Shown here: one piece after another, positions 1-48,841 of the stretch
Layout of the letters: each line of letters opens with the position of its first letter
Numbering within the stretch: position 1 is the stretch's first letter
Origin: Paracoccaceae bacterium
Lineage (GTDB): Bacteria > Pseudomonadota > Alphaproteobacteria > Rhodobacterales > Rhodobacteraceae
NCBI GenBank assembly: GCA_014879735.1
Contig: JACSRN010000095.1
Location: 1 to 48,841 of the forward strand
Direction: 5' to 3'
Length of the DNA stretch: 48,841 nt
The notes under the pieces: generated by a model
What the model saw: only the letters and a program-made list of their open reading frames with translations
What the model was told of the DNA's origin: nothing
Databases searched by the model: none
Translations under genes and position numbers: made by a program

Positions 1-141
1 ATCGACAAGAAGTCGCGCGACCAGTGGGAAATCCGCACGCACAAGCGTCTTCTCGACATCGTCGATCCGACTCCGCAGACCGTGGACGCGCTGATGAAGC
101 TCGACCTGGCGGCCGGCGTCGATGTCGAGATCAAGGTGTAA
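1..141 (+). CDS. rpsJ: 30S ribosomal protein S10, C-terminal fragment
   Basis: The window opens inside this gene; only the last 46 codons are present. The visible protein includes [20 protein letters not shown], the conserved C-terminal strand-helix of S10, and ends in VEIKV before TAA. S10 is a small-subunit head protein and, in many bacteria, a NusG/NusB antitermination partner. It is the first gene of the S10 operon and lies 12 bases before rplC, so the two are surely cotranscribed. The start codon and any promoter or leader are outside the window. Confidence 0.95.
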
Positions 142-153
142 GGGGGCGGTCCA

Positions 154-870
154 ATGCGTTCTGGAATTATCGCCAAGAAGCTGGGCATGACCCGGCTGTT
201 CCTGGAAGACGGCAAGCAGGTTCCCGTGACCGTGCTGCAACTGGATGCACTGCAGGTTGTGGCGCAACGCACGGCCGAGACGGATGGCTATACCGCTGTC
301 CAGCTGGGTGCGGGCACCGCCAAGGTCAGCCGCACCACAGCCGCGCAGCGTGGCCATTTCGCCAAGGCGAATGTGGCGCCCAAGCGCAAGCTGGCTGAAT
401 TCCGTGTTTCGGCCGACAATCTGATCGACGTGGGCGCGGAAATCACCGCCGACCATTATGTCTCGGGCCAGCATGTCGACGTGGCCGGCACCTCGATCGG
501 CAAGGGTTTTGCCGGTGCGATGAAGCGGCACAATTTCGGCGGCCTGCGTGCCTCGCATGGTGTGTCGATCAGCCACCGCTCGCATGGTTCGACCGGCCAG
601 TGCCAGGACCCCGGCAAGGTGTTCAAGGGCAAGAAGATGGCGGGTCATCTGGGTGCCGTCCGCGTGACGACGCAGAACCTGCAGGTCGTGCGTACCGATG
701 TCGACCGCGGCCTGATCATGATCAAGGGCGCGGTACCCGGTGCGGCTGGCGGCTGGGTCACGATCAAGGATGCGGTGAAGAAGCCCGCCCACAAGGACGC
801 TCCGCGTCCTGCGGCGGTTCGCGCTGCTGCTCCGGCTGCGGAAGCCGCCGCCGAAGGGGGTGAAGCATGA
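154..870 (+). CDS. rplC: 50S ribosomal protein L3
   Basis: L3 is an early-assembling 23S rRNA-binding protein near the peptidyl-transferase centre. The protein is 238 residues, longer than the roughly 210 of E. coli, because of an Ala/Pro-rich C-terminal tail of about 30 residues. The conserved loop [20 protein letters not shown] is present; its first glutamine corresponds to the residue that PrmB methylates in E. coli. The ATG at 154 follows a good Shine-Dalgarno (AAGGGGGCGG). The stop overlaps the rplD start (ATGA), suggesting translational coupling. Confidence 0.97.
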
Positions 871-1502
871 AACTGGATGTGATCAAGCTGGACGGCGGCA
901 AGGCCGGCTCCATCGATCTGGACGAGGCGCTGTTCGGTTTGGAACCGCGCGCCGACATCCTGCACCGCGTGGTGCGCTGGCAGCGCGCCCGCGCGCAGGC
1001 CGGCACCCATTCGACGCTGGGCAAGTCCGACGTCAGCTATTCGACCAAGAAGATCTATCGCCAGAAAGGCACCGGCGGCGCACGCCACGGTTCCAAGAAG
1101 GCCCCGATCTTCCGCCATGGCGGTGTCTACAAGGGTCCGCAACCCCGCAGCCACGCCCATGACCTGCCGAAGAAGTTCCGTGCCCTCGGCCTGCGCCATG
1201 CGCTGTCGGCCAAGGCCAAGGCGGGCGAACTGGTGATCCTGGAGGCGGCCGCCCTGGCCGAAGCCAAGACCGGCTCGCTGGCCAAGGTTGCCCGGGAGCT
1301 TGGCTGGAAGCGCGCACTGATCATCGACGGTGCGACGGTCGACGAGAACTTCGCGCTGGCCGCCCGCAATCTTGATGGCGTCGACGTGCTGCCGACCATC
1401 GGCGCCAACGTCTATGACATCCTGAAGCGTGACACGCTGGTGATCACGAAGGCGGGTGTCGAGGCCCTGGAGGCCCGCCTGGGAAAAGGTGATCTGAAAT
1501 GA
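867..1502 (+). CDS. rplD: 50S ribosomal protein L4
   Basis: L4 is a 23S rRNA-binding protein whose extended loop lines the peptide exit tunnel; in E. coli it also represses the S10 operon. The 211-residue product has the tunnel-loop signature KGTGGARHG followed by a basic stretch, and the C-terminal Rossmann-like part ([20 protein letters not shown]). It starts inside the rplC stop and its own stop overlaps the rplW start, both as ATGA. That is the usual coupled arrangement of the S10 operon. Whether L4-mediated autoregulation works here cannot be judged, because the operon leader is not in the window. Confidence 0.97.
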
Positions 1503-1795
1503 GCGCGAAACCCGAACATTACGACCTGATCAAGAAGCCGGTCATCACCGAAAAGGCCACCATGGCCTCGGAAGCTGGTGCCGTGGTCTTCCAGGTCGCC
1601 ATGACGGCGACCAAGCCCCAGATCAAGGAGGCGGTCGAGGCTGTCTTCGGCGTCAAGGTGAAGGCGGTCAACACCACCATCACCAAGGGCAAAGCGAAGA
1701 AGTTCCGCGGCCGCGCCGGCGAGCGGAGCGACCGCAAGAAGGCCTATGTGACCCTGGAAGAGGGAAACACCATCGACGTTTCGACCGGCCTCTGA
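1499..1795 (+). CDS. rplW: 50S ribosomal protein L23
   Basis: L23 sits at the exit of the peptide tunnel and docks trigger factor and SRP. The product has 98 residues, a normal length. It contains the N-terminal motif [13 protein letters not shown] and the C-terminal basic segment [20 protein letters not shown]. It is coupled to rplD through an ATGA overlap. Unusually, 174 non-coding bases and a strong hairpin separate it from rplB, where tight packing is the rule in many bacteria. Confidence 0.97.
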
Positions 1796-1815
1796 TAGAA
1801 GCCGCGCGAATCTGG

Positions 1816-1847
1816 CGGCCCCGGGCATACCGGGGCCGTCTGGTTTT
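1816..1847 (+). terminator. Terminator-like hairpin or attenuator between rplW and rplB
   Basis: A perfect 9-bp stem (CGGCCCCGG at 1816-1824 with CCGGGGCCG at 1830-1838) closes a five-base loop and is followed, after TCT, by GGTTTTAT. This has the form of an intrinsic terminator with a short, displaced U-run. It lies inside what should be one transcription unit, so partial termination or mRNA processing is more likely than a complete stop. Confidence 0.55.
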
Positions 1848-1969
1848 ATCCAAATTCCACGATTTTCAACGAAATCCGGAAGGCGGATCAGATCGGGGAT
1901 CTTCGGAGCCCTTAACCCCGGACCATGGCCGCAAGGTGACGGTCCTGAAGCAAACGGAAGACAGTAATC

Positions 1970-2809
1970 ATGGCACTCAAGTCGTATAAACCGACGACGC
2001 CTGGCCAGCGCGGGCTGGTTCTGATCGACCGTTCGGAGCTGTGGAAAGGCCGTCCTGTCAAAGCCCTCACCGAGGGTCTGTTGTCGCAGGGTGGGCGGAA
2101 CAATACCGGACGGATCACCATGCGCCACCAGGGCGGGGGCGCCAAGCGCCTCTACCGCGTGGTGGACTTCAAGCGCCGCAAGTGGGACATGCCCGCGACC
2201 GTCGAGCGCATCGAATACGACCCCAACCGCACGGCCTTCATCGCGCTGGTGAAATATTCCGACGGCGAACTGGCCTATATCCTGGCGCCGCAGCGCCTGG
2301 CCGTGGGCGACTCTGTTGTCGCCGGTGCCAAGGTCGATGTGAAGCCCGGCAATGCGATGCCCTTTTCGGGCATTCCGATCGGTACGATCGTCCACAACGT
2401 CGAACTGAAGCCCGGCAAGGGCGGCCAGCTGGCACGCGCCGCCGGCACCTATGCCCAGTTCGTCGGCCGTGACGGCTCCTATGCCCAGATCCGCCTGTCC
2501 TCGGGCGAGCTGCGCATGGTTCGCCAGGAATGCATGGCCACCATCGGTGCAGTGTCGAACCCCGACAACAGCAACCAGAATTTCGGCAAGGCCGGCCGCA
2601 TGCGCTACAAGGGCATCCGCCCGACGGTGCGCGGCGTCGCGATGAACCCGATTGACCACCCGCATGGCGGCGGCGAAGGCCGCACCTCGGGCGGCCGTCA
2701 CCCCGTCACGCCCTGGGGCAAGGGCACCAAGGGCAACCGGACCCGCACCAACAAGCAGACGGACAAGTACATCGTCCGCTCGCGTCACGCCAAGAAGAAG
2801 GGGCGCTAA
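1970..2809 (+). CDS. rplB: 50S ribosomal protein L2
   Basis: L2 is essential for subunit association and peptidyl-transferase assembly. The 279-residue product shows the two RNA-binding domains and the diagnostic motif [14 protein letters not shown], including the conserved histidine implicated in peptidyl transfer. The C-terminus is strongly basic ([17 protein letters not shown]). The ATG at 1970 follows GGAAGACAG, a moderate ribosome binding site. It is three bases from rpsS and clearly shares its transcript. Confidence 0.98.
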
Positions 2810-2812
2810 TCC

Positions 2813-3091
2813 ATGGCACGTTCCATCTGGAAAGGCCCGTTCGTCGACGGCTACCTGCTGAAGAAGGCAGAGACCTCGCGCGCTTCGGGCAAGAACGAGG
2901 TGATCAAGATCTGGTCGCGCCGTTCCACCATCCTGCCGCAGTTCGTCGGGCTGACCTTCGCCGTCTACAACGGCAAGAAGCACATTCCCGTCGCCGTGAC
3001 GGAAGAAATGATCGGCCAGAAGTTCGGGGAATATTCGCCGACGCGGACCTATTACGGTCACGCCGCCGACAAGAAAGCCAAGAGGAAGTAA
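2813..3091 (+). CDS. rpsS: 30S ribosomal protein S19
   Basis: S19 is a head protein of the small subunit that contacts S13 and the B1 bridge. The product is 92 residues, the usual length, with the family start [19 protein letters not shown] and the signature [20 protein letters not shown]. It begins three bases after the rplB stop, so its ribosome binding site (AAGGGGCG) lies in the end of rplB. Confidence 0.97.
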
Positions 3092-3094
3092 GCC

Positions 3095-3475
3095 ATGGGT
3101 CAGGAAAAGAATCCGCGCCGCGTGGCCGAGAACGAAGCCATGGCCGTCGCGCGCATGCTGCGCACCAGCCCGCAGAAGCTGAACCTTGTCGCCGGCCTGA
3201 TCCGCGGCAAGAAGGTTGAGAAGGCGCTGGCCGACCTCACCTTCTCGAAGCGCCGGATCGCGGGCGACGTGAAGAAGTGCCTGCAATCGGCCATCGCCAA
3301 TGCCGAGAACAACCATGGGCTCGACGTCGACAATCTGGTCGTGGCCGAGGCCTGGGTCGGCAAGAACCTGGTGATGAAGCGCGGCCGTCCGCGGGCGCGC
3401 GGCCGGTTCGGCAAGATCATGAAGCCGTTCAGCGAAATCACCATCAAGGTGCGTCAGACCGGGGAGTCGGCATAA
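3095..3475 (+). CDS. rplV: 50S ribosomal protein L22
   Basis: L22 lines the narrow part of the peptide tunnel; changes in its loop cause macrolide resistance in other bacteria. The 126-residue product has the family signature [20 protein letters not shown], the tip of the tunnel beta-hairpin, followed by ITIKV. It starts three bases after rpsS. Its TAA stop shares an A with the rpsC ATG (TAATG), which favours re-initiation. Confidence 0.97.
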
Positions 3476-4200
3476 TGGGACAGAAGGTCAATCCGATCGG
3501 GATGCGCCTGCAGGTCAACCGCACCTGGGACAGCCGCTGGTTCGCCGAGTCGAAGGACTATGGCAATCTGCTTCTGGAAGATCTGCGGATGCGCGAGTTC
3601 ATCCACAAGGAAGCCAAGCAGGCCGGCATCAGCAAGGTGATCATCGAGCGTCCGCACAAGAAATGCCGCGTGACGATCTATTCGGCACGCCCGGGCGTGA
3701 TCATCGGCAAGAAGGGCGCGGATATCGAGACGCTGCGCAAGAAGCTTTCGGCCTTCACCAAGTCGGAACTGCACCTGAACATCGTCGAGGTCCGCAAGCC
3801 GGAGATCGACGCCCAACTGGTGGCCGAATCGATCGCCCAGCAGATGGAGCGCCGCGTGTCCTTCCGTCGCGCCATGAAGCGCGGCGTACAGAATGCGATG
3901 CGGATGGGTGCGCTCGGCATCCGGGTGAACGTCTCGGGCCGCCTTGGCGGTGCTGAAATCGCCCGGACCGAATGGTACCGCGAAGGCCGGGTGCCGCTGC
4001 ACACGCTGCGCGCCGACATCGACTATGCGTTGGCCGAGGCCGAGACGCCCTATGGGATCATCGGTGTGAAGGTCTGGATCTTCAAGGGCGAGATCCTTGA
4101 ACACGATCCGCAGGCGCATGATCGCCGGTTGGCCGAGGCGTCGGAAGGCCCCGCGTCGCGCGGCCCCCGCCGTGATCGCGGCGACCGCGAACGCGCGTAA
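3475..4200 (+). CDS. rpsC: 30S ribosomal protein S3
   Basis: S3 forms part of the mRNA entry channel and its helicase activity. The start chosen is the ATG at 3475, giving [20 protein letters not shown], the conserved S3 N-terminus, and 241 residues; an upstream in-frame start at 3277 only extends into rplV. The KH-2 domain motif [12 protein letters not shown] lies near residues 75-87, and the C-terminal domain contains [20 protein letters not shown]. The C-terminus is an Arg/Asp-rich tail, as in many alphaproteobacteria. Confidence 0.97.
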
Positions 4201-4213
4201 GGAGTAAAGAGAG

Positions 4214-4627
4214 ATGCTGCAACCAAAGCGCACGAAACACCGCAAGATGTTCAAGGGCCGGATCCATGGCGAAGCCAAGGGCGGTTTCCTGCTGAACTTC
4301 GGCTCCTTCGCCCTGAAGGCAACCGAACCCGAGCGCGTCACCGCGCGGCAGATCGAGGCGGCTCGCCGCGCGATCACCCGCCACATGAAGCGTCAGGGCC
4401 GGGTCTGGATTCGGATTTTCCCGGATGTGCCGGTCACGGCAAAGCCGGTGGAAGTCCGGATGGGCTCGGGCAAGGGGTCGGTGGACTACTGGGCCTGCAA
4501 GGTGAAGCCGGGCCGGATCATGTTCGAGATCGACGGCGTTGCCGAAGACATCGCCCGCGAGGCCCTGCGCCTTGGCGCGATGAAGCTGCCGGTGACAAGC
4601 CGCATCGTGGCCAAGGAAGACTGGTAG
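4214..4627 (+). CDS. rplP: 50S ribosomal protein L16
   Basis: L16 organises the A-site tRNA and helix 38 region of the large subunit. The product is 137 residues with the motif [13 protein letters not shown]. The arginine of VRMG is residue 82 and corresponds to Arg81 of E. coli L16, which the oxygenase YcfD (RoxA) hydroxylates. A strong terminator follows about 75 bases downstream, so L16 is the last gene of this transcript. The next gene encodes a 2OG/Fe(II) oxygenase-like protein, a suggestive neighbour. Confidence 0.97.
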
Positions 4628-4703
4628 ATCCTGGTCCGCGCAAGATCCGGCTGGCACGGCGGGTTTCCGCGAAATCCGCAGGCCAACGGTCCGATAGACA
4701 AAG

Positions 4704-4738
4704 CTCCCCCGCCCGGAATGGCGGGGGAGTTCGTTTTT
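4704..4738 (+). terminator. Intrinsic terminator after rplP
   Basis: A perfect 10-bp GC-rich stem (CTCCCCCGCC at 4704-4713 with GGCGGGGGAG at 4720-4729) closes the six-base loop CGGAAT and is followed by TTCGTTTTT. This is one of the clearest intrinsic terminators in the window. It should end the rplB-rplP transcript and separate it from the oxygenase gene and the spc-type genes. Confidence 0.85.
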
Positions 4739-4865
4739 CGGCGGCCGCTGATGGCGCCGCCGCGGCTCTGCCGAGCTGCCCGACGGCATGCTCTTGCGCC
4801 CGCCCGGCCCGGTGTGGGAGGGGAGGGGGAGCGGGCGCCCCGCCCCGGAACCCGGAGTCAGGATC

Positions 4866-5489
4866 ATGGCCGATATCACCTCTCTTTTCGTCACCCGCCT
4901 TTACCGCGCGGCGCTGAACGAACTGGCGAAGAAGAAGCTCGACTACGACGAATTGCGCGCCTCCTGCGATGCCATTGCCGAGGATGACGAGGCCGGGCAG
5001 GCCTGGTGCGAGGAGCACGGCTATCCCGGCTATACCTCCTATTCGTCGCTGAACGATCTGCCCTGGCGGTTTCCGGTCTTTGCCGACCTGGTCAAGGCGC
5101 TGGACAAGCATGTCGCGGCCTTCTGCGACGACCTCGGGTTCGATCTGCAGGGCCGCAAGCTGAAATGTGACAGCCTCTGGATCAACATCCTGCCGGAAGG
5201 CGGCACCCATTCCAGCCACATCCACCCGCATTCGGTGATTTCCGGCACCACCTATGTTGCCATGCCCGATGGCGCCGGCGCGCTGAAGCTGGAAGACCCG
5301 CGCCTGCCGATGATGATGACCGCCCCCGTCCTGCGCAAGACCGCCCCGCCCGAGATGCAGCGCTTTGTCTATGTGGCACCCAGGGTGGGCGACGTTCTGC
5401 TGTGGGAAAGCTGGCTGCGTCATGAGGTGCCGATGAACATGTCGGAGGAGGAGCGGATCTCGGTCAGCTTCAACTATGGTTGGGCATGA
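4866..5489 (+). CDS. Putative 2-oxoglutarate/Fe(II) oxygenase, TIGR02466/PF13759-like
   Basis: The 207-residue product resembles the 2OG-Fe(II) oxygenase-like family built on the double-stranded beta-helix. Visible signatures are HSSHIHPHSVISGTTYV (metal-ligand histidines and the first core strand), GALKLEDPR, a distal WLRHEVPMN that supplies the second histidine, and ERISVSFNY, whose arginine should bind the 2-oxoglutarate carboxylate. The start at 4866 gives MADITSLFVTRLYRAAL; an upstream start at 4788 would add a low-complexity Pro/Arg leader. It is inserted between rplP and rpmC, after a terminator. The substrate is unknown; the position suggests, but does not show, that it acts on a ribosomal protein. 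Fold assignment is fairly sure, function is not. Confidence 0.8.
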   Translation: MADITSLFVTRLYRAALNELAKKKLDYDELRASCDAIAEDDEAGQAWCEEHGYPGYTSYSSLNDLPWRFPVFADLVKALDKHVAAFCDDLGFDLQGRKLKCDSLWINILPEGGTHSSHIHPHSVISGTTYVAMPDGAGALKLEDPRLPMMMTAPVLRKTAPPEMQRFVYVAPRVGDVLLWESWLRHEVPMNMSEEERISVSFNYGWA

Positions 5490-5621
5490 ACCTGCTGCGT
5501 GGCGACTGACAGTCCTGCAACGCAAGCGCAGGCTACAGCATGGCACCTGCGTTCGCTGCCCTGCCTGCGGAACTCCGCCTGGCCATCCGGTCTGCAACCT
5601 GCCGGAAGGAGAACTTCGCCC

Positions 5622-5650
5622 TTGCCCCGCGCGCCCTTCTCCCCTATAGC
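5622..5650 (+). promoter_or_regulatory. Candidate sigma-70 promoter for rpmC and the following genes
   Basis: TTGCCC at 5622-5627 and TATAGC at 5645-5650 are separated by exactly 17 bases. It lies about 115 bases upstream of rpmC in the 276-base gap after the oxygenase gene. Because the preceding transcript ends after rplP, a promoter is needed near here. The downstream leader contains the palindrome CGACTCGGAGTCG (5672-5684). Confidence 0.5.
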
Positions 5651-5765
5651 GACGCATCCACGACTTCGGGGCGACTCGGAGTCGTCGGTTTGTCATTGAT
5701 CCGCCGGAACAACAGTGACCCTGAAAAGGGGGCTGTCCGGCGATTGTGAAAGAAGGAAAAGGCGA

Positions 5766-5966
5766 ATGAGCGCCAAGGAACTGACCGGGAAGACCCCGGA
5801 CCAGCTGCGCGACCAGCTGGTTGCCCTGAAGAAGGAAGCGTTCAACCTGCGCTTCCAGCAGGCGACCAGCCAGCTTGAGAACACCGCCCGCATGCGCGTC
5901 GTGCGCCGCGAAGTGGCCCGCATCAAGACCGTTCTCGGCCAGAAGGCCGCCGAAGCTGCGAAGTGA
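5766..5966 (+). CDS. rpmC: 50S ribosomal protein L29
   Basis: L29 is a small helical protein at the tunnel exit next to L23. The ATG at 5766 gives 66 residues beginning [19 protein letters not shown], the normal start and length. An upstream in-frame start at 5715 would add a basic stretch not found in L29. A GAAGGAAAAGGCGA ribosome binding site precedes the chosen start. The core [20 protein letters not shown] is the L29 signature. It is the first gene of the downstream transcript and lies 11 bases from rpsQ. Confidence 0.96.
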
Positions 5967-5977
5967 GGAACTGACCC

Positions 5978-6211
5978 ATGCCGAAGCGTATCCTTCAGGG
6001 CACCGTGACCTCGGACAAGAACGAGCAGACGATCACCGTTCTGGTCGAGCGCCGGTTCAAGCATCCGTTGCTGCAGAAAACCGTGCGGAAATCGAAGAAA
6101 TACCGGGCGCATGACCCGGAGAACAAGTTCAAGGTGGGTGACGCCGTCCGCATCGAGGAATGCGCCCCCATCTCGAAGACGAAACGCTGGCAGGTGGTGG
6201 TCGAGGCCTGA
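5978..6211 (+). CDS. rpsQ: 30S ribosomal protein S17
   Basis: S17 is an early 16S rRNA-binding OB-fold protein. The 77-residue product begins [20 protein letters not shown] and contains [20 protein letters not shown], both typical. A ribosome binding site (GTGAGGAACTG) overlaps the end of rpmC. An 89-base gap with a small hairpin separates it from rplN. Confidence 0.97.
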
Positions 6212-6273
6212 GCAATCAGGCCTCTCCACCGCTCCAGTTGACTTGAGCGAAACCCCGGGGCGGTGCGTATCCG

Positions 6274-6290
6274 CCGACCCCGAAGGTCGG
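6274..6290 (+). promoter_or_regulatory. Hairpin directly before the rplN ribosome binding site
   Basis: CCGACC (6274-6279) and GGTCGG (6285-6290) form a six-bp stem with a five-base loop. It abuts GGGAGAAACC, the likely Shine-Dalgarno region of rplN. Such a structure could tune rplN translation, but no known ribosomal-protein target motif is evident. Confidence 0.3.
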
Positions 6291-6300
6291 GAGAAACCAA

Positions 6301-6669
6301 ATGATCCAGATGCAGACGAATCTGGATGTAGCTGACAACTCCGGCGCGCGCCGGGTGCAGTGCATCAAGGTTCTGGGCGGCTCGCACCGCCGCTATGCTT
6401 CGGTCGGCGACATCATCGTGGTGTCGGTGAAGGAAGCGATTCCGAAGGGCCGTGTGAAGAAGGGCGACGTCCGCAAGGCCGTGGTCGTCCGCACCGCCAA
6501 GGAAGTTCGCCGTGAAGACGGCACCGCCATCCGCTTTGACCGTAACGCCGCCGTCATCCTGAACAACCAGGGCGAACCGGTGGGCACCCGTATCTTCGGG
6601 CCGGTCGTGCGTGAACTGCGGGCGAAGAACTTCATGAAGATCATCTCGCTTGCGCCGGAGGTGCTGTGA
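6301..6669 (+). CDS. rplN: 50S ribosomal protein L14
   Basis: L14 binds 23S rRNA at the subunit interface and contacts L19; it is also the anti-association target of RsfS. The 122-residue product has the invariant start [20 protein letters not shown] and ends in [12 protein letters not shown]. The stop overlaps the rplX start (TGATG). The start is fixed by the family alignment and by the GGGAGAAACC site just upstream. Confidence 0.98.
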
Positions 6670-6974
6670 TGGCCGCGAAACTCCGCAAGGGTGACACGGT
6701 TGTCGTGCTCGCCGGCAAGGACAAGGGCAAGAAGGGCGAAATCTCGTCGGTCATGCCCACGGCAAACAAGGCCGTCGTGGAAGGCGTGAATGTCGCCATC
6801 CGCCACACCAAGCAATCGGCCGCGTCGCAGGGCGGGCGGATTCCGCAGGCGATGCCGATCGACCTGTCGAACCTGGCGCTTCTGGACAAGAACGGCAAGG
6901 CAACGCGCGTCGGCTTCCGCATGGAAGGCGACAAGAAGATTCGCTTCGCCAAGACCACCGGGGAGGCGATCTGA
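6669..6974 (+). CDS. rplX: 50S ribosomal protein L24
   Basis: L24 initiates large-subunit assembly. The ATG at 6669 (overlapping the rplN stop) gives 101 residues; a GTG one codon earlier is possible but unnecessary. The KOW motif region reads [19 protein letters not shown], followed by the central [20 protein letters not shown] typical of L24. Its final A is shared with the rplE start, so the genes are coupled. Confidence 0.96.
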
Positions 6975-7534
6975 TGCTTGATACCGCGACCTATACCCCG
7001 CGTCTGAAAGCTGCCTACAAGGCGACGGTGCGTGCCGCGCTGAAGGAAGAGTTCAGCTACAAGAACGACATGCAAATCCCGCGTCTGGACAAGATCGTCC
7101 TGAACATGGGCGTCGGCGAAGCGGTCAAGGACACCAAGAAGGTGAAGCAGGCTGCCGAAGAGCTGGGCCTGATCGCCGGCCAGAAGGCCGTGATCACCAA
7201 GGCCAAGAAGTCGATCGCCGGCTTCCGCGTGCGCGAAGAAATGCCGCTGGGCTGCAAAGTGACGCTGCGCGGCGACCGCATGTACGAATTCCTCGACCGC
7301 CTGATCAACGTGGCGCTGCCCCGTGTCCGCGACTTCCGCGGCGTCAAGGGTACGGCTTTCGATGGCCGCGGCAACTATGCCATGGGCCTGAAAGAGCAAA
7401 TCGTCTTCCCGGAAATCGACTTCGACAAGGTCGACGAGGTTCTGGGCATGGACATCATCATCTGCACCACGGCGAAAACCGATGCGGAAGCGAAGTCGCT
7501 GCTGAAGCACTTCAGCATGCCGTTTTCGGCCTGA
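6974..7534 (+). CDS. rplE: 50S ribosomal protein L5
   Basis: L5 binds 5S rRNA and forms bridge B1b with S13. The 186-residue product has the motif [20 protein letters not shown] and the P-site loop region [20 protein letters not shown]. The C-terminus [10 protein letters not shown] is typical. It begins at the last base of the rplX stop. In E. coli S8 represses the spc operon by binding near the rplE start; no comparable structure was resolved by eye here. Confidence 0.97.
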
Positions 7535-7552
7535 TCGCGAGGAACCTGATTT

Positions 7553-7858
7553 ATGGCTAAGAAATCCATGGTGAACCGCGAAGTGAAGCGCGAAAAGCTG
7601 GTGAAGCAATATGCTTCCCGCCGCGCGGCGCTGAAGGCGGTGATCAACGACCAAGAAAAGCCGATGGAAGATCGCTTCAAGGCATCCTTGAAGCTGGCGG
7701 AACTGCCGCGCAACTCTTCGGCGACGCGGATCCACAACCGTTGCCAATTGACGGGCCGTCCGCATGCCTTCTATCGCAAGCTGAAACTGTCGCGGATCAT
7801 GCTGCGTGAACTGGCCTCCTTCGGCCAGATTCCCGGCATGGTGAAGTCGAGCTGGTAA
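7553..7858 (+). CDS. rpsN: 30S ribosomal protein S14 (zinc-free type)
   Basis: S14 is a head protein that assembles late. The 101-residue product is the long form that lacks the CxxC...CxxC zinc ribbon; only the single cysteine of [10 protein letters not shown]-like sequence ([16 protein letters not shown]) remains. It begins [20 protein letters not shown] and ends MVKSSW, both family hallmarks. A GCGAGGAACC site precedes the ATG. It lies between rplE and rpsH as in most proteobacteria. Confidence 0.97.
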
Positions 7859-7870
7859 GGGAGGCGACAG

Positions 7871-8269
7871 ATGTCCATGAACGATCCTCTCGGCGATATG
7901 CTGACCCGCATCCGCAACGCTCAGATGCGCGGCAAGTCGACCGTCGTGACCCCCGCCTCGCAACTGCGCGCGAGCGTGCTGGATGTTCTTCTTTCGGAAG
8001 GCTACATCCGCGGCTACGAAAAGGCCCCGACCTCGAACGGTCAGGGCGAATTCACCATCTCCCTCAAGTACTATGAGGGCGAACCCGTCATCCGCGAACT
8101 TCGTCGGGTGTCCAAGCCGGGTCGCCGCGTGTACATGGGCGTGAAGGACATCCCCTCGGTCCGCAACGGGCTGGGTGTGGCGATTGTCTCGACGCCGAAG
8201 GGTGTTTTGTCGGATGTGAATGCACGGGCTGCCAATGTTGGCGGCGAAGTGCTTTGCACCGTGTTCTGA
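7871..8269 (+). CDS. rpsH: 30S ribosomal protein S8
   Basis: S8 nucleates the central domain of 16S rRNA and in E. coli represses the spc operon. The 132-residue product has the N-terminal motif [20 protein letters not shown] and the conserved C-terminal region [18 protein letters not shown], the rRNA-binding loop. The ATG at 7871 follows GGGAGGCGACAG; a second Met two codons later would change little. Confidence 0.97.
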
Positions 8270-8279
8270 GGAGGGTTCC

Positions 8280-8813
8280 ATGTCTCGAATCGGCAAGAAA
8301 CCCGTCCCGCTGACCAAGGGCGTTACCGCCTCTGTCTCGGGCCAGACCGTCGAAGTGAAGGGGCCGAAGGGCACCCGCAGCTTCACCGCGACCGACGATG
8401 TCACCATCACCGTCGATGGCGCCGAAGTGAAGGTCGCCCCGCGCGGCCTGTCCAAACGCGCGCGCCAGCAGTGGGGGATGACCCGCTCCATGATCGAGAA
8501 CCTGGTCACTGGCGTGACCACCGGGTTCAAGAAGGAAATGGAAATCCAGGGCGTCGGCTATCGTGCGGCGGTTCAGGGCAACATCCTGAAACTGTCGCTC
8601 GGCTTCTCTCACGAAGTGAATTTCGAAGTGCCGAAGGGCGTGACCGTCACGACCCCGAAGCAGACCGAAATCGTCGTGGAAGGCACGGACGAACAGCAGG
8701 TCGGCCAAGTGGCAGCGAACATCCGCGAGTGGCGTCAGCCCGAGCCTTACAAGGGCAAGGGTATCCGCTACAAGGGTGAGTTCGTCTTCCGCAAGGAAGG
8801 CAAGAAGAAGTAA
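8280..8813 (+). CDS. rplF: 50S ribosomal protein L6
   Basis: L6 lies near the sarcin-ricin loop and the factor-binding site. The start at 8280 gives [20 protein letters not shown] and 177 residues, the normal form; an upstream in-frame ATG at 8220 overlaps rpsH and would add non-homologous residues. A strong GAGGAGG site sits just upstream. The C-terminal signature [14 protein letters not shown] is present. Confidence 0.97.
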
Positions 8814-8824
8814 GGGGCGCAAAA

Positions 8825-9184
8825 ATGGCTTTGAACAAGAGAGAGCTGTTCCTGAAGCGCCGCCTGCGCGTTCGGAACAAGATCAAGGCGACCTCGGCCG
8901 GCCGGCTGCGGCTGTCGGTCTATCGGTCGTCGAAGAACATCAGCTGCCAGCTGATCGACGACACGAAGGGCGCGACCGTCGCCGCGGCGTCGTCGCTGGA
9001 AAAAGAACTGGGTGTGGTCGGCAAGAACAACGTCGAGGCGGCCGCCAAGGTCGGCGCGGCGATTGCCGAGCGCGCCAGGAAGGCCGGCTTCGAAGAGTGC
9101 TACTTCGACCGCGGTGGTTTCCTCTTTCACGGGAAGATCAAGGCTTTGGCCGATGCTGCCCGTGAAGGCGGCCTGAAGTTCTAA
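8825..9184 (+). CDS. rplR: 50S ribosomal protein L18
   Basis: L18 binds 5S rRNA together with L5. The 119-residue product opens with a basic segment ([20 protein letters not shown]) and contains [18 protein letters not shown] and the C-terminal [20 protein letters not shown], all typical. It lies 11 bases after rplF and 10 before rpsE. Confidence 0.97.
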
Positions 9185-9194
9185 GGAGACGAGA

Positions 9195-9758
9195 ATGGCA
9201 GAACGTGAAAATCGCCGGGAACGTCGGGGCGATGACCGCCGCGAGGAAACCCCGGAATTCGCCGATCGTCTCGTGGCGATCAACCGGGTGTCCAAGACCG
9301 TGAAGGGCGGCAAACGCTTCGGCTTTGCGGCGCTCGTGGTGGTCGGAGACCAGCGCGGCCGTGTGGGCTTTGGCAAGGGCAAGGCGAAGGAAGTACCGGA
9401 AGCGGTGCGCAAGGCGACTGAACAGGCCAAGCGCAGCATGATCCGGGTCCAGCTGAAGGATGCGCGCACGCTGCATCACGACATGGAAGGCCGCCATGGT
9501 GCGGGCAAGGTCGTGATGCGGACCGCCGTTCCCGGCACCGGGATCATTGCCGGCGGACCGATGCGCGCCGTGTTCGAGATGCTGGGCATCCAGGACGTCG
9601 TGGCAAAGTCGATCGGCTCGCAGAACCCCTACAACATGATCCGCGCCACCTTCGAAGGTCTGAAGAAGGAAGCCTCGCCCCGTTCCGTCGCGTCGCGTCG
9701 CGGCAAGAAAGTGGCCGAGATCCTGAAGAAGCCGGAAGGCGAGACGGTGGAGGCCTGA
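9195..9758 (+). CDS. rpsE: 30S ribosomal protein S5
   Basis: S5 contributes to decoding fidelity and the mRNA entry channel; changes cause ram or spectinomycin-resistance phenotypes in other bacteria. The 187-residue product has the double-stranded RNA-binding motif [20 protein letters not shown] and the C-terminal [20 protein letters not shown]. The first 17 residues are an Arg/Glu-rich leader usual in alphaproteobacteria. A TAAGGAGACG ribosome binding site precedes the ATG. Confidence 0.97.
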
Positions 9759-9759
9759 G

Positions 9760-9954
9760 ATGACCGCGAAAAAGACCATCGTCGTCCAGCAGATCCGCTC
9801 GGCCGCCCGCCGGCCGGAGGTCCAGACCGCCACGCTGAAAGGCCTGGGCCTGAACAAGATGCACCGCACCCGCGAGCTTGAGGATACGCCCTCGGTCCGC
9901 GGCATGGTGAATTCGATCTCGCATCTGGTGAAGATCGTCGAAGAGCGCGGCTGA
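9760..9954 (+). CDS. rpmD: 50S ribosomal protein L30
   Basis: L30 is a small, non-essential large-subunit protein absent from some bacteria. The 64-residue product contains [13 protein letters not shown] and [20 protein letters not shown], the family core. The start follows the rpsE stop by one base, so its ribosome binding site (GGAAGGCGAGACGG) is in rpsE. A clear terminator follows, making this the last gene of its transcript; in most bacteria rplO would follow directly. Confidence 0.97.
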
Positions 9955-9995
9955 TCCTATCGTCAAGCCGCCGGCACTTTGGTGTTGAAAGTTAA

Positions 9996-10032
9996 CGCGC
10001 CCCGCATGACATGGTGGGGCGCGTTTCCTTTT
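9996..10032 (+). terminator. Intrinsic terminator after rpmD
   Basis: CGCGCCCC (9996-10003) and GGGGCGCG (10016-10023) form a perfect eight-bp stem with a 12-base loop, followed by TTTCCTTTT. It should stop the rpmC-rpmD transcript before the two inserted genes. Confidence 0.75.
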
Positions 10033-10057
10033 GGGCAGCTTGATCGGGCCAGGGCCA

Positions 10058-10735
10058 ATGCGCGATTCCAATGAGCTGAGCGAAGTACGCCGCTATATCC
10101 AACGTGCTGCGAACGCCCATCAGGACCTGGTCAATGCCGATAGCGCGGCGGACCTGCGAAATTCCTGGGAGGACTTTCTTGAACATTTCGGAAAAGCCCT
10201 GGGCAAGCTCATAGCGCTGGCCAAGAAGAATCCTGCGACCGGCCCGCTCGGCCATCGGTTGAGAAACATGTCGATGGGGGCGGATGAGGGCCTGGTATAT
10301 TTGCGCGAGGCGCGCAACGAGGTTGTTCATGGTCTGGAACCCGTTGCCCGTTTTGAGAATTCTTACGTAAGCGTCGGCACCGCGGGCGTAAGGATCGACA
10401 ACGGCAGCAATATCACGATATTGAATTGCTCCTTTAACGGCGAGCGGATTGACCACCTCAACCTCTCCGTTGCGGGCGGAAAGCTGACAGAGGTGCAGGG
10501 GAGCCCGGACGACCTTCGCAAGGTGCGGGAGAATCCCGCCGGCCTGAAATTGCGGGCGGTGCGAAATCCGGAAAAATCAAAGGCGATCTACCCCGTTCCC
10601 CGAACATTGGATGGTGCATCCCTGGTATTCGGCGATCCACGCGCGCTGGCGCAAACGGCGCTCGCGTTCATTCAGCGAAGCTACGCGCAGCTGCAATCGG
10701 ATCCTGTTCCACCCGGGCGCAAGACCGACGGCTGA
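10058..10735 (+). CDS. Hypothetical protein with a HEPN-type RN(x3)H motif
   Basis: I do not recognise a named family. With the ATG at 10058 the product has 225 residues; a TTG at 10031 would add nine. The first half is mostly helical and contains YLREARNEVVHG at about residues 81-92, in which R86-N87...H91 matches the RxxxxH active-site motif of HEPN ribonucleases and related helical domains. A beta-rich middle follows (ARFENSYVSVGTAGVRIDNG), then a helical end. No signal peptide or membrane segment is visible. Its DNA is visibly richer in A/T and in codons such as ATA, AGG and TTG than the flanking ribosomal genes, which suggests recent transfer. It interrupts the spc gene order between rpmD and rplO. 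HEPN assignment is an inference from one motif and helix context. Confidence 0.55.
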   Translation: MRDSNELSEVRRYIQRAANAHQDLVNADSAADLRNSWEDFLEHFGKALGKLIALAKKNPATGPLGHRLRNMSMGADEGLVYLREARNEVVHGLEPVARFENSYVSVGTAGVRIDNGSNITILNCSFNGERIDHLNLSVAGGKLTEVQGSPDDLRKVRENPAGLKLRAVRNPEKSKAIYPVPRTLDGASLVFGDPRALAQTALAFIQRSYAQLQSDPVPPGRKTDG

Positions 10736-10746
10736 GGCCCGGGCGG

Positions 10747-10768
10747 CGGAACGTTTCGCGTTCCGTTT
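10747..10768 (+). terminator. Weak terminator-like hairpin after the HEPN-motif gene
   Basis: CGGAACG (10747-10753) and CGTTCCG (10759-10765) form a perfect seven-bp stem with the loop TTTCG, then TTT. It lies 12 bases after the stop of the preceding gene. The U-run is short, so efficiency is uncertain. Confidence 0.4.
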
Positions 10769-10842
10769 CGGGTGATCGGTGCTAGTCTGCCCCAGACTCG
10801 GTGGCCCATCAGGGGCCGGCGGGGCGCAAGGGAGGAGCGAGA

Positions 10843-11280
10843 ATGGCAAATTACGCAGGGGGCTGCGCGCACGTCCATGTGACGTCGACGGCCGAGCCGA
10901 TCGACAATCACGAATGTCATTGCAATGTGTGCAAGGCTGTGACCGGCCAGCAGGTTACGCATGTGGTCTTCTTCAACTACGGCGACCTGAAGGTCGACCA
11001 CCCCGAAAAGATGAACCGCCAGCCGTTCAACAAGGACAACCCGAACGGCCCGCTGGAGTTGTGCACCTGCAAGGAATGCGGCGCAGCCCTGATGCTGGAC
11101 GACAAGCTGCACCGCATCCGCGTGGCCGTGCCGAACGTCATGGGCTATGACGACGCGACATTCCCCAAGGCCACCTACCATGCCTTCTGGGACGAGACGA
11201 AGGGTTATCCCGCCCCCGTGGATGGCCGCCCGGTCTATGCCGCGCTGCGGCCGGAATTTGTCTGGCCGGCCAGCGCCTGA
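10843..11280 (+). CDS. GFA/CENP-V family zinc-binding protein
   Basis: The 145-residue product looks like a glutathione-dependent formaldehyde-activating (GFA, PF04828) or Mss4-like fold protein. Cysteines lie at residue 8, in ECHCNVCK (25, 27, 30) and in LCTCKECG (74, 76, 79), the usual two zinc clusters, though the N-terminal CxC is reduced to C-x-H. The start at 10843 follows a strong GGGAGGAGCGAG site; an in-frame GTG at 10801 lies before this site and is unlikely. The biochemical role of most GFA-like proteins is unproven, and formaldehyde-glutathione condensation should not be assumed. It is the second of two non-ribosomal genes inserted before rplO. Confidence 0.8.
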   Translation: MANYAGGCAHVHVTSTAEPIDNHECHCNVCKAVTGQQVTHVVFFNYGDLKVDHPEKMNRQPFNKDNPNGPLELCTCKECGAALMLDDKLHRIRVAVPNVMGYDDATFPKATYHAFWDETKGYPAPVDGRPVYAALRPEFVWPASA

Positions 11281-11723
11281 ACGGCGTCCGGTTGCACAAT
11301 CGTGTCTTCGGCCTTGTCTCTGCCGGGGCAGGGCCGGATATGTTCGGGCAGAGCCGCGCAGCCTGCGGCGCTGGCGTCGGGCGATGCACATGCCGATCCG
11401 CCCATTGATCAGGTGATGTGCTCTCGCCCCTCGTTGCGGGCGCTTGCGGCGTCCTGCCCCGCCGTGTTCGGGAACTGATGCATTGCAGAGGTGAAGAAGG
11501 CGTTGGCTCAGGCACCGATCCGGGTCCGCCAAGCGGGGCACCGACAAGTCCGGCGCAGGTGAATGTCGTATAGCCGGCCGCGGCGCGTGCAGACCGCTTG
11601 ATTCCGCGAATGCGCACCTTTATACGCGCCCGGTGGCTTGCAGAGGCCGCGACTCACAATCAAGAAAAGCCGTGTTTGCCCCTTTGTCGCTTGCGGGGGC
11701 ATTTCCGGCAAAGGAGAAGCGAC
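11281..11723 (+). other. 443-base non-coding stretch between the GFA gene and rplO
   Basis: I find no credible gene here: the open frames on both strands lack family-like sequence and ribosome binding sites. It holds a candidate promoter at 11598-11626 and, just before rplO, the ribosome binding site AAAGGAGAAGCGAC. A small CTGCC/GGCAG hairpin lies near 11320. The rest looks like leader or degraded sequence. Confidence 0.5.
11598..11626 (+). promoter_or_regulatory. Candidate sigma-70 promoter for rplO-secY-adk
   Basis: TTGATT at 11598-11603 and TATACG at 11621-11626 are separated by 17 bases. The rpmC-rpmD transcript ends at a terminator and two unrelated genes intervene, so rplO needs its own promoter. 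This is the best match by eye in the 443-base gap; the leader would be about 90 bases. Confidence 0.42.
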
Positions 11724-12191
11724 ATGAAACTGAACGAACTGCGTGACAACGACGGTGCGGCACGCAAGCAGAAGCGCGTGGCACGCGGCCCGGGCTCGGG
11801 CAAGGGCAAGACCGCCGGCCGTGGTATCAAGGGCCAGAAATCGCGCTCTGGCGTGGCCCTGGGCGGCTACGAAGGCGGCCAGATGCCGCTTTACCGGCGT
11901 CTGCCGAAGCGTGGCTTCTCGAAGCCGAACCGCAAGGAATTTTCCGTCATCAACCTGGGCCTGATCGAGAAGTTCATCGGTCTGGGCAAGCTGGACACCA
12001 AGGCCGAGATCACCGAGGACGCGCTGGTTGCGGCTGGCCTGACCTCCACGAAGCGCGATGGCATTCGCATTCTCGCCAAGGGCGAGATCAAGACCGCCGT
12101 CACGCTGAACGTGACCGGGGCCTCGGCTGCCGCGATCGAGGCGGTCAAGGCGGCGGGCGGCACCCTCACGGTGGCGGCCGCGGCTGAATAA
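11724..12191 (+). CDS. rplO: 50S ribosomal protein L15
   Basis: L15 is a late-assembling large-subunit protein. The start at 11724 gives [20 protein letters not shown] and 155 residues; an in-frame TTG upstream at 11598 lies in the putative promoter and is rejected. The Gly-rich basic segment [20 protein letters not shown] and the motif [15 protein letters not shown] are diagnostic. AAAGGAGAAGC is the ribosome binding site. Confidence 0.97.
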
Positions 12192-12239
12192 GCGGTTGTG
12201 AGCGGGCGCAAGCTCGCTTACATCAGCACAAGTTTTCCT

Positions 12240-12273
12240 GCGCCGCCGGACCGGAGAACGGTTCCGGCGGCGC
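12240..12273 (+). promoter_or_regulatory. Strong mRNA hairpin between rplO and secY
   Basis: GCGCCGCCGGA (12240-12250) pairs perfectly with TCCGGCGGCGC (12263-12273), and three further inner pairs extend the stem around the loop GAGAA. No U-run follows, so it is not a normal intrinsic terminator. It lies 21 bases before the secY start and could stabilise or process the transcript. Confidence 0.45.
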
Positions 12274-12294
12274 TGTCCATGAAAGAGACCGGAC

Positions 12295-13653
12295 ATGGCA
12301 TCAGCCGCAGAGCAAATGGCCGCGAACCTGTCGTGGGGCGCCCTCGCCAAGGCCTCCGACCTTCGCAGCCGCATCTTCTTCACCATCGGGCTTCTGATCG
12401 TCTATCGCCTTGGCACCTACATCCCCGTGCCCGGCATCGACGGCGATGCGCTGCGTGAATTCATGCGGCAGGCGGGGCAGGGCCTTGGCGGCATGCTGAA
12501 CATGTTCACCGGCGGTGCGATCTCTCGCATGGGGATCTTTGCACTGGGGATCATGCCCTATATCTCGGCCTCGATCATCGTGCAGCTGGTGGCCACGATG
12601 TACCAGCCCTGGCAGCACCTGAAGAAGGAAGGCGAACTGGGGCGCAAGAAGCTGAACCAGTACACCCGCTACGGCACCGTGGCATTGGCGGTCTTCCAGG
12701 CCTACGGCATTGCCATGTCGCTGCAGGCGGGCGAGATGGCGCATAATCCCGGGCTGTTCTTCATCGCCTCCTGCGTGATCACGCTGGTTGGCGGCACCAT
12801 GTTCCTGATGTGGCTGGGCGAGCAGATCACCGCCCGCGGCATCGGCAACGGCATTTCGCTGATCATCTTCGTCGGCATCGTCGCCGAGATCCCGATGGCT
12901 CTGGCCCAGTTCCTGGCCCAGGGTCGTTCGGGCGCGCTGTCGACGCCGGTGATCCTTGGCGTGATCGTCATGGTGATCGCTGTGATCACCTTTGTCGTGT
13001 TCATGGAACGCGCCCTGCGCAAGATCCATATCCAGTATCCCCGCCGGCAGGTGGGGATGAAGGTCTATGACGGCGGATCGTCGCATCTGCCGATCAAGGT
13101 GAACCCCGCGGGCGTGATCCCGGCGATCTTTGCCTCGTCGATCCTTCTGCTGCCGACGACGCTGGCCACGTTCTCGGGCCAGTCCACGAACCCCGTGCTG
13201 TCGATCATCACCGCCTATCTGGGCTATGGCCAGCCGCTGCACCTTGCGGCGCTGGCGGCGTTGATCGTGTTCTTCAGCTATTTCTATACCCATAACGTCG
13301 CCTTCAAGGTCGATGACGTGGCCGACAACCTGAAGAATCAGAATGGTTTCATTCCCGGGATTCGGCCGGGCAAGAAGACCGAGGAATACCTGGAATATGT
13401 GGTGAACCGCGTCCTTGTCCTGGGTTCCGCCTATCTGGCTGCGGTCTGCCTGCTGCCGGAACTGCTGATCTCGAAGGTTGGCGTGCCGTTCTACTTTGGC
13501 GGCACCTCGGTTCTTATTGTCGTTTCGGTGACGATGGACACCATCAACCAGGTGCAGTCGCATCTGCTGGCCCATCAGTATGAAACCCTGATCGAGAAAT
13601 CGCAGCTGCGCAGCAAGCGCAAGACCGGGCCCCGTGCCCCGGCCCGGCGCTAA
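12295..13653 (+). CDS. secY: Protein translocase subunit SecY
   Basis: SecY is the channel of the Sec translocon in the inner membrane. The 452-residue product starts MASAAEQMAANLSWGALAKA and shows ten hydrophobic segments. The second-transmembrane motif region TGGAISRMGIFALGIMPYIS and the cytoplasmic loop YPRRQVGMKVYDGGSSHLPI are conserved. The ATG at 12295 follows GAAAGAGACCGG. It lies upstream of adk by nine bases, the usual secY-adk pair of many bacteria. Confidence 0.98.
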   Translation: MASAAEQMAANLSWGALAKASDLRSRIFFTIGLLIVYRLGTYIPVPGIDGDALREFMRQAGQGLGGMLNMFTGGAISRMGIFALGIMPYISASIIVQLVATMYQPWQHLKKEGELGRKKLNQYTRYGTVALAVFQAYGIAMSLQAGEMAHNPGLFFIASCVITLVGGTMFLMWLGEQITARGIGNGISLIIFVGIVAEIPMALAQFLAQGRSGALSTPVILGVIVMVIAVITFVVFMERALRKIHIQYPRRQVGMKVYDGGSSHLPIKVNPAGVIPAIFASSILLLPTTLATFSGQSTNPVLSIITAYLGYGQPLHLAALAALIVFFSYFYTHNVAFKVDDVADNLKNQNGFIPGIRPGKKTEEYLEYVVNRVLVLGSAYLAAVCLLPELLISKVGVPFYFGGTSVLIVVSVTMDTINQVQSHLLAHQYETLIEKSQLRSKRKTGPRAPARR

Positions 13654-13662
13654 GGAGACCGA

Positions 13663-14328
13663 ATGCCGAAGAATATCATCCTTCTCGGGCCGCCCGGTGC
13701 GGGCAAGGGCACCCAGGCGAAGCGGCTCGAGGCGGAGCGCAACATGGTGCAACTGTCCACCGGCGACATGCTGCGCGAGGCGAAAAGCTCGGGTACGGAG
13801 ATGGGTCGCCGCGTGGCCGAGATCATGGACAAGGGCCAGCTCGTCACCGACGAGATCGTCATCGGCCTGATCGAGGAAAAGCTGGAGCAGGGGGCGGCTG
13901 CCCGTGATTTCGGCGGCTTCATCTTCGACGGTTTCCCCCGCACGCTGAAGCAGGCGGATGCGCTGGAGGACCTCATGGCGCGCAAGGGGCAGACGCTTGA
14001 CGCCGTGATCGAGATGCAGGTCGACGATGCGGCACTGGTGCGGCGGATCACTGGCCGCTTCACCTGCGGCAACTGCGGCGCCGTCTACCATGACGAGACG
14101 AAACCGACCCGGGTGGCGGGCACCTGCGATGTCTGTGGCAGCACCGATCTGCGCCGCCGTGCCGACGACAACGAGGAAGCGCTGAAGACGCGGCTGATGG
14201 AATACTACAAGAAGACCTCGCCGCTGATTGGATATTACTACGCCAAGGGCAAGCTTGCCGCTGTCGATGGCCTGGGCGAGATGGACGCTGTTGCCGCCGC
14301 CATCGCGAAAGTTCTTGACAAGGGTTGA
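13663..14328 (+). CDS. adk: Adenylate kinase, long form with zinc-type LID
   Basis: Adk interconverts ATP + AMP and two ADP in the cytosol. The P-loop GPPGAGKGT lies at residues 9-17, the AMP-binding region around LSTGDMLR, and FDGFPRT at about 88-94. The product has 221 residues and a LID domain with C135, C138, C155 and C158, the four-cysteine zinc form. TAAGGAGACC is the ribosome binding site. It sits in the secY transcript; a separate promoter candidate follows for rpsM. Confidence 0.98.
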
Positions 14329-14345
14329 AATTCCTGCCCGAGCCC

Positions 14346-14374
14346 TTGACGGCCGCGTCAAATCCCCATATGGC
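14346..14374 (+). promoter_or_regulatory. Candidate sigma-70 promoter for rpsM-rpsK-rpoA-rplQ
   Basis: TTGACG at 14346-14351 and TATGGC at 14369-14374 are 17 bases apart, one of the best promoter matches in the window. It lies 18 bases after the adk stop and about 135 bases before rpsM, fitting a separate promoter for the alpha operon. Confidence 0.55.
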
Positions 14375-14507
14375 ACGGCGTCCCGACACGGAATCGCCGT
14401 AGCCGGGTTTCCCCCGTTCGGGAAGATCGTTGTCCGTGGCGCCGGCCGCGGGCGGTTGTGAGAAAAGGTTCCGGCGCTACGGAACCGCAACGAAAGGAAG
14501 ACTGCGC

Positions 14508-14876
14508 GTGGCACGTATTGCTGGCGTCAACATCCCCACCCAGAAGCGGGTTCCGATCTCGCTTCAGTACATCCACGGCATTGGCCCGCATGTAGCGGAA
14601 CAGATCTGCGATGCGCTGAAGATCGACCCGGCGCGCCGGGTGAATCAACTGACCGACGCCGAAATCCTCGCGATCCGCGAATATATCGACGCCAACTTCA
14701 CCGTTGAGGGCGACCTGCGCCGTGAAGTCTCGATGAACATCAAGCGGCTGATGGACCTGGGCTGCTACCGTGGCCTGCGCCACCGCAAGGGCCTGCCGGT
14801 CCGCGGCCAGCGCACCCACACCAATGCCCGCACCCGCAAGGGTCCTGCGAAACCCATCGCTGGCAAGAAGAAATAA
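14508..14876 (+). CDS. rpsM: 30S ribosomal protein S13
   Basis: S13 is a head protein that contacts P-site tRNA and bridge B1. The start is a GTG at 14508, giving [20 protein letters not shown] and 122 residues, the family form; an upstream start at 14430 adds unrelated residues. GAAAGGAAG lies just before it. The C-terminus [20 protein letters not shown] is diagnostic. It is first in the alpha operon and 15 bases from rpsK. Confidence 0.97.
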
Positions 14877-14891
14877 GAGGAGCGTCGAGAC

Positions 14892-15293
14892 ATGGCTCGT
14901 GACACCAAGGCCGCCGCCTCGCGCACCAAGCGCAAGGAGCGCAAGAACATCGCCACCGGCGTGGCGCATGTGAACAGTTCGTTCAACAATACCAAGATCC
15001 TGATCTCGGATGTGCAGGGCAATGCGATCTCGTGGTCGTCGGCCGGCACGATGGGCTTCAAGGGCAGCCGCAAGTCGACGCCCTATGCCGCCCAGATGGC
15101 CGCCGAGGACGCCGGCCGCAAGGCGCAGGAACATGGCGTGAAGACGCTGGAAGTCGAAGTCCAGGGTCCGGGTTCGGGCCGTGAATCGGCACTGCGCGCG
15201 CTGGCCGCGGTGGGTCTGCAGATCACGTCGATCCGCGACGTCACGCCGCTGGCCCATAACGGCTGCCGCCCGCCGAAACGCCGGCGCGTCTGA
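14892..15293 (+). CDS. rpsK: 30S ribosomal protein S11
   Basis: S11 forms the platform of the small subunit with S6/S18 and contacts the mRNA exit. The 133-residue product has [20 protein letters not shown] and the C-terminal signature [28 protein letters not shown] is the ribosome binding site. An attenuator-like hairpin lies between it and rpoA. Confidence 0.97.
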
Positions 15294-15310
15294 GGCCATC
15301 CCGATACTGC

Positions 15311-15342
15311 CGGGCCGCGCCAGTGGTGCGTGGCCCGTTTTC
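15311..15342 (+). terminator. Terminator-like hairpin between rpsK and rpoA
   Basis: CGGGCC (15311-15316) pairs with GGCCCG (15332-15337), with three further pairs (CGC/GCG) inside after a mismatch, and TTTTC follows. It has the form of an intrinsic terminator within the alpha operon, so partial attenuation before rpoA is more likely than a full stop. Confidence 0.5.
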
Positions 15343-15414
15343 TGCGTTTGAAAGACCCTCGGGCGCCCCGCCTCTTCGGAACATGGAGGCCGCGGCAAGA
15401 ATGGAGGCAAATTC

Positions 15415-16431
15415 ATGATCCATAAGAACTGGCAGGAACTGATCAAGCCGTCGCAGCTGGTCGTGAAGCCGGGTGCCGATGCGGCCCGCATGGCGACTGT
15501 GATCGCCGAACCGCTGGAGCGTGGCTTCGGCCTGACGCTGGGCAACGCGCTGCGCCGTGTCTTGCTGTCCTCGCTGCAGGGTGCCGCAATCACCTCGGTC
15601 CAGATCGACAACGTGCTGCACGAATTCTCGTCGGTGGCGGGCGTTCGCGAGGATGTGACCGACATCGTGCTGAACCTCAAGGGGGTCAGCCTGAAGATGG
15701 AGGTCGAGGGGCCGAAGCGGTTGTCGATCTCGGCCAAGGGGCCGGGCGTCGTGACGGCCGCGGCGATTTCCGAGACGAATGGCATTGAGGTCCTGAACAA
15801 GGATCATGTGATCTGCCATCTTGACGACGGCGCCGATCTCTACATCGAACTGACGGTCAATACCGGCAAGGGTTATGTCGCGGCGGACAAGAACCGCCCC
15901 GAGGATGCGCCGATCGGTCTTATTCCGATCGATGCGATCTATTCGCCGGTCAAGAAGGTCAGCTACGAGGTTCAGCCCACCCGCGAGGGCCAGGTGCTGG
16001 ACTATGACAAGCTGACCATGAGGATCGAGACCGACGGCTCGCTGACCCCTGACGACGCGGTGGCCTATGCCGCGCGCATCCTGCAGGACCAGCTCGCGAT
16101 CTTCGTCAACTTCGAGGAACCCGAGGCGGCGAAGGCTGGCGAGGTCGACACCGGGCTGGAGTTCAACCCGCTTCTGCTGAAGAAGGTGGATGAACTCGAA
16201 CTGTCGGTCCGTTCGGCCAACTGCCTGAAGAACGACAATATCGTCTATATCGGCGATCTGATCCAGAAGACCGAGGCAGAGATGCTGCGGACCCCGAACT
16301 TCGGCCGCAAGTCGCTGAACGAGATCAAGGAAGTGCTTTCGGGCATGGGCCTGCATCTTGGCATGGAAGTCGAGGACTGGCCGCCGGAAAACATCGAGGA
16401 TCTGGCCAAGCGCTTCGAAGACCAGTTCTGA
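15415..16431 (+). CDS. rpoA: DNA-directed RNA polymerase alpha subunit
   Basis: The alpha subunit dimerises to start RNA polymerase assembly, and its C-terminal domain binds UP elements and activators. The 338-residue product begins [15 protein letters not shown]. It has the N-terminal domain motif [20 protein letters not shown] and the C-terminal domain with [20 protein letters not shown] and [11 protein letters not shown]-like [30 protein letters not shown] is the ribosome binding site. A hairpin without U-run follows before rplQ. Confidence 0.98.
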
Positions 16432-16437
16432 GTTTCG

Positions 16438-16459
16438 CGGGGGCGGGCTGCCGCCCCCG
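16438..16459 (+). promoter_or_regulatory. Perfect hairpin between rpoA and rplQ
   Basis: GGGGGCGG (16439-16446) and CCGCCCCC (16451-16458), with an outer C-G pair, form a nine-bp stem closed by the tetraloop GCTG, starting seven bases after the rpoA stop. There is no U-run, so it may act as a processing or stabilising element rather than a terminator. Confidence 0.45.
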
Positions 16460-16540
16460 GAAGACCCGGGCAATCCCGCCCCAACGACGCCGTGGCAACG
16501 CACTGCGGCAACACAAAGCAAAAGACGTCAGGAGATCATC

Positions 16541-16957
16541 ATGCGTCACGCCCGCGGCTATCGCCGCCTGAACCGTACACACGAGCACCGCAAGGCGCTG
16601 TGGGCCAACATGGCCGGCGCGCTTATCGAGCACGAGCAGATCAAGACCACGCTGCCCAAGGCCAAGGAACTCCGCCCCGTGGTGGAGAAGCTGATCACGC
16701 TGGCCAAGCGCGGCGATCTGCATGCCCGCCGCCAGGCGGCTGCCCAGCTGAAGGAAGACCGCCACGTCGCGCGGCTGTTCGAGATTCTCGGCCCGCGCTA
16801 CAAGGACCGTCAGGGCGGCTATATCCGCGTCCTGAAAGCCGGTTTCCGCTATGGCGACATGGCGCCGATGGCGATCATCGAATTCGTCGACCGCGATCCC
16901 GGCGCCAAGGGCGCTGCTGACCGCGCACGTGTCGAGGCCGAGGACGCGGCGGAGTGA
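16541..16957 (+). CDS. rplQ: 50S ribosomal protein L17
   Basis: L17 lies near the tunnel exit. The start at 16541 gives [20 protein letters not shown] and 138 residues; the longer open frame from 16358 only overlaps rpoA. CAGGAGATCATC is the ribosome binding site. The motif [18 protein letters not shown] and the C-terminal [20 protein letters not shown] are typical. It is the last gene of the alpha operon, ended by a strong terminator. Confidence 0.97.
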
Positions 16958-16979
16958 TTGCCTGCGACAATTGATCCGT

Positions 16980-17007
16980 AAAAGCCCGCCCGAAACGGCG
17001 GGCTTTT
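16980..17007 (+). terminator. Intrinsic terminator after rplQ
   Basis: AAAAGCCCGCC (16980-16990) and GGCGGGCTTTT (16997-17007) form an 11-bp stem with the loop CGAAAC. The flanking A and T runs make it usable in both directions. It closes the ribosomal superoperon and insulates luxR from it. Confidence 0.85.
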
Positions 17008-17129
17008 ACCATTGCGTAATGCCTGGGGTGCAAGGTGCCACAGACTTTCGATAAATCTGCTTGAACTCGAGCGCCGGGACCTCAAGATCAATCTGAAGTA
17101 GAATCGCAAGATTCTGGAACTGGAACGGT

Positions 17130-17741
17130 ATGTCAGAGCGGAAGGTCGTGAACGTGTTGCTCGAGCAGCTCGCCCTTATTGCACCCATGGGCTATACGGT
17201 CGGGCTGCATATCCGTTTTGCGACTCCGCTCGTCTATACGAGTTCGTACCCGTCAGACTGGGTCGATCACTACAACTCCCATTCCTATTATCTCCGTGAT
17301 CCACTGGTGTTCTGGGGCGTCGGTGTTGAAGGTACCATCCGCTGGAGCGCCATTCCCCTTCCCGATCCCTTCGGCGTGATGCGAAAGGCTGCCTCCTACG
17401 GCCTGAACTTTGGCGCCGTTTCGTCCTATGGCCCTATCACCTCGCGCTCGATTGTCGGGATTTCCCGGTCGGACCGCGAATTCAACGACAGCGAGCTGGG
17501 TGAACTCCGGGAATTGACGGTGCAACTGCACATTGCGGCGAAACCCCCATCGGAACTGACCAGAGCGCAGATCGAGGCGCTGCAATGTGTCGCAAACGGG
17601 GACCGGCATTCGGCGGCGGCGGAGAAACTCGGGATCACGGAAAGCGCCTTCAAGGCGCGGCTGCAGTCGGCGCGTGTCCGGCTGGAGGCGCGCACGACGT
17701 CGGAAGCGATCCGCAAGGCGCGGGAGTACCGGCTGCTTTAG
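17130..17741 (+). CDS. LuxR-family quorum-sensing regulator
   Basis: The 203-residue protein is a slightly short LuxR-type transcription factor, upstream of luxI on the same strand. The N-terminal autoinducer-binding domain shows the usual landmarks: a Trp/Tyr pair in SDWVDHYNSH, an Asp-Pro in LRDPLV, a Trp in IRWS and a Gly in NFGAVSSYG. The C-terminal helix-turn-helix spans about residues 145-203 (LTRAQIEALQCVANGDRHSA). It is somewhat diverged: AAEKLGITESAFKARLQSA replaces the usual EIAxxLxISxxTVxxH. In Rhodobacter capsulatus the equivalent is GtaR, which responds to long-chain acyl-homoserine lactones; the orthology is inferred from sequence type and my memory of a similar location. Upstream DNA shows no clear lux box. 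Confidence 0.88.
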   Translation: MSERKVVNVLLEQLALIAPMGYTVGLHIRFATPLVYTSSYPSDWVDHYNSHSYYLRDPLVFWGVGVEGTIRWSAIPLPDPFGVMRKAASYGLNFGAVSSYGPITSRSIVGISRSDREFNDSELGELRELTVQLHIAAKPPSELTRAQIEALQCVANGDRHSAAAEKLGITESAFKARLQSARVRLEARTTSEAIRKAREYRLL

Positions 17742-17795
17742 ACCAGGACCGTTCCCCTTCAAAGGTTTTACTGCCACCTGAGAAGGAGAAAGAAG

Positions 17796-18386
17796 ATGGA
17801 AGTTACGACCCTGTCCTACCAGAACCTGCACAATCACGGGCAGCTGTTCGCCAATATGTTCCGGGCGCGCCACCGGACCTTCATCCAGCATGCCAAATGG
17901 GATCTGCCCCAGGCGGACGGGATGGAGTTCGACCAGTATGACACCCCCGCAAGCCGCTGGGTGGCTGTGCATCGTCATGGTGAGGTGATGGCCGGCGTCC
18001 GCCTGACGCCGACCACGCACAGGTGTGGCATCTATTCCTACATGATCCGCGATGCGCAGCTGGGGCTTCTCAACACCATTCCCAGCGACCTGATGAACTT
18101 CGAGGCGCCGGTCGACCCGAATATCTGGGAATCGAGCCGGGTCTTCGTCTCGGATGCCGTTCCCGCCGCGGAACGGCTGCGGGTGCAGATGCAGCTGATC
18201 CACGAGATGGTGGTTTCCGCCCGCCAACTGGGGGCGACCACGCTTCTGGGTATCATCCCCGAACATTCGCCGCGCCTGGCGCGCCGGGTGGGACTGGATT
18301 GCCAGCCGGTGGGGCCGGTCATGGACTTTGAGGGTGGGCTGCGATCGGTCTGCGTCTCGATCAGCATGGCGACCAAGCTGCATTGA
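17796..18386 (+). CDS. Acyl-homoserine-lactone synthase, LuxI family
   Basis: LuxI enzymes join S-adenosylmethionine and acyl-ACP to make N-acyl-homoserine lactone. The 196-residue product has the invariant residues R25, F29, W35, D46, D49, R69, E112 and R115 in the usual spacing. The ATG at 17796 follows GAGAAGGAGAAAGAAG, a strong ribosome binding site. It lies 54 bases after luxR in the same direction. Acyl-chain length cannot be read reliably from sequence; Rhodobacterales commonly make C14-C16 signals. Downstream is a GC-rich inverted repeat. Confidence 0.92.
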   Translation: MEVTTLSYQNLHNHGQLFANMFRARHRTFIQHAKWDLPQADGMEFDQYDTPASRWVAVHRHGEVMAGVRLTPTTHRCGIYSYMIRDAQLGLLNTIPSDLMNFEAPVDPNIWESSRVFVSDAVPAAERLRVQMQLIHEMVVSARQLGATTLLGIIPEHSPRLARRVGLDCQPVGPVMDFEGGLRSVCVSISMATKLH

Positions 18387-18399
18387 CCAGGGGTGGTCA

Positions 18400-18441
18400 G
18401 GTGGGGTTCGAAGGGGGTCTTCCCGACGGGGGGACCCCACC
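18400..18441 (+). terminator. GC-rich inverted repeat after luxI
   Basis: GGTGGGGT (18400-18407) pairs with ACCCCACC (18434-18441) around a 26-base loop; an overlapping smaller hairpin CACCT/AGGTG lies at 18438-18452. No U-run follows. It may be a weak or factor-dependent terminator between luxI and rarA. Confidence 0.35.
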
Positions 18442-18503
18442 TCTCCGAGGTGCCATGCGCGCCCGGGCTTTCGCATTCGCTTCGCGAGTTCTAGATTGGG
18501 GCC

Positions 18504-19826
18504 ATGGCCGATCTGTTTGACACGACCGCCGATCCCGCGCGGGAGACACCGCATTCCGCGCCGCGCCCATTGGCAGACCGGCTGCGGCCGCGCGCGCTGT
18601 CCGATGTGATCGGGCAGGAGGCGGTGCTGTCGCCCGAAGGCCCCCTGGGCGCCATGCTGCGCGCCGGCAGCCTGTCCTCCCTTATCCTCTGGGGACCGCC
18701 GGGCGTGGGCAAGACCACGATCGCGCGCCTGCTGGCCCATGAAACCGACCTTGCCTTCGTGCAGATCAGCGCCATCTTCACCGGCATGCCGGATCTGAAG
18801 AAGGTGTTCGAGGCTGCCCGCCTGCGACGCGGGAACGGGCAGGGCACGTTGCTTTTCGTCGACGAGATCCATCGGTTCAACAAGGCCCAGCAGGACGGGT
18901 TCCTTCCCCATATGGAGGATGGCACGATCCTCCTTGTCGGCGCCACGACGGAAAATCCCAGTTTCGAATTGAATGCCGCGCTTCTCAGCCGGGCGCAGGT
19001 CATCATCCTGGAGCGGTTGTCGCTTGCCGATCTGGAGCGCCTGGCCCAGCGGGCCGAGCAGGATCTGGCCCGCGCGTTGCCGCTGAAGGGCGAGGCGCGC
19101 GAGGCGTTGCTCGAGATGGCCGATGGCGATGGCCGGGCACTGCTGAATCTGATCGAGCAGGTGGCCGCCTGGCGGGTGGACCGGCCGCTTGACCGCGACG
19201 AGCTGGCCCGCCGCCTCATGCGCCGCGCCGCGCGCTACGACAAATCCGGTGATGAACATTACAACCTGATCAGCGCGCTGCACAAATCCGTGCGCGGATC
19301 GGATCCCGATGCCGCGCTCTACTGGTTTGCGCGCATGCTGGCGGGGGGCGAGGATCCCCGCTTTCTGGCCCGCCGCCTGACGCGCATGGCGATCGAGGAC
19401 ATCGGTCTTGCCGATCCGCAGGCGCAGGCGGCCTGTCTCGACGCCTGGAACACCTATGAACGCCTGGGCAGCCCCGAAGGCGAACTCGCGCTGGCCAATG
19501 CCGTGGTCTATCTGGCACTGGCGCCGAAATCCAATGCCGTCTACGCCGCCTTCAAGGCCGCGCAGGCAAGCGCAAGGGAGACGGGCAGCCAGATGCCGCC
19601 GCGCCACATCCTGAATGCGCCGACGAGGTTGATGAAGGACATCGGCTATGGCACGGGCTATGCCTATGACCATGATGCCGAGGATGCCTTCTCGGGGCAG
19701 GACTATTTTCCCGAAGGCATGAAGCGGCCAGTGTTCTACACACCGCCCGAGCGCGGATTCGAACGCGAGTTGAAGAAGCGGGTCGAGTATTTTGCCAAAC
19801 TCCGGGCACGCCGCCAGGGCAGTTGA
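18504..19826 (+). CDS. rarA: Replication-associated recombination protein RarA (MgsA)
   Basis: RarA is a cytosolic AAA+ ATPase of the clamp-loader class that acts at stalled forks. The 440-residue product has Walker [10 protein letters not shown] near residue 67, Walker [18 protein letters not shown], the sensor-1 region [12 protein letters not shown], and the C-terminal tetramerisation part ([31 protein letters not shown]). Length and order are typical. The stop overlaps a TTG four bases back that could begin ttcA, but an ATG further on is preferred. It follows luxI by 117 bases; no functional link is implied. Confidence 0.96.
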
Positions 19827-19891
19827 CACCCCGGCCCTTTCCCCGCGCTCGGTCTTCTGGCATAGGGCGCAGGCTGCCAGGCGAGGCCCCG

Positions 19892-20770
19892 ATGCTGGAC
19901 GAAGAGCTTTCCGACGATATCCATCCCCTGTTCCACGGGGCGCCGAAGTCGACCGAATTCCGCAAGCTGCGCAAGCGGCTGGTCCAGAACGTGCGCGAGG
20001 CCATCGAAACCTACGGCATGGTCCGCCCCGGCGACCGCTGGCTTGTATGCCTGTCCGGCGGCAAGGACAGCTACACGCTGCTTGCGGTGCTGACCGAGCT
20101 GAAATGGCGCGGCCTGCTGCCGGTCGAGTTGCTGGCCTGCAACCTCGATCAGGGCCAGCCCGGCTTTCCCGCGACGGTTCTGCCCGACTTCCTGACCCGC
20201 ATGGGCGTGCCGCACCGGATCGAATATCAGGACACCTATTCCGTCGTGACCTCGAAGATCGCGCCGGGCGGCACGATGTGTTCGCTCTGTTCGCGGCTGC
20301 GGCGCGGCAACCTTTACCGAATCGCGCGGGAAGAGGGCTGTTCGACCGTCGTTCTCGGGCATCACCGCGACGATATCCTGGAAACCTTCTTCATGAACCT
20401 GTTTCACGGCGGCCGGCTGGCCACGATGCCGCCGCGCCTTCTGAACGAGGAAGGCGACCTGTTCGTCGCCCGTCCGCTGGCCTTCGTGGCCGAGGCTGAT
20501 TGCGACCGTTTCGCGCGGGCCATGGCCTATCCGATCATTCCATGCGACCTCTGCGGCAGTCAGGAAGGGCTGCAGCGCGCCCAGGTGAAGAAGCTCATCG
20601 ACGAATGGGAGAGGCGCAACCCCGGCCGCCGGCAGGTGATGTTCCGCGCGTTGATGAACGTCCGCCCCAGCCATCTGGCCGATCCCGCGCTGTTTGACTT
20701 TGCCGCGCTGATGCCGGGGGCGGCCGGTACAATTGAAGAAAATCCTCGGCAACTTCGACTGCCGGATTAA
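19892..20770 (+). CDS. ttcA: tRNA 2-thiocytidine(32) synthetase TtcA
   Basis: TtcA adds sulfur to cytidine 32 of certain tRNAs using ATP and a [4Fe-4S] cluster. The 292-residue product (from the ATG at 19892) has the PP-loop SGGKDS at residues 55-60 and two CxxC motifs, CSLC at 130-133 and CDLC at 218-221, which hold the cluster. [20 protein letters not shown] is the conserved second half. An in-frame TTG at 19823 overlapping rarA would add 23 Arg/Pro-rich residues and is less likely. The last bases overlap only non-coding frames before the EAL gene. Confidence 0.95.
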
Positions 20771-20843
20771 CGAAGCCCTCACTTCTGGCGGCTTACCTGT
20801 GCCCGTCCTCCAGCCGTGGCGGCTGGTGCAGAAGGGTGCGACG

Positions 20844-22379
20844 ATGGCTGATACCGGCTTTGCCATGGCGGTGAACAGGGCAATCCGCATGCTGGGATGG
20901 ATCCGGCGCCCGGAATTCCTGGTATTCCTTCCGGCCATTACTCTTGCCGGCTTCTGGATTGCGGGGGAGCAGGCGCTGATCCTGCTGGCCTTGGGAATAC
21001 CGCTCGTCCTGGCCGTCACCGGCACGGCCGCTCCCGCCGATCCGGCCGGTGAGGCCGAGGATCCGACGACCGCGCTGTCCCGCGTCATCACCGGGCTTGA
21101 CCGGGTGCTGCCCACTCTTGCGCAGGGCGGGCGGGGCACGGCCTGCCTTGTGGTGCAGTTCGACGATCTCGATACTTTGCTCGATCACCACGGCCGTGCC
21201 GTGCAGTCTGAGGTGCTGTCGCGCATGGCCGACCGGCTGCGCGGTGCGCTGCGGGTGGGCGATACCGTCACCGCGCTGCAGGTGGGCAGCTTCCTGATCA
21301 CGCTCGCGCCGGTGCGCCGGCTCGATCTCGAGACCCTGGTGCAACTCTGCGTCCGCCTGCAGGAGGCGGTGGGCGAGCCGGTGTCGATCGGCGGTGCGCG
21401 GGTCTATGTCACCTGCTCGATCGGCTTCTGCATCGCGGGGCGTTCGGCAGAGCTTTCGGGGCGTTCGCTGGTCGATGCCGCCCAGGCCGCCGCCGATGAA
21501 GCCTTGCGCCAGGGGCCAGCCGCGGTGCGCGCCTTCTCGGCCGATATGGAGCGGCGGCGCGCCCAACGCGACGCCCTGCGCGACAGCCTGGAACTGGCGC
21601 TGGACCGGGGCGAGATCCGGCCGCATTTCCAGCCGCAGATCTCTACCGATACCGGCGAGATTTCGGGGTTCGAGGCGCTGGCCCGCTGGTACCATCCCGA
21701 GCGCGGCTGTCTGACGCCGGCCGATTTCCTGCCCGCGGTGGAAAGTGCCGATCTGTTCGACCGCCTGGGTGAGGTGATGTTGTTCCATGCGCTCTCGGCG
21801 CTGACCGAATGGGGGCGTGCCGGGCTCAACGTGCCGTCGATCGCGGTGAATTTCTCGGCCTCGGAACTGCGCAATCCACGCCTGCCCGAACGCATCCGCT
21901 GGGAGCTTGACCGCTTCGATCTGCAACCGGCGCGGCTGACGGTGGAAATCCTTGAAACCGTGGTGGCGCAAAGCGACAACGACGTGATCTCGGGCAATAT
22001 CGCCCAGCTGGCTGCCATGGGCTGCGGTGTCGATCTTGACGATTTCGGCACGGGCCATGCCTCTATCGCCACGCTGCGACGCTTCCGCGTGCGGCGGCTG
22101 AAGATCGACCGCAGCTATGTGACCCGCGTCGACCAGGACCGCGAGCAGCAGCGCATGGTCGCGGCCATCATCTCGCTGGCCGACCGGCTGGGGCTGGAGA
22201 CGCTGGCCGAAGGCGTGGAAACCGCGGGAGAGCAGGCCATGCTCTCGCAACTGGGCTGCGGCCATGTCCAGGGTTTCGGCCTCGCGCGCCCGATGGCGAT
22301 CGACGATGCCACGCAGTGGATCGGCCGTCATGCCGCGCGGCCCGAGCGGATCCCGAAAATCGGCCTGCGCGGCATGTGA
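20844..22379 (+). CDS. Membrane c-di-GMP phosphodiesterase with degenerate GGDEF and intact EAL domain
   Basis: The ATG at 20844 after AGAAGGGTGCG gives 511 residues; a TTG at 20733 inside ttcA would add 37. Two hydrophobic segments at about 25-60 anchor it in the membrane. The GGDEF-like domain (about 90-235) has QVGSF at 146-150 where GGDEF should be, so it should not make c-di-GMP. The EAL domain (about 245-500) keeps the catalytic set: EAL at 277-279, NFSASELRNP, EILETVV, DLDDFGTGHAS, KIDRSYV, ETLAEGVET and GHVQGFGLARPM. It should therefore hydrolyse c-di-GMP to pGpG. The signal sensed is unknown. Confidence 0.92.
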   Translation: MADTGFAMAVNRAIRMLGWIRRPEFLVFLPAITLAGFWIAGEQALILLALGIPLVLAVTGTAAPADPAGEAEDPTTALSRVITGLDRVLPTLAQGGRGTACLVVQFDDLDTLLDHHGRAVQSEVLSRMADRLRGALRVGDTVTALQVGSFLITLAPVRRLDLETLVQLCVRLQEAVGEPVSIGGARVYVTCSIGFCIAGRSAELSGRSLVDAAQAAADEALRQGPAAVRAFSADMERRRAQRDALRDSLELALDRGEIRPHFQPQISTDTGEISGFEALARWYHPERGCLTPADFLPAVESADLFDRLGEVMLFHALSALTEWGRAGLNVPSIAVNFSASELRNPRLPERIRWELDRFDLQPARLTVEILETVVAQSDNDVISGNIAQLAAMGCGVDLDDFGTGHASIATLRRFRVRRLKIDRSYVTRVDQDREQQRMVAAIISLADRLGLETLAEGVETAGEQAMLSQLGCGHVQGFGLARPMAIDDATQWIGRHAARPERIPKIGLRGM

Positions 22380-22390
22380 CGCCAGTGACC

Positions 22391-22410
22391 GGCACCGGCC
22401 GCCCGGTGCC
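22391..22410 (+). terminator. Perfect hairpin after the EAL gene
   Basis: GGCACCGG (22391-22398) and CCGGTGCC (22403-22410) form an eight-bp stem closed by CCGC, 12 bases after the stop. No U-run follows, so termination is uncertain. Confidence 0.35.
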
Positions 22411-22427
22411 GAATCCGGCGAAACCGC

Positions 22428-22456
22428 TTGACCTTTTCCCCCCCCTTCTGTTGAAG
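22428..22456 (+). promoter_or_regulatory. Possible promoter for yidC-MOSC-engB
   Basis: TTGACC at 22428-22433 is a good -35; TTGAAG at 22451-22456, 17 bases on, is only a poor -10. It sits 35 bases before the yidC start, after a hairpin, so the position is right but the match is weak. Confidence 0.28.
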
Positions 22457-22490
22457 ACCGCTGATCAACCTTCCTTCGGCGGTGGTCCAT

Positions 22491-24374
22491 ATGGACGAGA
22501 ACAACAACAAGAACCTCATCCTTGCCACGGTGCTCAGCTTTCTGGTCATCATGGTCTGGTTCCTGCTTTTCCCGCCGCCGGAGCCGGCGCCGGCGCCCGA
22601 GGCACCGGCCGCGACAGCGCCCGTGGCCGGGACCACCCCCCCCACCGCAGCCGGAACCAGCGCAACCGCCGCAACCGCATCGGTAGTCGAAGCGCCGCGG
22701 GTGACGATCGACACGCCGGTTCTCAGCGGTTCGATCTCGCTTCTGGGCGGGCGGATCGATGATCTGTCGCTCAAGGGCTATCGCCAGACCCTCGCCGCCG
22801 ATTCGCCGGTGGTGCAGCTTCTGTCGCCGGCTGGCACCTCGCAGCCGTTCTACGCCCTTTTCGGCTGGAGCCCGGCCGGATTGCTGACCGCGGCAGACGT
22901 GCCGGGGCCGAAGACCGAGTGGACCGTTGCCTCGGGTGCGACCCTCGCCCCCGGCCAGCCCGTCACCCTGCGCTGGGACAACGGCAAGGGCCAGGTATTC
23001 AGCCGCGAGATCGCGGTCGATGACGATTACATGTTCACCGTGACGGATTCTGTCCAGAACGCCGGCGCCGGCGACGTGTCCCTGGCCGCCTATGGCCAGA
23101 TCGCCCGCCACGGCCTGCCGCCGGGCATGACCCAGATCTACGTTGTCCATGAAGGTGCAATCCAGCGGGCCGATGGCGAGCTGACGGAGACCCGCTACGA
23201 CGACATCCCCGACCTTGCCGTTGTCGAACGCGAGGGCACGCCCGCTGAAGTGACCGAGGTCACGCAGGATGGCTGGATCGGCTTTACCGACCATTACTGG
23301 ATGGCGATCCTGATCCCCGAGGCCGGCAAGCCCTTCACCGAGGTCACGAAATATGTGCCCGGCGTCAATATCTACCAGACCGAGGTGCGCCAGCCGCTGA
23401 CCACGGTCGGTGCGGGTCAAAGTGCCAGCGTCACCACCCGCTTCTTCGCCGGCGCCAAGGAATACGAGGCGATCTACCGCTACGAGAACGAGCCGGGCCT
23501 GCTGGCAGGGCTGGCCGGTGACAAGGCCGACCCCTCGAAGCCGACGATTCCCGGCTTTATCGATTCGATCGACTGGGGCTGGTTCTTCTTCCTGACGAAG
23601 CCGATCTTCGCCGTTCTGCATCTGATCCACGGCACCATCGGCAACATGGGCCTTGCGATCATCGCGCTCACCTTCGTGCTGAAGCTTCTCGTGCTGCCGC
23701 TGGCCTATAAATCCTATGTCTCGATGGCACGGATGAAGGAACTGCAGCCCGAAATGGAGGCGCTGAAAGAGCGCGCCGGCGAAGACAAGCAGAAGCTGCA
23801 GCGCGAAATGATGCAGCTTTACCGCGACAAGAAGGTGAACCCGGCGGCGGGTTGCCTGCCAATCCTGATCCAGATCCCGATTTTCTTCAGCCTCTACAAG
23901 GTGATCTACGTCACCATCGAATTGCGCCACGCGCCGTTCTTCGGCTGGATCCGCGACCTTTCGGCCCCCGATCCCTCGTCGCTCTACAACCTCTTCGGGC
24001 TTCTGCCCTGGGATGCGCCGGTGACGGGCTCGATTCTGCACACCGTTTTCATCGGGGCGCTGCCGATCCTGCTCGGCATCACCATGTGGCTGCAGCAGAA
24101 GCTGAACCCGGCGCCCGCCGACCCGGTCCAGCAGCAGATCTTTGCCTTCATGCCCTGGGTGTTCATGTTCATGCTGGGTAGCTTCGCCAGCGGCCTGGTG
24201 GTCTACTGGATCGCCAACAACCTGATCACCTTCACCCAGCAATACATGATCATGCGCAGCCACGGCCACACGCCCGACCTGTTCGGCAATATCCGCAAGG
24301 GGTTCCAGCGAAAACCGGCTCAGGCGGCGGCCAATGCCAACAAGCCGCCGAAATCGGCGCCGAAGAAGAAATGA
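22491..24374 (+). CDS. yidC: Membrane protein insertase YidC
   Basis: YidC inserts and folds inner-membrane proteins alone or with SecYEG. The ATG at 22491 gives MDENNNKNLILATVLSFLVI and 627 residues; a GTG three codons earlier is possible. The N-terminal helix is followed by a Pro/Ala-rich linker (about 28-75), the large periplasmic domain, and the conserved C-terminal insertase core from about residue 360 (LHLIHGTIGNMGLAIIALTF, then KVNPAAGCLPILIQIPIFFS). The C-terminus is basic and alanine-rich. Its stop overlaps the MOSC start (ATGA), showing translational coupling. Confidence 0.97.
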   Translation: MDENNNKNLILATVLSFLVIMVWFLLFPPPEPAPAPEAPAATAPVAGTTPPTAAGTSATAATASVVEAPRVTIDTPVLSGSISLLGGRIDDLSLKGYRQTLAADSPVVQLLSPAGTSQPFYALFGWSPAGLLTAADVPGPKTEWTVASGATLAPGQPVTLRWDNGKGQVFSREIAVDDDYMFTVTDSVQNAGAGDVSLAAYGQIARHGLPPGMTQIYVVHEGAIQRADGELTETRYDDIPDLAVVEREGTPAEVTEVTQDGWIGFTDHYWMAILIPEAGKPFTEVTKYVPGVNIYQTEVRQPLTTVGAGQSASVTTRFFAGAKEYEAIYRYENEPGLLAGLAGDKADPSKPTIPGFIDSIDWGWFFFLTKPIFAVLHLIHGTIGNMGLAIIALTFVLKLLVLPLAYKSYVSMARMKELQPEMEALKERAGEDKQKLQREMMQLYRDKKVNPAAGCLPILIQIPIFFSLYKVIYVTIELRHAPFFGWIRDLSAPDPSSLYNLFGLLPWDAPVTGSILHTVFIGALPILLGITMWLQQKLNPAPADPVQQQIFAFMPWVFMFMLGSFASGLVVYWIANNLITFTQQYMIMRSHGHTPDLFGNIRKGFQRKPAQAAANANKPPKSAPKKK

Positions 24375-25126
24375 CGGCACGACTCGCCCATATCTTCCGC
24401 CATCCGATCAAGGCCCACGGACGCGAGGAACTCGCGTCCGTTGTGCTTTCCGCGGGCCAGGCGCTGCCCTGGGACCGACATTGGGCGGTGGCGCATGACC
24501 TGTCGAAATTCGATGCCCTGGCGCCTGGCTGGATGCCCTGCATCAATTTCCAGCGCGCCGCACGGACGCCGGCGCTGATGGCGATCACCGCGCGCTTCGA
24601 CGAGGCCACGGGACAGATGACGCTCATGCATCCCGATCTGCCGGTGCTGACCTTCTTTCCCGAAACCGAAGGTGCCCGCCTGATCGACTGGGTGGCGCCG
24701 ATTAGCCCGCAGTTGCGCTTTCGGCCGGCGGCGCTGGTTCGCGCGCCGGGCCGGGCGATGACCGACAGCGCCTTTCCCAGCGTCTCGATCAAGAACCTTG
24801 CCTCCAATGCGGCCTTGGGCGCGACGATGGGGCGCGATCTGTCGATCGACCGCTGGCGCGGGAACCTCTGGCTCGACGGGGTGGAGCCCTGGGCAGAAAT
24901 GCGCTGGCTTGGCCGCCGGCTGCGGGTGGGCGGTGCCGTGCTGGAAATCCGCGAGAAAGTGGGGCGTTGCCGGGCGACCATGGCGGATCCCGAGACCGGC
25001 CGCATCGACGCCTATACGCTGGATGCGCTGATGGAGACCCGGGGCGCACAGGATTTCGGCGTCTTCGGCGTGGTGGTGGAATCCGGCCCCGTCGCGCAGG
25101 GCGACAAGGTGGAGCTTTTGCCATGA
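24371..25126 (+). CDS. MOSC-domain protein
   Basis: The 251-residue protein has an N-terminal beta-barrel part (HIFRHPIKAHGREELASVVL) and a C-terminal MOSC domain with KVGRCRATMADPETGRIDAY, whose cysteine fits the conserved MOSC cysteine. MOSC proteins, such as the sulfurase tail of eukaryotic Mo-cofactor sulfurase, YiiM and mARC, handle sulfur or molybdenum cofactor. The exact reaction here is unknown. It is fused by ATGA overlaps to yidC upstream and engB downstream, an arrangement I recognise from Rhodobacterales. Confidence 0.88.
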   Translation: MTARLAHIFRHPIKAHGREELASVVLSAGQALPWDRHWAVAHDLSKFDALAPGWMPCINFQRAARTPALMAITARFDEATGQMTLMHPDLPVLTFFPETEGARLIDWVAPISPQLRFRPAALVRAPGRAMTDSAFPSVSIKNLASNAALGATMGRDLSIDRWRGNLWLDGVEPWAEMRWLGRRLRVGGAVLEIREKVGRCRATMADPETGRIDAYTLDALMETRGAQDFGVFGVVVESGPVAQGDKVELLP

Positions 25127-25773
25127 CCATGACCTTCACCCAGGCGCCCGCGCCCGAGGATGCCGCGCGCGAGGCCGGGCGGTTGCTGTTTGCCGGCCCG
25201 GTCGAGTTCGTGAAAGGCGTCACCGCCATGTCGGGCCTGCCGCCCGCCGACCGGATCGAAGTCTGTTTCGCCGGGCGTTCGAACGTGGGGAAGTCCAGCC
25301 TGATCAATGCGCTGACCAATCGCAAGAACCTGGCGCGCGCCTCCAATACCCCCGGGCGCACGCAGGAGATCAACTATTTCACCCTGGGCGACGACCGCTA
25401 TCTGGTCGACCTGCCGGGCTATGGCTTTGCCGAGGCGCCGGTGGTCATCGTGACGAAATGGCAGGCGCTGCTGAAGCAATATCTGCAAGGCCGCCAGACC
25501 CTGCGCCGCGCCTTTGTACTGATCGACATGCGCCATGGGGTCAAGGCGGTGGACGAGGAGATCCTGACACTCCTCGATCGTTCGGCCGTGACCTTCCAGG
25601 TGGTGATGACCAAGGCCGACAAGGTGAACCGGCTGACGCGCGAGGCGAATATCGCCCAGACCATGGCTGCGCTGCAAAAGCACCCCGCGGCCTTTCCAGA
25701 GATTGTGGTGACAAGCTCCGAAAAGGGCGAGGGGATCGAGACCCTGCGCGCCCTGATCGCCACCCTGGCCTGA
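25123..25773 (+). CDS. engB: Ribosome-biogenesis GTPase EngB (YihA/YsxC)
   Basis: EngB is a small GTPase needed for late large-subunit assembly. The start at 25123, overlapping the MOSC stop, gives MTMTFTQAPAPEDAAREAGR and 216 residues; a longer frame from 24967 only overlaps the MOSC gene. Motifs are G1 GRSNVGKSS, the switch NTPGRTQEIN, G3 DLPGYG and G4 TKADK. It is the third gene of the coupled yidC-MOSC-engB set. Confidence 0.96.
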   Translation: MTMTFTQAPAPEDAAREAGRLLFAGPVEFVKGVTAMSGLPPADRIEVCFAGRSNVGKSSLINALTNRKNLARASNTPGRTQEINYFTLGDDRYLVDLPGYGFAEAPVVIVTKWQALLKQYLQGRQTLRRAFVLIDMRHGVKAVDEEILTLLDRSAVTFQVVMTKADKVNRLTREANIAQTMAALQKHPAAFPEIVVTSSEKGEGIETLRALIATLA

Positions 25774-25846
25774 CGCGGCGATTGCAGCCACCCCGGCGAC
25801 GGCATCATATCGCGATACGGTGCTGTCCCCGATTCGGAGCCTTGCC

Positions 25847-26578
25847 ATGACCGAGCAGAAAACTCTCGTCCTGACCGGCGCCTCGCGCGGGATCGGCCAT
25901 GCCACGGTGAAGCGGTTTTCTTCGGAGGGTTGGCGGGTGCTGACCTGTTCGCGCCAGCCCTTCGACCTGCGCTGCCCCTGGCCGGGGGGCGAGGAGAACC
26001 ATATCCAGATCGACCTGGCCGACCCCAACCGTACCATCGCGGCAATCGAGACGATCCGGGCCAAGGTCAACGGCCGGGTGCATGCGCTGGTGAACAACGC
26101 CGGCATCAGCCCCAAAGGTGCCGGTGGCGCGCGGCTGAACACGCTGACCACCGATCTGCGGACCTGGGGCCATGTCTTCCATGTGAATTTTTTCGCCAGC
26201 GTGATCCTTGCCCGCGGGCTGAAGGACGAGCTGGCCGCGGCGAAGGGCAGCATCGTCAATGTCACCTCGATCGCCGGCAGTCGCGTGCATCCCTTTGCCG
26301 GGGCCGCCTACGCCACCTCGAAGGCTGCGCTCGCGGCGCTGACGCGCGAGATGGCGCATGATTTCGGGCCGCTGGGGGTCAGGGTGAATGCCATCGCGCC
26401 GGGAGAGGTCGAAACGTCGATCCTGTCGCCGGGCACCGACAAGATCGTCGAACGCCTGCCGTTGCAACGCCTTGGCCAGCCGAGGGAAGTGGCCGATGCG
26501 ATCTGGTTCCTGTGCTCGGACCAGGCCGGCTACATCTCGGGTGCCGAAATCGAGGTCAATGGCGCGCAGCACGTCTGA
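25847..26578 (+). CDS. Short-chain dehydrogenase/reductase (SDR)
   Basis: The 243-residue product (ATG at 25847 after CGGAGCCTTGCC) is a classical SDR with the cofactor motif TGASRGIG near residues 8-15, NNAG near 81-84 and the active-site YATSK. A serine precedes it in VNVTSIAGS, as expected for the catalytic triad. Substrate and cofactor preference (NAD or NADP) cannot be assigned. It lies 73 bases after engB, perhaps on its own transcript, and converges on the LysR gene. Confidence 0.93.
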   Translation: MTEQKTLVLTGASRGIGHATVKRFSSEGWRVLTCSRQPFDLRCPWPGGEENHIQIDLADPNRTIAAIETIRAKVNGRVHALVNNAGISPKGAGGARLNTLTTDLRTWGHVFHVNFFASVILARGLKDELAAAKGSIVNVTSIAGSRVHPFAGAAYATSKAALAALTREMAHDFGPLGVRVNAIAPGEVETSILSPGTDKIVERLPLQRLGQPREVADAIWFLCSDQAGYISGAEIEVNGAQHV

Positions 26579-26700
26579 CCCGCTCCGGCGGGTGCGGATC
26601 GTGTCGCAGCCGGGTTGTCAGCACATTTGCAACGCCGGCCGCCGTGGCGAACCCTGCAATCCGATGCCGCCGGCGGCACGCTTGGCTTTCGGTGCCGCGG

Positions 26701-27618
26701 TCAGCCTTCGGTTGCGCGCCGCATCGCGTCGCGGATGCGCGTTGCCATGAAATCGGTGAACATCCGTACCTTCGGATCCTTCAAGCGCCGGTGCTGTGAC
26801 AGCGAGGACAACTGCGTCGGCCGCGGTGGGGTGGCCGTTGCGACCGGAACCAGCCGGCCGTCGCGCAGATATTCCGCCACCTCGAACAGCGGTTTCAGCA
26901 CGATTCCGCGCCCGTCCAGCGCCCAGCCGGTCAGCACGTCGCCATCGTCGGATTCGAAGGGGCCGGCGATCTCGAACCGGCGCGGCCCGTCTGCGGTGAT
27001 CAGCGTCCACTGGAACTCTTTGGCGCCGGGAAAGCGCAGGTTCAGACAGTCGTGGCCATCGACGACCAGCGCCGTGCCATCGCCAGGCATGCCACGCCGG
27101 GCGATATAGGCCGGGGCGGCGCAGAGGATGCGCGGGCATTCGGCTATCAGCCGCACCTTCAATGTGCTGTCTTCCAGAATGCCGAGGTGGAAGGCCACGT
27201 CGATCCCCTCGGCCACCACGTCGATCACCCGGTCCGACAGCCGCAGCCGCACGTCGATATCGGGGTAAAGCTCCTTGAATGCCGGCACATGCGGCGCGAT
27301 CAGCCGCCGCCCGATGCCCAGGGGCGTTGCGACATGGATCGTGCCGCGCGGGTTCTGCGTCACATCCACCACTGCGGCCTCGGCCTCGTCGATCGCCTCC
27401 AGGACCCGGCGCGCGCCATCATAGAAGATGCGGCCGTTTTCGGTGGCCTGAAGGCTGCGCGTGGTGCGGTTGAACAGCCGCACGCCCAAGTGCTTTTCCA
27501 GTTCCGAGATCCGGGCTGAGGCGACGGCGGGCGAGGTCCGCTGGTCGCGTGCCGCCGCACTCATGTTGCCGAGCTCATAGACACGAACGAACATACGGAT
27601 GTTGTTTACATAACTCAA
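26701..27618 (-). CDS. LysR-family transcriptional regulator
   Basis: The 305-residue protein has the N-terminal winged helix-turn-helix (NIRMFVRVYELGNMSAAARD, then RISELEKHLGVRLFNRTTRS) and a C-terminal effector-binding domain with VATPLGIGRRLIAPHVPAF. It resembles the DmlR/CrgA/PecT branch of LysR proteins. Its target and ligand are unknown. It converges on the SDR gene downstream; upstream, 226 bases separate it from the capA-like gene on the same strand. Confidence 0.94.
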   Translation of the reverse strand: MSYVNNIRMFVRVYELGNMSAAARDQRTSPAVASARISELEKHLGVRLFNRTTRSLQATENGRIFYDGARRVLEAIDEAEAAVVDVTQNPRGTIHVATPLGIGRRLIAPHVPAFKELYPDIDVRLRLSDRVIDVVAEGIDVAFHLGILEDSTLKVRLIAECPRILCAAPAYIARRGMPGDGTALVVDGHDCLNLRFPGAKEFQWTLITADGPRRFEIAGPFESDDGDVLTGWALDGRGIVLKPLFEVAEYLRDGRLVPVATATPPRPTQLSSLSQHRRLKDPKVRMFTDFMATRIRDAMRRATEG

Positions 27619-27844
27619 GCCACCCTCCGCGCCTGCCGGACCGGGACAGTGATAGCATGGATGCGCCCGTGTGCCACTGCCACAGGGACTGCGACTGCGA
27701 ATGCGACTTCCGCTGGTGCGGGTGCGGGGGGCAGTTTGGCGTCTGACGGGCCGGGCAGATCAGGCGATATGCCCGGATCGGGTGATCACGCGGGTCGCGG
27801 CTGCAGGATCGGGCAGGTGCGTCGCCCCTGTGCGGCGGGGCCGG

Positions 27845-29026
27845 CTACATCGGATCCGGCAGGTCGCAGGCGGGGTTCGCGCCGGTCTGGCGGGCACAGC
27901 ACAGCGCGCGTGCCCGCGGCCCCCAGGGCAGGCCGTAGCAGGCGACGCCGGCAATTCCCTCGCCGGTGGGTGCGCCGAACACCGCCGCATCGGCGCCGAC
28001 CGAGTCTTGCGACAGCCGGTTCAGGAAGTCGATGGTGCGGGCGGTGCGGCCGGGCTCTGGCGTCACGGGAACGCGATGGACCGACCGGAAGGGAATCGCC
28101 TCGAGCGCGGCGATCCGCCAGCCGGCCTTGCCCTTCTGGAAATAGGCCCGGCCGAGCAGGCCATAATCCTGGCCCAGGGGGGCGCTGTCCTTTTCGGCGC
28201 CACCGATGAACAACAGGTTGCCCAGCGAATAGAAGATCGCCTGTCCGCGCGCCGGATCGGCCTCGACCGCGCGGACGACATGGGGATGGTGGCCGATCAC
28301 CAGATTGACCCCCGCCTCATCCAGCGCCCGACGGAAGAGGTCGCGCTGGCCATAGTCGAGCGCGACCATGTTTTCGGTGCCATAATGCAGCGCCAGGATG
28401 CGCAGGTCGACATCGGCCTCGCGCAGGCCTTTCAGGATGGCCGCGTAATGCCTGGGCACCGTCAGATAGGCCAGCCCAACCGGGCCATATTCCGGCCCGC
28501 GGTCGCCCGATCCGAACGAGGCGGAAGCGAAGGCGATGCGGACGCCCCGGATGGTGACGATGGCGGGCGCAAGGGCGGCCTCGCCCCGGCCGATGCCGGC
28601 AAAGACCATTGGCCGGCTCCGCGTCAGGGCCTCGGCCTCGAAGAACGCCAGCGTATCGGCCATGCCCTGACCGCCGTGGTCGGCGGCGTGGTTGTTTGCC
28701 AGGGCAAAGCCGTTGACGCCCAGATCCATCAGGTGGCGAAAGCTGTCGGGGTGACTGCGAAAGACGAAGGTCTTGCCCGGGTCGGGGCCGTTGCGGTCCG
28801 AGACCACGGTCTCGACGTTGATGAAGTTCAGATCGGCATCCCAGAGGGGTGCCAGTGCGGCGGTCGCGGTGTCGATCGGGACCGCGCCGAACTTGTGGAT
28901 CGTGTCGGGCGTGGGGTTCTGGCGCGAGCGGGCGAAATTCACGTCGCCGCCGAAGGAGATGACGATCTCCTGTGCGGGCGCCATGCCGGCCCAGAGCGCG
29001 AAGAAAAGGCTACTGAAGCGCCGCAT
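27845..29026 (-). CDS. CapA-family (PGA_cap) metallophosphatase-like exported protein
   Basis: The 393-residue protein begins with a signal peptide (about 1-19, ending APAQ). The CapA fold is shown by SFGGDVNFAR, NFINVETVVSD, LANNHAADHG, ALHYGTEN, VIGHHPHVVRAV and IFYSLGNLLF, the metal-binding residues of the calcineurin-like superfamily. Relatives include poly-gamma-glutamate capsule proteins and many of unknown substrate. The C-terminus has four cysteines in its last 40 residues (one CC pair), unusual for the family. Its start overlaps the beta-propeller gene by 17 bases. It is the last gene of the eight-gene envelope operon. Confidence 0.88.
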   Translation of the reverse strand: MRRFSSLFFALWAGMAPAQEIVISFGGDVNFARSRQNPTPDTIHKFGAVPIDTATAALAPLWDADLNFINVETVVSDRNGPDPGKTFVFRSHPDSFRHLMDLGVNGFALANNHAADHGGQGMADTLAFFEAEALTRSRPMVFAGIGRGEAALAPAIVTIRGVRIAFASASFGSGDRGPEYGPVGLAYLTVPRHYAAILKGLREADVDLRILALHYGTENMVALDYGQRDLFRRALDEAGVNLVIGHHPHVVRAVEADPARGQAIFYSLGNLLFIGGAEKDSAPLGQDYGLLGRAYFQKGKAGWRIAALEAIPFRSVHRVPVTPEPGRTARTIDFLNRLSQDSVGADAAVFGAPTGEGIAGVACYGLPWGPRARALCCARQTGANPACDLPDPM

Positions 29027-30491
29027 CGGCCAGCCCGTCCTCCGCCCGCGCCCATTGCGCGCCGCCCTCGCCGATGGCGTAGAAAAAGCCGTTCCGGTTG
29101 CCCAGATAGATCACCCCGTCCCAGACCGCGGGCGTGCTTTCCCAGCAGCCCGCACCCACGGGGCGAAACCGCCAGATTTCCTGCGGGTGGGCGGGATCGG
29201 ACAGCGAATAGGCGGTCAGGTCGCCATCGCAATTGCCCAAGAGAAGCTGCTCTGCCACCACCACGGGCGACGACCAGCCATGTGCCGCGGCGGCAATCTC
29301 CTGGGTGATCCGTCCGCTTGCCGCCTCGATGGCGAACAGGCCGCCGGCATGGGTCTGCACATAGAGATGGCCGCGATAGAGCGCGGGCGTGGCCCAGAGG
29401 CCGCCATCGCCCAGATAGGTTTCCGGAAATGCAAGCGACCAATCGAGCGGTGCCTCGGGACGGGTGGGGTTCAGCCGGGCCAGATGGCCTGTGGCGGTCT
29501 TGTCGGTGCTGGCCGGGCGTTCGTCCTCGACCGCGACGTAGATTTCACCCTCGGGCCCGCCGACAAGGGTGGCGTCCACATCGTCGCCCGCGCGCCATTC
29601 CAGCACCAGCGCGGCGTCGCGATCCTGCCCCGACAGCAGCGCCGCGATGTCATAGCCCTGCACCAGCCCGGCGGAATTGGCGAACCAGACCGTACCGCCG
29701 GTTGCCATGGGCGAGTTTTCGATGCTGACCATCCGGTCGCCCACTGCGGCGAAAAGCTCTGCCGTGAAGCCGGGGATGCGGGCGGCCATCTCGGGGGCGA
29801 CGGTCGTGCGCCCGGCGGCATCCTGGCCCCGGTTCAGGCGGATGGCATGGAACCAGCCGTTTTCGCCGCCCTCGAACATCAGGTCGCCCAGGACAAGGGG
29901 ACTGCCGTCCCAGTCGTTGTTCCAGATGCCGTCGGGCGCATTGCCGTTCAGCCGCCAGAGTTCGGTCGCAGCTTCGCTGTCCAGCCGCAGGATACGCAGG
30001 AAGTCGTCGCGCGAACCGGCATAGAGCAGCGGTGCCCCGGTCGGATCCAGCGTGACCGAACCCTTGATGATGTCGCCGGTCACGAAAGGCGGCCGGATGT
30101 CCGTGCCGGTGCGGCTGTCGAGGAAATGGATCGCGTGATCGTAGGCGCCGAAGATCACCTCGGCCGCGTCGGGGCCGGTGGGGCGGATCGCCGGCTGCCC
30201 GGTCCAGCCGGTGCCGCACCATTGCCGGGTGCCGTGCTGGTCGGTCGAGAGGCCGCAATAGGGGCCGGTACGCCAGAGAACCGCGGGATTGCGGGGCAGC
30301 GTGCCGGTGGCATGGCCAGATCGGTCGGGCCTGCCGCGGAAGGTCAGGATGCCGGGCACCCAGTTGTCGGATGTGGCATCGGGAAATGGCCGCAAGACCG
30401 GCGGGTGCAGCAGCGCAAGCGCCATGTCCTGCGCCGCCGCCGGCGTTGCCGCCATCGTCAGTCCCAGCACAAGGCGCAGGCAGGTCCTCAC
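29010..30491 (-). CDS. Exported PQQ-like beta-propeller protein
   Basis: The 493-residue product has a signal peptide (about 1-21, ATPAAAQ). It carries repeated blades in which a Trp and Gly-rich strand recur: VIFGAYDHAIHFLDSRTGTD, LYAGSRDDFLRILRLDSEAA, WATPALYRGHLYVQTHAGGL, LLLGNCDGDLTAYSLSDPAH and IYLGNRNGFFYAIGEGG. These resemble PQQ-type blades, but no quinone-binding or dehydrogenase signature is evident. It may be a scaffold or binding protein (BamB-like only in fold). It overlaps the L,D-transpeptidase gene by four bases and the capA-like gene by 17, so translation is coupled. Confidence 0.8.
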   Translation of the reverse strand: MRTCLRLVLGLTMAATPAAAQDMALALLHPPVLRPFPDATSDNWVPGILTFRGRPDRSGHATGTLPRNPAVLWRTGPYCGLSTDQHGTRQWCGTGWTGQPAIRPTGPDAAEVIFGAYDHAIHFLDSRTGTDIRPPFVTGDIIKGSVTLDPTGAPLLYAGSRDDFLRILRLDSEAATELWRLNGNAPDGIWNNDWDGSPLVLGDLMFEGGENGWFHAIRLNRGQDAAGRTTVAPEMAARIPGFTAELFAAVGDRMVSIENSPMATGGTVWFANSAGLVQGYDIAALLSGQDRDAALVLEWRAGDDVDATLVGGPEGEIYVAVEDERPASTDKTATGHLARLNPTRPEAPLDWSLAFPETYLGDGGLWATPALYRGHLYVQTHAGGLFAIEAASGRITQEIAAAAHGWSSPVVVAEQLLLGNCDGDLTAYSLSDPAHPQEIWRFRPVGAGCWESTPAVWDGVIYLGNRNGFFYAIGEGGAQWARAEDGLADAALQ

Positions 30492-31294
30492 AGATCATCC
30501 CGGAAGAAGACGAAGACCATGCGATAGCCCTCGCGCGTCAGCGGGCTGCCATCCTTGGCATAAAGCAGGCTGCCGTCACGGACATAGCCGGAACGGGCGG
30601 ACATGTCGGTTGTCACCGCAGAAGAGAAATAGCGGGGGATGGTGCCCCAGAGGGGCGAGGCATCGCGCCTTGCGCCTTCGGGATGGATCAATGCCCAGAT
30701 CTTGTCGGCATTTCCCGTCTTCATCCGCACGCAGCCATGGCTGTCGGCGCGGCCAAGCTTGCGGTACTGCCCCTTGGTCGTGCCATGGATCGCCACGCCC
30801 GAGGCCCGGCCGCCGGAATAATGCAGGTCGATGTACAGCGCGTTGTACATGCCGGGCGACCCCCAGCCGGGCCGGTAGCGGCGATCGTCGACGTTGAAGA
30901 TGCCGACGGGGGTGGGCCCCGAGCGGGAATCGCCGGGGTATTTCCGCCCGGTCGAGACGGGCCAGGAATAGGCGGGCACGGCACCGGGGCCGCGCTTCTG
31001 GTCCCAGTACCCTTCGTCATGCAGGGCAAGCTGCCATTCCGCCGCCTCGCCGCGGGCCAGCACCCACATCTTTTGCGTGCCCTCGCCCGACAGCGCGGTA
31101 TTGACATAGATTGCAAGCCGGTAGTCGGCATGCAGGGCCGATGGCGGCAGGTAGGGCTGCCCCTCGGGCAGGTGCAGCGCCTCGAGATAGCCGAGGCCCA
31201 GGTCGGGCTCTTCCGTCGCCCCGGCCGGCCGGGCGCGGGCCAGGGCGGTGGTGGCCAGTCCGGTCAGCAGCAGGCTGCGGCGGGTGATCGGCAT
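30488..31294 (-). CDS. YkuD-family L,D-transpeptidase
   Basis: The 268-residue protein starts MPITRRSLLLTGLATTALAR, a Tat-like twin-arginine export signal; the longer frame from 31399 adds an unlikely leader. The catalytic domain has HGTTKGQYRKLG at 170-181 and SHGCVRM at 185-191, with the nucleophile C188 and H170/H186. L,D-transpeptidases form 3-3 peptidoglycan cross-links or attach proteins to peptidoglycan. It lies 13 bases after the small membrane protein gene and overlaps the beta-propeller gene by four bases. Confidence 0.93.
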   Translation of the reverse strand: MPITRRSLLLTGLATTALARARPAGATEEPDLGLGYLEALHLPEGQPYLPPSALHADYRLAIYVNTALSGEGTQKMWVLARGEAAEWQLALHDEGYWDQKRGPGAVPAYSWPVSTGRKYPGDSRSGPTPVGIFNVDDRRYRPGWGSPGMYNALYIDLHYSGGRASGVAIHGTTKGQYRKLGRADSHGCVRMKTGNADKIWALIHPEGARRDASPLWGTIPRYFSSAVTTDMSARSGYVRDGSLLYAKDGSPLTREGYRMVFVFFRDDL

Positions 31295-31307
31295 GGTCTT
31301 CTCCCTG

Positions 31308-31553
31308 TCACGGACGAGCGCCCAGTCCGGTTGCGCGATGCAGGGCGGCGCGCATATCGCCGAACGGGTCGCCCAAACCCAGCGTGGCCCGCCAGGCATC
31401 GGCCCGGTCGAGGATCGTCAGGATCGTGTCATCGACGCGGCCAAGGTCGGGCATCGCATAGGCCCAGTCGAGAAAGCGCTGCCCCGACAGCAACCAGGCG
31501 ACCGGCAGGCACAGCCACAGGGTCAGGGTGAAGACGGTCATGTGCTGGCGCAT
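31308..31553 (-). CDS. Small one-helix membrane protein of unknown function
   Basis: The 81-residue protein has a single hydrophobic segment at about 6-23 (VFTLTLWLCLPVAWLL), then a hydrophilic tail (DLGRVDDTILTILDRADAWR). A start at the second Met, four codons on, is also possible. I recognise no family. It lies nine bases after the MBOAT gene and 13 before the L,D-transpeptidase gene, so it is very likely a real operon member, perhaps a partner of the acyltransferase. Confidence 0.7.
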   Translation of the reverse strand: MRQHMTVFTLTLWLCLPVAWLLSGQRFLDWAYAMPDLGRVDDTILTILDRADAWRATLGLGDPFGDMRAALHRATGLGARP

Positions 31554-31562
31554 CGCATCTTC

Positions 31563-32951
31563 CTAGAACTGGAAATAGATGAACGGGGCCGTACCCTCTT
31601 GCGAGAGCGCGAAAAGAAACATCGTGCCCGCGGCGAGAATCAGCGCCTGACCGGCCGCCGGAACCCGCGCGGTGCCGGAAATGGTAGCATCGCGCCACGA
31701 AAGCGGCAGGAAATTCATCAGCAGGCCAAGGGCAAGAAGGACAAGCACCACCGGAGCCAGGGCCGGGCCGGTATCGGTGCCCGCGGTCAGCGCGTCGAAC
31801 ATCGCCAGCGCATTGGCGCTGCCATGGGCACGAAACGGCAGCCAGAGCAGCAGGACAAAGCCGAAGGTCGCAAGGATCGCCAGCGGCCGGGGCAGGCGCA
31901 GCCCGGCCGCACGCCCCGCACGCTCGGCCGCCAGACCTGCGCCGTGCAGCGCGCCCCAGAGGATGAAGGTCCAGGCGGCGCCGTGCCAGAGCCCGGCAAT
32001 CGTCATGGTGAAGAACAGCACCGCCGCCTGCCGCCAGGCACTGCCGCGGTTGCCGCCCAGCGGGATATAGAGATAGTCGCGGATGAAACTGGACAGCGAG
32101 ATATGCCAGCGCCGCCAGAATTCCTGCAAGCTGGCCGCGCGATAGGGCTGGTTGAAGTTCGCCTTGAAGCGGTAGCCCAGCAACAGCGCGACGCCGATGG
32201 CGATATCGGAATAGCCCGAGAAATCGCAGTAGATCTGCACGGCATAGCCCAGCAGCGCGGCCCAGGCCATGGCGGCGCCATGGCCCTCGGGCCAGGCGAA
32301 GACCGGGTCGACCAGCATCACCGCCAGATAGTTGGCGATGACCATCTTCTTGAACAGCCCGGTCAGGATCAGCAGCACCGCCTCGGCGCGCAGCGCGGGG
32401 CCGGGAGGCGTGGGCCGGTCGATCTGCGGCAGGAAATCGGCGGCCCGCACGATGGGGCCGGCGACGAGATGGGGGAAAAAGCCGATGTAGAAGGCGACGT
32501 CGACCGGGTTTCGCCGCGCCTCGACCTTGCCGCGCGCGATGTCGACCACATAGCTGATGCCGTGGAAGATGTAGAAGCTGATGCCGACGGGCAGCACGAC
32601 ACCCGCCCAGGCCATGTCCCGCTCCAGCCCCAGCGTGGCAAGCAGCTGGCCGAGCGACAGCATGAAGAAGTTTGCGTATTTGAAGTAGCCAAGGGTGCCG
32701 AGGAAACCCGCGATGGCAATGATCAGCACCGGCCTTGTCCAGCCCGGCCGCCGCACCAGCAGCCCCGCCCCCCAGGCCAGCGCGGTCATCGCCGCCATCA
32801 GCAGCGTCATCCGCGGATCCCAGGCCGCGTAAAACACGTAGGACGCTGCGACCAGCATCGCCTTGCGCCAGCCGGAATGGCCGTCCACCGCAAGGTTCAG
32901 CGCCAGCACGACGGCGAAGAACAGCACGAATTCCAGCGTCGGGAAGACCAT
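31563..32951 (-). CDS. MBOAT O-acyltransferase, AlgI/PatA-like
   Basis: The 462-residue multi-pass membrane protein belongs to the MBOAT family. It has FWRRWHISLSSFIRDYLYIP at about 278-297 and LWHGAAWTFILWGALHG at about 321-337. H323 corresponds to the invariant histidine of this family (the AlgI position). The N-terminus FPTLEFVLFFAVVLALNL is typical. Such enzymes move acetyl groups across the inner membrane for alginate, cellulose or peptidoglycan O-acetylation, usually with an SGNH partner; two SGNH genes lie directly upstream. Its ATG shares one base with the upstream SGNH stop. Substrate is unknown. Confidence 0.92.
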   Translation of the reverse strand: MVFPTLEFVLFFAVVLALNLAVDGHSGWRKAMLVAASYVFYAAWDPRMTLLMAAMTALAWGAGLLVRRPGWTRPVLIIAIAGFLGTLGYFKYANFFMLSLGQLLATLGLERDMAWAGVVLPVGISFYIFHGISYVVDIARGKVEARRNPVDVAFYIGFFPHLVAGPIVRAADFLPQIDRPTPPGPALRAEAVLLILTGLFKKMVIANYLAVMLVDPVFAWPEGHGAAMAWAALLGYAVQIYCDFSGYSDIAIGVALLLGYRFKANFNQPYRAASLQEFWRRWHISLSSFIRDYLYIPLGGNRGSAWRQAAVLFFTMTIAGLWHGAAWTFILWGALHGAGLAAERAGRAAGLRLPRPLAILATFGFVLLLWLPFRAHGSANALAMFDALTAGTDTGPALAPVVLVLLALGLLMNFLPLSWRDATISGTARVPAAGQALILAAGTMFLFALSQEGTAPFIYFQF

Positions 32952-33793
32952 TACTGCAAGGCCGCCAGCAGATCCGGTTCGCGGGGTTCAAGATCGGGAA
33001 AGCGGGCCAGCAGATCATCCAGGATATGATCGGCGACCAGCCGGTAGCCGTAGCCGTTGAAATGCGATCCGTCGCCGGTGCGGATCGTCACCAGATCGTC
33101 GCCGACCTCGATCGCCTTGGCATAGTTGCCATCGGGGTCCGAGGTGAAGGCGGCCAGCGGCAGATAGAGGGCGTTGTGTTTCCCCGCCTCGTCCTGAAAC
33201 AGTGGCGCAATCAGCTTCATGTGCCGCCCGAGGCGCGAATTGCCGTCCGGCGCGGGGCCTAGCCACATCAGCACGATGCCGTTTGCGGCGGCGGTTGCAA
33301 GGATGCGGCGCACCTCGCTGCGGTAGGCGCTCTCCCAGCCTTCGGTGCCGTAGGTGCCGCGGTTCTCGGGGCGCACGACGCCCTGCATGTCATTGGCACC
33401 GAAATGGGCGACCACGATGTCGGGTCTTTCGCTGGCCGCCAGATCGGCAAAGGCCGCGGGCCAGTCGTAGAAATCGCTGCGCGACAGGCCGGTCGAAACC
33501 CGGCCGCGGTTTGCAACGATGATGGCCAGGCCCCGCTCGGCCGCGCGCGCGCGCAGCGCATCGGCGAAACCCTGCGAAAGGCTGTCGCCGATCACCATGA
33601 TCTGTGCCGGCTCTGCGGCGGTGAAGCTGCGGCCGGGGCGCGAGGGCAGTTGCGGCCGCCGCGCCTCGGCAGCGGGGATGGCGGCCGAAAGCGCAGCCCC
33701 CAGATCCTGCGCCGGTGCCGTGGCGCAGCCCGAGACCAGGATTGCGCAGACGGCGGGCAGGATACAGGCAAGGGGGCCGAAGACGCGACGCAT
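32951..33793 (-). CDS. SGNH (DUF459-like) hydrolase, predicted lipoprotein
   Basis: The 280-residue product has a lipobox ILVSGC with C23 as the acylated residue. The SGNH set is GDSLSQG (nucleophile S71), GAND at 132-135 and DGSHFNGYG with D241 and H244. GTEGWESAYRSEVRRIL and MWLGPAP match the DUF459 style. Periplasmic SGNH proteins act with MBOAT proteins as O-acetyl transferases (PatB, AlgX/AlgJ) or as esterases. It is one base from the upstream SGNH gene and shares one base with the MBOAT gene. It is paralogous to its neighbour. Confidence 0.88.
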   Translation of the reverse strand: MRRVFGPLACILPAVCAILVSGCATAPAQDLGAALSAAIPAAEARRPQLPSRPGRSFTAAEPAQIMVIGDSLSQGFADALRARAAERGLAIIVANRGRVSTGLSRSDFYDWPAAFADLAASERPDIVVAHFGANDMQGVVRPENRGTYGTEGWESAYRSEVRRILATAAANGIVLMWLGPAPDGNSRLGRHMKLIAPLFQDEAGKHNALYLPLAAFTSDPDGNYAKAIEVGDDLVTIRTGDGSHFNGYGYRLVADHILDDLLARFPDLEPREPDLLAALQ

Positions 33794-33794
33794 G

Positions 33795-34568
33795 TTATTG
33801 CAGCGCCATCTCGTTCAGCGCGGCATCGGCATCGCGCGCCTTGAGCCGGGCTTCGAGATCGGGTGCGAAGACCGCCACCTCAAGGTCATAGCCCTTTTCG
33901 GTGAAGTGGATCATGTCGGTTGCGCGCAACTGCGTCATCGTGCCGTCGATATCGAGGCTGTGGACGAAGGCGCCGGTGCCGAAAGTGGTTGCCTCGTGCA
34001 AGTCGACGAAGGCGGTGGGCAGCGCGGCCGCGCCGGCGACAACCCCGGCCTGAACGCCAGATACCTCGACATAGGATGGCTCGAGCGTGCTGTCGCCGAC
34101 GATGGGCAGGCCAAGCCAGATCGCCTCGACCGCATGCGGGGCAAGAAGGTCAAGAAGCTCGGCCGCGCGGGCGCCGTAGGCTGCATGCCATTCCGGTGTT
34201 CCGAAGGCGGCGCGGCCGGTTTCGGTGCGCACCGGGCGAATGTCGTTCGCGCCGAACTGGAGGATCACGATATCGGCCGTGACGCCCTCGCCCAGCCTGT
34301 CTGCCACGCGAGCGACCCAGTCGTCGGGGGCGGTGACGGTCAGCCCCTCGGAAACGGCGGTCACGCGGTGCAGCGTGACGGTGGAACAATTGTGCCAGGC
34401 CCGGAAGAGCGAACCCCAGATGCCATCGGCGAGCGAATCCCCAAGGACTGCCACCTGAACCGGCGTTTCCGGGCAATAGAGCGGTTGCGCCGCCAATGGC
34501 GCAGCGAAAGCAAGGGCCGCAGCCGGCAGGGCCAGCGCGGCAGGGCGAAGTCGGGAAAGAAAGGTCAC
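33795..34568 (-). CDS. Exported SGNH (DUF459-like) hydrolase
   Basis: The 257-residue product has a signal peptide (about 1-28, APLAAQ). Catalytic features are GDSLADG (S45), QFGANDIRPV and DMIHFTEKGYD. FGTPEWHAAYGARAAELLDL and IWLGLPIVGDSTLEP are DUF459-type. It differs from the next gene in lacking a lipobox, so it is soluble in the periplasm. Shared motifs suggest a tandem duplication, one copy anchored and one free. It begins eight bases after the CxxC-repeat gene. Confidence 0.87.
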   Translation of the reverse strand: MTFLSRLRPAALALPAAALAFAAPLAAQPLYCPETPVQVAVLGDSLADGIWGSLFRAWHNCSTVTLHRVTAVSEGLTVTAPDDWVARVADRLGEGVTADIVILQFGANDIRPVRTETGRAAFGTPEWHAAYGARAAELLDLLAPHAVEAIWLGLPIVGDSTLEPSYVEVSGVQAGVVAGAAALPTAFVDLHEATTFGTGAFVHSLDIDGTMTQLRATDMIHFTEKGYDLEVAVFAPDLEARLKARDADAALNEMALQ

Positions 34569-34575
34569 GTCGGGG

Positions 34576-36822
34576 TCATCCCTGCTGTTTCAGGCTATCC
34601 AGAAAATCACGGACGGCGCGCACCGTGCCGGGACCGGCGATCCCGTCGGCGCGGCCGGAAAACATGCCGAGATCGCGCAGGTTCTGCTGGATGATCCGGA
34701 CCACATCGTTCGAACGTTCGCCAAGCTGGTCGGTCAGCCGTGCAGCGGCCACGCTGTCGCCGGCCCTGGCGGCCGACCACAGCAGTGCGGCGGCGCTTTC
34801 GGCATCGACGGCAACGGCGCGGCCGGTTTCATACATTTCCGACAGGAAGGGCTGGGCGCGGACATAGCCCGCATCCGCCGCACGGGTAAGCCACTGGAAC
34901 GCTTCGGTATCGTCTGCTGCGACGCCAAGGCCGTTCTGCAGGAAATAGCCCAGGAAGAACTGGCCGACGACATCGCCCTGATCGGCAATGTCGCGCGCAA
35001 TGGCGACGGCCTCGTCCGGCGTATGGCCGGCAACCATGTCGCGGGAATAAAGCAGGATCAGGATTTCCTTCGACAACCAGTCGCCGAGAAGTGCGCCGGC
35101 GCCGGCGATCGCGGCGGCGGTCTCGACATCGGGGATGCTGCCATCGGGCGGGGTGAAGCGCAGATAGGCGGCCAGGCCATGCGCTTCGGGCAGGCCGGCC
35201 GCGACCGCCTCGTCATAGACGGCGGCGGCAAGATCGGCCCGGCCCTCGGCCTGGTCGATGCGCGCGGCCACGACCCTGACCTGCAGGTTCTGCGGCAGTT
35301 CGGCCAGTGCGGCGGCGCAGGCGGTACGGGCGGTGGCAATGTCGATCTCCTCCAGCTGCCGCGGGCCGCCCTGCTGCGGCAGGCCTGCGGCGGCAAGACA
35401 GGGGCCGATCAGCACCTCGGCCTGACGCAACCGTTCGATCTCGGTCTCGACCTCGGCCTTGCCCTCGCAGGTGGTACAGCTTTCCGCCCAGGCGGCCAGC
35501 GCGATACGGTCACGCGCGGCCAGCGCCAGATCGCGTGCGGCGATTTCCGCCTGATAGGCGGCGTCGGCCTCGATCATGGCAAGGGTCTTTTCAGCCGCGG
35601 CCTTGTGATCGCAGGCGATGCAGCCGGCGAGGTAATCGCGCAATGCGGCGGGGTCGCGGTTTGCGGCCGCCGCGGCATAGGCTGCGGCCTCGGCCTCGCG
35701 GGCGGCGGCGGCGGCATCGATCTCGGCAATCCGCCGCCCGGCGGCATCGCGATGGTCGCAGATCGTGCAGCTTTCCAGATAGATCGCCAGCCGGTCGGTC
35801 ACGGTATCCTCGCGGATATCCTCCCAGATCGAATTCTCGAGGCCGCGGGTGATCTCTTCCTGCCGCAGCACGGTCAGCTTCTCGGACAGTTCCGCCTCGC
35901 TGGGGCAGAACACGCAGGATTGCAGAAAGCTGCCGATCCTCTCGGTGGCGGTCGAGCCGAGAAGGAAGCGCGCTTCGAAGGTTTCGCGGAAAAGCTGGCT
36001 TTCAAGTTCGGTCGAAAGCTGGGCGCCGGTCGGCTCGACGACGACGACCGAGGAATCCTGGTCGGCGCGCACCACCAGCGCATAGGTGGTGTTGCACGCG
36101 GCCGACCGGCTGCCCGGGCGGGTCATTGCCGCCGAGATCCAGGCCTCGGCCTCGGCCACGTTGGTCTGGCCGTTGCCATCGCCAAAGGGCGCGCGGTCGG
36201 CCAGGCCGGCGATCAGCGCCACATCGGGCGCGACGCCGGGCCGGCAATCGGCGGGGCGTTCGCCGATCTCGGTCACGATCAAGGCAAAGCCCGACCCGGC
36301 CACCGCCTGCTGAAAGGACGATACCTGCGCCGCGAACAGACCTTCGGGATCCTTGAGGTAGAAAAAGGTCATCTGCCGCTTTTCGGGCGCGACGGCTTCG
36401 ACCAGGGCCGCCAGCCGGGTACCGAATTCGGTAAGCGACATTGCCTCGCCGCCCAGGCCGATGCCGATGGCATCGCCGGCGGTGCCTTCGGCTGTGCGCG
36501 TCACCTCGGCCGTGACGCGGAGAAAGGCCTGGCCGGTGTTGCCGCCCAGGGCTTGCGGTCCGGCGACGAAGCTTGACACCGGGTTCGAGGTCAGAACCGC
36601 CGACAGGAATTCGGTCTTCGCGCGGTCTGCCGTGGGCAGGCGTGGCAGGGCGATCTGCGAAATTCCTTCCAGGGTCGCAGTTGCCTCGTGATCCTGCGAT
36701 CCGATCAGCAACAGCCGCGTGACGGCTGCCGCCGGGGTGGTCTGCGCCGCGACGGGGCTGGTGAAAATGCCATGGGTTGCAAAGGCCGCGGCAAGAATGG
36801 CGGTCATAAATCGGTTCGGCAT
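34576..36822 (-). CDS. Exported multidomain protein: four CxxC repeats, Sel1-like repeats and peptidoglycan-binding C-terminus
   Basis: With the ATG at 36822 (preceded by GAGAGG), the product has 748 residues; a GTG four codons earlier is possible. A signal peptide ends near PVAAQ (27). Residues 30-290 are an unrecognised domain. Then come four repeats with CVFC (303-306), CTIC (352-355), CIAC (401-404) and CTTC (449-452), spaced 49, 49 and 48. Each reads roughly YLxxCxxCdxxxxAexxI. The Sel1/TPR-like helical region (about 515-700) includes QFFLGYFLQNGLGVAADDTE and AFQWLTRAADAGYVRAQPFL. The end, VRIIQQNLRDLGMFSGRADG, is peptidoglycan-binding-type. None of the CxxC motifs is CxxCH, so c-type haem is excluded. 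It is first in the envelope operon. Function unknown. Confidence 0.85.
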   Translation of the reverse strand: MPNRFMTAILAAAFATHGIFTSPVAAQTTPAAAVTRLLLIGSQDHEATATLEGISQIALPRLPTADRAKTEFLSAVLTSNPVSSFVAGPQALGGNTGQAFLRVTAEVTRTAEGTAGDAIGIGLGGEAMSLTEFGTRLAALVEAVAPEKRQMTFFYLKDPEGLFAAQVSSFQQAVAGSGFALIVTEIGERPADCRPGVAPDVALIAGLADRAPFGDGNGQTNVAEAEAWISAAMTRPGSRSAACNTTYALVVRADQDSSVVVVEPTGAQLSTELESQLFRETFEARFLLGSTATERIGSFLQSCVFCPSEAELSEKLTVLRQEEITRGLENSIWEDIREDTVTDRLAIYLESCTICDHRDAAGRRIAEIDAAAAAREAEAAAYAAAAANRDPAALRDYLAGCIACDHKAAAEKTLAMIEADAAYQAEIAARDLALAARDRIALAAWAESCTTCEGKAEVETEIERLRQAEVLIGPCLAAAGLPQQGGPRQLEEIDIATARTACAAALAELPQNLQVRVVAARIDQAEGRADLAAAVYDEAVAAGLPEAHGLAAYLRFTPPDGSIPDVETAAAIAGAGALLGDWLSKEILILLYSRDMVAGHTPDEAVAIARDIADQGDVVGQFFLGYFLQNGLGVAADDTEAFQWLTRAADAGYVRAQPFLSEMYETGRAVAVDAESAAALLWSAARAGDSVAAARLTDQLGERSNDVVRIIQQNLRDLGMFSGRADGIAGPGTVRAVRDFLDSLKQQG

Positions 36823-37273
36823 GCGGCCTCTCACGGTCGGTATGTCGGAAAAGTCTAATTGGCTGCCACCATTCGGCGCAACTGCCTATGTTTCAAAGGG
36901 ATCAACTGCGACCTTCTTGCAGGATCACCGGCATGGACCGACCGAATGGATCAATTTCTGGTAGTATGCTGCGCCGCAGCCACATGCGATTGCGCGGCTG
37001 GTTTGGTGTTGCGAACCGGGCGGGGGAGGCGGGGCCGGGCCGTGGTGGAACCGCAAGCCACCGCAGCCGATTCGTTGCGCAACGAACTGGCCGATCCCGG
37101 CGCGGGATGCGTCAGCGGAGGCCCGGAAGCGGCGCGAGACGGGCTTTTGTCACATTTCGGTGCGGTCTTCGGACCTATGATGGCCGGGACATCGGGGCGG
37201 CAGGACCGTCACCGACGCTTGCGGACGGGAACCAAGCCGGCTCCGTCCGGTGCAAACAGAAGGACGGGTGAGA
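36823..37273. other. 451-base divergent intergenic region
   Basis: This lies between the envelope operon (leftward) and the LpxH-like gene (rightward). The open frames on the plus strand are Arg/Cys-rich and unlike real proteins, so I call no gene. It holds the possible operon promoter at 36852-36881. A GTG at 37250 would add eight residues to the LpxH-like protein. A relatively AT-rich patch at 36840-36970 is where promoters for both directions would be expected. Confidence 0.5.
36852..36881 (-). promoter_or_regulatory. Possible promoter for the envelope operon
   Basis: On the minus strand TTGCGC (36881-36876) and TAGACT (36857-36852) are 18 bases apart. It would start transcription about 23 bases before the first ATG of the operon. 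The -35 is weak. Confidence 0.35.
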
Positions 37274-38185
37274 ATGCAGGCAGTGCAGGAGACGATGCAG
37301 CGCAAGACCGGGACGGCGGCAGGAACCGCCGCAAATCGCATCGATACCGGCGGGCGCCGCACCCCTTCCCCGGGCGATAGCCGGCCGATTCGCCGCCGCC
37401 TGCGCAGTCTTTTCGTCTCGGATCTGCATCTAGGCACGCTCGGCGCGCAGGCGCGGCCCTTTCTCGATTTCCTGAGCGAAACCGAATGCGAGACGATCTA
37501 CCTCGTCGGCGATATCTTCGACATCTGGCACGGGGCTTTCCTGAGCTGGTCGCCGGTCCATGACGCGATCATCGCCGAACTGGACGCAAGGGCGGCCGCG
37601 GGAACAAGGATCGTCTACCTGCCCGGCAATCACGACGCGGCTATGCGGAACGTTGTCGGCATCGGGGCCGGCGCCGCGATGGGTGGCCGGTTCGAGGTGC
37701 AGGACATGCTGACCCATGTTGCCGCGGACGGCCGGCGCTATCTGGTGCTGCACGGCGACCAATGCGATGCGCGCGTCCTGCGCTGGCATGCGATGACCCG
37801 GATTGGCAGCCGGCTTGATGCCGGGCTGCGCCACTTCGAGGGCTGGCTGTCGCGGATGTTGCGCCCGGCCGCGGGGGGCTGGGGCGGGCTGGATCTTCTG
37901 CGCCAGGGACTGGCACAGCTTCTCCTTGTCGGGAACCGCTTCGAGCAGCGCCTTGTCGCGCTGGCGCGAGACAGCGGTCACGACGGTGTGATCTGCGGCC
38001 ATTTCCATCGCGCGGCGCTGCGCGACCATGGTGCGATCACCTATGGCAATTGCGGCGACTGGGTCGACAGCCTGACCGCGCTGGCCGAGATGCCGGACGG
38101 CAGGCTGACGGTTCTCGAATGGGCGGCCGACATCGCGCCCCTGGCCGACTGCAACCGCAATCCCGGGCTGGGCGCGATGGCATGA
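37274..38185 (+). CDS. UDP-2,3-diacylglucosamine diphosphatase-like metallophosphoesterase (LpxH-like)
   Basis: The 303-residue product (ATG at 37274 after AAGGACGGGTGAGA) is a calcineurin-like phosphoesterase with the LpxH pattern: SDLHLGTLG, LVGDIFDIWHG, LPGNHD, VLHGDQCDARV, GHFHRAAL and YGNCGDWVDS. The first 50 residues are a Gln/Arg/Thr-rich extension without clear homology. LpxH splits UDP-2,3-diacylglucosamine in lipid A synthesis; many alphaproteobacteria use LpxI instead and keep LpxH-like paralogues of unknown role, so function is not certain. It diverges from the envelope operon and converges on rpoD. Confidence 0.82.
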   Translation: MQAVQETMQRKTGTAAGTAANRIDTGGRRTPSPGDSRPIRRRLRSLFVSDLHLGTLGAQARPFLDFLSETECETIYLVGDIFDIWHGAFLSWSPVHDAIIAELDARAAAGTRIVYLPGNHDAAMRNVVGIGAGAAMGGRFEVQDMLTHVAADGRRYLVLHGDQCDARVLRWHAMTRIGSRLDAGLRHFEGWLSRMLRPAAGGWGGLDLLRQGLAQLLLVGNRFEQRLVALARDSGHDGVICGHFHRAALRDHGAITYGNCGDWVDSLTALAEMPDGRLTVLEWAADIAPLADCNRNPGLGAMA

Positions 38186-38426
38186 CCTTGCGGACGGCGG
38201 GACGGTTTCCCTTCCGGCCGGCCTGCATCCGGGGTCGGCTGCGCCGCTCCGGCGCCGGCCGGGTGGCGCCGGGGCGCTCAGCCCCGATCTGACTTGACGC
38301 CCGGTATGGCCCTGCCCGCCGGGCTACAATCCCGTCGAAAATGCGCCGGAGAATCGCCGCGGCATCGCGGCCAACGCCCCTATCCCCCGTATGTCGCCGT
38401 GGCCGGGCTGAGCCGGGGAGGTCGCC

Positions 38427-40433
38427 CTACTGGTCGAGGAAACTGCGCAGCTTCCGGCTTCGGCTTGGATGTTTCAGCTTGCGCAGCGCCTTGGCTTCGA
38501 TCTGGCGGATGCGCTCGCGGGTGACGCTGAATTGCTGGCCCACCTCTTCCAGCGTATGGTCGGTGTTCATGCCAATGCCGAAACGCATCCGCAGCACACG
38601 TTCCTCGCGCGGGGTGAGCGACGCCAGAACCCGGGTCGTGGTTTCCTTCAGGTTTTCCTGAATGGCCGAATCCAGCGGCAGGATGGCGTTCTTGTCCTCG
38701 ATGAAATCGCCAAGCTGGCTGTCTTCCTCGTCTCCGATCGGCGTTTCCAGCGAGATCGGTTCCTTGGCGATCTTCATCACCTTGCGAACCTTCTCCAGCG
38801 GCATCTGCAGCTTTTCGGCCAGTTCCTCGGGCGTCGGCTCGCGGCCGATCTCATGCAGCATCTGCCGGCCGGTGCGCACCAGCTTGTTGATCGTCTCGAT
38901 CATATGCACCGGAATGCGGATGGTACGGGCCTGATCGGCGATGCTGCGCGTGATGGCCTGCCGGATCCACCATGTTGCATAAGTGGAAAACTTATAGCCG
39001 CGGCGATATTCGAACTTGTCGACCGCCTTCATCAGACCGATGTTGCCTTCCTGAATGAGATCAAGGAATTGCAGCCCGCGGTTGGTGTATTTCTTGGCGA
39101 TGGAAATGACGAGGCGAAGGTTCGCTTCCACCATTTCCTTCTTGGCCTGGCGGGCCTCTTTCTCGCCCTTCTGCACCTGGTTCACGATGCGGCGGAACTC
39201 GCTGATGTCGACGCCGACATACTGGCCGACCTGCGCCATTTCGGCGCGCAGATCTTCCACCTTGTCGCGGCTCTTCTCCATCAGCGTCTGCCAGCCGCGG
39301 CCCACCTTGACCGACATCCGCTCGCACCAGCCGGGATCAAGCTCGTAGCCCTGATACTCGGCGATGAATTCCTGACGGTTGATCCGTGCGGCATCCGCCA
39401 GCTTCACCATGCCAGAGTTGATCGACATGATCCGCTTGTTGATGCCGTAAAGCTGGTCGATCAGCGCTTCGATCCGGCTGTTGTTCAGGTGCAACTCATT
39501 CACCAGCAACACCATTTCGGCGCGCAGCTTCTGATAGGCTGCCTCCTCGGCGGTGGTGAAGCGTTCGGAATGCGACATGGTGGCCGACATCCGCTGTTCC
39601 TGCATGGTGGACAGCGAATCGTAATTGGCCGCGATATGTTCCAGCGTCTCCAGCACCTTGGGGCGCAGCGTCGCTTCCATCGCGGCAAGCGAGAGGTTCG
39701 ACCCCTCGTCGTCGTCATCGGCGTCTTCCGGATCCTCATGCGCGATGGGGTTTCCGTCGGCGTCAAGCTCGGGCTCGGCGCTGGCCGGGCGACGCGGGGC
39801 CGAGGATGCGACAACCCCGACCTCGTCGAGGGGCGCGCCCTCCATCTCCTCGTCGCCATCCAGGCTGCGGCCGAAGGTGGCCTCGAGGTCGATCACATCG
39901 CGCAGAAGGATGTCCTCGGACAGCAGTTCGTCGCGCCAGATGGTGATGGCCTGGAAGGTCAGCGGGCTTTCGCAAAGCCCCGCGATCATCGTGTTGCGCC
40001 CGGCCTCGATCCGCTTGGCGATGGCGATCTCGCCCTCGCGGCTGAGGAGTTCCACCGAACCCATCTCGCGCAGGTACATGCGCACCGGATCGTCGGTACG
40101 ATCCAGCGTTTCGGACGTGCCGCCGGCCAGCGCGATCTCGCGCGAGGAGGAGGTGTCGACCAGTTCGCCGCCCTTGGGCTGTTCCGGCTCCTCGTTCTCG
40201 TCGCCTTCCTCGTCCACCCGGATGCCCATGTCGTCGAGCATGGCGAGGATGTCCTCGATCTGGTCGGACGAGGCCTGTTCTGAGGGCAGCACCGCATTCA
40301 GCTGCGACATGGTGATGAAGCCACGCTCCTTCGCGTCGGCGATCATCTTCTTGACGGCTGCCTGCGACATGTCGAGCGAGACATCTGCCTCTTCGGTCTC
40401 GGGCTTGGCGTCGTCGGTGTCCTTGAGGGCCAT
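38427..40433 (-). CDS. rpoD: RNA polymerase housekeeping sigma factor RpoD (sigma-70)
   Basis: The 668-residue product has region 1.1, an acidic linker, region 1.2 ([20 protein letters not shown]), a long non-conserved acidic insertion, region 2 ([20 protein letters not shown] and [20 protein letters not shown]), region 3 and region 4 ([20 protein letters not shown], ending with [17 protein letters not shown]). The start at 40433 follows AGGAGCAGAC, a strong ribosome binding site; an in-frame start at 40496 lies in the repeated upstream region and is rejected. It lies 81 bases after dnaG on the same strand. Four GANTC sites precede it. Confidence 0.97.
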
Positions 40434-40452
40434 GTCTGCTCCTGCGGGAAGT

Positions 40453-40517
40453 GCGAATCGCGCGCGTGTGATCGGCGAATCAATACCGCGAATCACGGCG
40501 GGTTAAAGGGCGAATCA
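40453..40517. promoter_or_regulatory. Four GCGAATC(A/G) repeats with GANTC sites upstream of rpoD
   Basis: The octamer GCGAATCA occurs at 40475, 40488 and 40510, and GCGAATCG at 40453. Start-to-start distances are 22, 13 and 22. Each copy contains GAATC, a CcrM-type GANTC methylation site. They fill the dnaG-rpoD gap and reach the dnaG stop codon. This may be a methylation-responsive or protein-binding regulatory region for rpoD. Confidence 0.5.
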
Positions 40518-42473
40518 GGTCGGGTGGCGCCCGCCCTTGCTGAAGTTTATGGAATCAAGAAGCTTTCTGGCACGGTCGAGTTCCTCCCGGTTGAGTTCTA
40601 CGCCGTTTGGCGCGATCACGGTTTCGCCCTTCTGTTCCTTCGGGCCACGGCTGGCCCGGCTGCGGGCCTCTGCGGCCTTTGACACACGCCAGGTCAGGCC
40701 CTCGTCGGCCAGCCCGGCAACGTCTTCCTCGGCTTCGGTCAATTCGGCACGATGTGCACGGTCGGCCTGCAGGTGGGCCAGGACTTCCTCGACGCAGGCG
40801 GCGGCAAATTCGGCATCGGCACGGGGCTGAAGCGCCGGGCTGATGCGCACATGGGGATTGTCCATCAGGCGATCAAGGGCGGCCGGGCTGTCGGCGGCGA
40901 CGCGCGCGCGGCAGTCGTCGTCCTGCGCGTGGGTCAGCAGCAGATTGCGCAGGCGGACATGATCGGCCGTGGACAATTCCAGCCGTTCGAGGGCGGTCTC
41001 GAACCGGGGCAGCAATTCGGGAAAGCGCAGGAGCGCGGCCAGCGCCACCGCCTCGCGCAGCCCGTCTTCGGGGGCGATACTGGCGGCCAGAAGCGAGGTG
41101 CGGGTTGCGGCAAGGGGCTGCGCGGGCGGCTGGGTGCCCCGCGGCACCCAGCGGCCGCGCGGCACGCCGGGGGCCGGTGCCGCCCGGCGCGGAAAGAACA
41201 GCGCCCGGCGCAACTCGCCGATCTCCTCGCCGTAATGGGCGCGGATCGAGGGGTCGGCGATGCGTTTCAGCGCGGCGCGCAGGGTCTTGTCCAGCGCGGC
41301 GCGGCGTTCGGGGCTGTCGAAGACGCGCCCCTCGGTCTCGCGCTGCCACAACAGCCGCACCATCGGTTCGGCGCCGTCCAGCACCTTCTGCATCGCGGCC
41401 GGGCCGGCGGATCTGATCAGATCGTCCGGGTCCTGCCCCTGCGGCAGCAGGACGAAGCGCAGGCCCTTGCCGGCTTCAAGAACCGGCAGGGCCAGATCGA
41501 CCACCCGCAAGGCCGCGCGCGTTCCGGCGGCATCGCCGTCAAGCGCGATGAGCGGCTCGTCGGCGATGCGCCACATCAGACGCAGCTGATCTTCGGTGAC
41601 TGCGGTTCCCAGCGGCGCCACCGCACCGCCGAACCCGGCCTCGGACAGCGCGATCACATCCATATAGCCCTCTGCCACGATCAGCGCGGCCCCCTTGCCG
41701 ACCGCCTCGCGCGCCGGCCCGTGGTTGAAGAGGTTGCGCCCCTTGTCGAAAAGCTCGGTCTCCGGCCCGTTCAGGTATTTCGCCCGCGCATTGGGATCCA
41801 TCGACCGCCCGCCAAGCGAGATTGCCCGGCCCCGGCCGTCACGGATGGGAAAGATGATGCGACCGCGGAAACGGTCATAAAGGCTGCCATCATCGCCACG
41901 GGCGATCATGCCGGTGGCCACCATGAGATCGGCCGACACGCCCTTGCCCGCCAGGGTGTCGCGCAGGGCGTGGCGGCTGTCGGGCGCCCAGCCGATTTCC
42001 CAGCGATCCAGCGCCGCCTCCGAAAGCCCCCGCCGGCGTGCCAGGTAGTCGCGTGCCGCACCGGCAGCGGCGGTCTTCAACTGCAAGCGATAGAAGCGCA
42101 CGACCTCTTCCATCGCCTGGACCAGCTCGCCGCGCCGGTCGGCACGCTCTGTTGCGCGCGGGTCGCGCTCGGGCATCGGCAGCCCGGCTTCGGCGGCCAG
42201 CACGGCGACGGCCTCGATGAACGACAGGTTTTCGCTTTCTTTCACGAAGGTCAGCGCGTCGCCCTTCGCGTGGCAGCCGAAGCAATAGTAGAATCCCTTG
42301 CGGTCATCGACGTGAAAGCTGGCGGATTTTTCCTGGTGAAAGGGGCAGGGCGCCCACCAGTCGCCCTTGGCCATGTTCGACTTGCGCATGTCCCAAGTAA
42401 CCTTCCGCCCGACAACGGCGGAAAGCGAGACGCGGCTGCGCAGCTCGTCAAGAAAACCAGGCGGCAGACTCAT
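40515..42473 (-). CDS. dnaG: DNA primase
   Basis: DnaG makes RNA primers at the replication fork. The 652-residue product has the zinc finger C43, H46, C64, C67 (CPFH and CFGC), the TOPRIM region VAEGYMDVIALSEAGFG and DGDAAGTRAAL, and a C-terminal helicase-binding part. The C-terminus is longer and more charged than in E. coli (581 residues). The middle linker (RRAAPAPGVPRGRWVPRGTQ) is Pro/Arg-rich. It lies between cobS and rpoD on one strand, the familiar dnaG-rpoD pair. Confidence 0.97.
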   Translation of the reverse strand: MSLPPGFLDELRSRVSLSAVVGRKVTWDMRKSNMAKGDWWAPCPFHQEKSASFHVDDRKGFYYCFGCHAKGDALTFVKESENLSFIEAVAVLAAEAGLPMPERDPRATERADRRGELVQAMEEVVRFYRLQLKTAAAGAARDYLARRRGLSEAALDRWEIGWAPDSRHALRDTLAGKGVSADLMVATGMIARGDDGSLYDRFRGRIIFPIRDGRGRAISLGGRSMDPNARAKYLNGPETELFDKGRNLFNHGPAREAVGKGAALIVAEGYMDVIALSEAGFGGAVAPLGTAVTEDQLRLMWRIADEPLIALDGDAAGTRAALRVVDLALPVLEAGKGLRFVLLPQGQDPDDLIRSAGPAAMQKVLDGAEPMVRLLWQRETEGRVFDSPERRAALDKTLRAALKRIADPSIRAHYGEEIGELRRALFFPRRAAPAPGVPRGRWVPRGTQPPAQPLAATRTSLLAASIAPEDGLREAVALAALLRFPELLPRFETALERLELSTADHVRLRNLLLTHAQDDDCRARVAADSPAALDRLMDNPHVRISPALQPRADAEFAAACVEEVLAHLQADRAHRAELTEAEEDVAGLADEGLTWRVSKAAEARSRASRGPKEQKGETVIAPNGVELNREELDRARKLLDSINFSKGGRHPT

Positions 42474-42521
42474 GGCCTCTCAGTATCGGCGGGCGGGCGG
42501 CAGAGTCGAGCAGGAAATGCC

Positions 42522-43265
42522 TCAGGCAAGCAGCGACAGGGCGGCCGCAAAGGCAAGTTGCTGGCTGGCTCCGAGAATGTCGCCGGTCTGTCCGCCGATC
42601 CGGCGCAGGGCTGCGCGGGCAAGAAGGGCGGCGGCCAGCGCCGCGGCAAGGGCTGCGGGAAGGGCGGCCCATCCCGCACAGGCGAGGGCCAGGAGCAGCG
42701 CGAACAACAGGGCCATGGCCACAGCCTGCGGCGCGGGCCGTCCCGCACCCGCCGACAGCCCACCGGTGCGGGCGGGGGGCAGGGCTGCCATCACCGCTAC
42801 CATGGCCGCCCGCGACAGCGCTGCCGCCGCGATCAGGCCGGTCCAGCCGCCGGGCCGGGCGATCAGGATCGCCAGCGCCGACCATTGCGCCAGCAGCACC
42901 AGCCCGAGGGCCAGCGCGCCATGGCTGCCGATCCGGCTGTCCTTCATGATCTCCAGCCGCCGCTCGCGGGTCTGTCCGCCCAGAAGCCCGTCGGCGGTAT
43001 CGGCAAGCCCGTCTTCGTGCAATCCGCCCGTCATCAGCGCCAGCGCCGCCAGCGCCAGCGCCGCGGCCGGCCCCGGCGGCAGCCCCAGCCGCAGCGCCAG
43101 CAGGGCCAGCGCCGCCGCCAGCACGCCCAGAACACCCCCCACCAGCGGCCAGGCCCAGGCCGAGGCCGCGCCGCGAAAGCCGTGCTGCGGCACCGGCAGC
43201 CGGGTCAGCAGCGAAAAGGCCGAATACAGATCGTCGCGGACCGCCCTGCTGTCGCTTCCCGGCAT
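42522..43265 (-). CDS. cobS: Adenosylcobinamide-GDP ribazoletransferase
   Basis: CobS joins adenosylcobinamide-GDP with alpha-ribazole to finish the lower ligand of cobalamin, in the inner membrane. The 247-residue product has several hydrophobic segments and the metal-binding motif [18 protein letters not shown], then [14 protein letters not shown]. The sequence is strongly Ala/Leu-rich. It diverges from cobT, the gene for the preceding step, across 79 bases, and precedes dnaG by 48 bases on the same strand. No cobalamin riboswitch fits in the gap. Confidence 0.95.
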
Positions 43266-43344
43266 CTCCCTGTCCCTTCCGGTATGGCCCGGCCCCTGCG
43301 GATCGGTTAACCCCCGGACCCTATAGGATCAATCCGGGATTGTC

Positions 43345-44355
43345 ATGACAGCCGCGCCCGCCACCCTTGCCGCCTTTCGCACCCATCTCGACCGGCTGCC
43401 CGGCCCCGACGCCGATGCCATCGCCGGGGCGCGGGCGCGCGATGCCGTGCTGACAAAGCCGCCGGGCGCGCTGGGTCGGCTGGAGGAGATTGCCGCCTTC
43501 CTTGCCGGCTGGCAGGGCCGCGCCGTGCCGCGGGCGGACCGGGTGAAGGTCGCGGTCTTTGCCGGAAACCATGGCATCGCGGCCCGCGGCGTCTCGGCCT
43601 TCCCGCCGGAGGTGACGGTGCAGATGGTGGCGAATTTTCGCGCCGGCGGGGCTGCGATCAACCAGCTTTGCCGCGCCTTCGGTGCCGAGATCGAGGTTGT
43701 GGCGCTGGATCTCGACCGGCCAACCGCGGATTTCACCACCGGCCCGGCGATGACGGGGGCCGAGCTGGAGGCTGCGCTGGCCGCGGGCTGGCAGACGGTC
43801 ACGCCCGAGCTTGACCTTTTCATCGCCGGCGAGATGGGGATCGGCAACACCACCGCGGCGGCGGCCATCGCGACGGCGCTCTACGGCGGCAGCGGCTGGG
43901 CCGGGCGGGGAACCGGAGTCGATGATGCCGGTCTTGCGCGGAAAGAGGCGACGGTGGCCGCAGCACTGGCCACCCATGCCGGGCATCTGCACGATCCGTT
44001 CGAGGTGCTGCGCCGGCTGGGCGGCCGCGAAGTGGCGGCAATGACCGGGGCCATCCTGCATGCGCGGATCCTGCGGGTGCCGGTGATCCTGGACGGTTTC
44101 ATCGCCGGCGCGGCGGCGGCCGTGCTGGACCGCGCGACGCCTGACGCCCTGGATCATTGCCTGGCCGGCCATGTCAGCGGCGAGGGCGCGCATGGCCGCC
44201 TGCTGCAATGCCTGGGCAAGGAACCGCTGCTGTCGCTTGGCCTGCGCCTGGGCGAAGCTTCGGGTGCGACGCTGGCGCTGGGGGTGGTGAAGGGGGCTGT
44301 CGCCTGCCATGGCGGCATGGCGACCTTTGCCGAGGCGGGCGTGGCGAAGGGCTGA
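43345..44355 (+). CDS. cobT: Nicotinate-nucleotide--dimethylbenzimidazole phosphoribosyltransferase
   Basis: CobT (CobU in Pseudomonas naming) makes alpha-ribazole phosphate for the lower ligand of cobalamin. The 336-residue product has [40 protein letters not shown], the glycine-rich [15 protein letters not shown] and the C-terminal [20 protein letters not shown]. The TTG-free ATG at 43345 is weakly preceded by GGGATTG. It diverges from cobS and converges on the antiporter gene. Confidence 0.95.
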
Positions 44356-44381
44356 TAGGTTCGCGGCGCTGTTCAGCGGCC

Positions 44382-46313
44382 CTATTCCGCCGCGACGGGT
44401 TTGCCCGGCCCGGGGTTTTCCGGTCCCTGCGTTGCCAGCCCGGGCTTTTCCACCTCTGCAGGCATCGGCCGCGTCTGCTCCAGTTCCTCGATCAGCGCGG
44501 CCTCAAGGTCGCGGTCAAGCTTCTGCACGCGCGCAAGATAGTCCTCGTTCAGGTGGACGGGCTGGCCAGGCACCCAGACCTCGGCCAGATCGCGCATCGC
44601 CGCGCGGTCCATCTTCCAGAACGTCCGGCTCAGCTGGGCGGCTTCGTAATCCGAAAGCCCCATGTTTTCCAAAACGTAGCGCCCCGCCCGGACCGAGCTG
44701 TCAAAGGTTTCCCGCACGATGTCGTCTGCGCCGGCCTGATACAGCTGATAGACATGCACCCGATCGCGGGCGCGCGCGACGATGTGCAGTTCCGGCCGCT
44801 TGGTGCGGACGTGGCGGACGATCTTCACCGCAACCTCGGGGTCGTCCACCGCAACGACCAGGACCTGCGCGTCATTCAGCCCCGCAGCGGCCAGAAGCTC
44901 GGGCCGGGCGGGGTCGCCGAAATAGACCTTGGCACCAAAGCGCCGCATCACGTCGACGGCATTCGGGTCGGAATCGAGCAATACGGTCTCGATCCCCGAG
45001 GAGCGTACCAGCCGGTTCACCACCTGCCCGAACCGACCTATTCCGGCGATGATCACCCGGCCGCCGGCCTCGATCTGGTCATAGGGGCGTGCCGGTTCGT
45101 TGCGCGAAAGCCGGCGGACCAGGGCGCCATGAGCCAGGAACAGGAACGGCGTTGCCAGCATGGAAAGCCCGATGACAAGCTGCATCGTCTCGGCATCGCG
45201 GGTGGTCATCGCCCCCTCGCTCAGGGCGAAGCCGATCAGCACGAAGCCGAATTCGCCGCCCTGTGCCAGGCCCAGGGCGAAAAGCCAGCGATCGCGCGCC
45301 TTGAATTTCAGCAGCCGCGCCAGCCCCGCCAGAATGAACACCTTGATCGCGATGAGGATCGCGGTCAGCCCGATCAGCGCGAGCGGCCGCTCGATCAGCA
45401 GTTGCAGATCGATGCCGACACCCACGGTCATGAAGAACAGGCCAAGCAGCAGGCCTTTGAACGGGCTGATCTCGGCCTCGATCTGGTGGCGGAATTCCGA
45501 GTTCGCCAGAACCACGCCGGCGACGAAGGTCCCCAGCGCGGGCGAGAGACCGACCAGCATCATCAGATAGCCGATGCTGAGCACGATCAGCAGCGAGATG
45601 AAGGTCGACATTTCGGGGATGCGCGAGGCGTTGACGAAGCGGAACACCGGGCGCGACAGGAAATGTCCGCCGACGATCATTCCGGCCACGGTCGACAGCG
45701 TCACCAGGGCATCGGCCCAGGCGGGCAGGCCGCTCAGATAGCCGGCGATCCCGACTTCCTGTCCCTCTGCAATGGCATTGACCGCCGCTGCGCCGCCGCC
45801 AGAGACCGACAGGAACGGTACTGCCGCCAGCATCACCACGACGGCGATGTCCTGAAACAGCAACACCGAGAAGGTCGCCCGCCCGCCCGGCGTCCGGATC
45901 AGGTTCCGCTCGGTCAGCATCTGCAGCACGATGGCGGTCGAGGAAAGCGCACAGACCATGCCCAGGACCAGTGCCTGCTGCCAGCTTCGATTCATCATCA
46001 GCAGCACGCCGGTGATCGCCGCGGTCGTCAGCACGACCTGTGCACCACCCAGGCCCAGCAGCCGCGCCCGCATTTCCCAGACGGCGCGTGGTTCAAGCTC
46101 CAGTCCGATCAGGAACAGCATCATCACCACGCCGAACTCGGCGGCGTGTTGCAACTCGGCCGTCTCGGCGCCAACCTGGTTCATCACCGGCGCAAGCAGC
46201 ATTCCCGCGCCAAGATAGCCCAGCACCGAACCCAGCCCCAGCCGGACCGACAGCGGCACCATCAGCACCGCGGCGCCGAGGTAGAGGCTCGCCATGAGAA
46301 GGGCGTGTTCCAT
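44382..46313 (-). CDS. CPA2-family monovalent cation:proton antiporter with RCK domain (KefB/KefC-like)
   Basis: The 643-residue protein has about 12 hydrophobic segments in the first 390 residues with the CPA2 patterns LGYLGAGMLLAPVMNQ, ALSSTAIVLQML and FQDIAVVVML. A cytosolic TrkA-N/RCK nucleotide-binding domain follows (VIIAGIGRFGQVVNRLVRSS, then ETVLLDSDPNAVDVMRRFGA). It resembles the potassium efflux systems KefB and KefC; the ion carried is not certain. The C-terminal charged tail (EELEQTRPMPAEVEKPG) is unassigned. No KefG/KefF ancillary gene adjoins. Confidence 0.92.
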   Translation of the reverse strand: MEHALLMASLYLGAAVLMVPLSVRLGLGSVLGYLGAGMLLAPVMNQVGAETAELQHAAEFGVVMMLFLIGLELEPRAVWEMRARLLGLGGAQVVLTTAAITGVLLMMNRSWQQALVLGMVCALSSTAIVLQMLTERNLIRTPGGRATFSVLLFQDIAVVVMLAAVPFLSVSGGGAAAVNAIAEGQEVGIAGYLSGLPAWADALVTLSTVAGMIVGGHFLSRPVFRFVNASRIPEMSTFISLLIVLSIGYLMMLVGLSPALGTFVAGVVLANSEFRHQIEAEISPFKGLLLGLFFMTVGVGIDLQLLIERPLALIGLTAILIAIKVFILAGLARLLKFKARDRWLFALGLAQGGEFGFVLIGFALSEGAMTTRDAETMQLVIGLSMLATPFLFLAHGALVRRLSRNEPARPYDQIEAGGRVIIAGIGRFGQVVNRLVRSSGIETVLLDSDPNAVDVMRRFGAKVYFGDPARPELLAAAGLNDAQVLVVAVDDPEVAVKIVRHVRTKRPELHIVARARDRVHVYQLYQAGADDIVRETFDSSVRAGRYVLENMGLSDYEAAQLSRTFWKMDRAAMRDLAEVWVPGQPVHLNEDYLARVQKLDRDLEAALIEELEQTRPMPAEVEKPGLATQGPENPGPGKPVAAE

Positions 46314-46437
46314 CGCGGAAAGTGTGTCCGGGCCAAGGGTTGCGAGGAGAAGCCGTATTCAGTCTAGCCATGCCGCCCGCCGGCTGCCAAGGCGCAGCAT
46401 CACGCATTGCTTCCCGTTCGGGCGGATTTGTTCCGGT

Positions 46438-48841
46438 TCAGCCGCGCGGCATCGCCAGGGCGACCAGGCGGCCGCCCTTCTGGTAGCGGACTTCGGTCTG
46501 GGTGATGGCCTGAACCGTGCCGCCGTCGATACGGTCGCCGACGCGCACCTTCTTGTATTTTCCGTTCGCCAGACGAACCAGCGCATAGCGCTTGGACGGC
46601 GTGCCATAGACGCCGATCAGGTTCACCTTCGACAGGTTGATCGCGTTTTTGAACGTAGCCTGCTTGGCGACGCTGGCTTTCGTCGGGATCTTCGGCGCCG
46701 CCGAAGCGACCTCGGGCTCGTCGATCTCGGACTGTTCCTCGGGCTTCACCTCCGGCGCTGCGGCGGCGGCCTTGGACTTCTTCTTCGGTGCCGGCTCGGG
46801 CTCGGGTTCGGGCATGCGCACGGCGGCGGCCACGGCGGCCTCGACCGCGCGCGAGAAATCTTCGGGTCGCGGCGCGGGACGGCGCGAGATCATCAGGACC
46901 GACGGGTTGACGGCGGCCGAAGCGAGTTCGACCTCGGCACCGGGCGCCGGGGCATCACCGGCCAGCGACGCGGCGGCCGTCTCTGCGCGCGCCTTCTCGC
47001 CCGCGGCCAGAATGGTGGCGGGGCGGGCGCGGGGCCGCAGGCTGGCTTTTTGCGCGCCTTCGGGCAGGGCGATCAGGGCACCATCGTCTTCGGCCGGCGC
47101 CAGATCTTCTGGCCGCAGCCTGGGGCGCCGATCGGCCAGATCGGGGTTCGGATTCTGGACCAGCGCGGCCTCCGCCGAGGCGCTTTCGCCCACAGGCACC
47201 GCCGGTACGGTTTCGCCTTCGGTCGCCGCGGCAGTCTCTGAAACGACCGGCGCCGCCTCCATGGCGGCAGCGGCGGCGGCGGCGGCGGTGCGGGCATCGG
47301 CTGCGGCCTTCTCGGCCGCGGCACTGCGGGACGGCGGTATCTTGTCCGGCTTGCCGGCATAAAGCGTATAGCCGCCGGGGGTGGTAATCCCCTCTGCCTG
47401 CGGCACGATCTGGCCATTTCCGTCGAATTGGAACACGGTGCCGAAGGCAGGCGGCGGCATCGGCGCGGTTGGCGCAGCCTCGGCGCCCGAGACCGGTTCG
47501 GGCAGCGACAACGGGTCGAAGGCGGGCGGCGGCGCATCGGCGGCGGACAGGAAGATTTCGTCCTGCGGATCGACCAATGCCACGGCTGCGGGGCTGTCGG
47601 CGGGAACGGTGGTCTCTGGCGCCGGCTCGGGAACGGTTTCGGCTGCGGTTTCGACCACCGTTTCGGGCGCCGCGGGGGCGAGCGCCGGCACCTCGGCACC
47701 GGCCGAAACCTCATCCGCGGCGGAACTGTCCGCTGCTGCGCCGGCTTCGGCGGCAAGATCGGCCTCGTCAATCCCGTCCGCCGCCATTTCGTCCTCGACG
47801 GCCGGGCCGGTCGCGCCAAGATCGGCGGCTGCGACCGCGGTTTCTTCCGCCATGTCGTTTCGCGCCAGATAGAACGACGACCAGGCCGCGACCAACGCAA
47901 GGCAGACCAGGAGGATGGCGGTCAGGATCAGGCCAAGGAAGCGCGGCTTGCCCCGCTGCGGCTGGCGCAAGGCGAAGGGCGTGTTGCCAAGGCTGCGCGA
48001 GGCAGCGGCGGGGTTCGCCGTGCCGGCCGCGGCCGCGCCGGCAGGGCGTCCCGCGGCAGCACCCCCGGGGGCAGAGGCGACGGGCGGCTTGCCCTTGACC
48101 TTGCGGCTGGCGCCTGCCGTGGCGCCCAGGCTTTTCATCACGCCCTTGGTGCCGGAGGCGACGGCCCTGGCCGCGGGTTGCGGCGCCCGGGGCAGGGGCG
48201 GCAATTCCTCGATCGGCTTGCCGCGTGCGGCGCGGGCCAGCGTGGCCGCATCCGGGCGGGTTGCCGCGGGCAGCGTGGGGGCGCCTGCGCCGGCAGCATC
48301 GGCGATCTGGCGACGGGTGGCGAATGCTGCCGTCACCGCCGGTGGCGGCGCGGGTGGCAGGTCGTCGTCCGGTTCGGCGGGTACGGCGACGGCGGGGCGT
48401 GCCTGCAGCGTTGTATCGCGCGCCGGCGTTGCCGCCGCAGCCGCCGCAATCTGGGCTGCGGGCGAGATGGCGAGTTCCTCGTCCGGCAGCGGTTCGGCCG
48501 CAGGTTCGGGATCGGCGACATGGGTAAAGGGCGCCTCATCCGCCTCGGCAGAACGGGCGGCGGGCGGTATGGCGGCAGGCCGCACCCCTGCGACGGTCAG
48601 GCCCAGTCCGGTCGGGGCAGCGGCAGGCCGGGCTTCGGGCTGTGGCGTCGTGGTGGCGCGCGGCTCGGATTCGGCAGCGGGCACCGGCTGCGGCGCGGCG
48701 CGCGCGCCCATCCACGGTTCACCCGCCGGAATCTCGGGCTGGTTGGGTCCGGGAACGATCTCGGGGCCGGGTGCGGCAGGGATCTCGGGTTCGGGCGCCG
48801 GGATCGGCTCGGGTTCGGGCGCGGACTGCGGCGCGGGTTGC
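46438..48841 (-). CDS. Pro/Ala-rich membrane protein with GspC/PilP-like C-terminal domain, 5' end outside window
   Basis: The open frame runs through the window end, so the N-terminus is missing; an internal ATG lies at 48711. The visible 800 residues are mostly Pro/Ala/Glu-rich and disordered. One transmembrane segment (FLGLILTAILLVCLALVAAW) lies near 47880-47945, with a long Pro/Glu/Ala-rich stretch after it. The last 75 residues are ordered: INLSKVNLIGVYGTPSKRYA, then ALVRLANGKYKKVRVGDRID and GGTVQAITQTEVRYQKGGRL. These look like the HR/PilP domain of GspC and PilP secretion and pilus proteins. I know no function; it may be an envelope-spanning linker. Confidence 0.75.
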   Translation of the reverse strand, partial: QPAPQSAPEPEPIPAPEPEIPAAPGPEIVPGPNQPEIPAGEPWMGARAAPQPVPAAESEPRATTTPQPEARPAAAPTGLGLTVAGVRPAAIPPAARSAEADEAPFTHVADPEPAAEPLPDEELAISPAAQIAAAAAATPARDTTLQARPAVAVPAEPDDDLPPAPPPAVTAAFATRRQIADAAGAGAPTLPAATRPDAATLARAARGKPIEELPPLPRAPQPAARAVASGTKGVMKSLGATAGASRKVKGKPPVASAPGGAAAGRPAGAAAAGTANPAAASRSLGNTPFALRQPQRGKPRFLGLILTAILLVCLALVAAWSSFYLARNDMAEETAVAAADLGATGPAVEDEMAADGIDEADLAAEAGAAADSSAADEVSAGAEVPALAPAAPETVVETAAETVPEPAPETTVPADSPAAVALVDPQDEIFLSAADAPPPAFDPLSLPEPVSGAEAAPTAPMPPPAFGTVFQFDGNGQIVPQAEGITTPGGYTLYAGKPDKIPPSRSAAAEKAAADARTAAAAAAAAMEAAPVVSETAAATEGETVPAVPVGESASAEAALVQNPNPDLADRRPRLRPEDLAPAEDDGALIALPEGAQKASLRPRARPATILAAGEKARAETAAASLAGDAPAPGAEVELASAAVNPSVLMISRRPAPRPEDFSRAVEAAVAAAVRMPEPEPEPAPKKKSKAAAAAPEVKPEEQSEIDEPEVASAAPKIPTKASVAKQATFKNAINLSKVNLIGVYGTPSKRYALVRLANGKYKKVRVGDRIDGGTVQAITQTEVRYQKGGRLVALAMPRG

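Follow-up and report, generated by a model that had tools for sequence, protein, structure and literature searches.

The window, which is the whole 48,841-nucleotide stretch of DNA that was analysed, carried eight open reading frames (ORFs) between positions 27845 and 36822, all on the minus strand. In transcriptional order they were as follows.

Gene 1: 34576..36822, minus strand, 748 aa; exported scaffold with a predicted pseudo-caspase domain (residues ~30-270), four CxxC helical repeats, TPR/Sel1 and a C-terminal PG_binding_1 domain
Gene 2 (SGNHa): 33795..34568, minus strand, 257 aa; DUF459/PatB-like, proposed O-acetyltransferase
Gene 3 (SGNHb): 32951..33793, minus strand, 280 aa; probable lipoprotein of the DUF459/PatB-like kind, proposed to act as an esterase or as a second transferase
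Gene 4 (MBOAT): 31563..32951, minus strand, 462 aa; PatA-like, with a C-terminal FIYFQF acyl-shuttle motif
Gene 5 (microprotein): 31308..31553, minus strand, 81 aa; single-TM, with its family associated with PatA-like MBOATs
Gene 6 (LDT): 30488..31294, minus strand; YkuD L,D-transpeptidase with a twin-arginine-type N-terminus
Gene 7 (propeller): 29010..30491, minus strand; PQQ/BamB-like beta-propeller, accessory, in 8 of 26 loci
Gene 8 (CapA): 27845..29026, minus strand; PGA_cap/CapA-like metallophosphatase-fold protein, accessory, in 18 of 26 loci

The successive spacings from gene 1 to gene 8 were 7, 1, −1, 9, 13, −4 and −17 bases, so the close packing on one strand given in the preliminary description was borne out. 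The fifth spacing, between gene 5 and the LDT gene, is 13 with the ATG at 31294 as the LDT start codon. This start was favoured by the homologue alignment; the longest LDT ORF, starting at 31399, would give an overlap of 92 bases with gene 5. An additional in-frame GTG for gene 1 was located at 36834. A promoter and terminator scan gave no sigma-70-like sites (0.9 expected) and seven terminator-like sites (5.4 expected).

Conserved gene order and distribution

A genome scan was performed to find related loci. Gene 3 alone was used as the probe because gene 1, which matched 85 of 121 genomes of the order, did so nearly always through its Sel1 part and was full-length only in G000 and G065. The scan located 25 further loci, and the homologue tables therefore covered 26 loci, namely the window and L071-L095. 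L042, L005 and L063-L066 were treated as repeats of these loci and were not counted again.

A single gene order was observed in all 26 loci: CxxC protein, SGNHa, SGNHb, MBOAT, microprotein, LDT, a second CapA-like protein where present, propeller and CapA. Individual members were missing from some loci, and the order remained constant. Genes 2-5 were present in the same order and strand in all 25 further loci, and gene 1 in 23 of them. An ORF of L042 (the same locus as L095) was rejected as gene 1 since it gave a 16% row and shadowed a gene on the opposite strand; that locus was counted as having no gene 1. The surroundings of the loci were of at least a dozen kinds, as judged with our own gene caller and with short flanks in some loci. 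One order across 26 loci ruled out a chance row of genes. The genes were not rarely together elsewhere, as a colinear set, complete or partial, was found in 25 of 25 loci with a gene 3 relative of at least 42% identity. The eight genes proposed earlier were thus part of a genuine ordered unit, but the window showed one version of a nine-gene set, because a second CapA-like gene, missing from the window, was present in 12 of 26 loci.

The operon was patchy in its distribution. Gene 3 matched 3 of 121 genomes of the order Rhodobacterales and 13 of 394 genomes of the family Rhodobacteraceae, of which only six matches were strong. These counts ruled out a general Rhodobacterales system. The propeller matched three of the 121 genomes of the order, including one marginal match, and a search of plasmids gave one weak archaeal match. 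The carriers were Rhodobacteraceae, some of them type strains; cultured carriers include Wenxinia marina DSM 24838 (L078) and Jannaschia pagri AI_62 (L077). No description of the operon was found among the matches listed in open-licence PMC papers.

MBOAT and the two SGNH proteins

Gene 4 matched the MBOAT family in Pfam (E = 1.3e-26) and was the only MBOAT found in its own genome (one PF03062 match). The C-terminal FIYFQF was aligned in 26 of 26 MBOATs, and WHG was also present in all of them, as GLWHG in 23 and as GFWHG in the other three. Passages of a report on PatA describe a C-terminal acyl-shuttle motif, FXYXXF, and an essential His (PMC12148441). FIYFQF and the conserved His fit both, which supported a PatA/PatB-type reading. 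The MBOAT reached no NCBIfam equivalog cut-off, and its best NCBIfam match, DltB, was also below cut-off.

DUF459 was above the Pfam cut-off for both SGNHa (3.4e-38) and SGNHb (2.5e-50). SGNHa matched solely PatB or DUF459 structures in the PDB, and the best PDB matches of SGNHb were PatB structures (E = 2.8e-19). Their scores with the NCBIfam PatB equivalog NF045704, 87.7 and 47.2 bits, were below its cut-off of 580. The Ser-Asp-His triad and the block III Asn were intact in 26 of 26 loci for both proteins (Ser45, Asn108, Asp218 and His221 in SGNHa). A PatB criterion given in passages of the same report is Ser or Asn, but not Gly, in block II (PMC12148441). This oxyanion feature, with Ser in place of Gly, was observed in 26 of 26 SGNHb and 25 of 26 SGNHa proteins; SGNHa of L072 had Gly. 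A crude pattern search of the trimmed SGNHb N-termini found a lipobox-like motif in 22 of 26, and SGNHb is probably a lipoprotein.

The two proteins differed in the residue preceding the catalytic His. It was Ile or Val in all 26 SGNHa proteins, in which the hydrophobic wall of PatB is kept, and Ser in all 26 SGNHb proteins, which depart from it. Outside the 26 loci, most DUF459 proteins linked to an MBOAT had DG[VI]H or D[LF][VI]H. The exceptions had Ala (L099, L102), Phe (L148), other residues (Akkermansia L105, L115), Thr in one of two DUF459 proteins (L122) and Glu in one of two (L101). A DGSH-type protein with no MBOAT within the flanks was found in L096 (Verrucomicrobia). G490 (L205), a genome of another family, carried a DRIH-type DUF459, a DGSH-type DUF459, an MBOAT and a microprotein, in that order. 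The DUF459 tree was based on 19 of the 26 SGNHa/SGNHb pairs and 19 outside rows.

Ape1-like esterase in wider relatives

Relatives of the MBOAT were found in 84 of 289 genomes. For 30 genomes the top match was examined, and some of these genomes shared a genus (L193/L196, L194/L195, L198/L200 and L201/L202). Among the 30, 14 non-window MBOATs scored above 500 bits, a line set after the results were known, and 13 of these had an Ape1-like protein upstream, two being the sources of the queries themselves (L190, which is the locus of L097, and L201). The two query proteins matched PDB 4k3u with E values of 5.5e-22 and 9.8e-20. We take 4k3u, 4k40, 4k7j and 4k9s to be Neisseria meningitidis Ape1. 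NCBIfam gave no Ape1 name for the Ape1-like neighbours.

An Ape1-like gene was found in 0 of 26 operon loci (blastp, E 1e-6, two Ape1-like queries, ORFs of at least 100 aa), and a search of the window's own genome, run without a positive control, found none. SGNHb occupies the place where 13 of the 14 close non-window relatives carry the Ape1-like esterase.

A single-TM microprotein behind the MBOAT

The MBOAT gene was directly followed by gene 5 in all 26 loci, with a gap of at most 13 bases in 21 and of 41-492 bases in five. No Pfam family was found for any of 27 members. A microprotein HMM was searched against 289 alphaproteobacterial genomes, and 30 of the 41 matches listed had loci and were examined. 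The 11 best of these 30 directly followed an MBOAT and none of the other 19 did; the profile was partly built from the same loci, as its rows came from behind MBOATs. These results showed that an unnamed microprotein family follows PatA-like MBOATs across Alphaproteobacteria, which is newly pointed out here. No description of the family was found among the matches listed in open-licence PMC papers.

Predicted scaffold, L,D-transpeptidase and accessory proteins

Gene 1 matched Sel1 (3.9e-12) and PG_binding_1 (3.8e-6) in Pfam, and its four CxxC motifs were at residues 303, 352, 401 and 449. The alignment included 21 of 24 sequences, leaving out L071 (split frame), L087 and L090 (both incomplete). 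PG_binding_1 was present in 20 of these 21 proteins, and Cys193 and Cys243 were kept in all of them. The N-terminal domain was predicted to have a caspase fold; the structure-search results used were those of VIA-align. An active caspase was ruled out by the missing His-Cys dyad: within residues 30-270, the column richest in His had it in 14 of 21 sequences, and the window has Asp there. Gene 1 is thus predicted to be a pseudo-caspase, four-CxxC, Sel1, peptidoglycan-binding scaffold.

Gene 6 was above the YkuD cut-off (E = 2.8e-16, 60.8 bits against 23.4) and was one of 11 YkuD proteins of its own genome. The active-site motif SHGCxR and the N-terminal RR motif were present in 19 of 19 LDTs. 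The LDT was missing from seven of 26 loci, each with more than 1,100 bases of sequence beyond gene 5, indicating that coupling of O-acetylation to cross-linking is optional.

Gene 7 was below the cut-offs of Beta-prop_ACSF4 (2.6e-13, 50.5 bits against 133) and PQQ_2 (4.2e-6, 27.0 bits against 27.6). Gene 8 matched PGA_cap/CapA (5.7e-45) and weakly PDB 8gq9 (E = 1.2e-5), and Asp28, Asn112-His113, His214, His247 and His249 were invariant in 18 sequences. The CapA-like and propeller proteins do not yet fit the O-acetylation scheme.

Discussion

The combination of genes had been described as unrecognised. The extra parts indeed go beyond the textbook system, but the core is recognisable by its acyl-shuttle motif and PatB-type active sites as a PatA/PatB-type peptidoglycan O-acetylation cluster. 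Like the PatA/PatB/Ape1 OAP cluster of Neisseria and Campylobacter, it has adjacent genes for an MBOAT with a C-terminal FXYXXF and a catalytic His and for a DUF459 SGNH protein with an intact triad and non-Gly block II. It differs in having two DUF459 proteins, no Ape1-like gene and scores below the PatB equivalog cut-off, and in its microprotein, Sel1/CxxC scaffold, YkuD enzyme, CapA-like protein and propeller. Zymomonas mobilis is also an alphaproteobacterium. Passages on its OAP cluster place ape2, later renamed patB (PMC9487903), and ape1b upstream of pat (PMC1199599). That cluster resembles L190-L202 with their Ape1-like protein upstream of the MBOAT, whereas in the operon SGNHb replaces the Ape1-like gene and genes 1, 6, 7 and 8 and the second CapA are added.

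The envelope polymer acylation and remodelling suggested in the preliminary description was supported, and the colinear set in all 25 loci with a gene 3 relative of at least 42% identity did not refute it. Its substrate had been left between peptidoglycan and an exopolysaccharide. We narrowed it to peptidoglycan, the likely substrate, because the core is of PatA/PatB type and the wider relatives carry an Ape1-like esterase. On these sequence grounds, the operon probably encodes machinery for peptidoglycan O-acetylation of the PatA/PatB type, enlarged by additional periplasmic components. Set against the textbook version, it has in addition a small membrane protein, a predicted scaffold, a second enzyme for acetyl groups and one that cross-links the wall.

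By analogy with PatA, the MBOAT would take acetyl from cytoplasmic acetyl-CoA onto Tyr459 of its own C-terminal FIYFQF. Ser45 of SGNHa would then receive the acetyl and pass it to MurNAc of peptidoglycan. SGNHb, a PatB paralogue with Ser for Ile/Val preceding the His, may strip the acetyl and replace Ape1; this is the least certain step. The esterase argument rests on one position, and the transferase-type block II Ser of SGNHb counts against it. A paralogue of changed function also fits badly because, of the two proteins, SGNHb is overall the closer match to PatB. The microprotein may be a structural subunit joining the MBOAT and SGNH. The absence of FXYXXF from the gene 5 alignments ruled it out as a DltX-like acyl carrier. 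The gene 1 protein would serve as a scaffold in the periplasm and keep the enzymes attached to peptidoglycan, and the L,D-transpeptidase might cross-link or anchor at the same sites, with the CapA-like protein and propeller as accessories.

A two-step relay like that of alginate would need no esterase. The MBOAT would pass the acetyl to one SGNH (AlgJ-like) and then to the other (AlgX-like), on peptidoglycan or another polymer, with the microprotein as AlgF and the Sel1 protein as AlgK. The AlgI-AlgJ-AlgF-AlgX machine with AlgK shares one MBOAT, two SGNH proteins, an extra partner and a Sel1/TPR protein with the operon. AlgX, however, belongs to another SGNH family, and AlgF consists of two beta-sandwich domains (PMC10641220), whereas gene 5 encodes 81 aa with one hydrophobic segment. 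We regard this relay as unlikely. Teichoic acid D-alanylation by DltB/DltD/DltX is also similar in its MBOAT, SGNH and single-TM microprotein. Here FXYXXF is on the MBOAT and not on gene 5, and Pfam found no DltA/DltC-like protein among the eight products.

The acylated polymer could instead be an exopolysaccharide or LPS whose synthesis genes lie elsewhere, with the LDT and the peptidoglycan-binding domain merely anchoring the machine. The patchiness of the operon, with six strong matches in 394 family genomes, would agree with such a polymer. Pfam found no polymer synthase or glycosyltransferase among the eight products, unlike in an alginate-type synthase-dependent system; the DUF459 proteins match PatB, the LDT and PG_binding_1 are within the operon, and the wider relatives have Ape1-like neighbours. 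All of these argue for peptidoglycan, and we consider an exopolysaccharide or LPS substrate quite improbable.

The preferred peptidoglycan reading can be extended, and taken jointly its parts give a tentative picture that we hold as rather doubtful. The gene 5 family would be an obligatory third membrane subunit of alphaproteobacterial PatA-type acyltransferases. In Rhodobacteraceae, a PatB paralogue would have replaced Ape1 as the esterase, and O-acetylation, de-O-acetylation and L,D-cross-linking would run from one peptidoglycan-bound pseudo-caspase/Sel1 scaffold.

Peptidoglycan O-acetylation governs how lysozyme and autolysins act. Its mechanism is known mainly from Neisseria and Campylobacter, according to passages of PMC12148441. 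The Rhodobacteraceae version suggests that PatA-type enzymes have a subunit that is as yet unnamed. With the SGNHa/SGNHb pair, one can test how a transferase of the SGNH type could become an esterase through one residue preceding the catalytic His, and the operon ties O-acetylation to L,D-cross-linking in a single gene set.

Gene content of the operon

The operon and the two genes upstream of it in the window were located as follows; both upstream genes were assigned by eye.
27845..36822, minus strand: operon of genes 1 to 8, encoding a CxxC protein, SGNHa, SGNHb, an MBOAT, a microprotein, an L,D-transpeptidase of the YkuD type (LDT), a propeller and a CapA-like protein
37250-38185, divergent: gene resembling a metallophosphoesterase
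38427-40496: gene resembling a sigma-70 factor

The positions of the eight minus-strand reading frames agreed with the preliminary description, and the measured gaps and overlaps were the same. Each domain it had named was backed by Pfam, although the propeller matches fell under the Pfam cut-offs. The eighth product, which it had left unnamed, was 81 aa long, contained a single hydrophobic stretch and matched no Pfam family. The longest reading frame of LDT overlapped gene 5 by 92 bases, so its start was uncertain. An ATG at 31294 was favoured by alignment, and the gap to gene 5 was then 13 bases.

The catalytic motif and a twin-arginine-type N-terminus were found in all 19 LDT sequences (19/19). 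The genome encoded 11 YkuD proteins, the operon LDT among them. Gene 8 was CapA-like by Pfam PGA_cap and distantly resembled PDB 8gq9. A second CapA, gene 9, absent from the window, was identified elsewhere by BLAST to gene 8, and the metal-type residues were conserved in both.

Conservation of gene order

Gene 3 was used to search for relatives of the operon. At the order level, matches were found in 3 of 121 genomes. At the family level there were matches in 13 of 394 genomes, and six were strong, with E at or below 4.5e-93; the sole same-genus genome among those listed, G435, gave no gene 3 match. The species-genome collection was scanned once with a seven-sequence gene 3 profile. This gave 85 places encoding a relative, and 80 were kept. 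The operon, complete or partial, was present in the best 25 of these 80, all labelled as Rhodobacteraceae, Rhodobacterales or genera placed there, including Pseudooceanicola, Jannaschia, Wenxinia, Roseovarius, Oceanicola, Roseisalinus, Psychromarinibacter, Maritimibacter and Pseudoruegeria. It was not found by BLAST in the remaining 55 kept loci, many of which had an MBOAT adjoining a DUF459 gene.

The 25 loci and the window formed a sample of 26. The genes present followed the order 1-2-3-4-5-6-9-7-8 on one strand in 26/26. Genes 2-5 were found in every locus and gene 1 in 24; L075 was cut by the contig end and L095 was without gene 1. Gene 6 was present in 19 loci, and genes 8, 9 and 7 in 18, 12 and 8, respectively; genes past gene 6 were not countable for L080, whose contig ends within gene 6. 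The operon ended at gene 5 in six loci with 1,157 to 8,362 bases of sequence beyond. When flanking genes were called with our own gene caller, the 26 loci fell into 16 sets with no same-side neighbour common to different sets; the flanks of L071, L075, L079 and L080 were short or one-sided. The constant order, with changing surroundings and membership, suggested that the operon was a functional module. Genes that by eye resembled Na-translocating NADH:quinone reductase adjoined the five-gene core in L083, L085, L086 and L087, which come from Pseudooceanicola marinus, Oceanicola sp. S124 and one MAG.

MBOAT and the two SGNH proteins

The MBOAT ended in the acyl-shuttle motif FIYFQF and retained the WHG His in 26/26 loci, in agreement with the C-terminal FXYXXF motif and the essential His described for PatA (PMC12148441). 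SGNHa and SGNHb were both DUF459 proteins, and DUF459 is the PatB family in an extract of PMC9487903. Their PDB matches were all PatB or DUF459 structures, apart from a single weak GDSL hit obtained with the gene 3 profile. The catalytic Ser, Asn, Asp and His were intact in both proteins in all 26 loci. A non-Gly residue in block II, a PatB trait, was found in SGNHb in 26/26 and in SGNHa in 25/26. The residue before the catalytic His was Ile or Val in SGNHa (26/26), hydrophobic as in PatB, and Ser in SGNHb (26/26), where this trait was missing. SGNHa and SGNHb fell into separate groups in a tree built from 57 DUF459 domains (support 100/100 and 100/99), indicating old paralogues that occur together.

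Other arrangements were also seen. The same-family genomes G192 and G224 had a simpler set of one DUF459 gene, an MBOAT with FIYFQF at its C-terminus and a small ORF with one TM segment (L067:9052-11718 and L068:4162-6618). Akkermansia MAGs carried one MBOAT followed by two or three DUF459 ORFs (L105:6859-12686, L115:6252-10296), so an MBOAT can have differing numbers of SGNH partners outside the operon too. A Thermoleophilia MAG (L101:3195-9871) had two tandem MBOAT-DUF459 pairs, with MBOATs ending in FLYFKF.

The microprotein

We searched 289 alphaproteobacterial genomes with a 27-row profile built from gene 5 and look-alikes found 3' of other MBOATs, and loci were examined for 30 of the 41 matches listed. 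The top 11, with E of 4.2e-6 or lower, each lay directly 3' of an APFIYFQF MBOAT, which in L156 was interrupted by a run of X. No MBOAT was present in the loci of the remaining 19 (E 3.1e-4 and weaker). Since G000 and G602 were already in the profile, nine matches were new, and these spanned seven families.

With a profile of the operon MBOAT, 84 of the 289 genomes gave matches at or below E 1e-60; in 30 of them the neighbourhood of the best match was examined. Fifteen of these, window included, scored >500 bits, a line set after the scores were known. The microprotein followed 13 of the 15 and was also present in L205; of the other two, L191 adjoined a contig end and none was seen in L198. 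It was found in 0/14 of the remaining examined loci. No member of the profile matched Pfam (0/27). A DltX-type carrier was rejected for want of FXYXXF. The simplest role would be that of a structural subunit of a PatA-type enzyme.

Ape1-like neighbours and the substrate

An Ape1-like protein was encoded upstream in 13 of the 14 non-window MBOAT loci >500 bits, a count that includes L190 and L201, the sources of the Ape1-like queries; none was seen in the L189 flank. The queries matched PDB 4k3u, which we take to be meningococcal Ape1, with E 5.5e-22 and 9.8e-20. No Ape1-like protein was found in the 26 operon loci (0/26), and the position directly before the MBOAT was held by SGNHb. In G490 (L205), from another family, a DRIH-type DUF459 gene, named for the residues up to the catalytic His, was followed by a DGSH-type one, an MBOAT and the microprotein. 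This meant that the DUF459 pair with the Ser signature was not limited to Rhodobacteraceae. In Zymomonas mobilis, ape2 and ape1b lie upstream of pat, according to an extract of a 2005 survey (PMC1199599). These comparisons point to peptidoglycan as the likely substrate and make SGNHb a candidate for an esterase.

Two findings counted against this reading: SGNHb was closer to PatB overall than SGNHa, and the residue before the His was somewhat variable elsewhere. An acetyl relay like that of AlgI/J/X (extract of PMC10641220) and a substrate other than peptidoglycan were both kept as alternatives.

Related clusters were noted in two further places. A Hyphomicrobiales MAG (L122:2414-7829) had two consecutive DUF459 genes, then an Ape1-like gene, then an MBOAT. 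The MBOAT cluster of L104:943-4150, filed as an Anaerolineae MAG, was near-identical to that of an alphaproteobacterial MAG (L097:10645-13852), with 97% identity between the Ape1-like proteins; L104 is probably a misbinned contig.

The envelope acylation pathway of the preliminary description, there an unrecognised system with an open substrate, stood in part; the core of the system was recognisable. The gene content, order, motifs and relatives observed here mark the operon as a probable variant of the system that O-acetylates peptidoglycan through PatA, PatB and Ape1, enlarged by additional components. Its genes would be co-transcribed, and its products would form a complex and carry out the acetylation chemistry.
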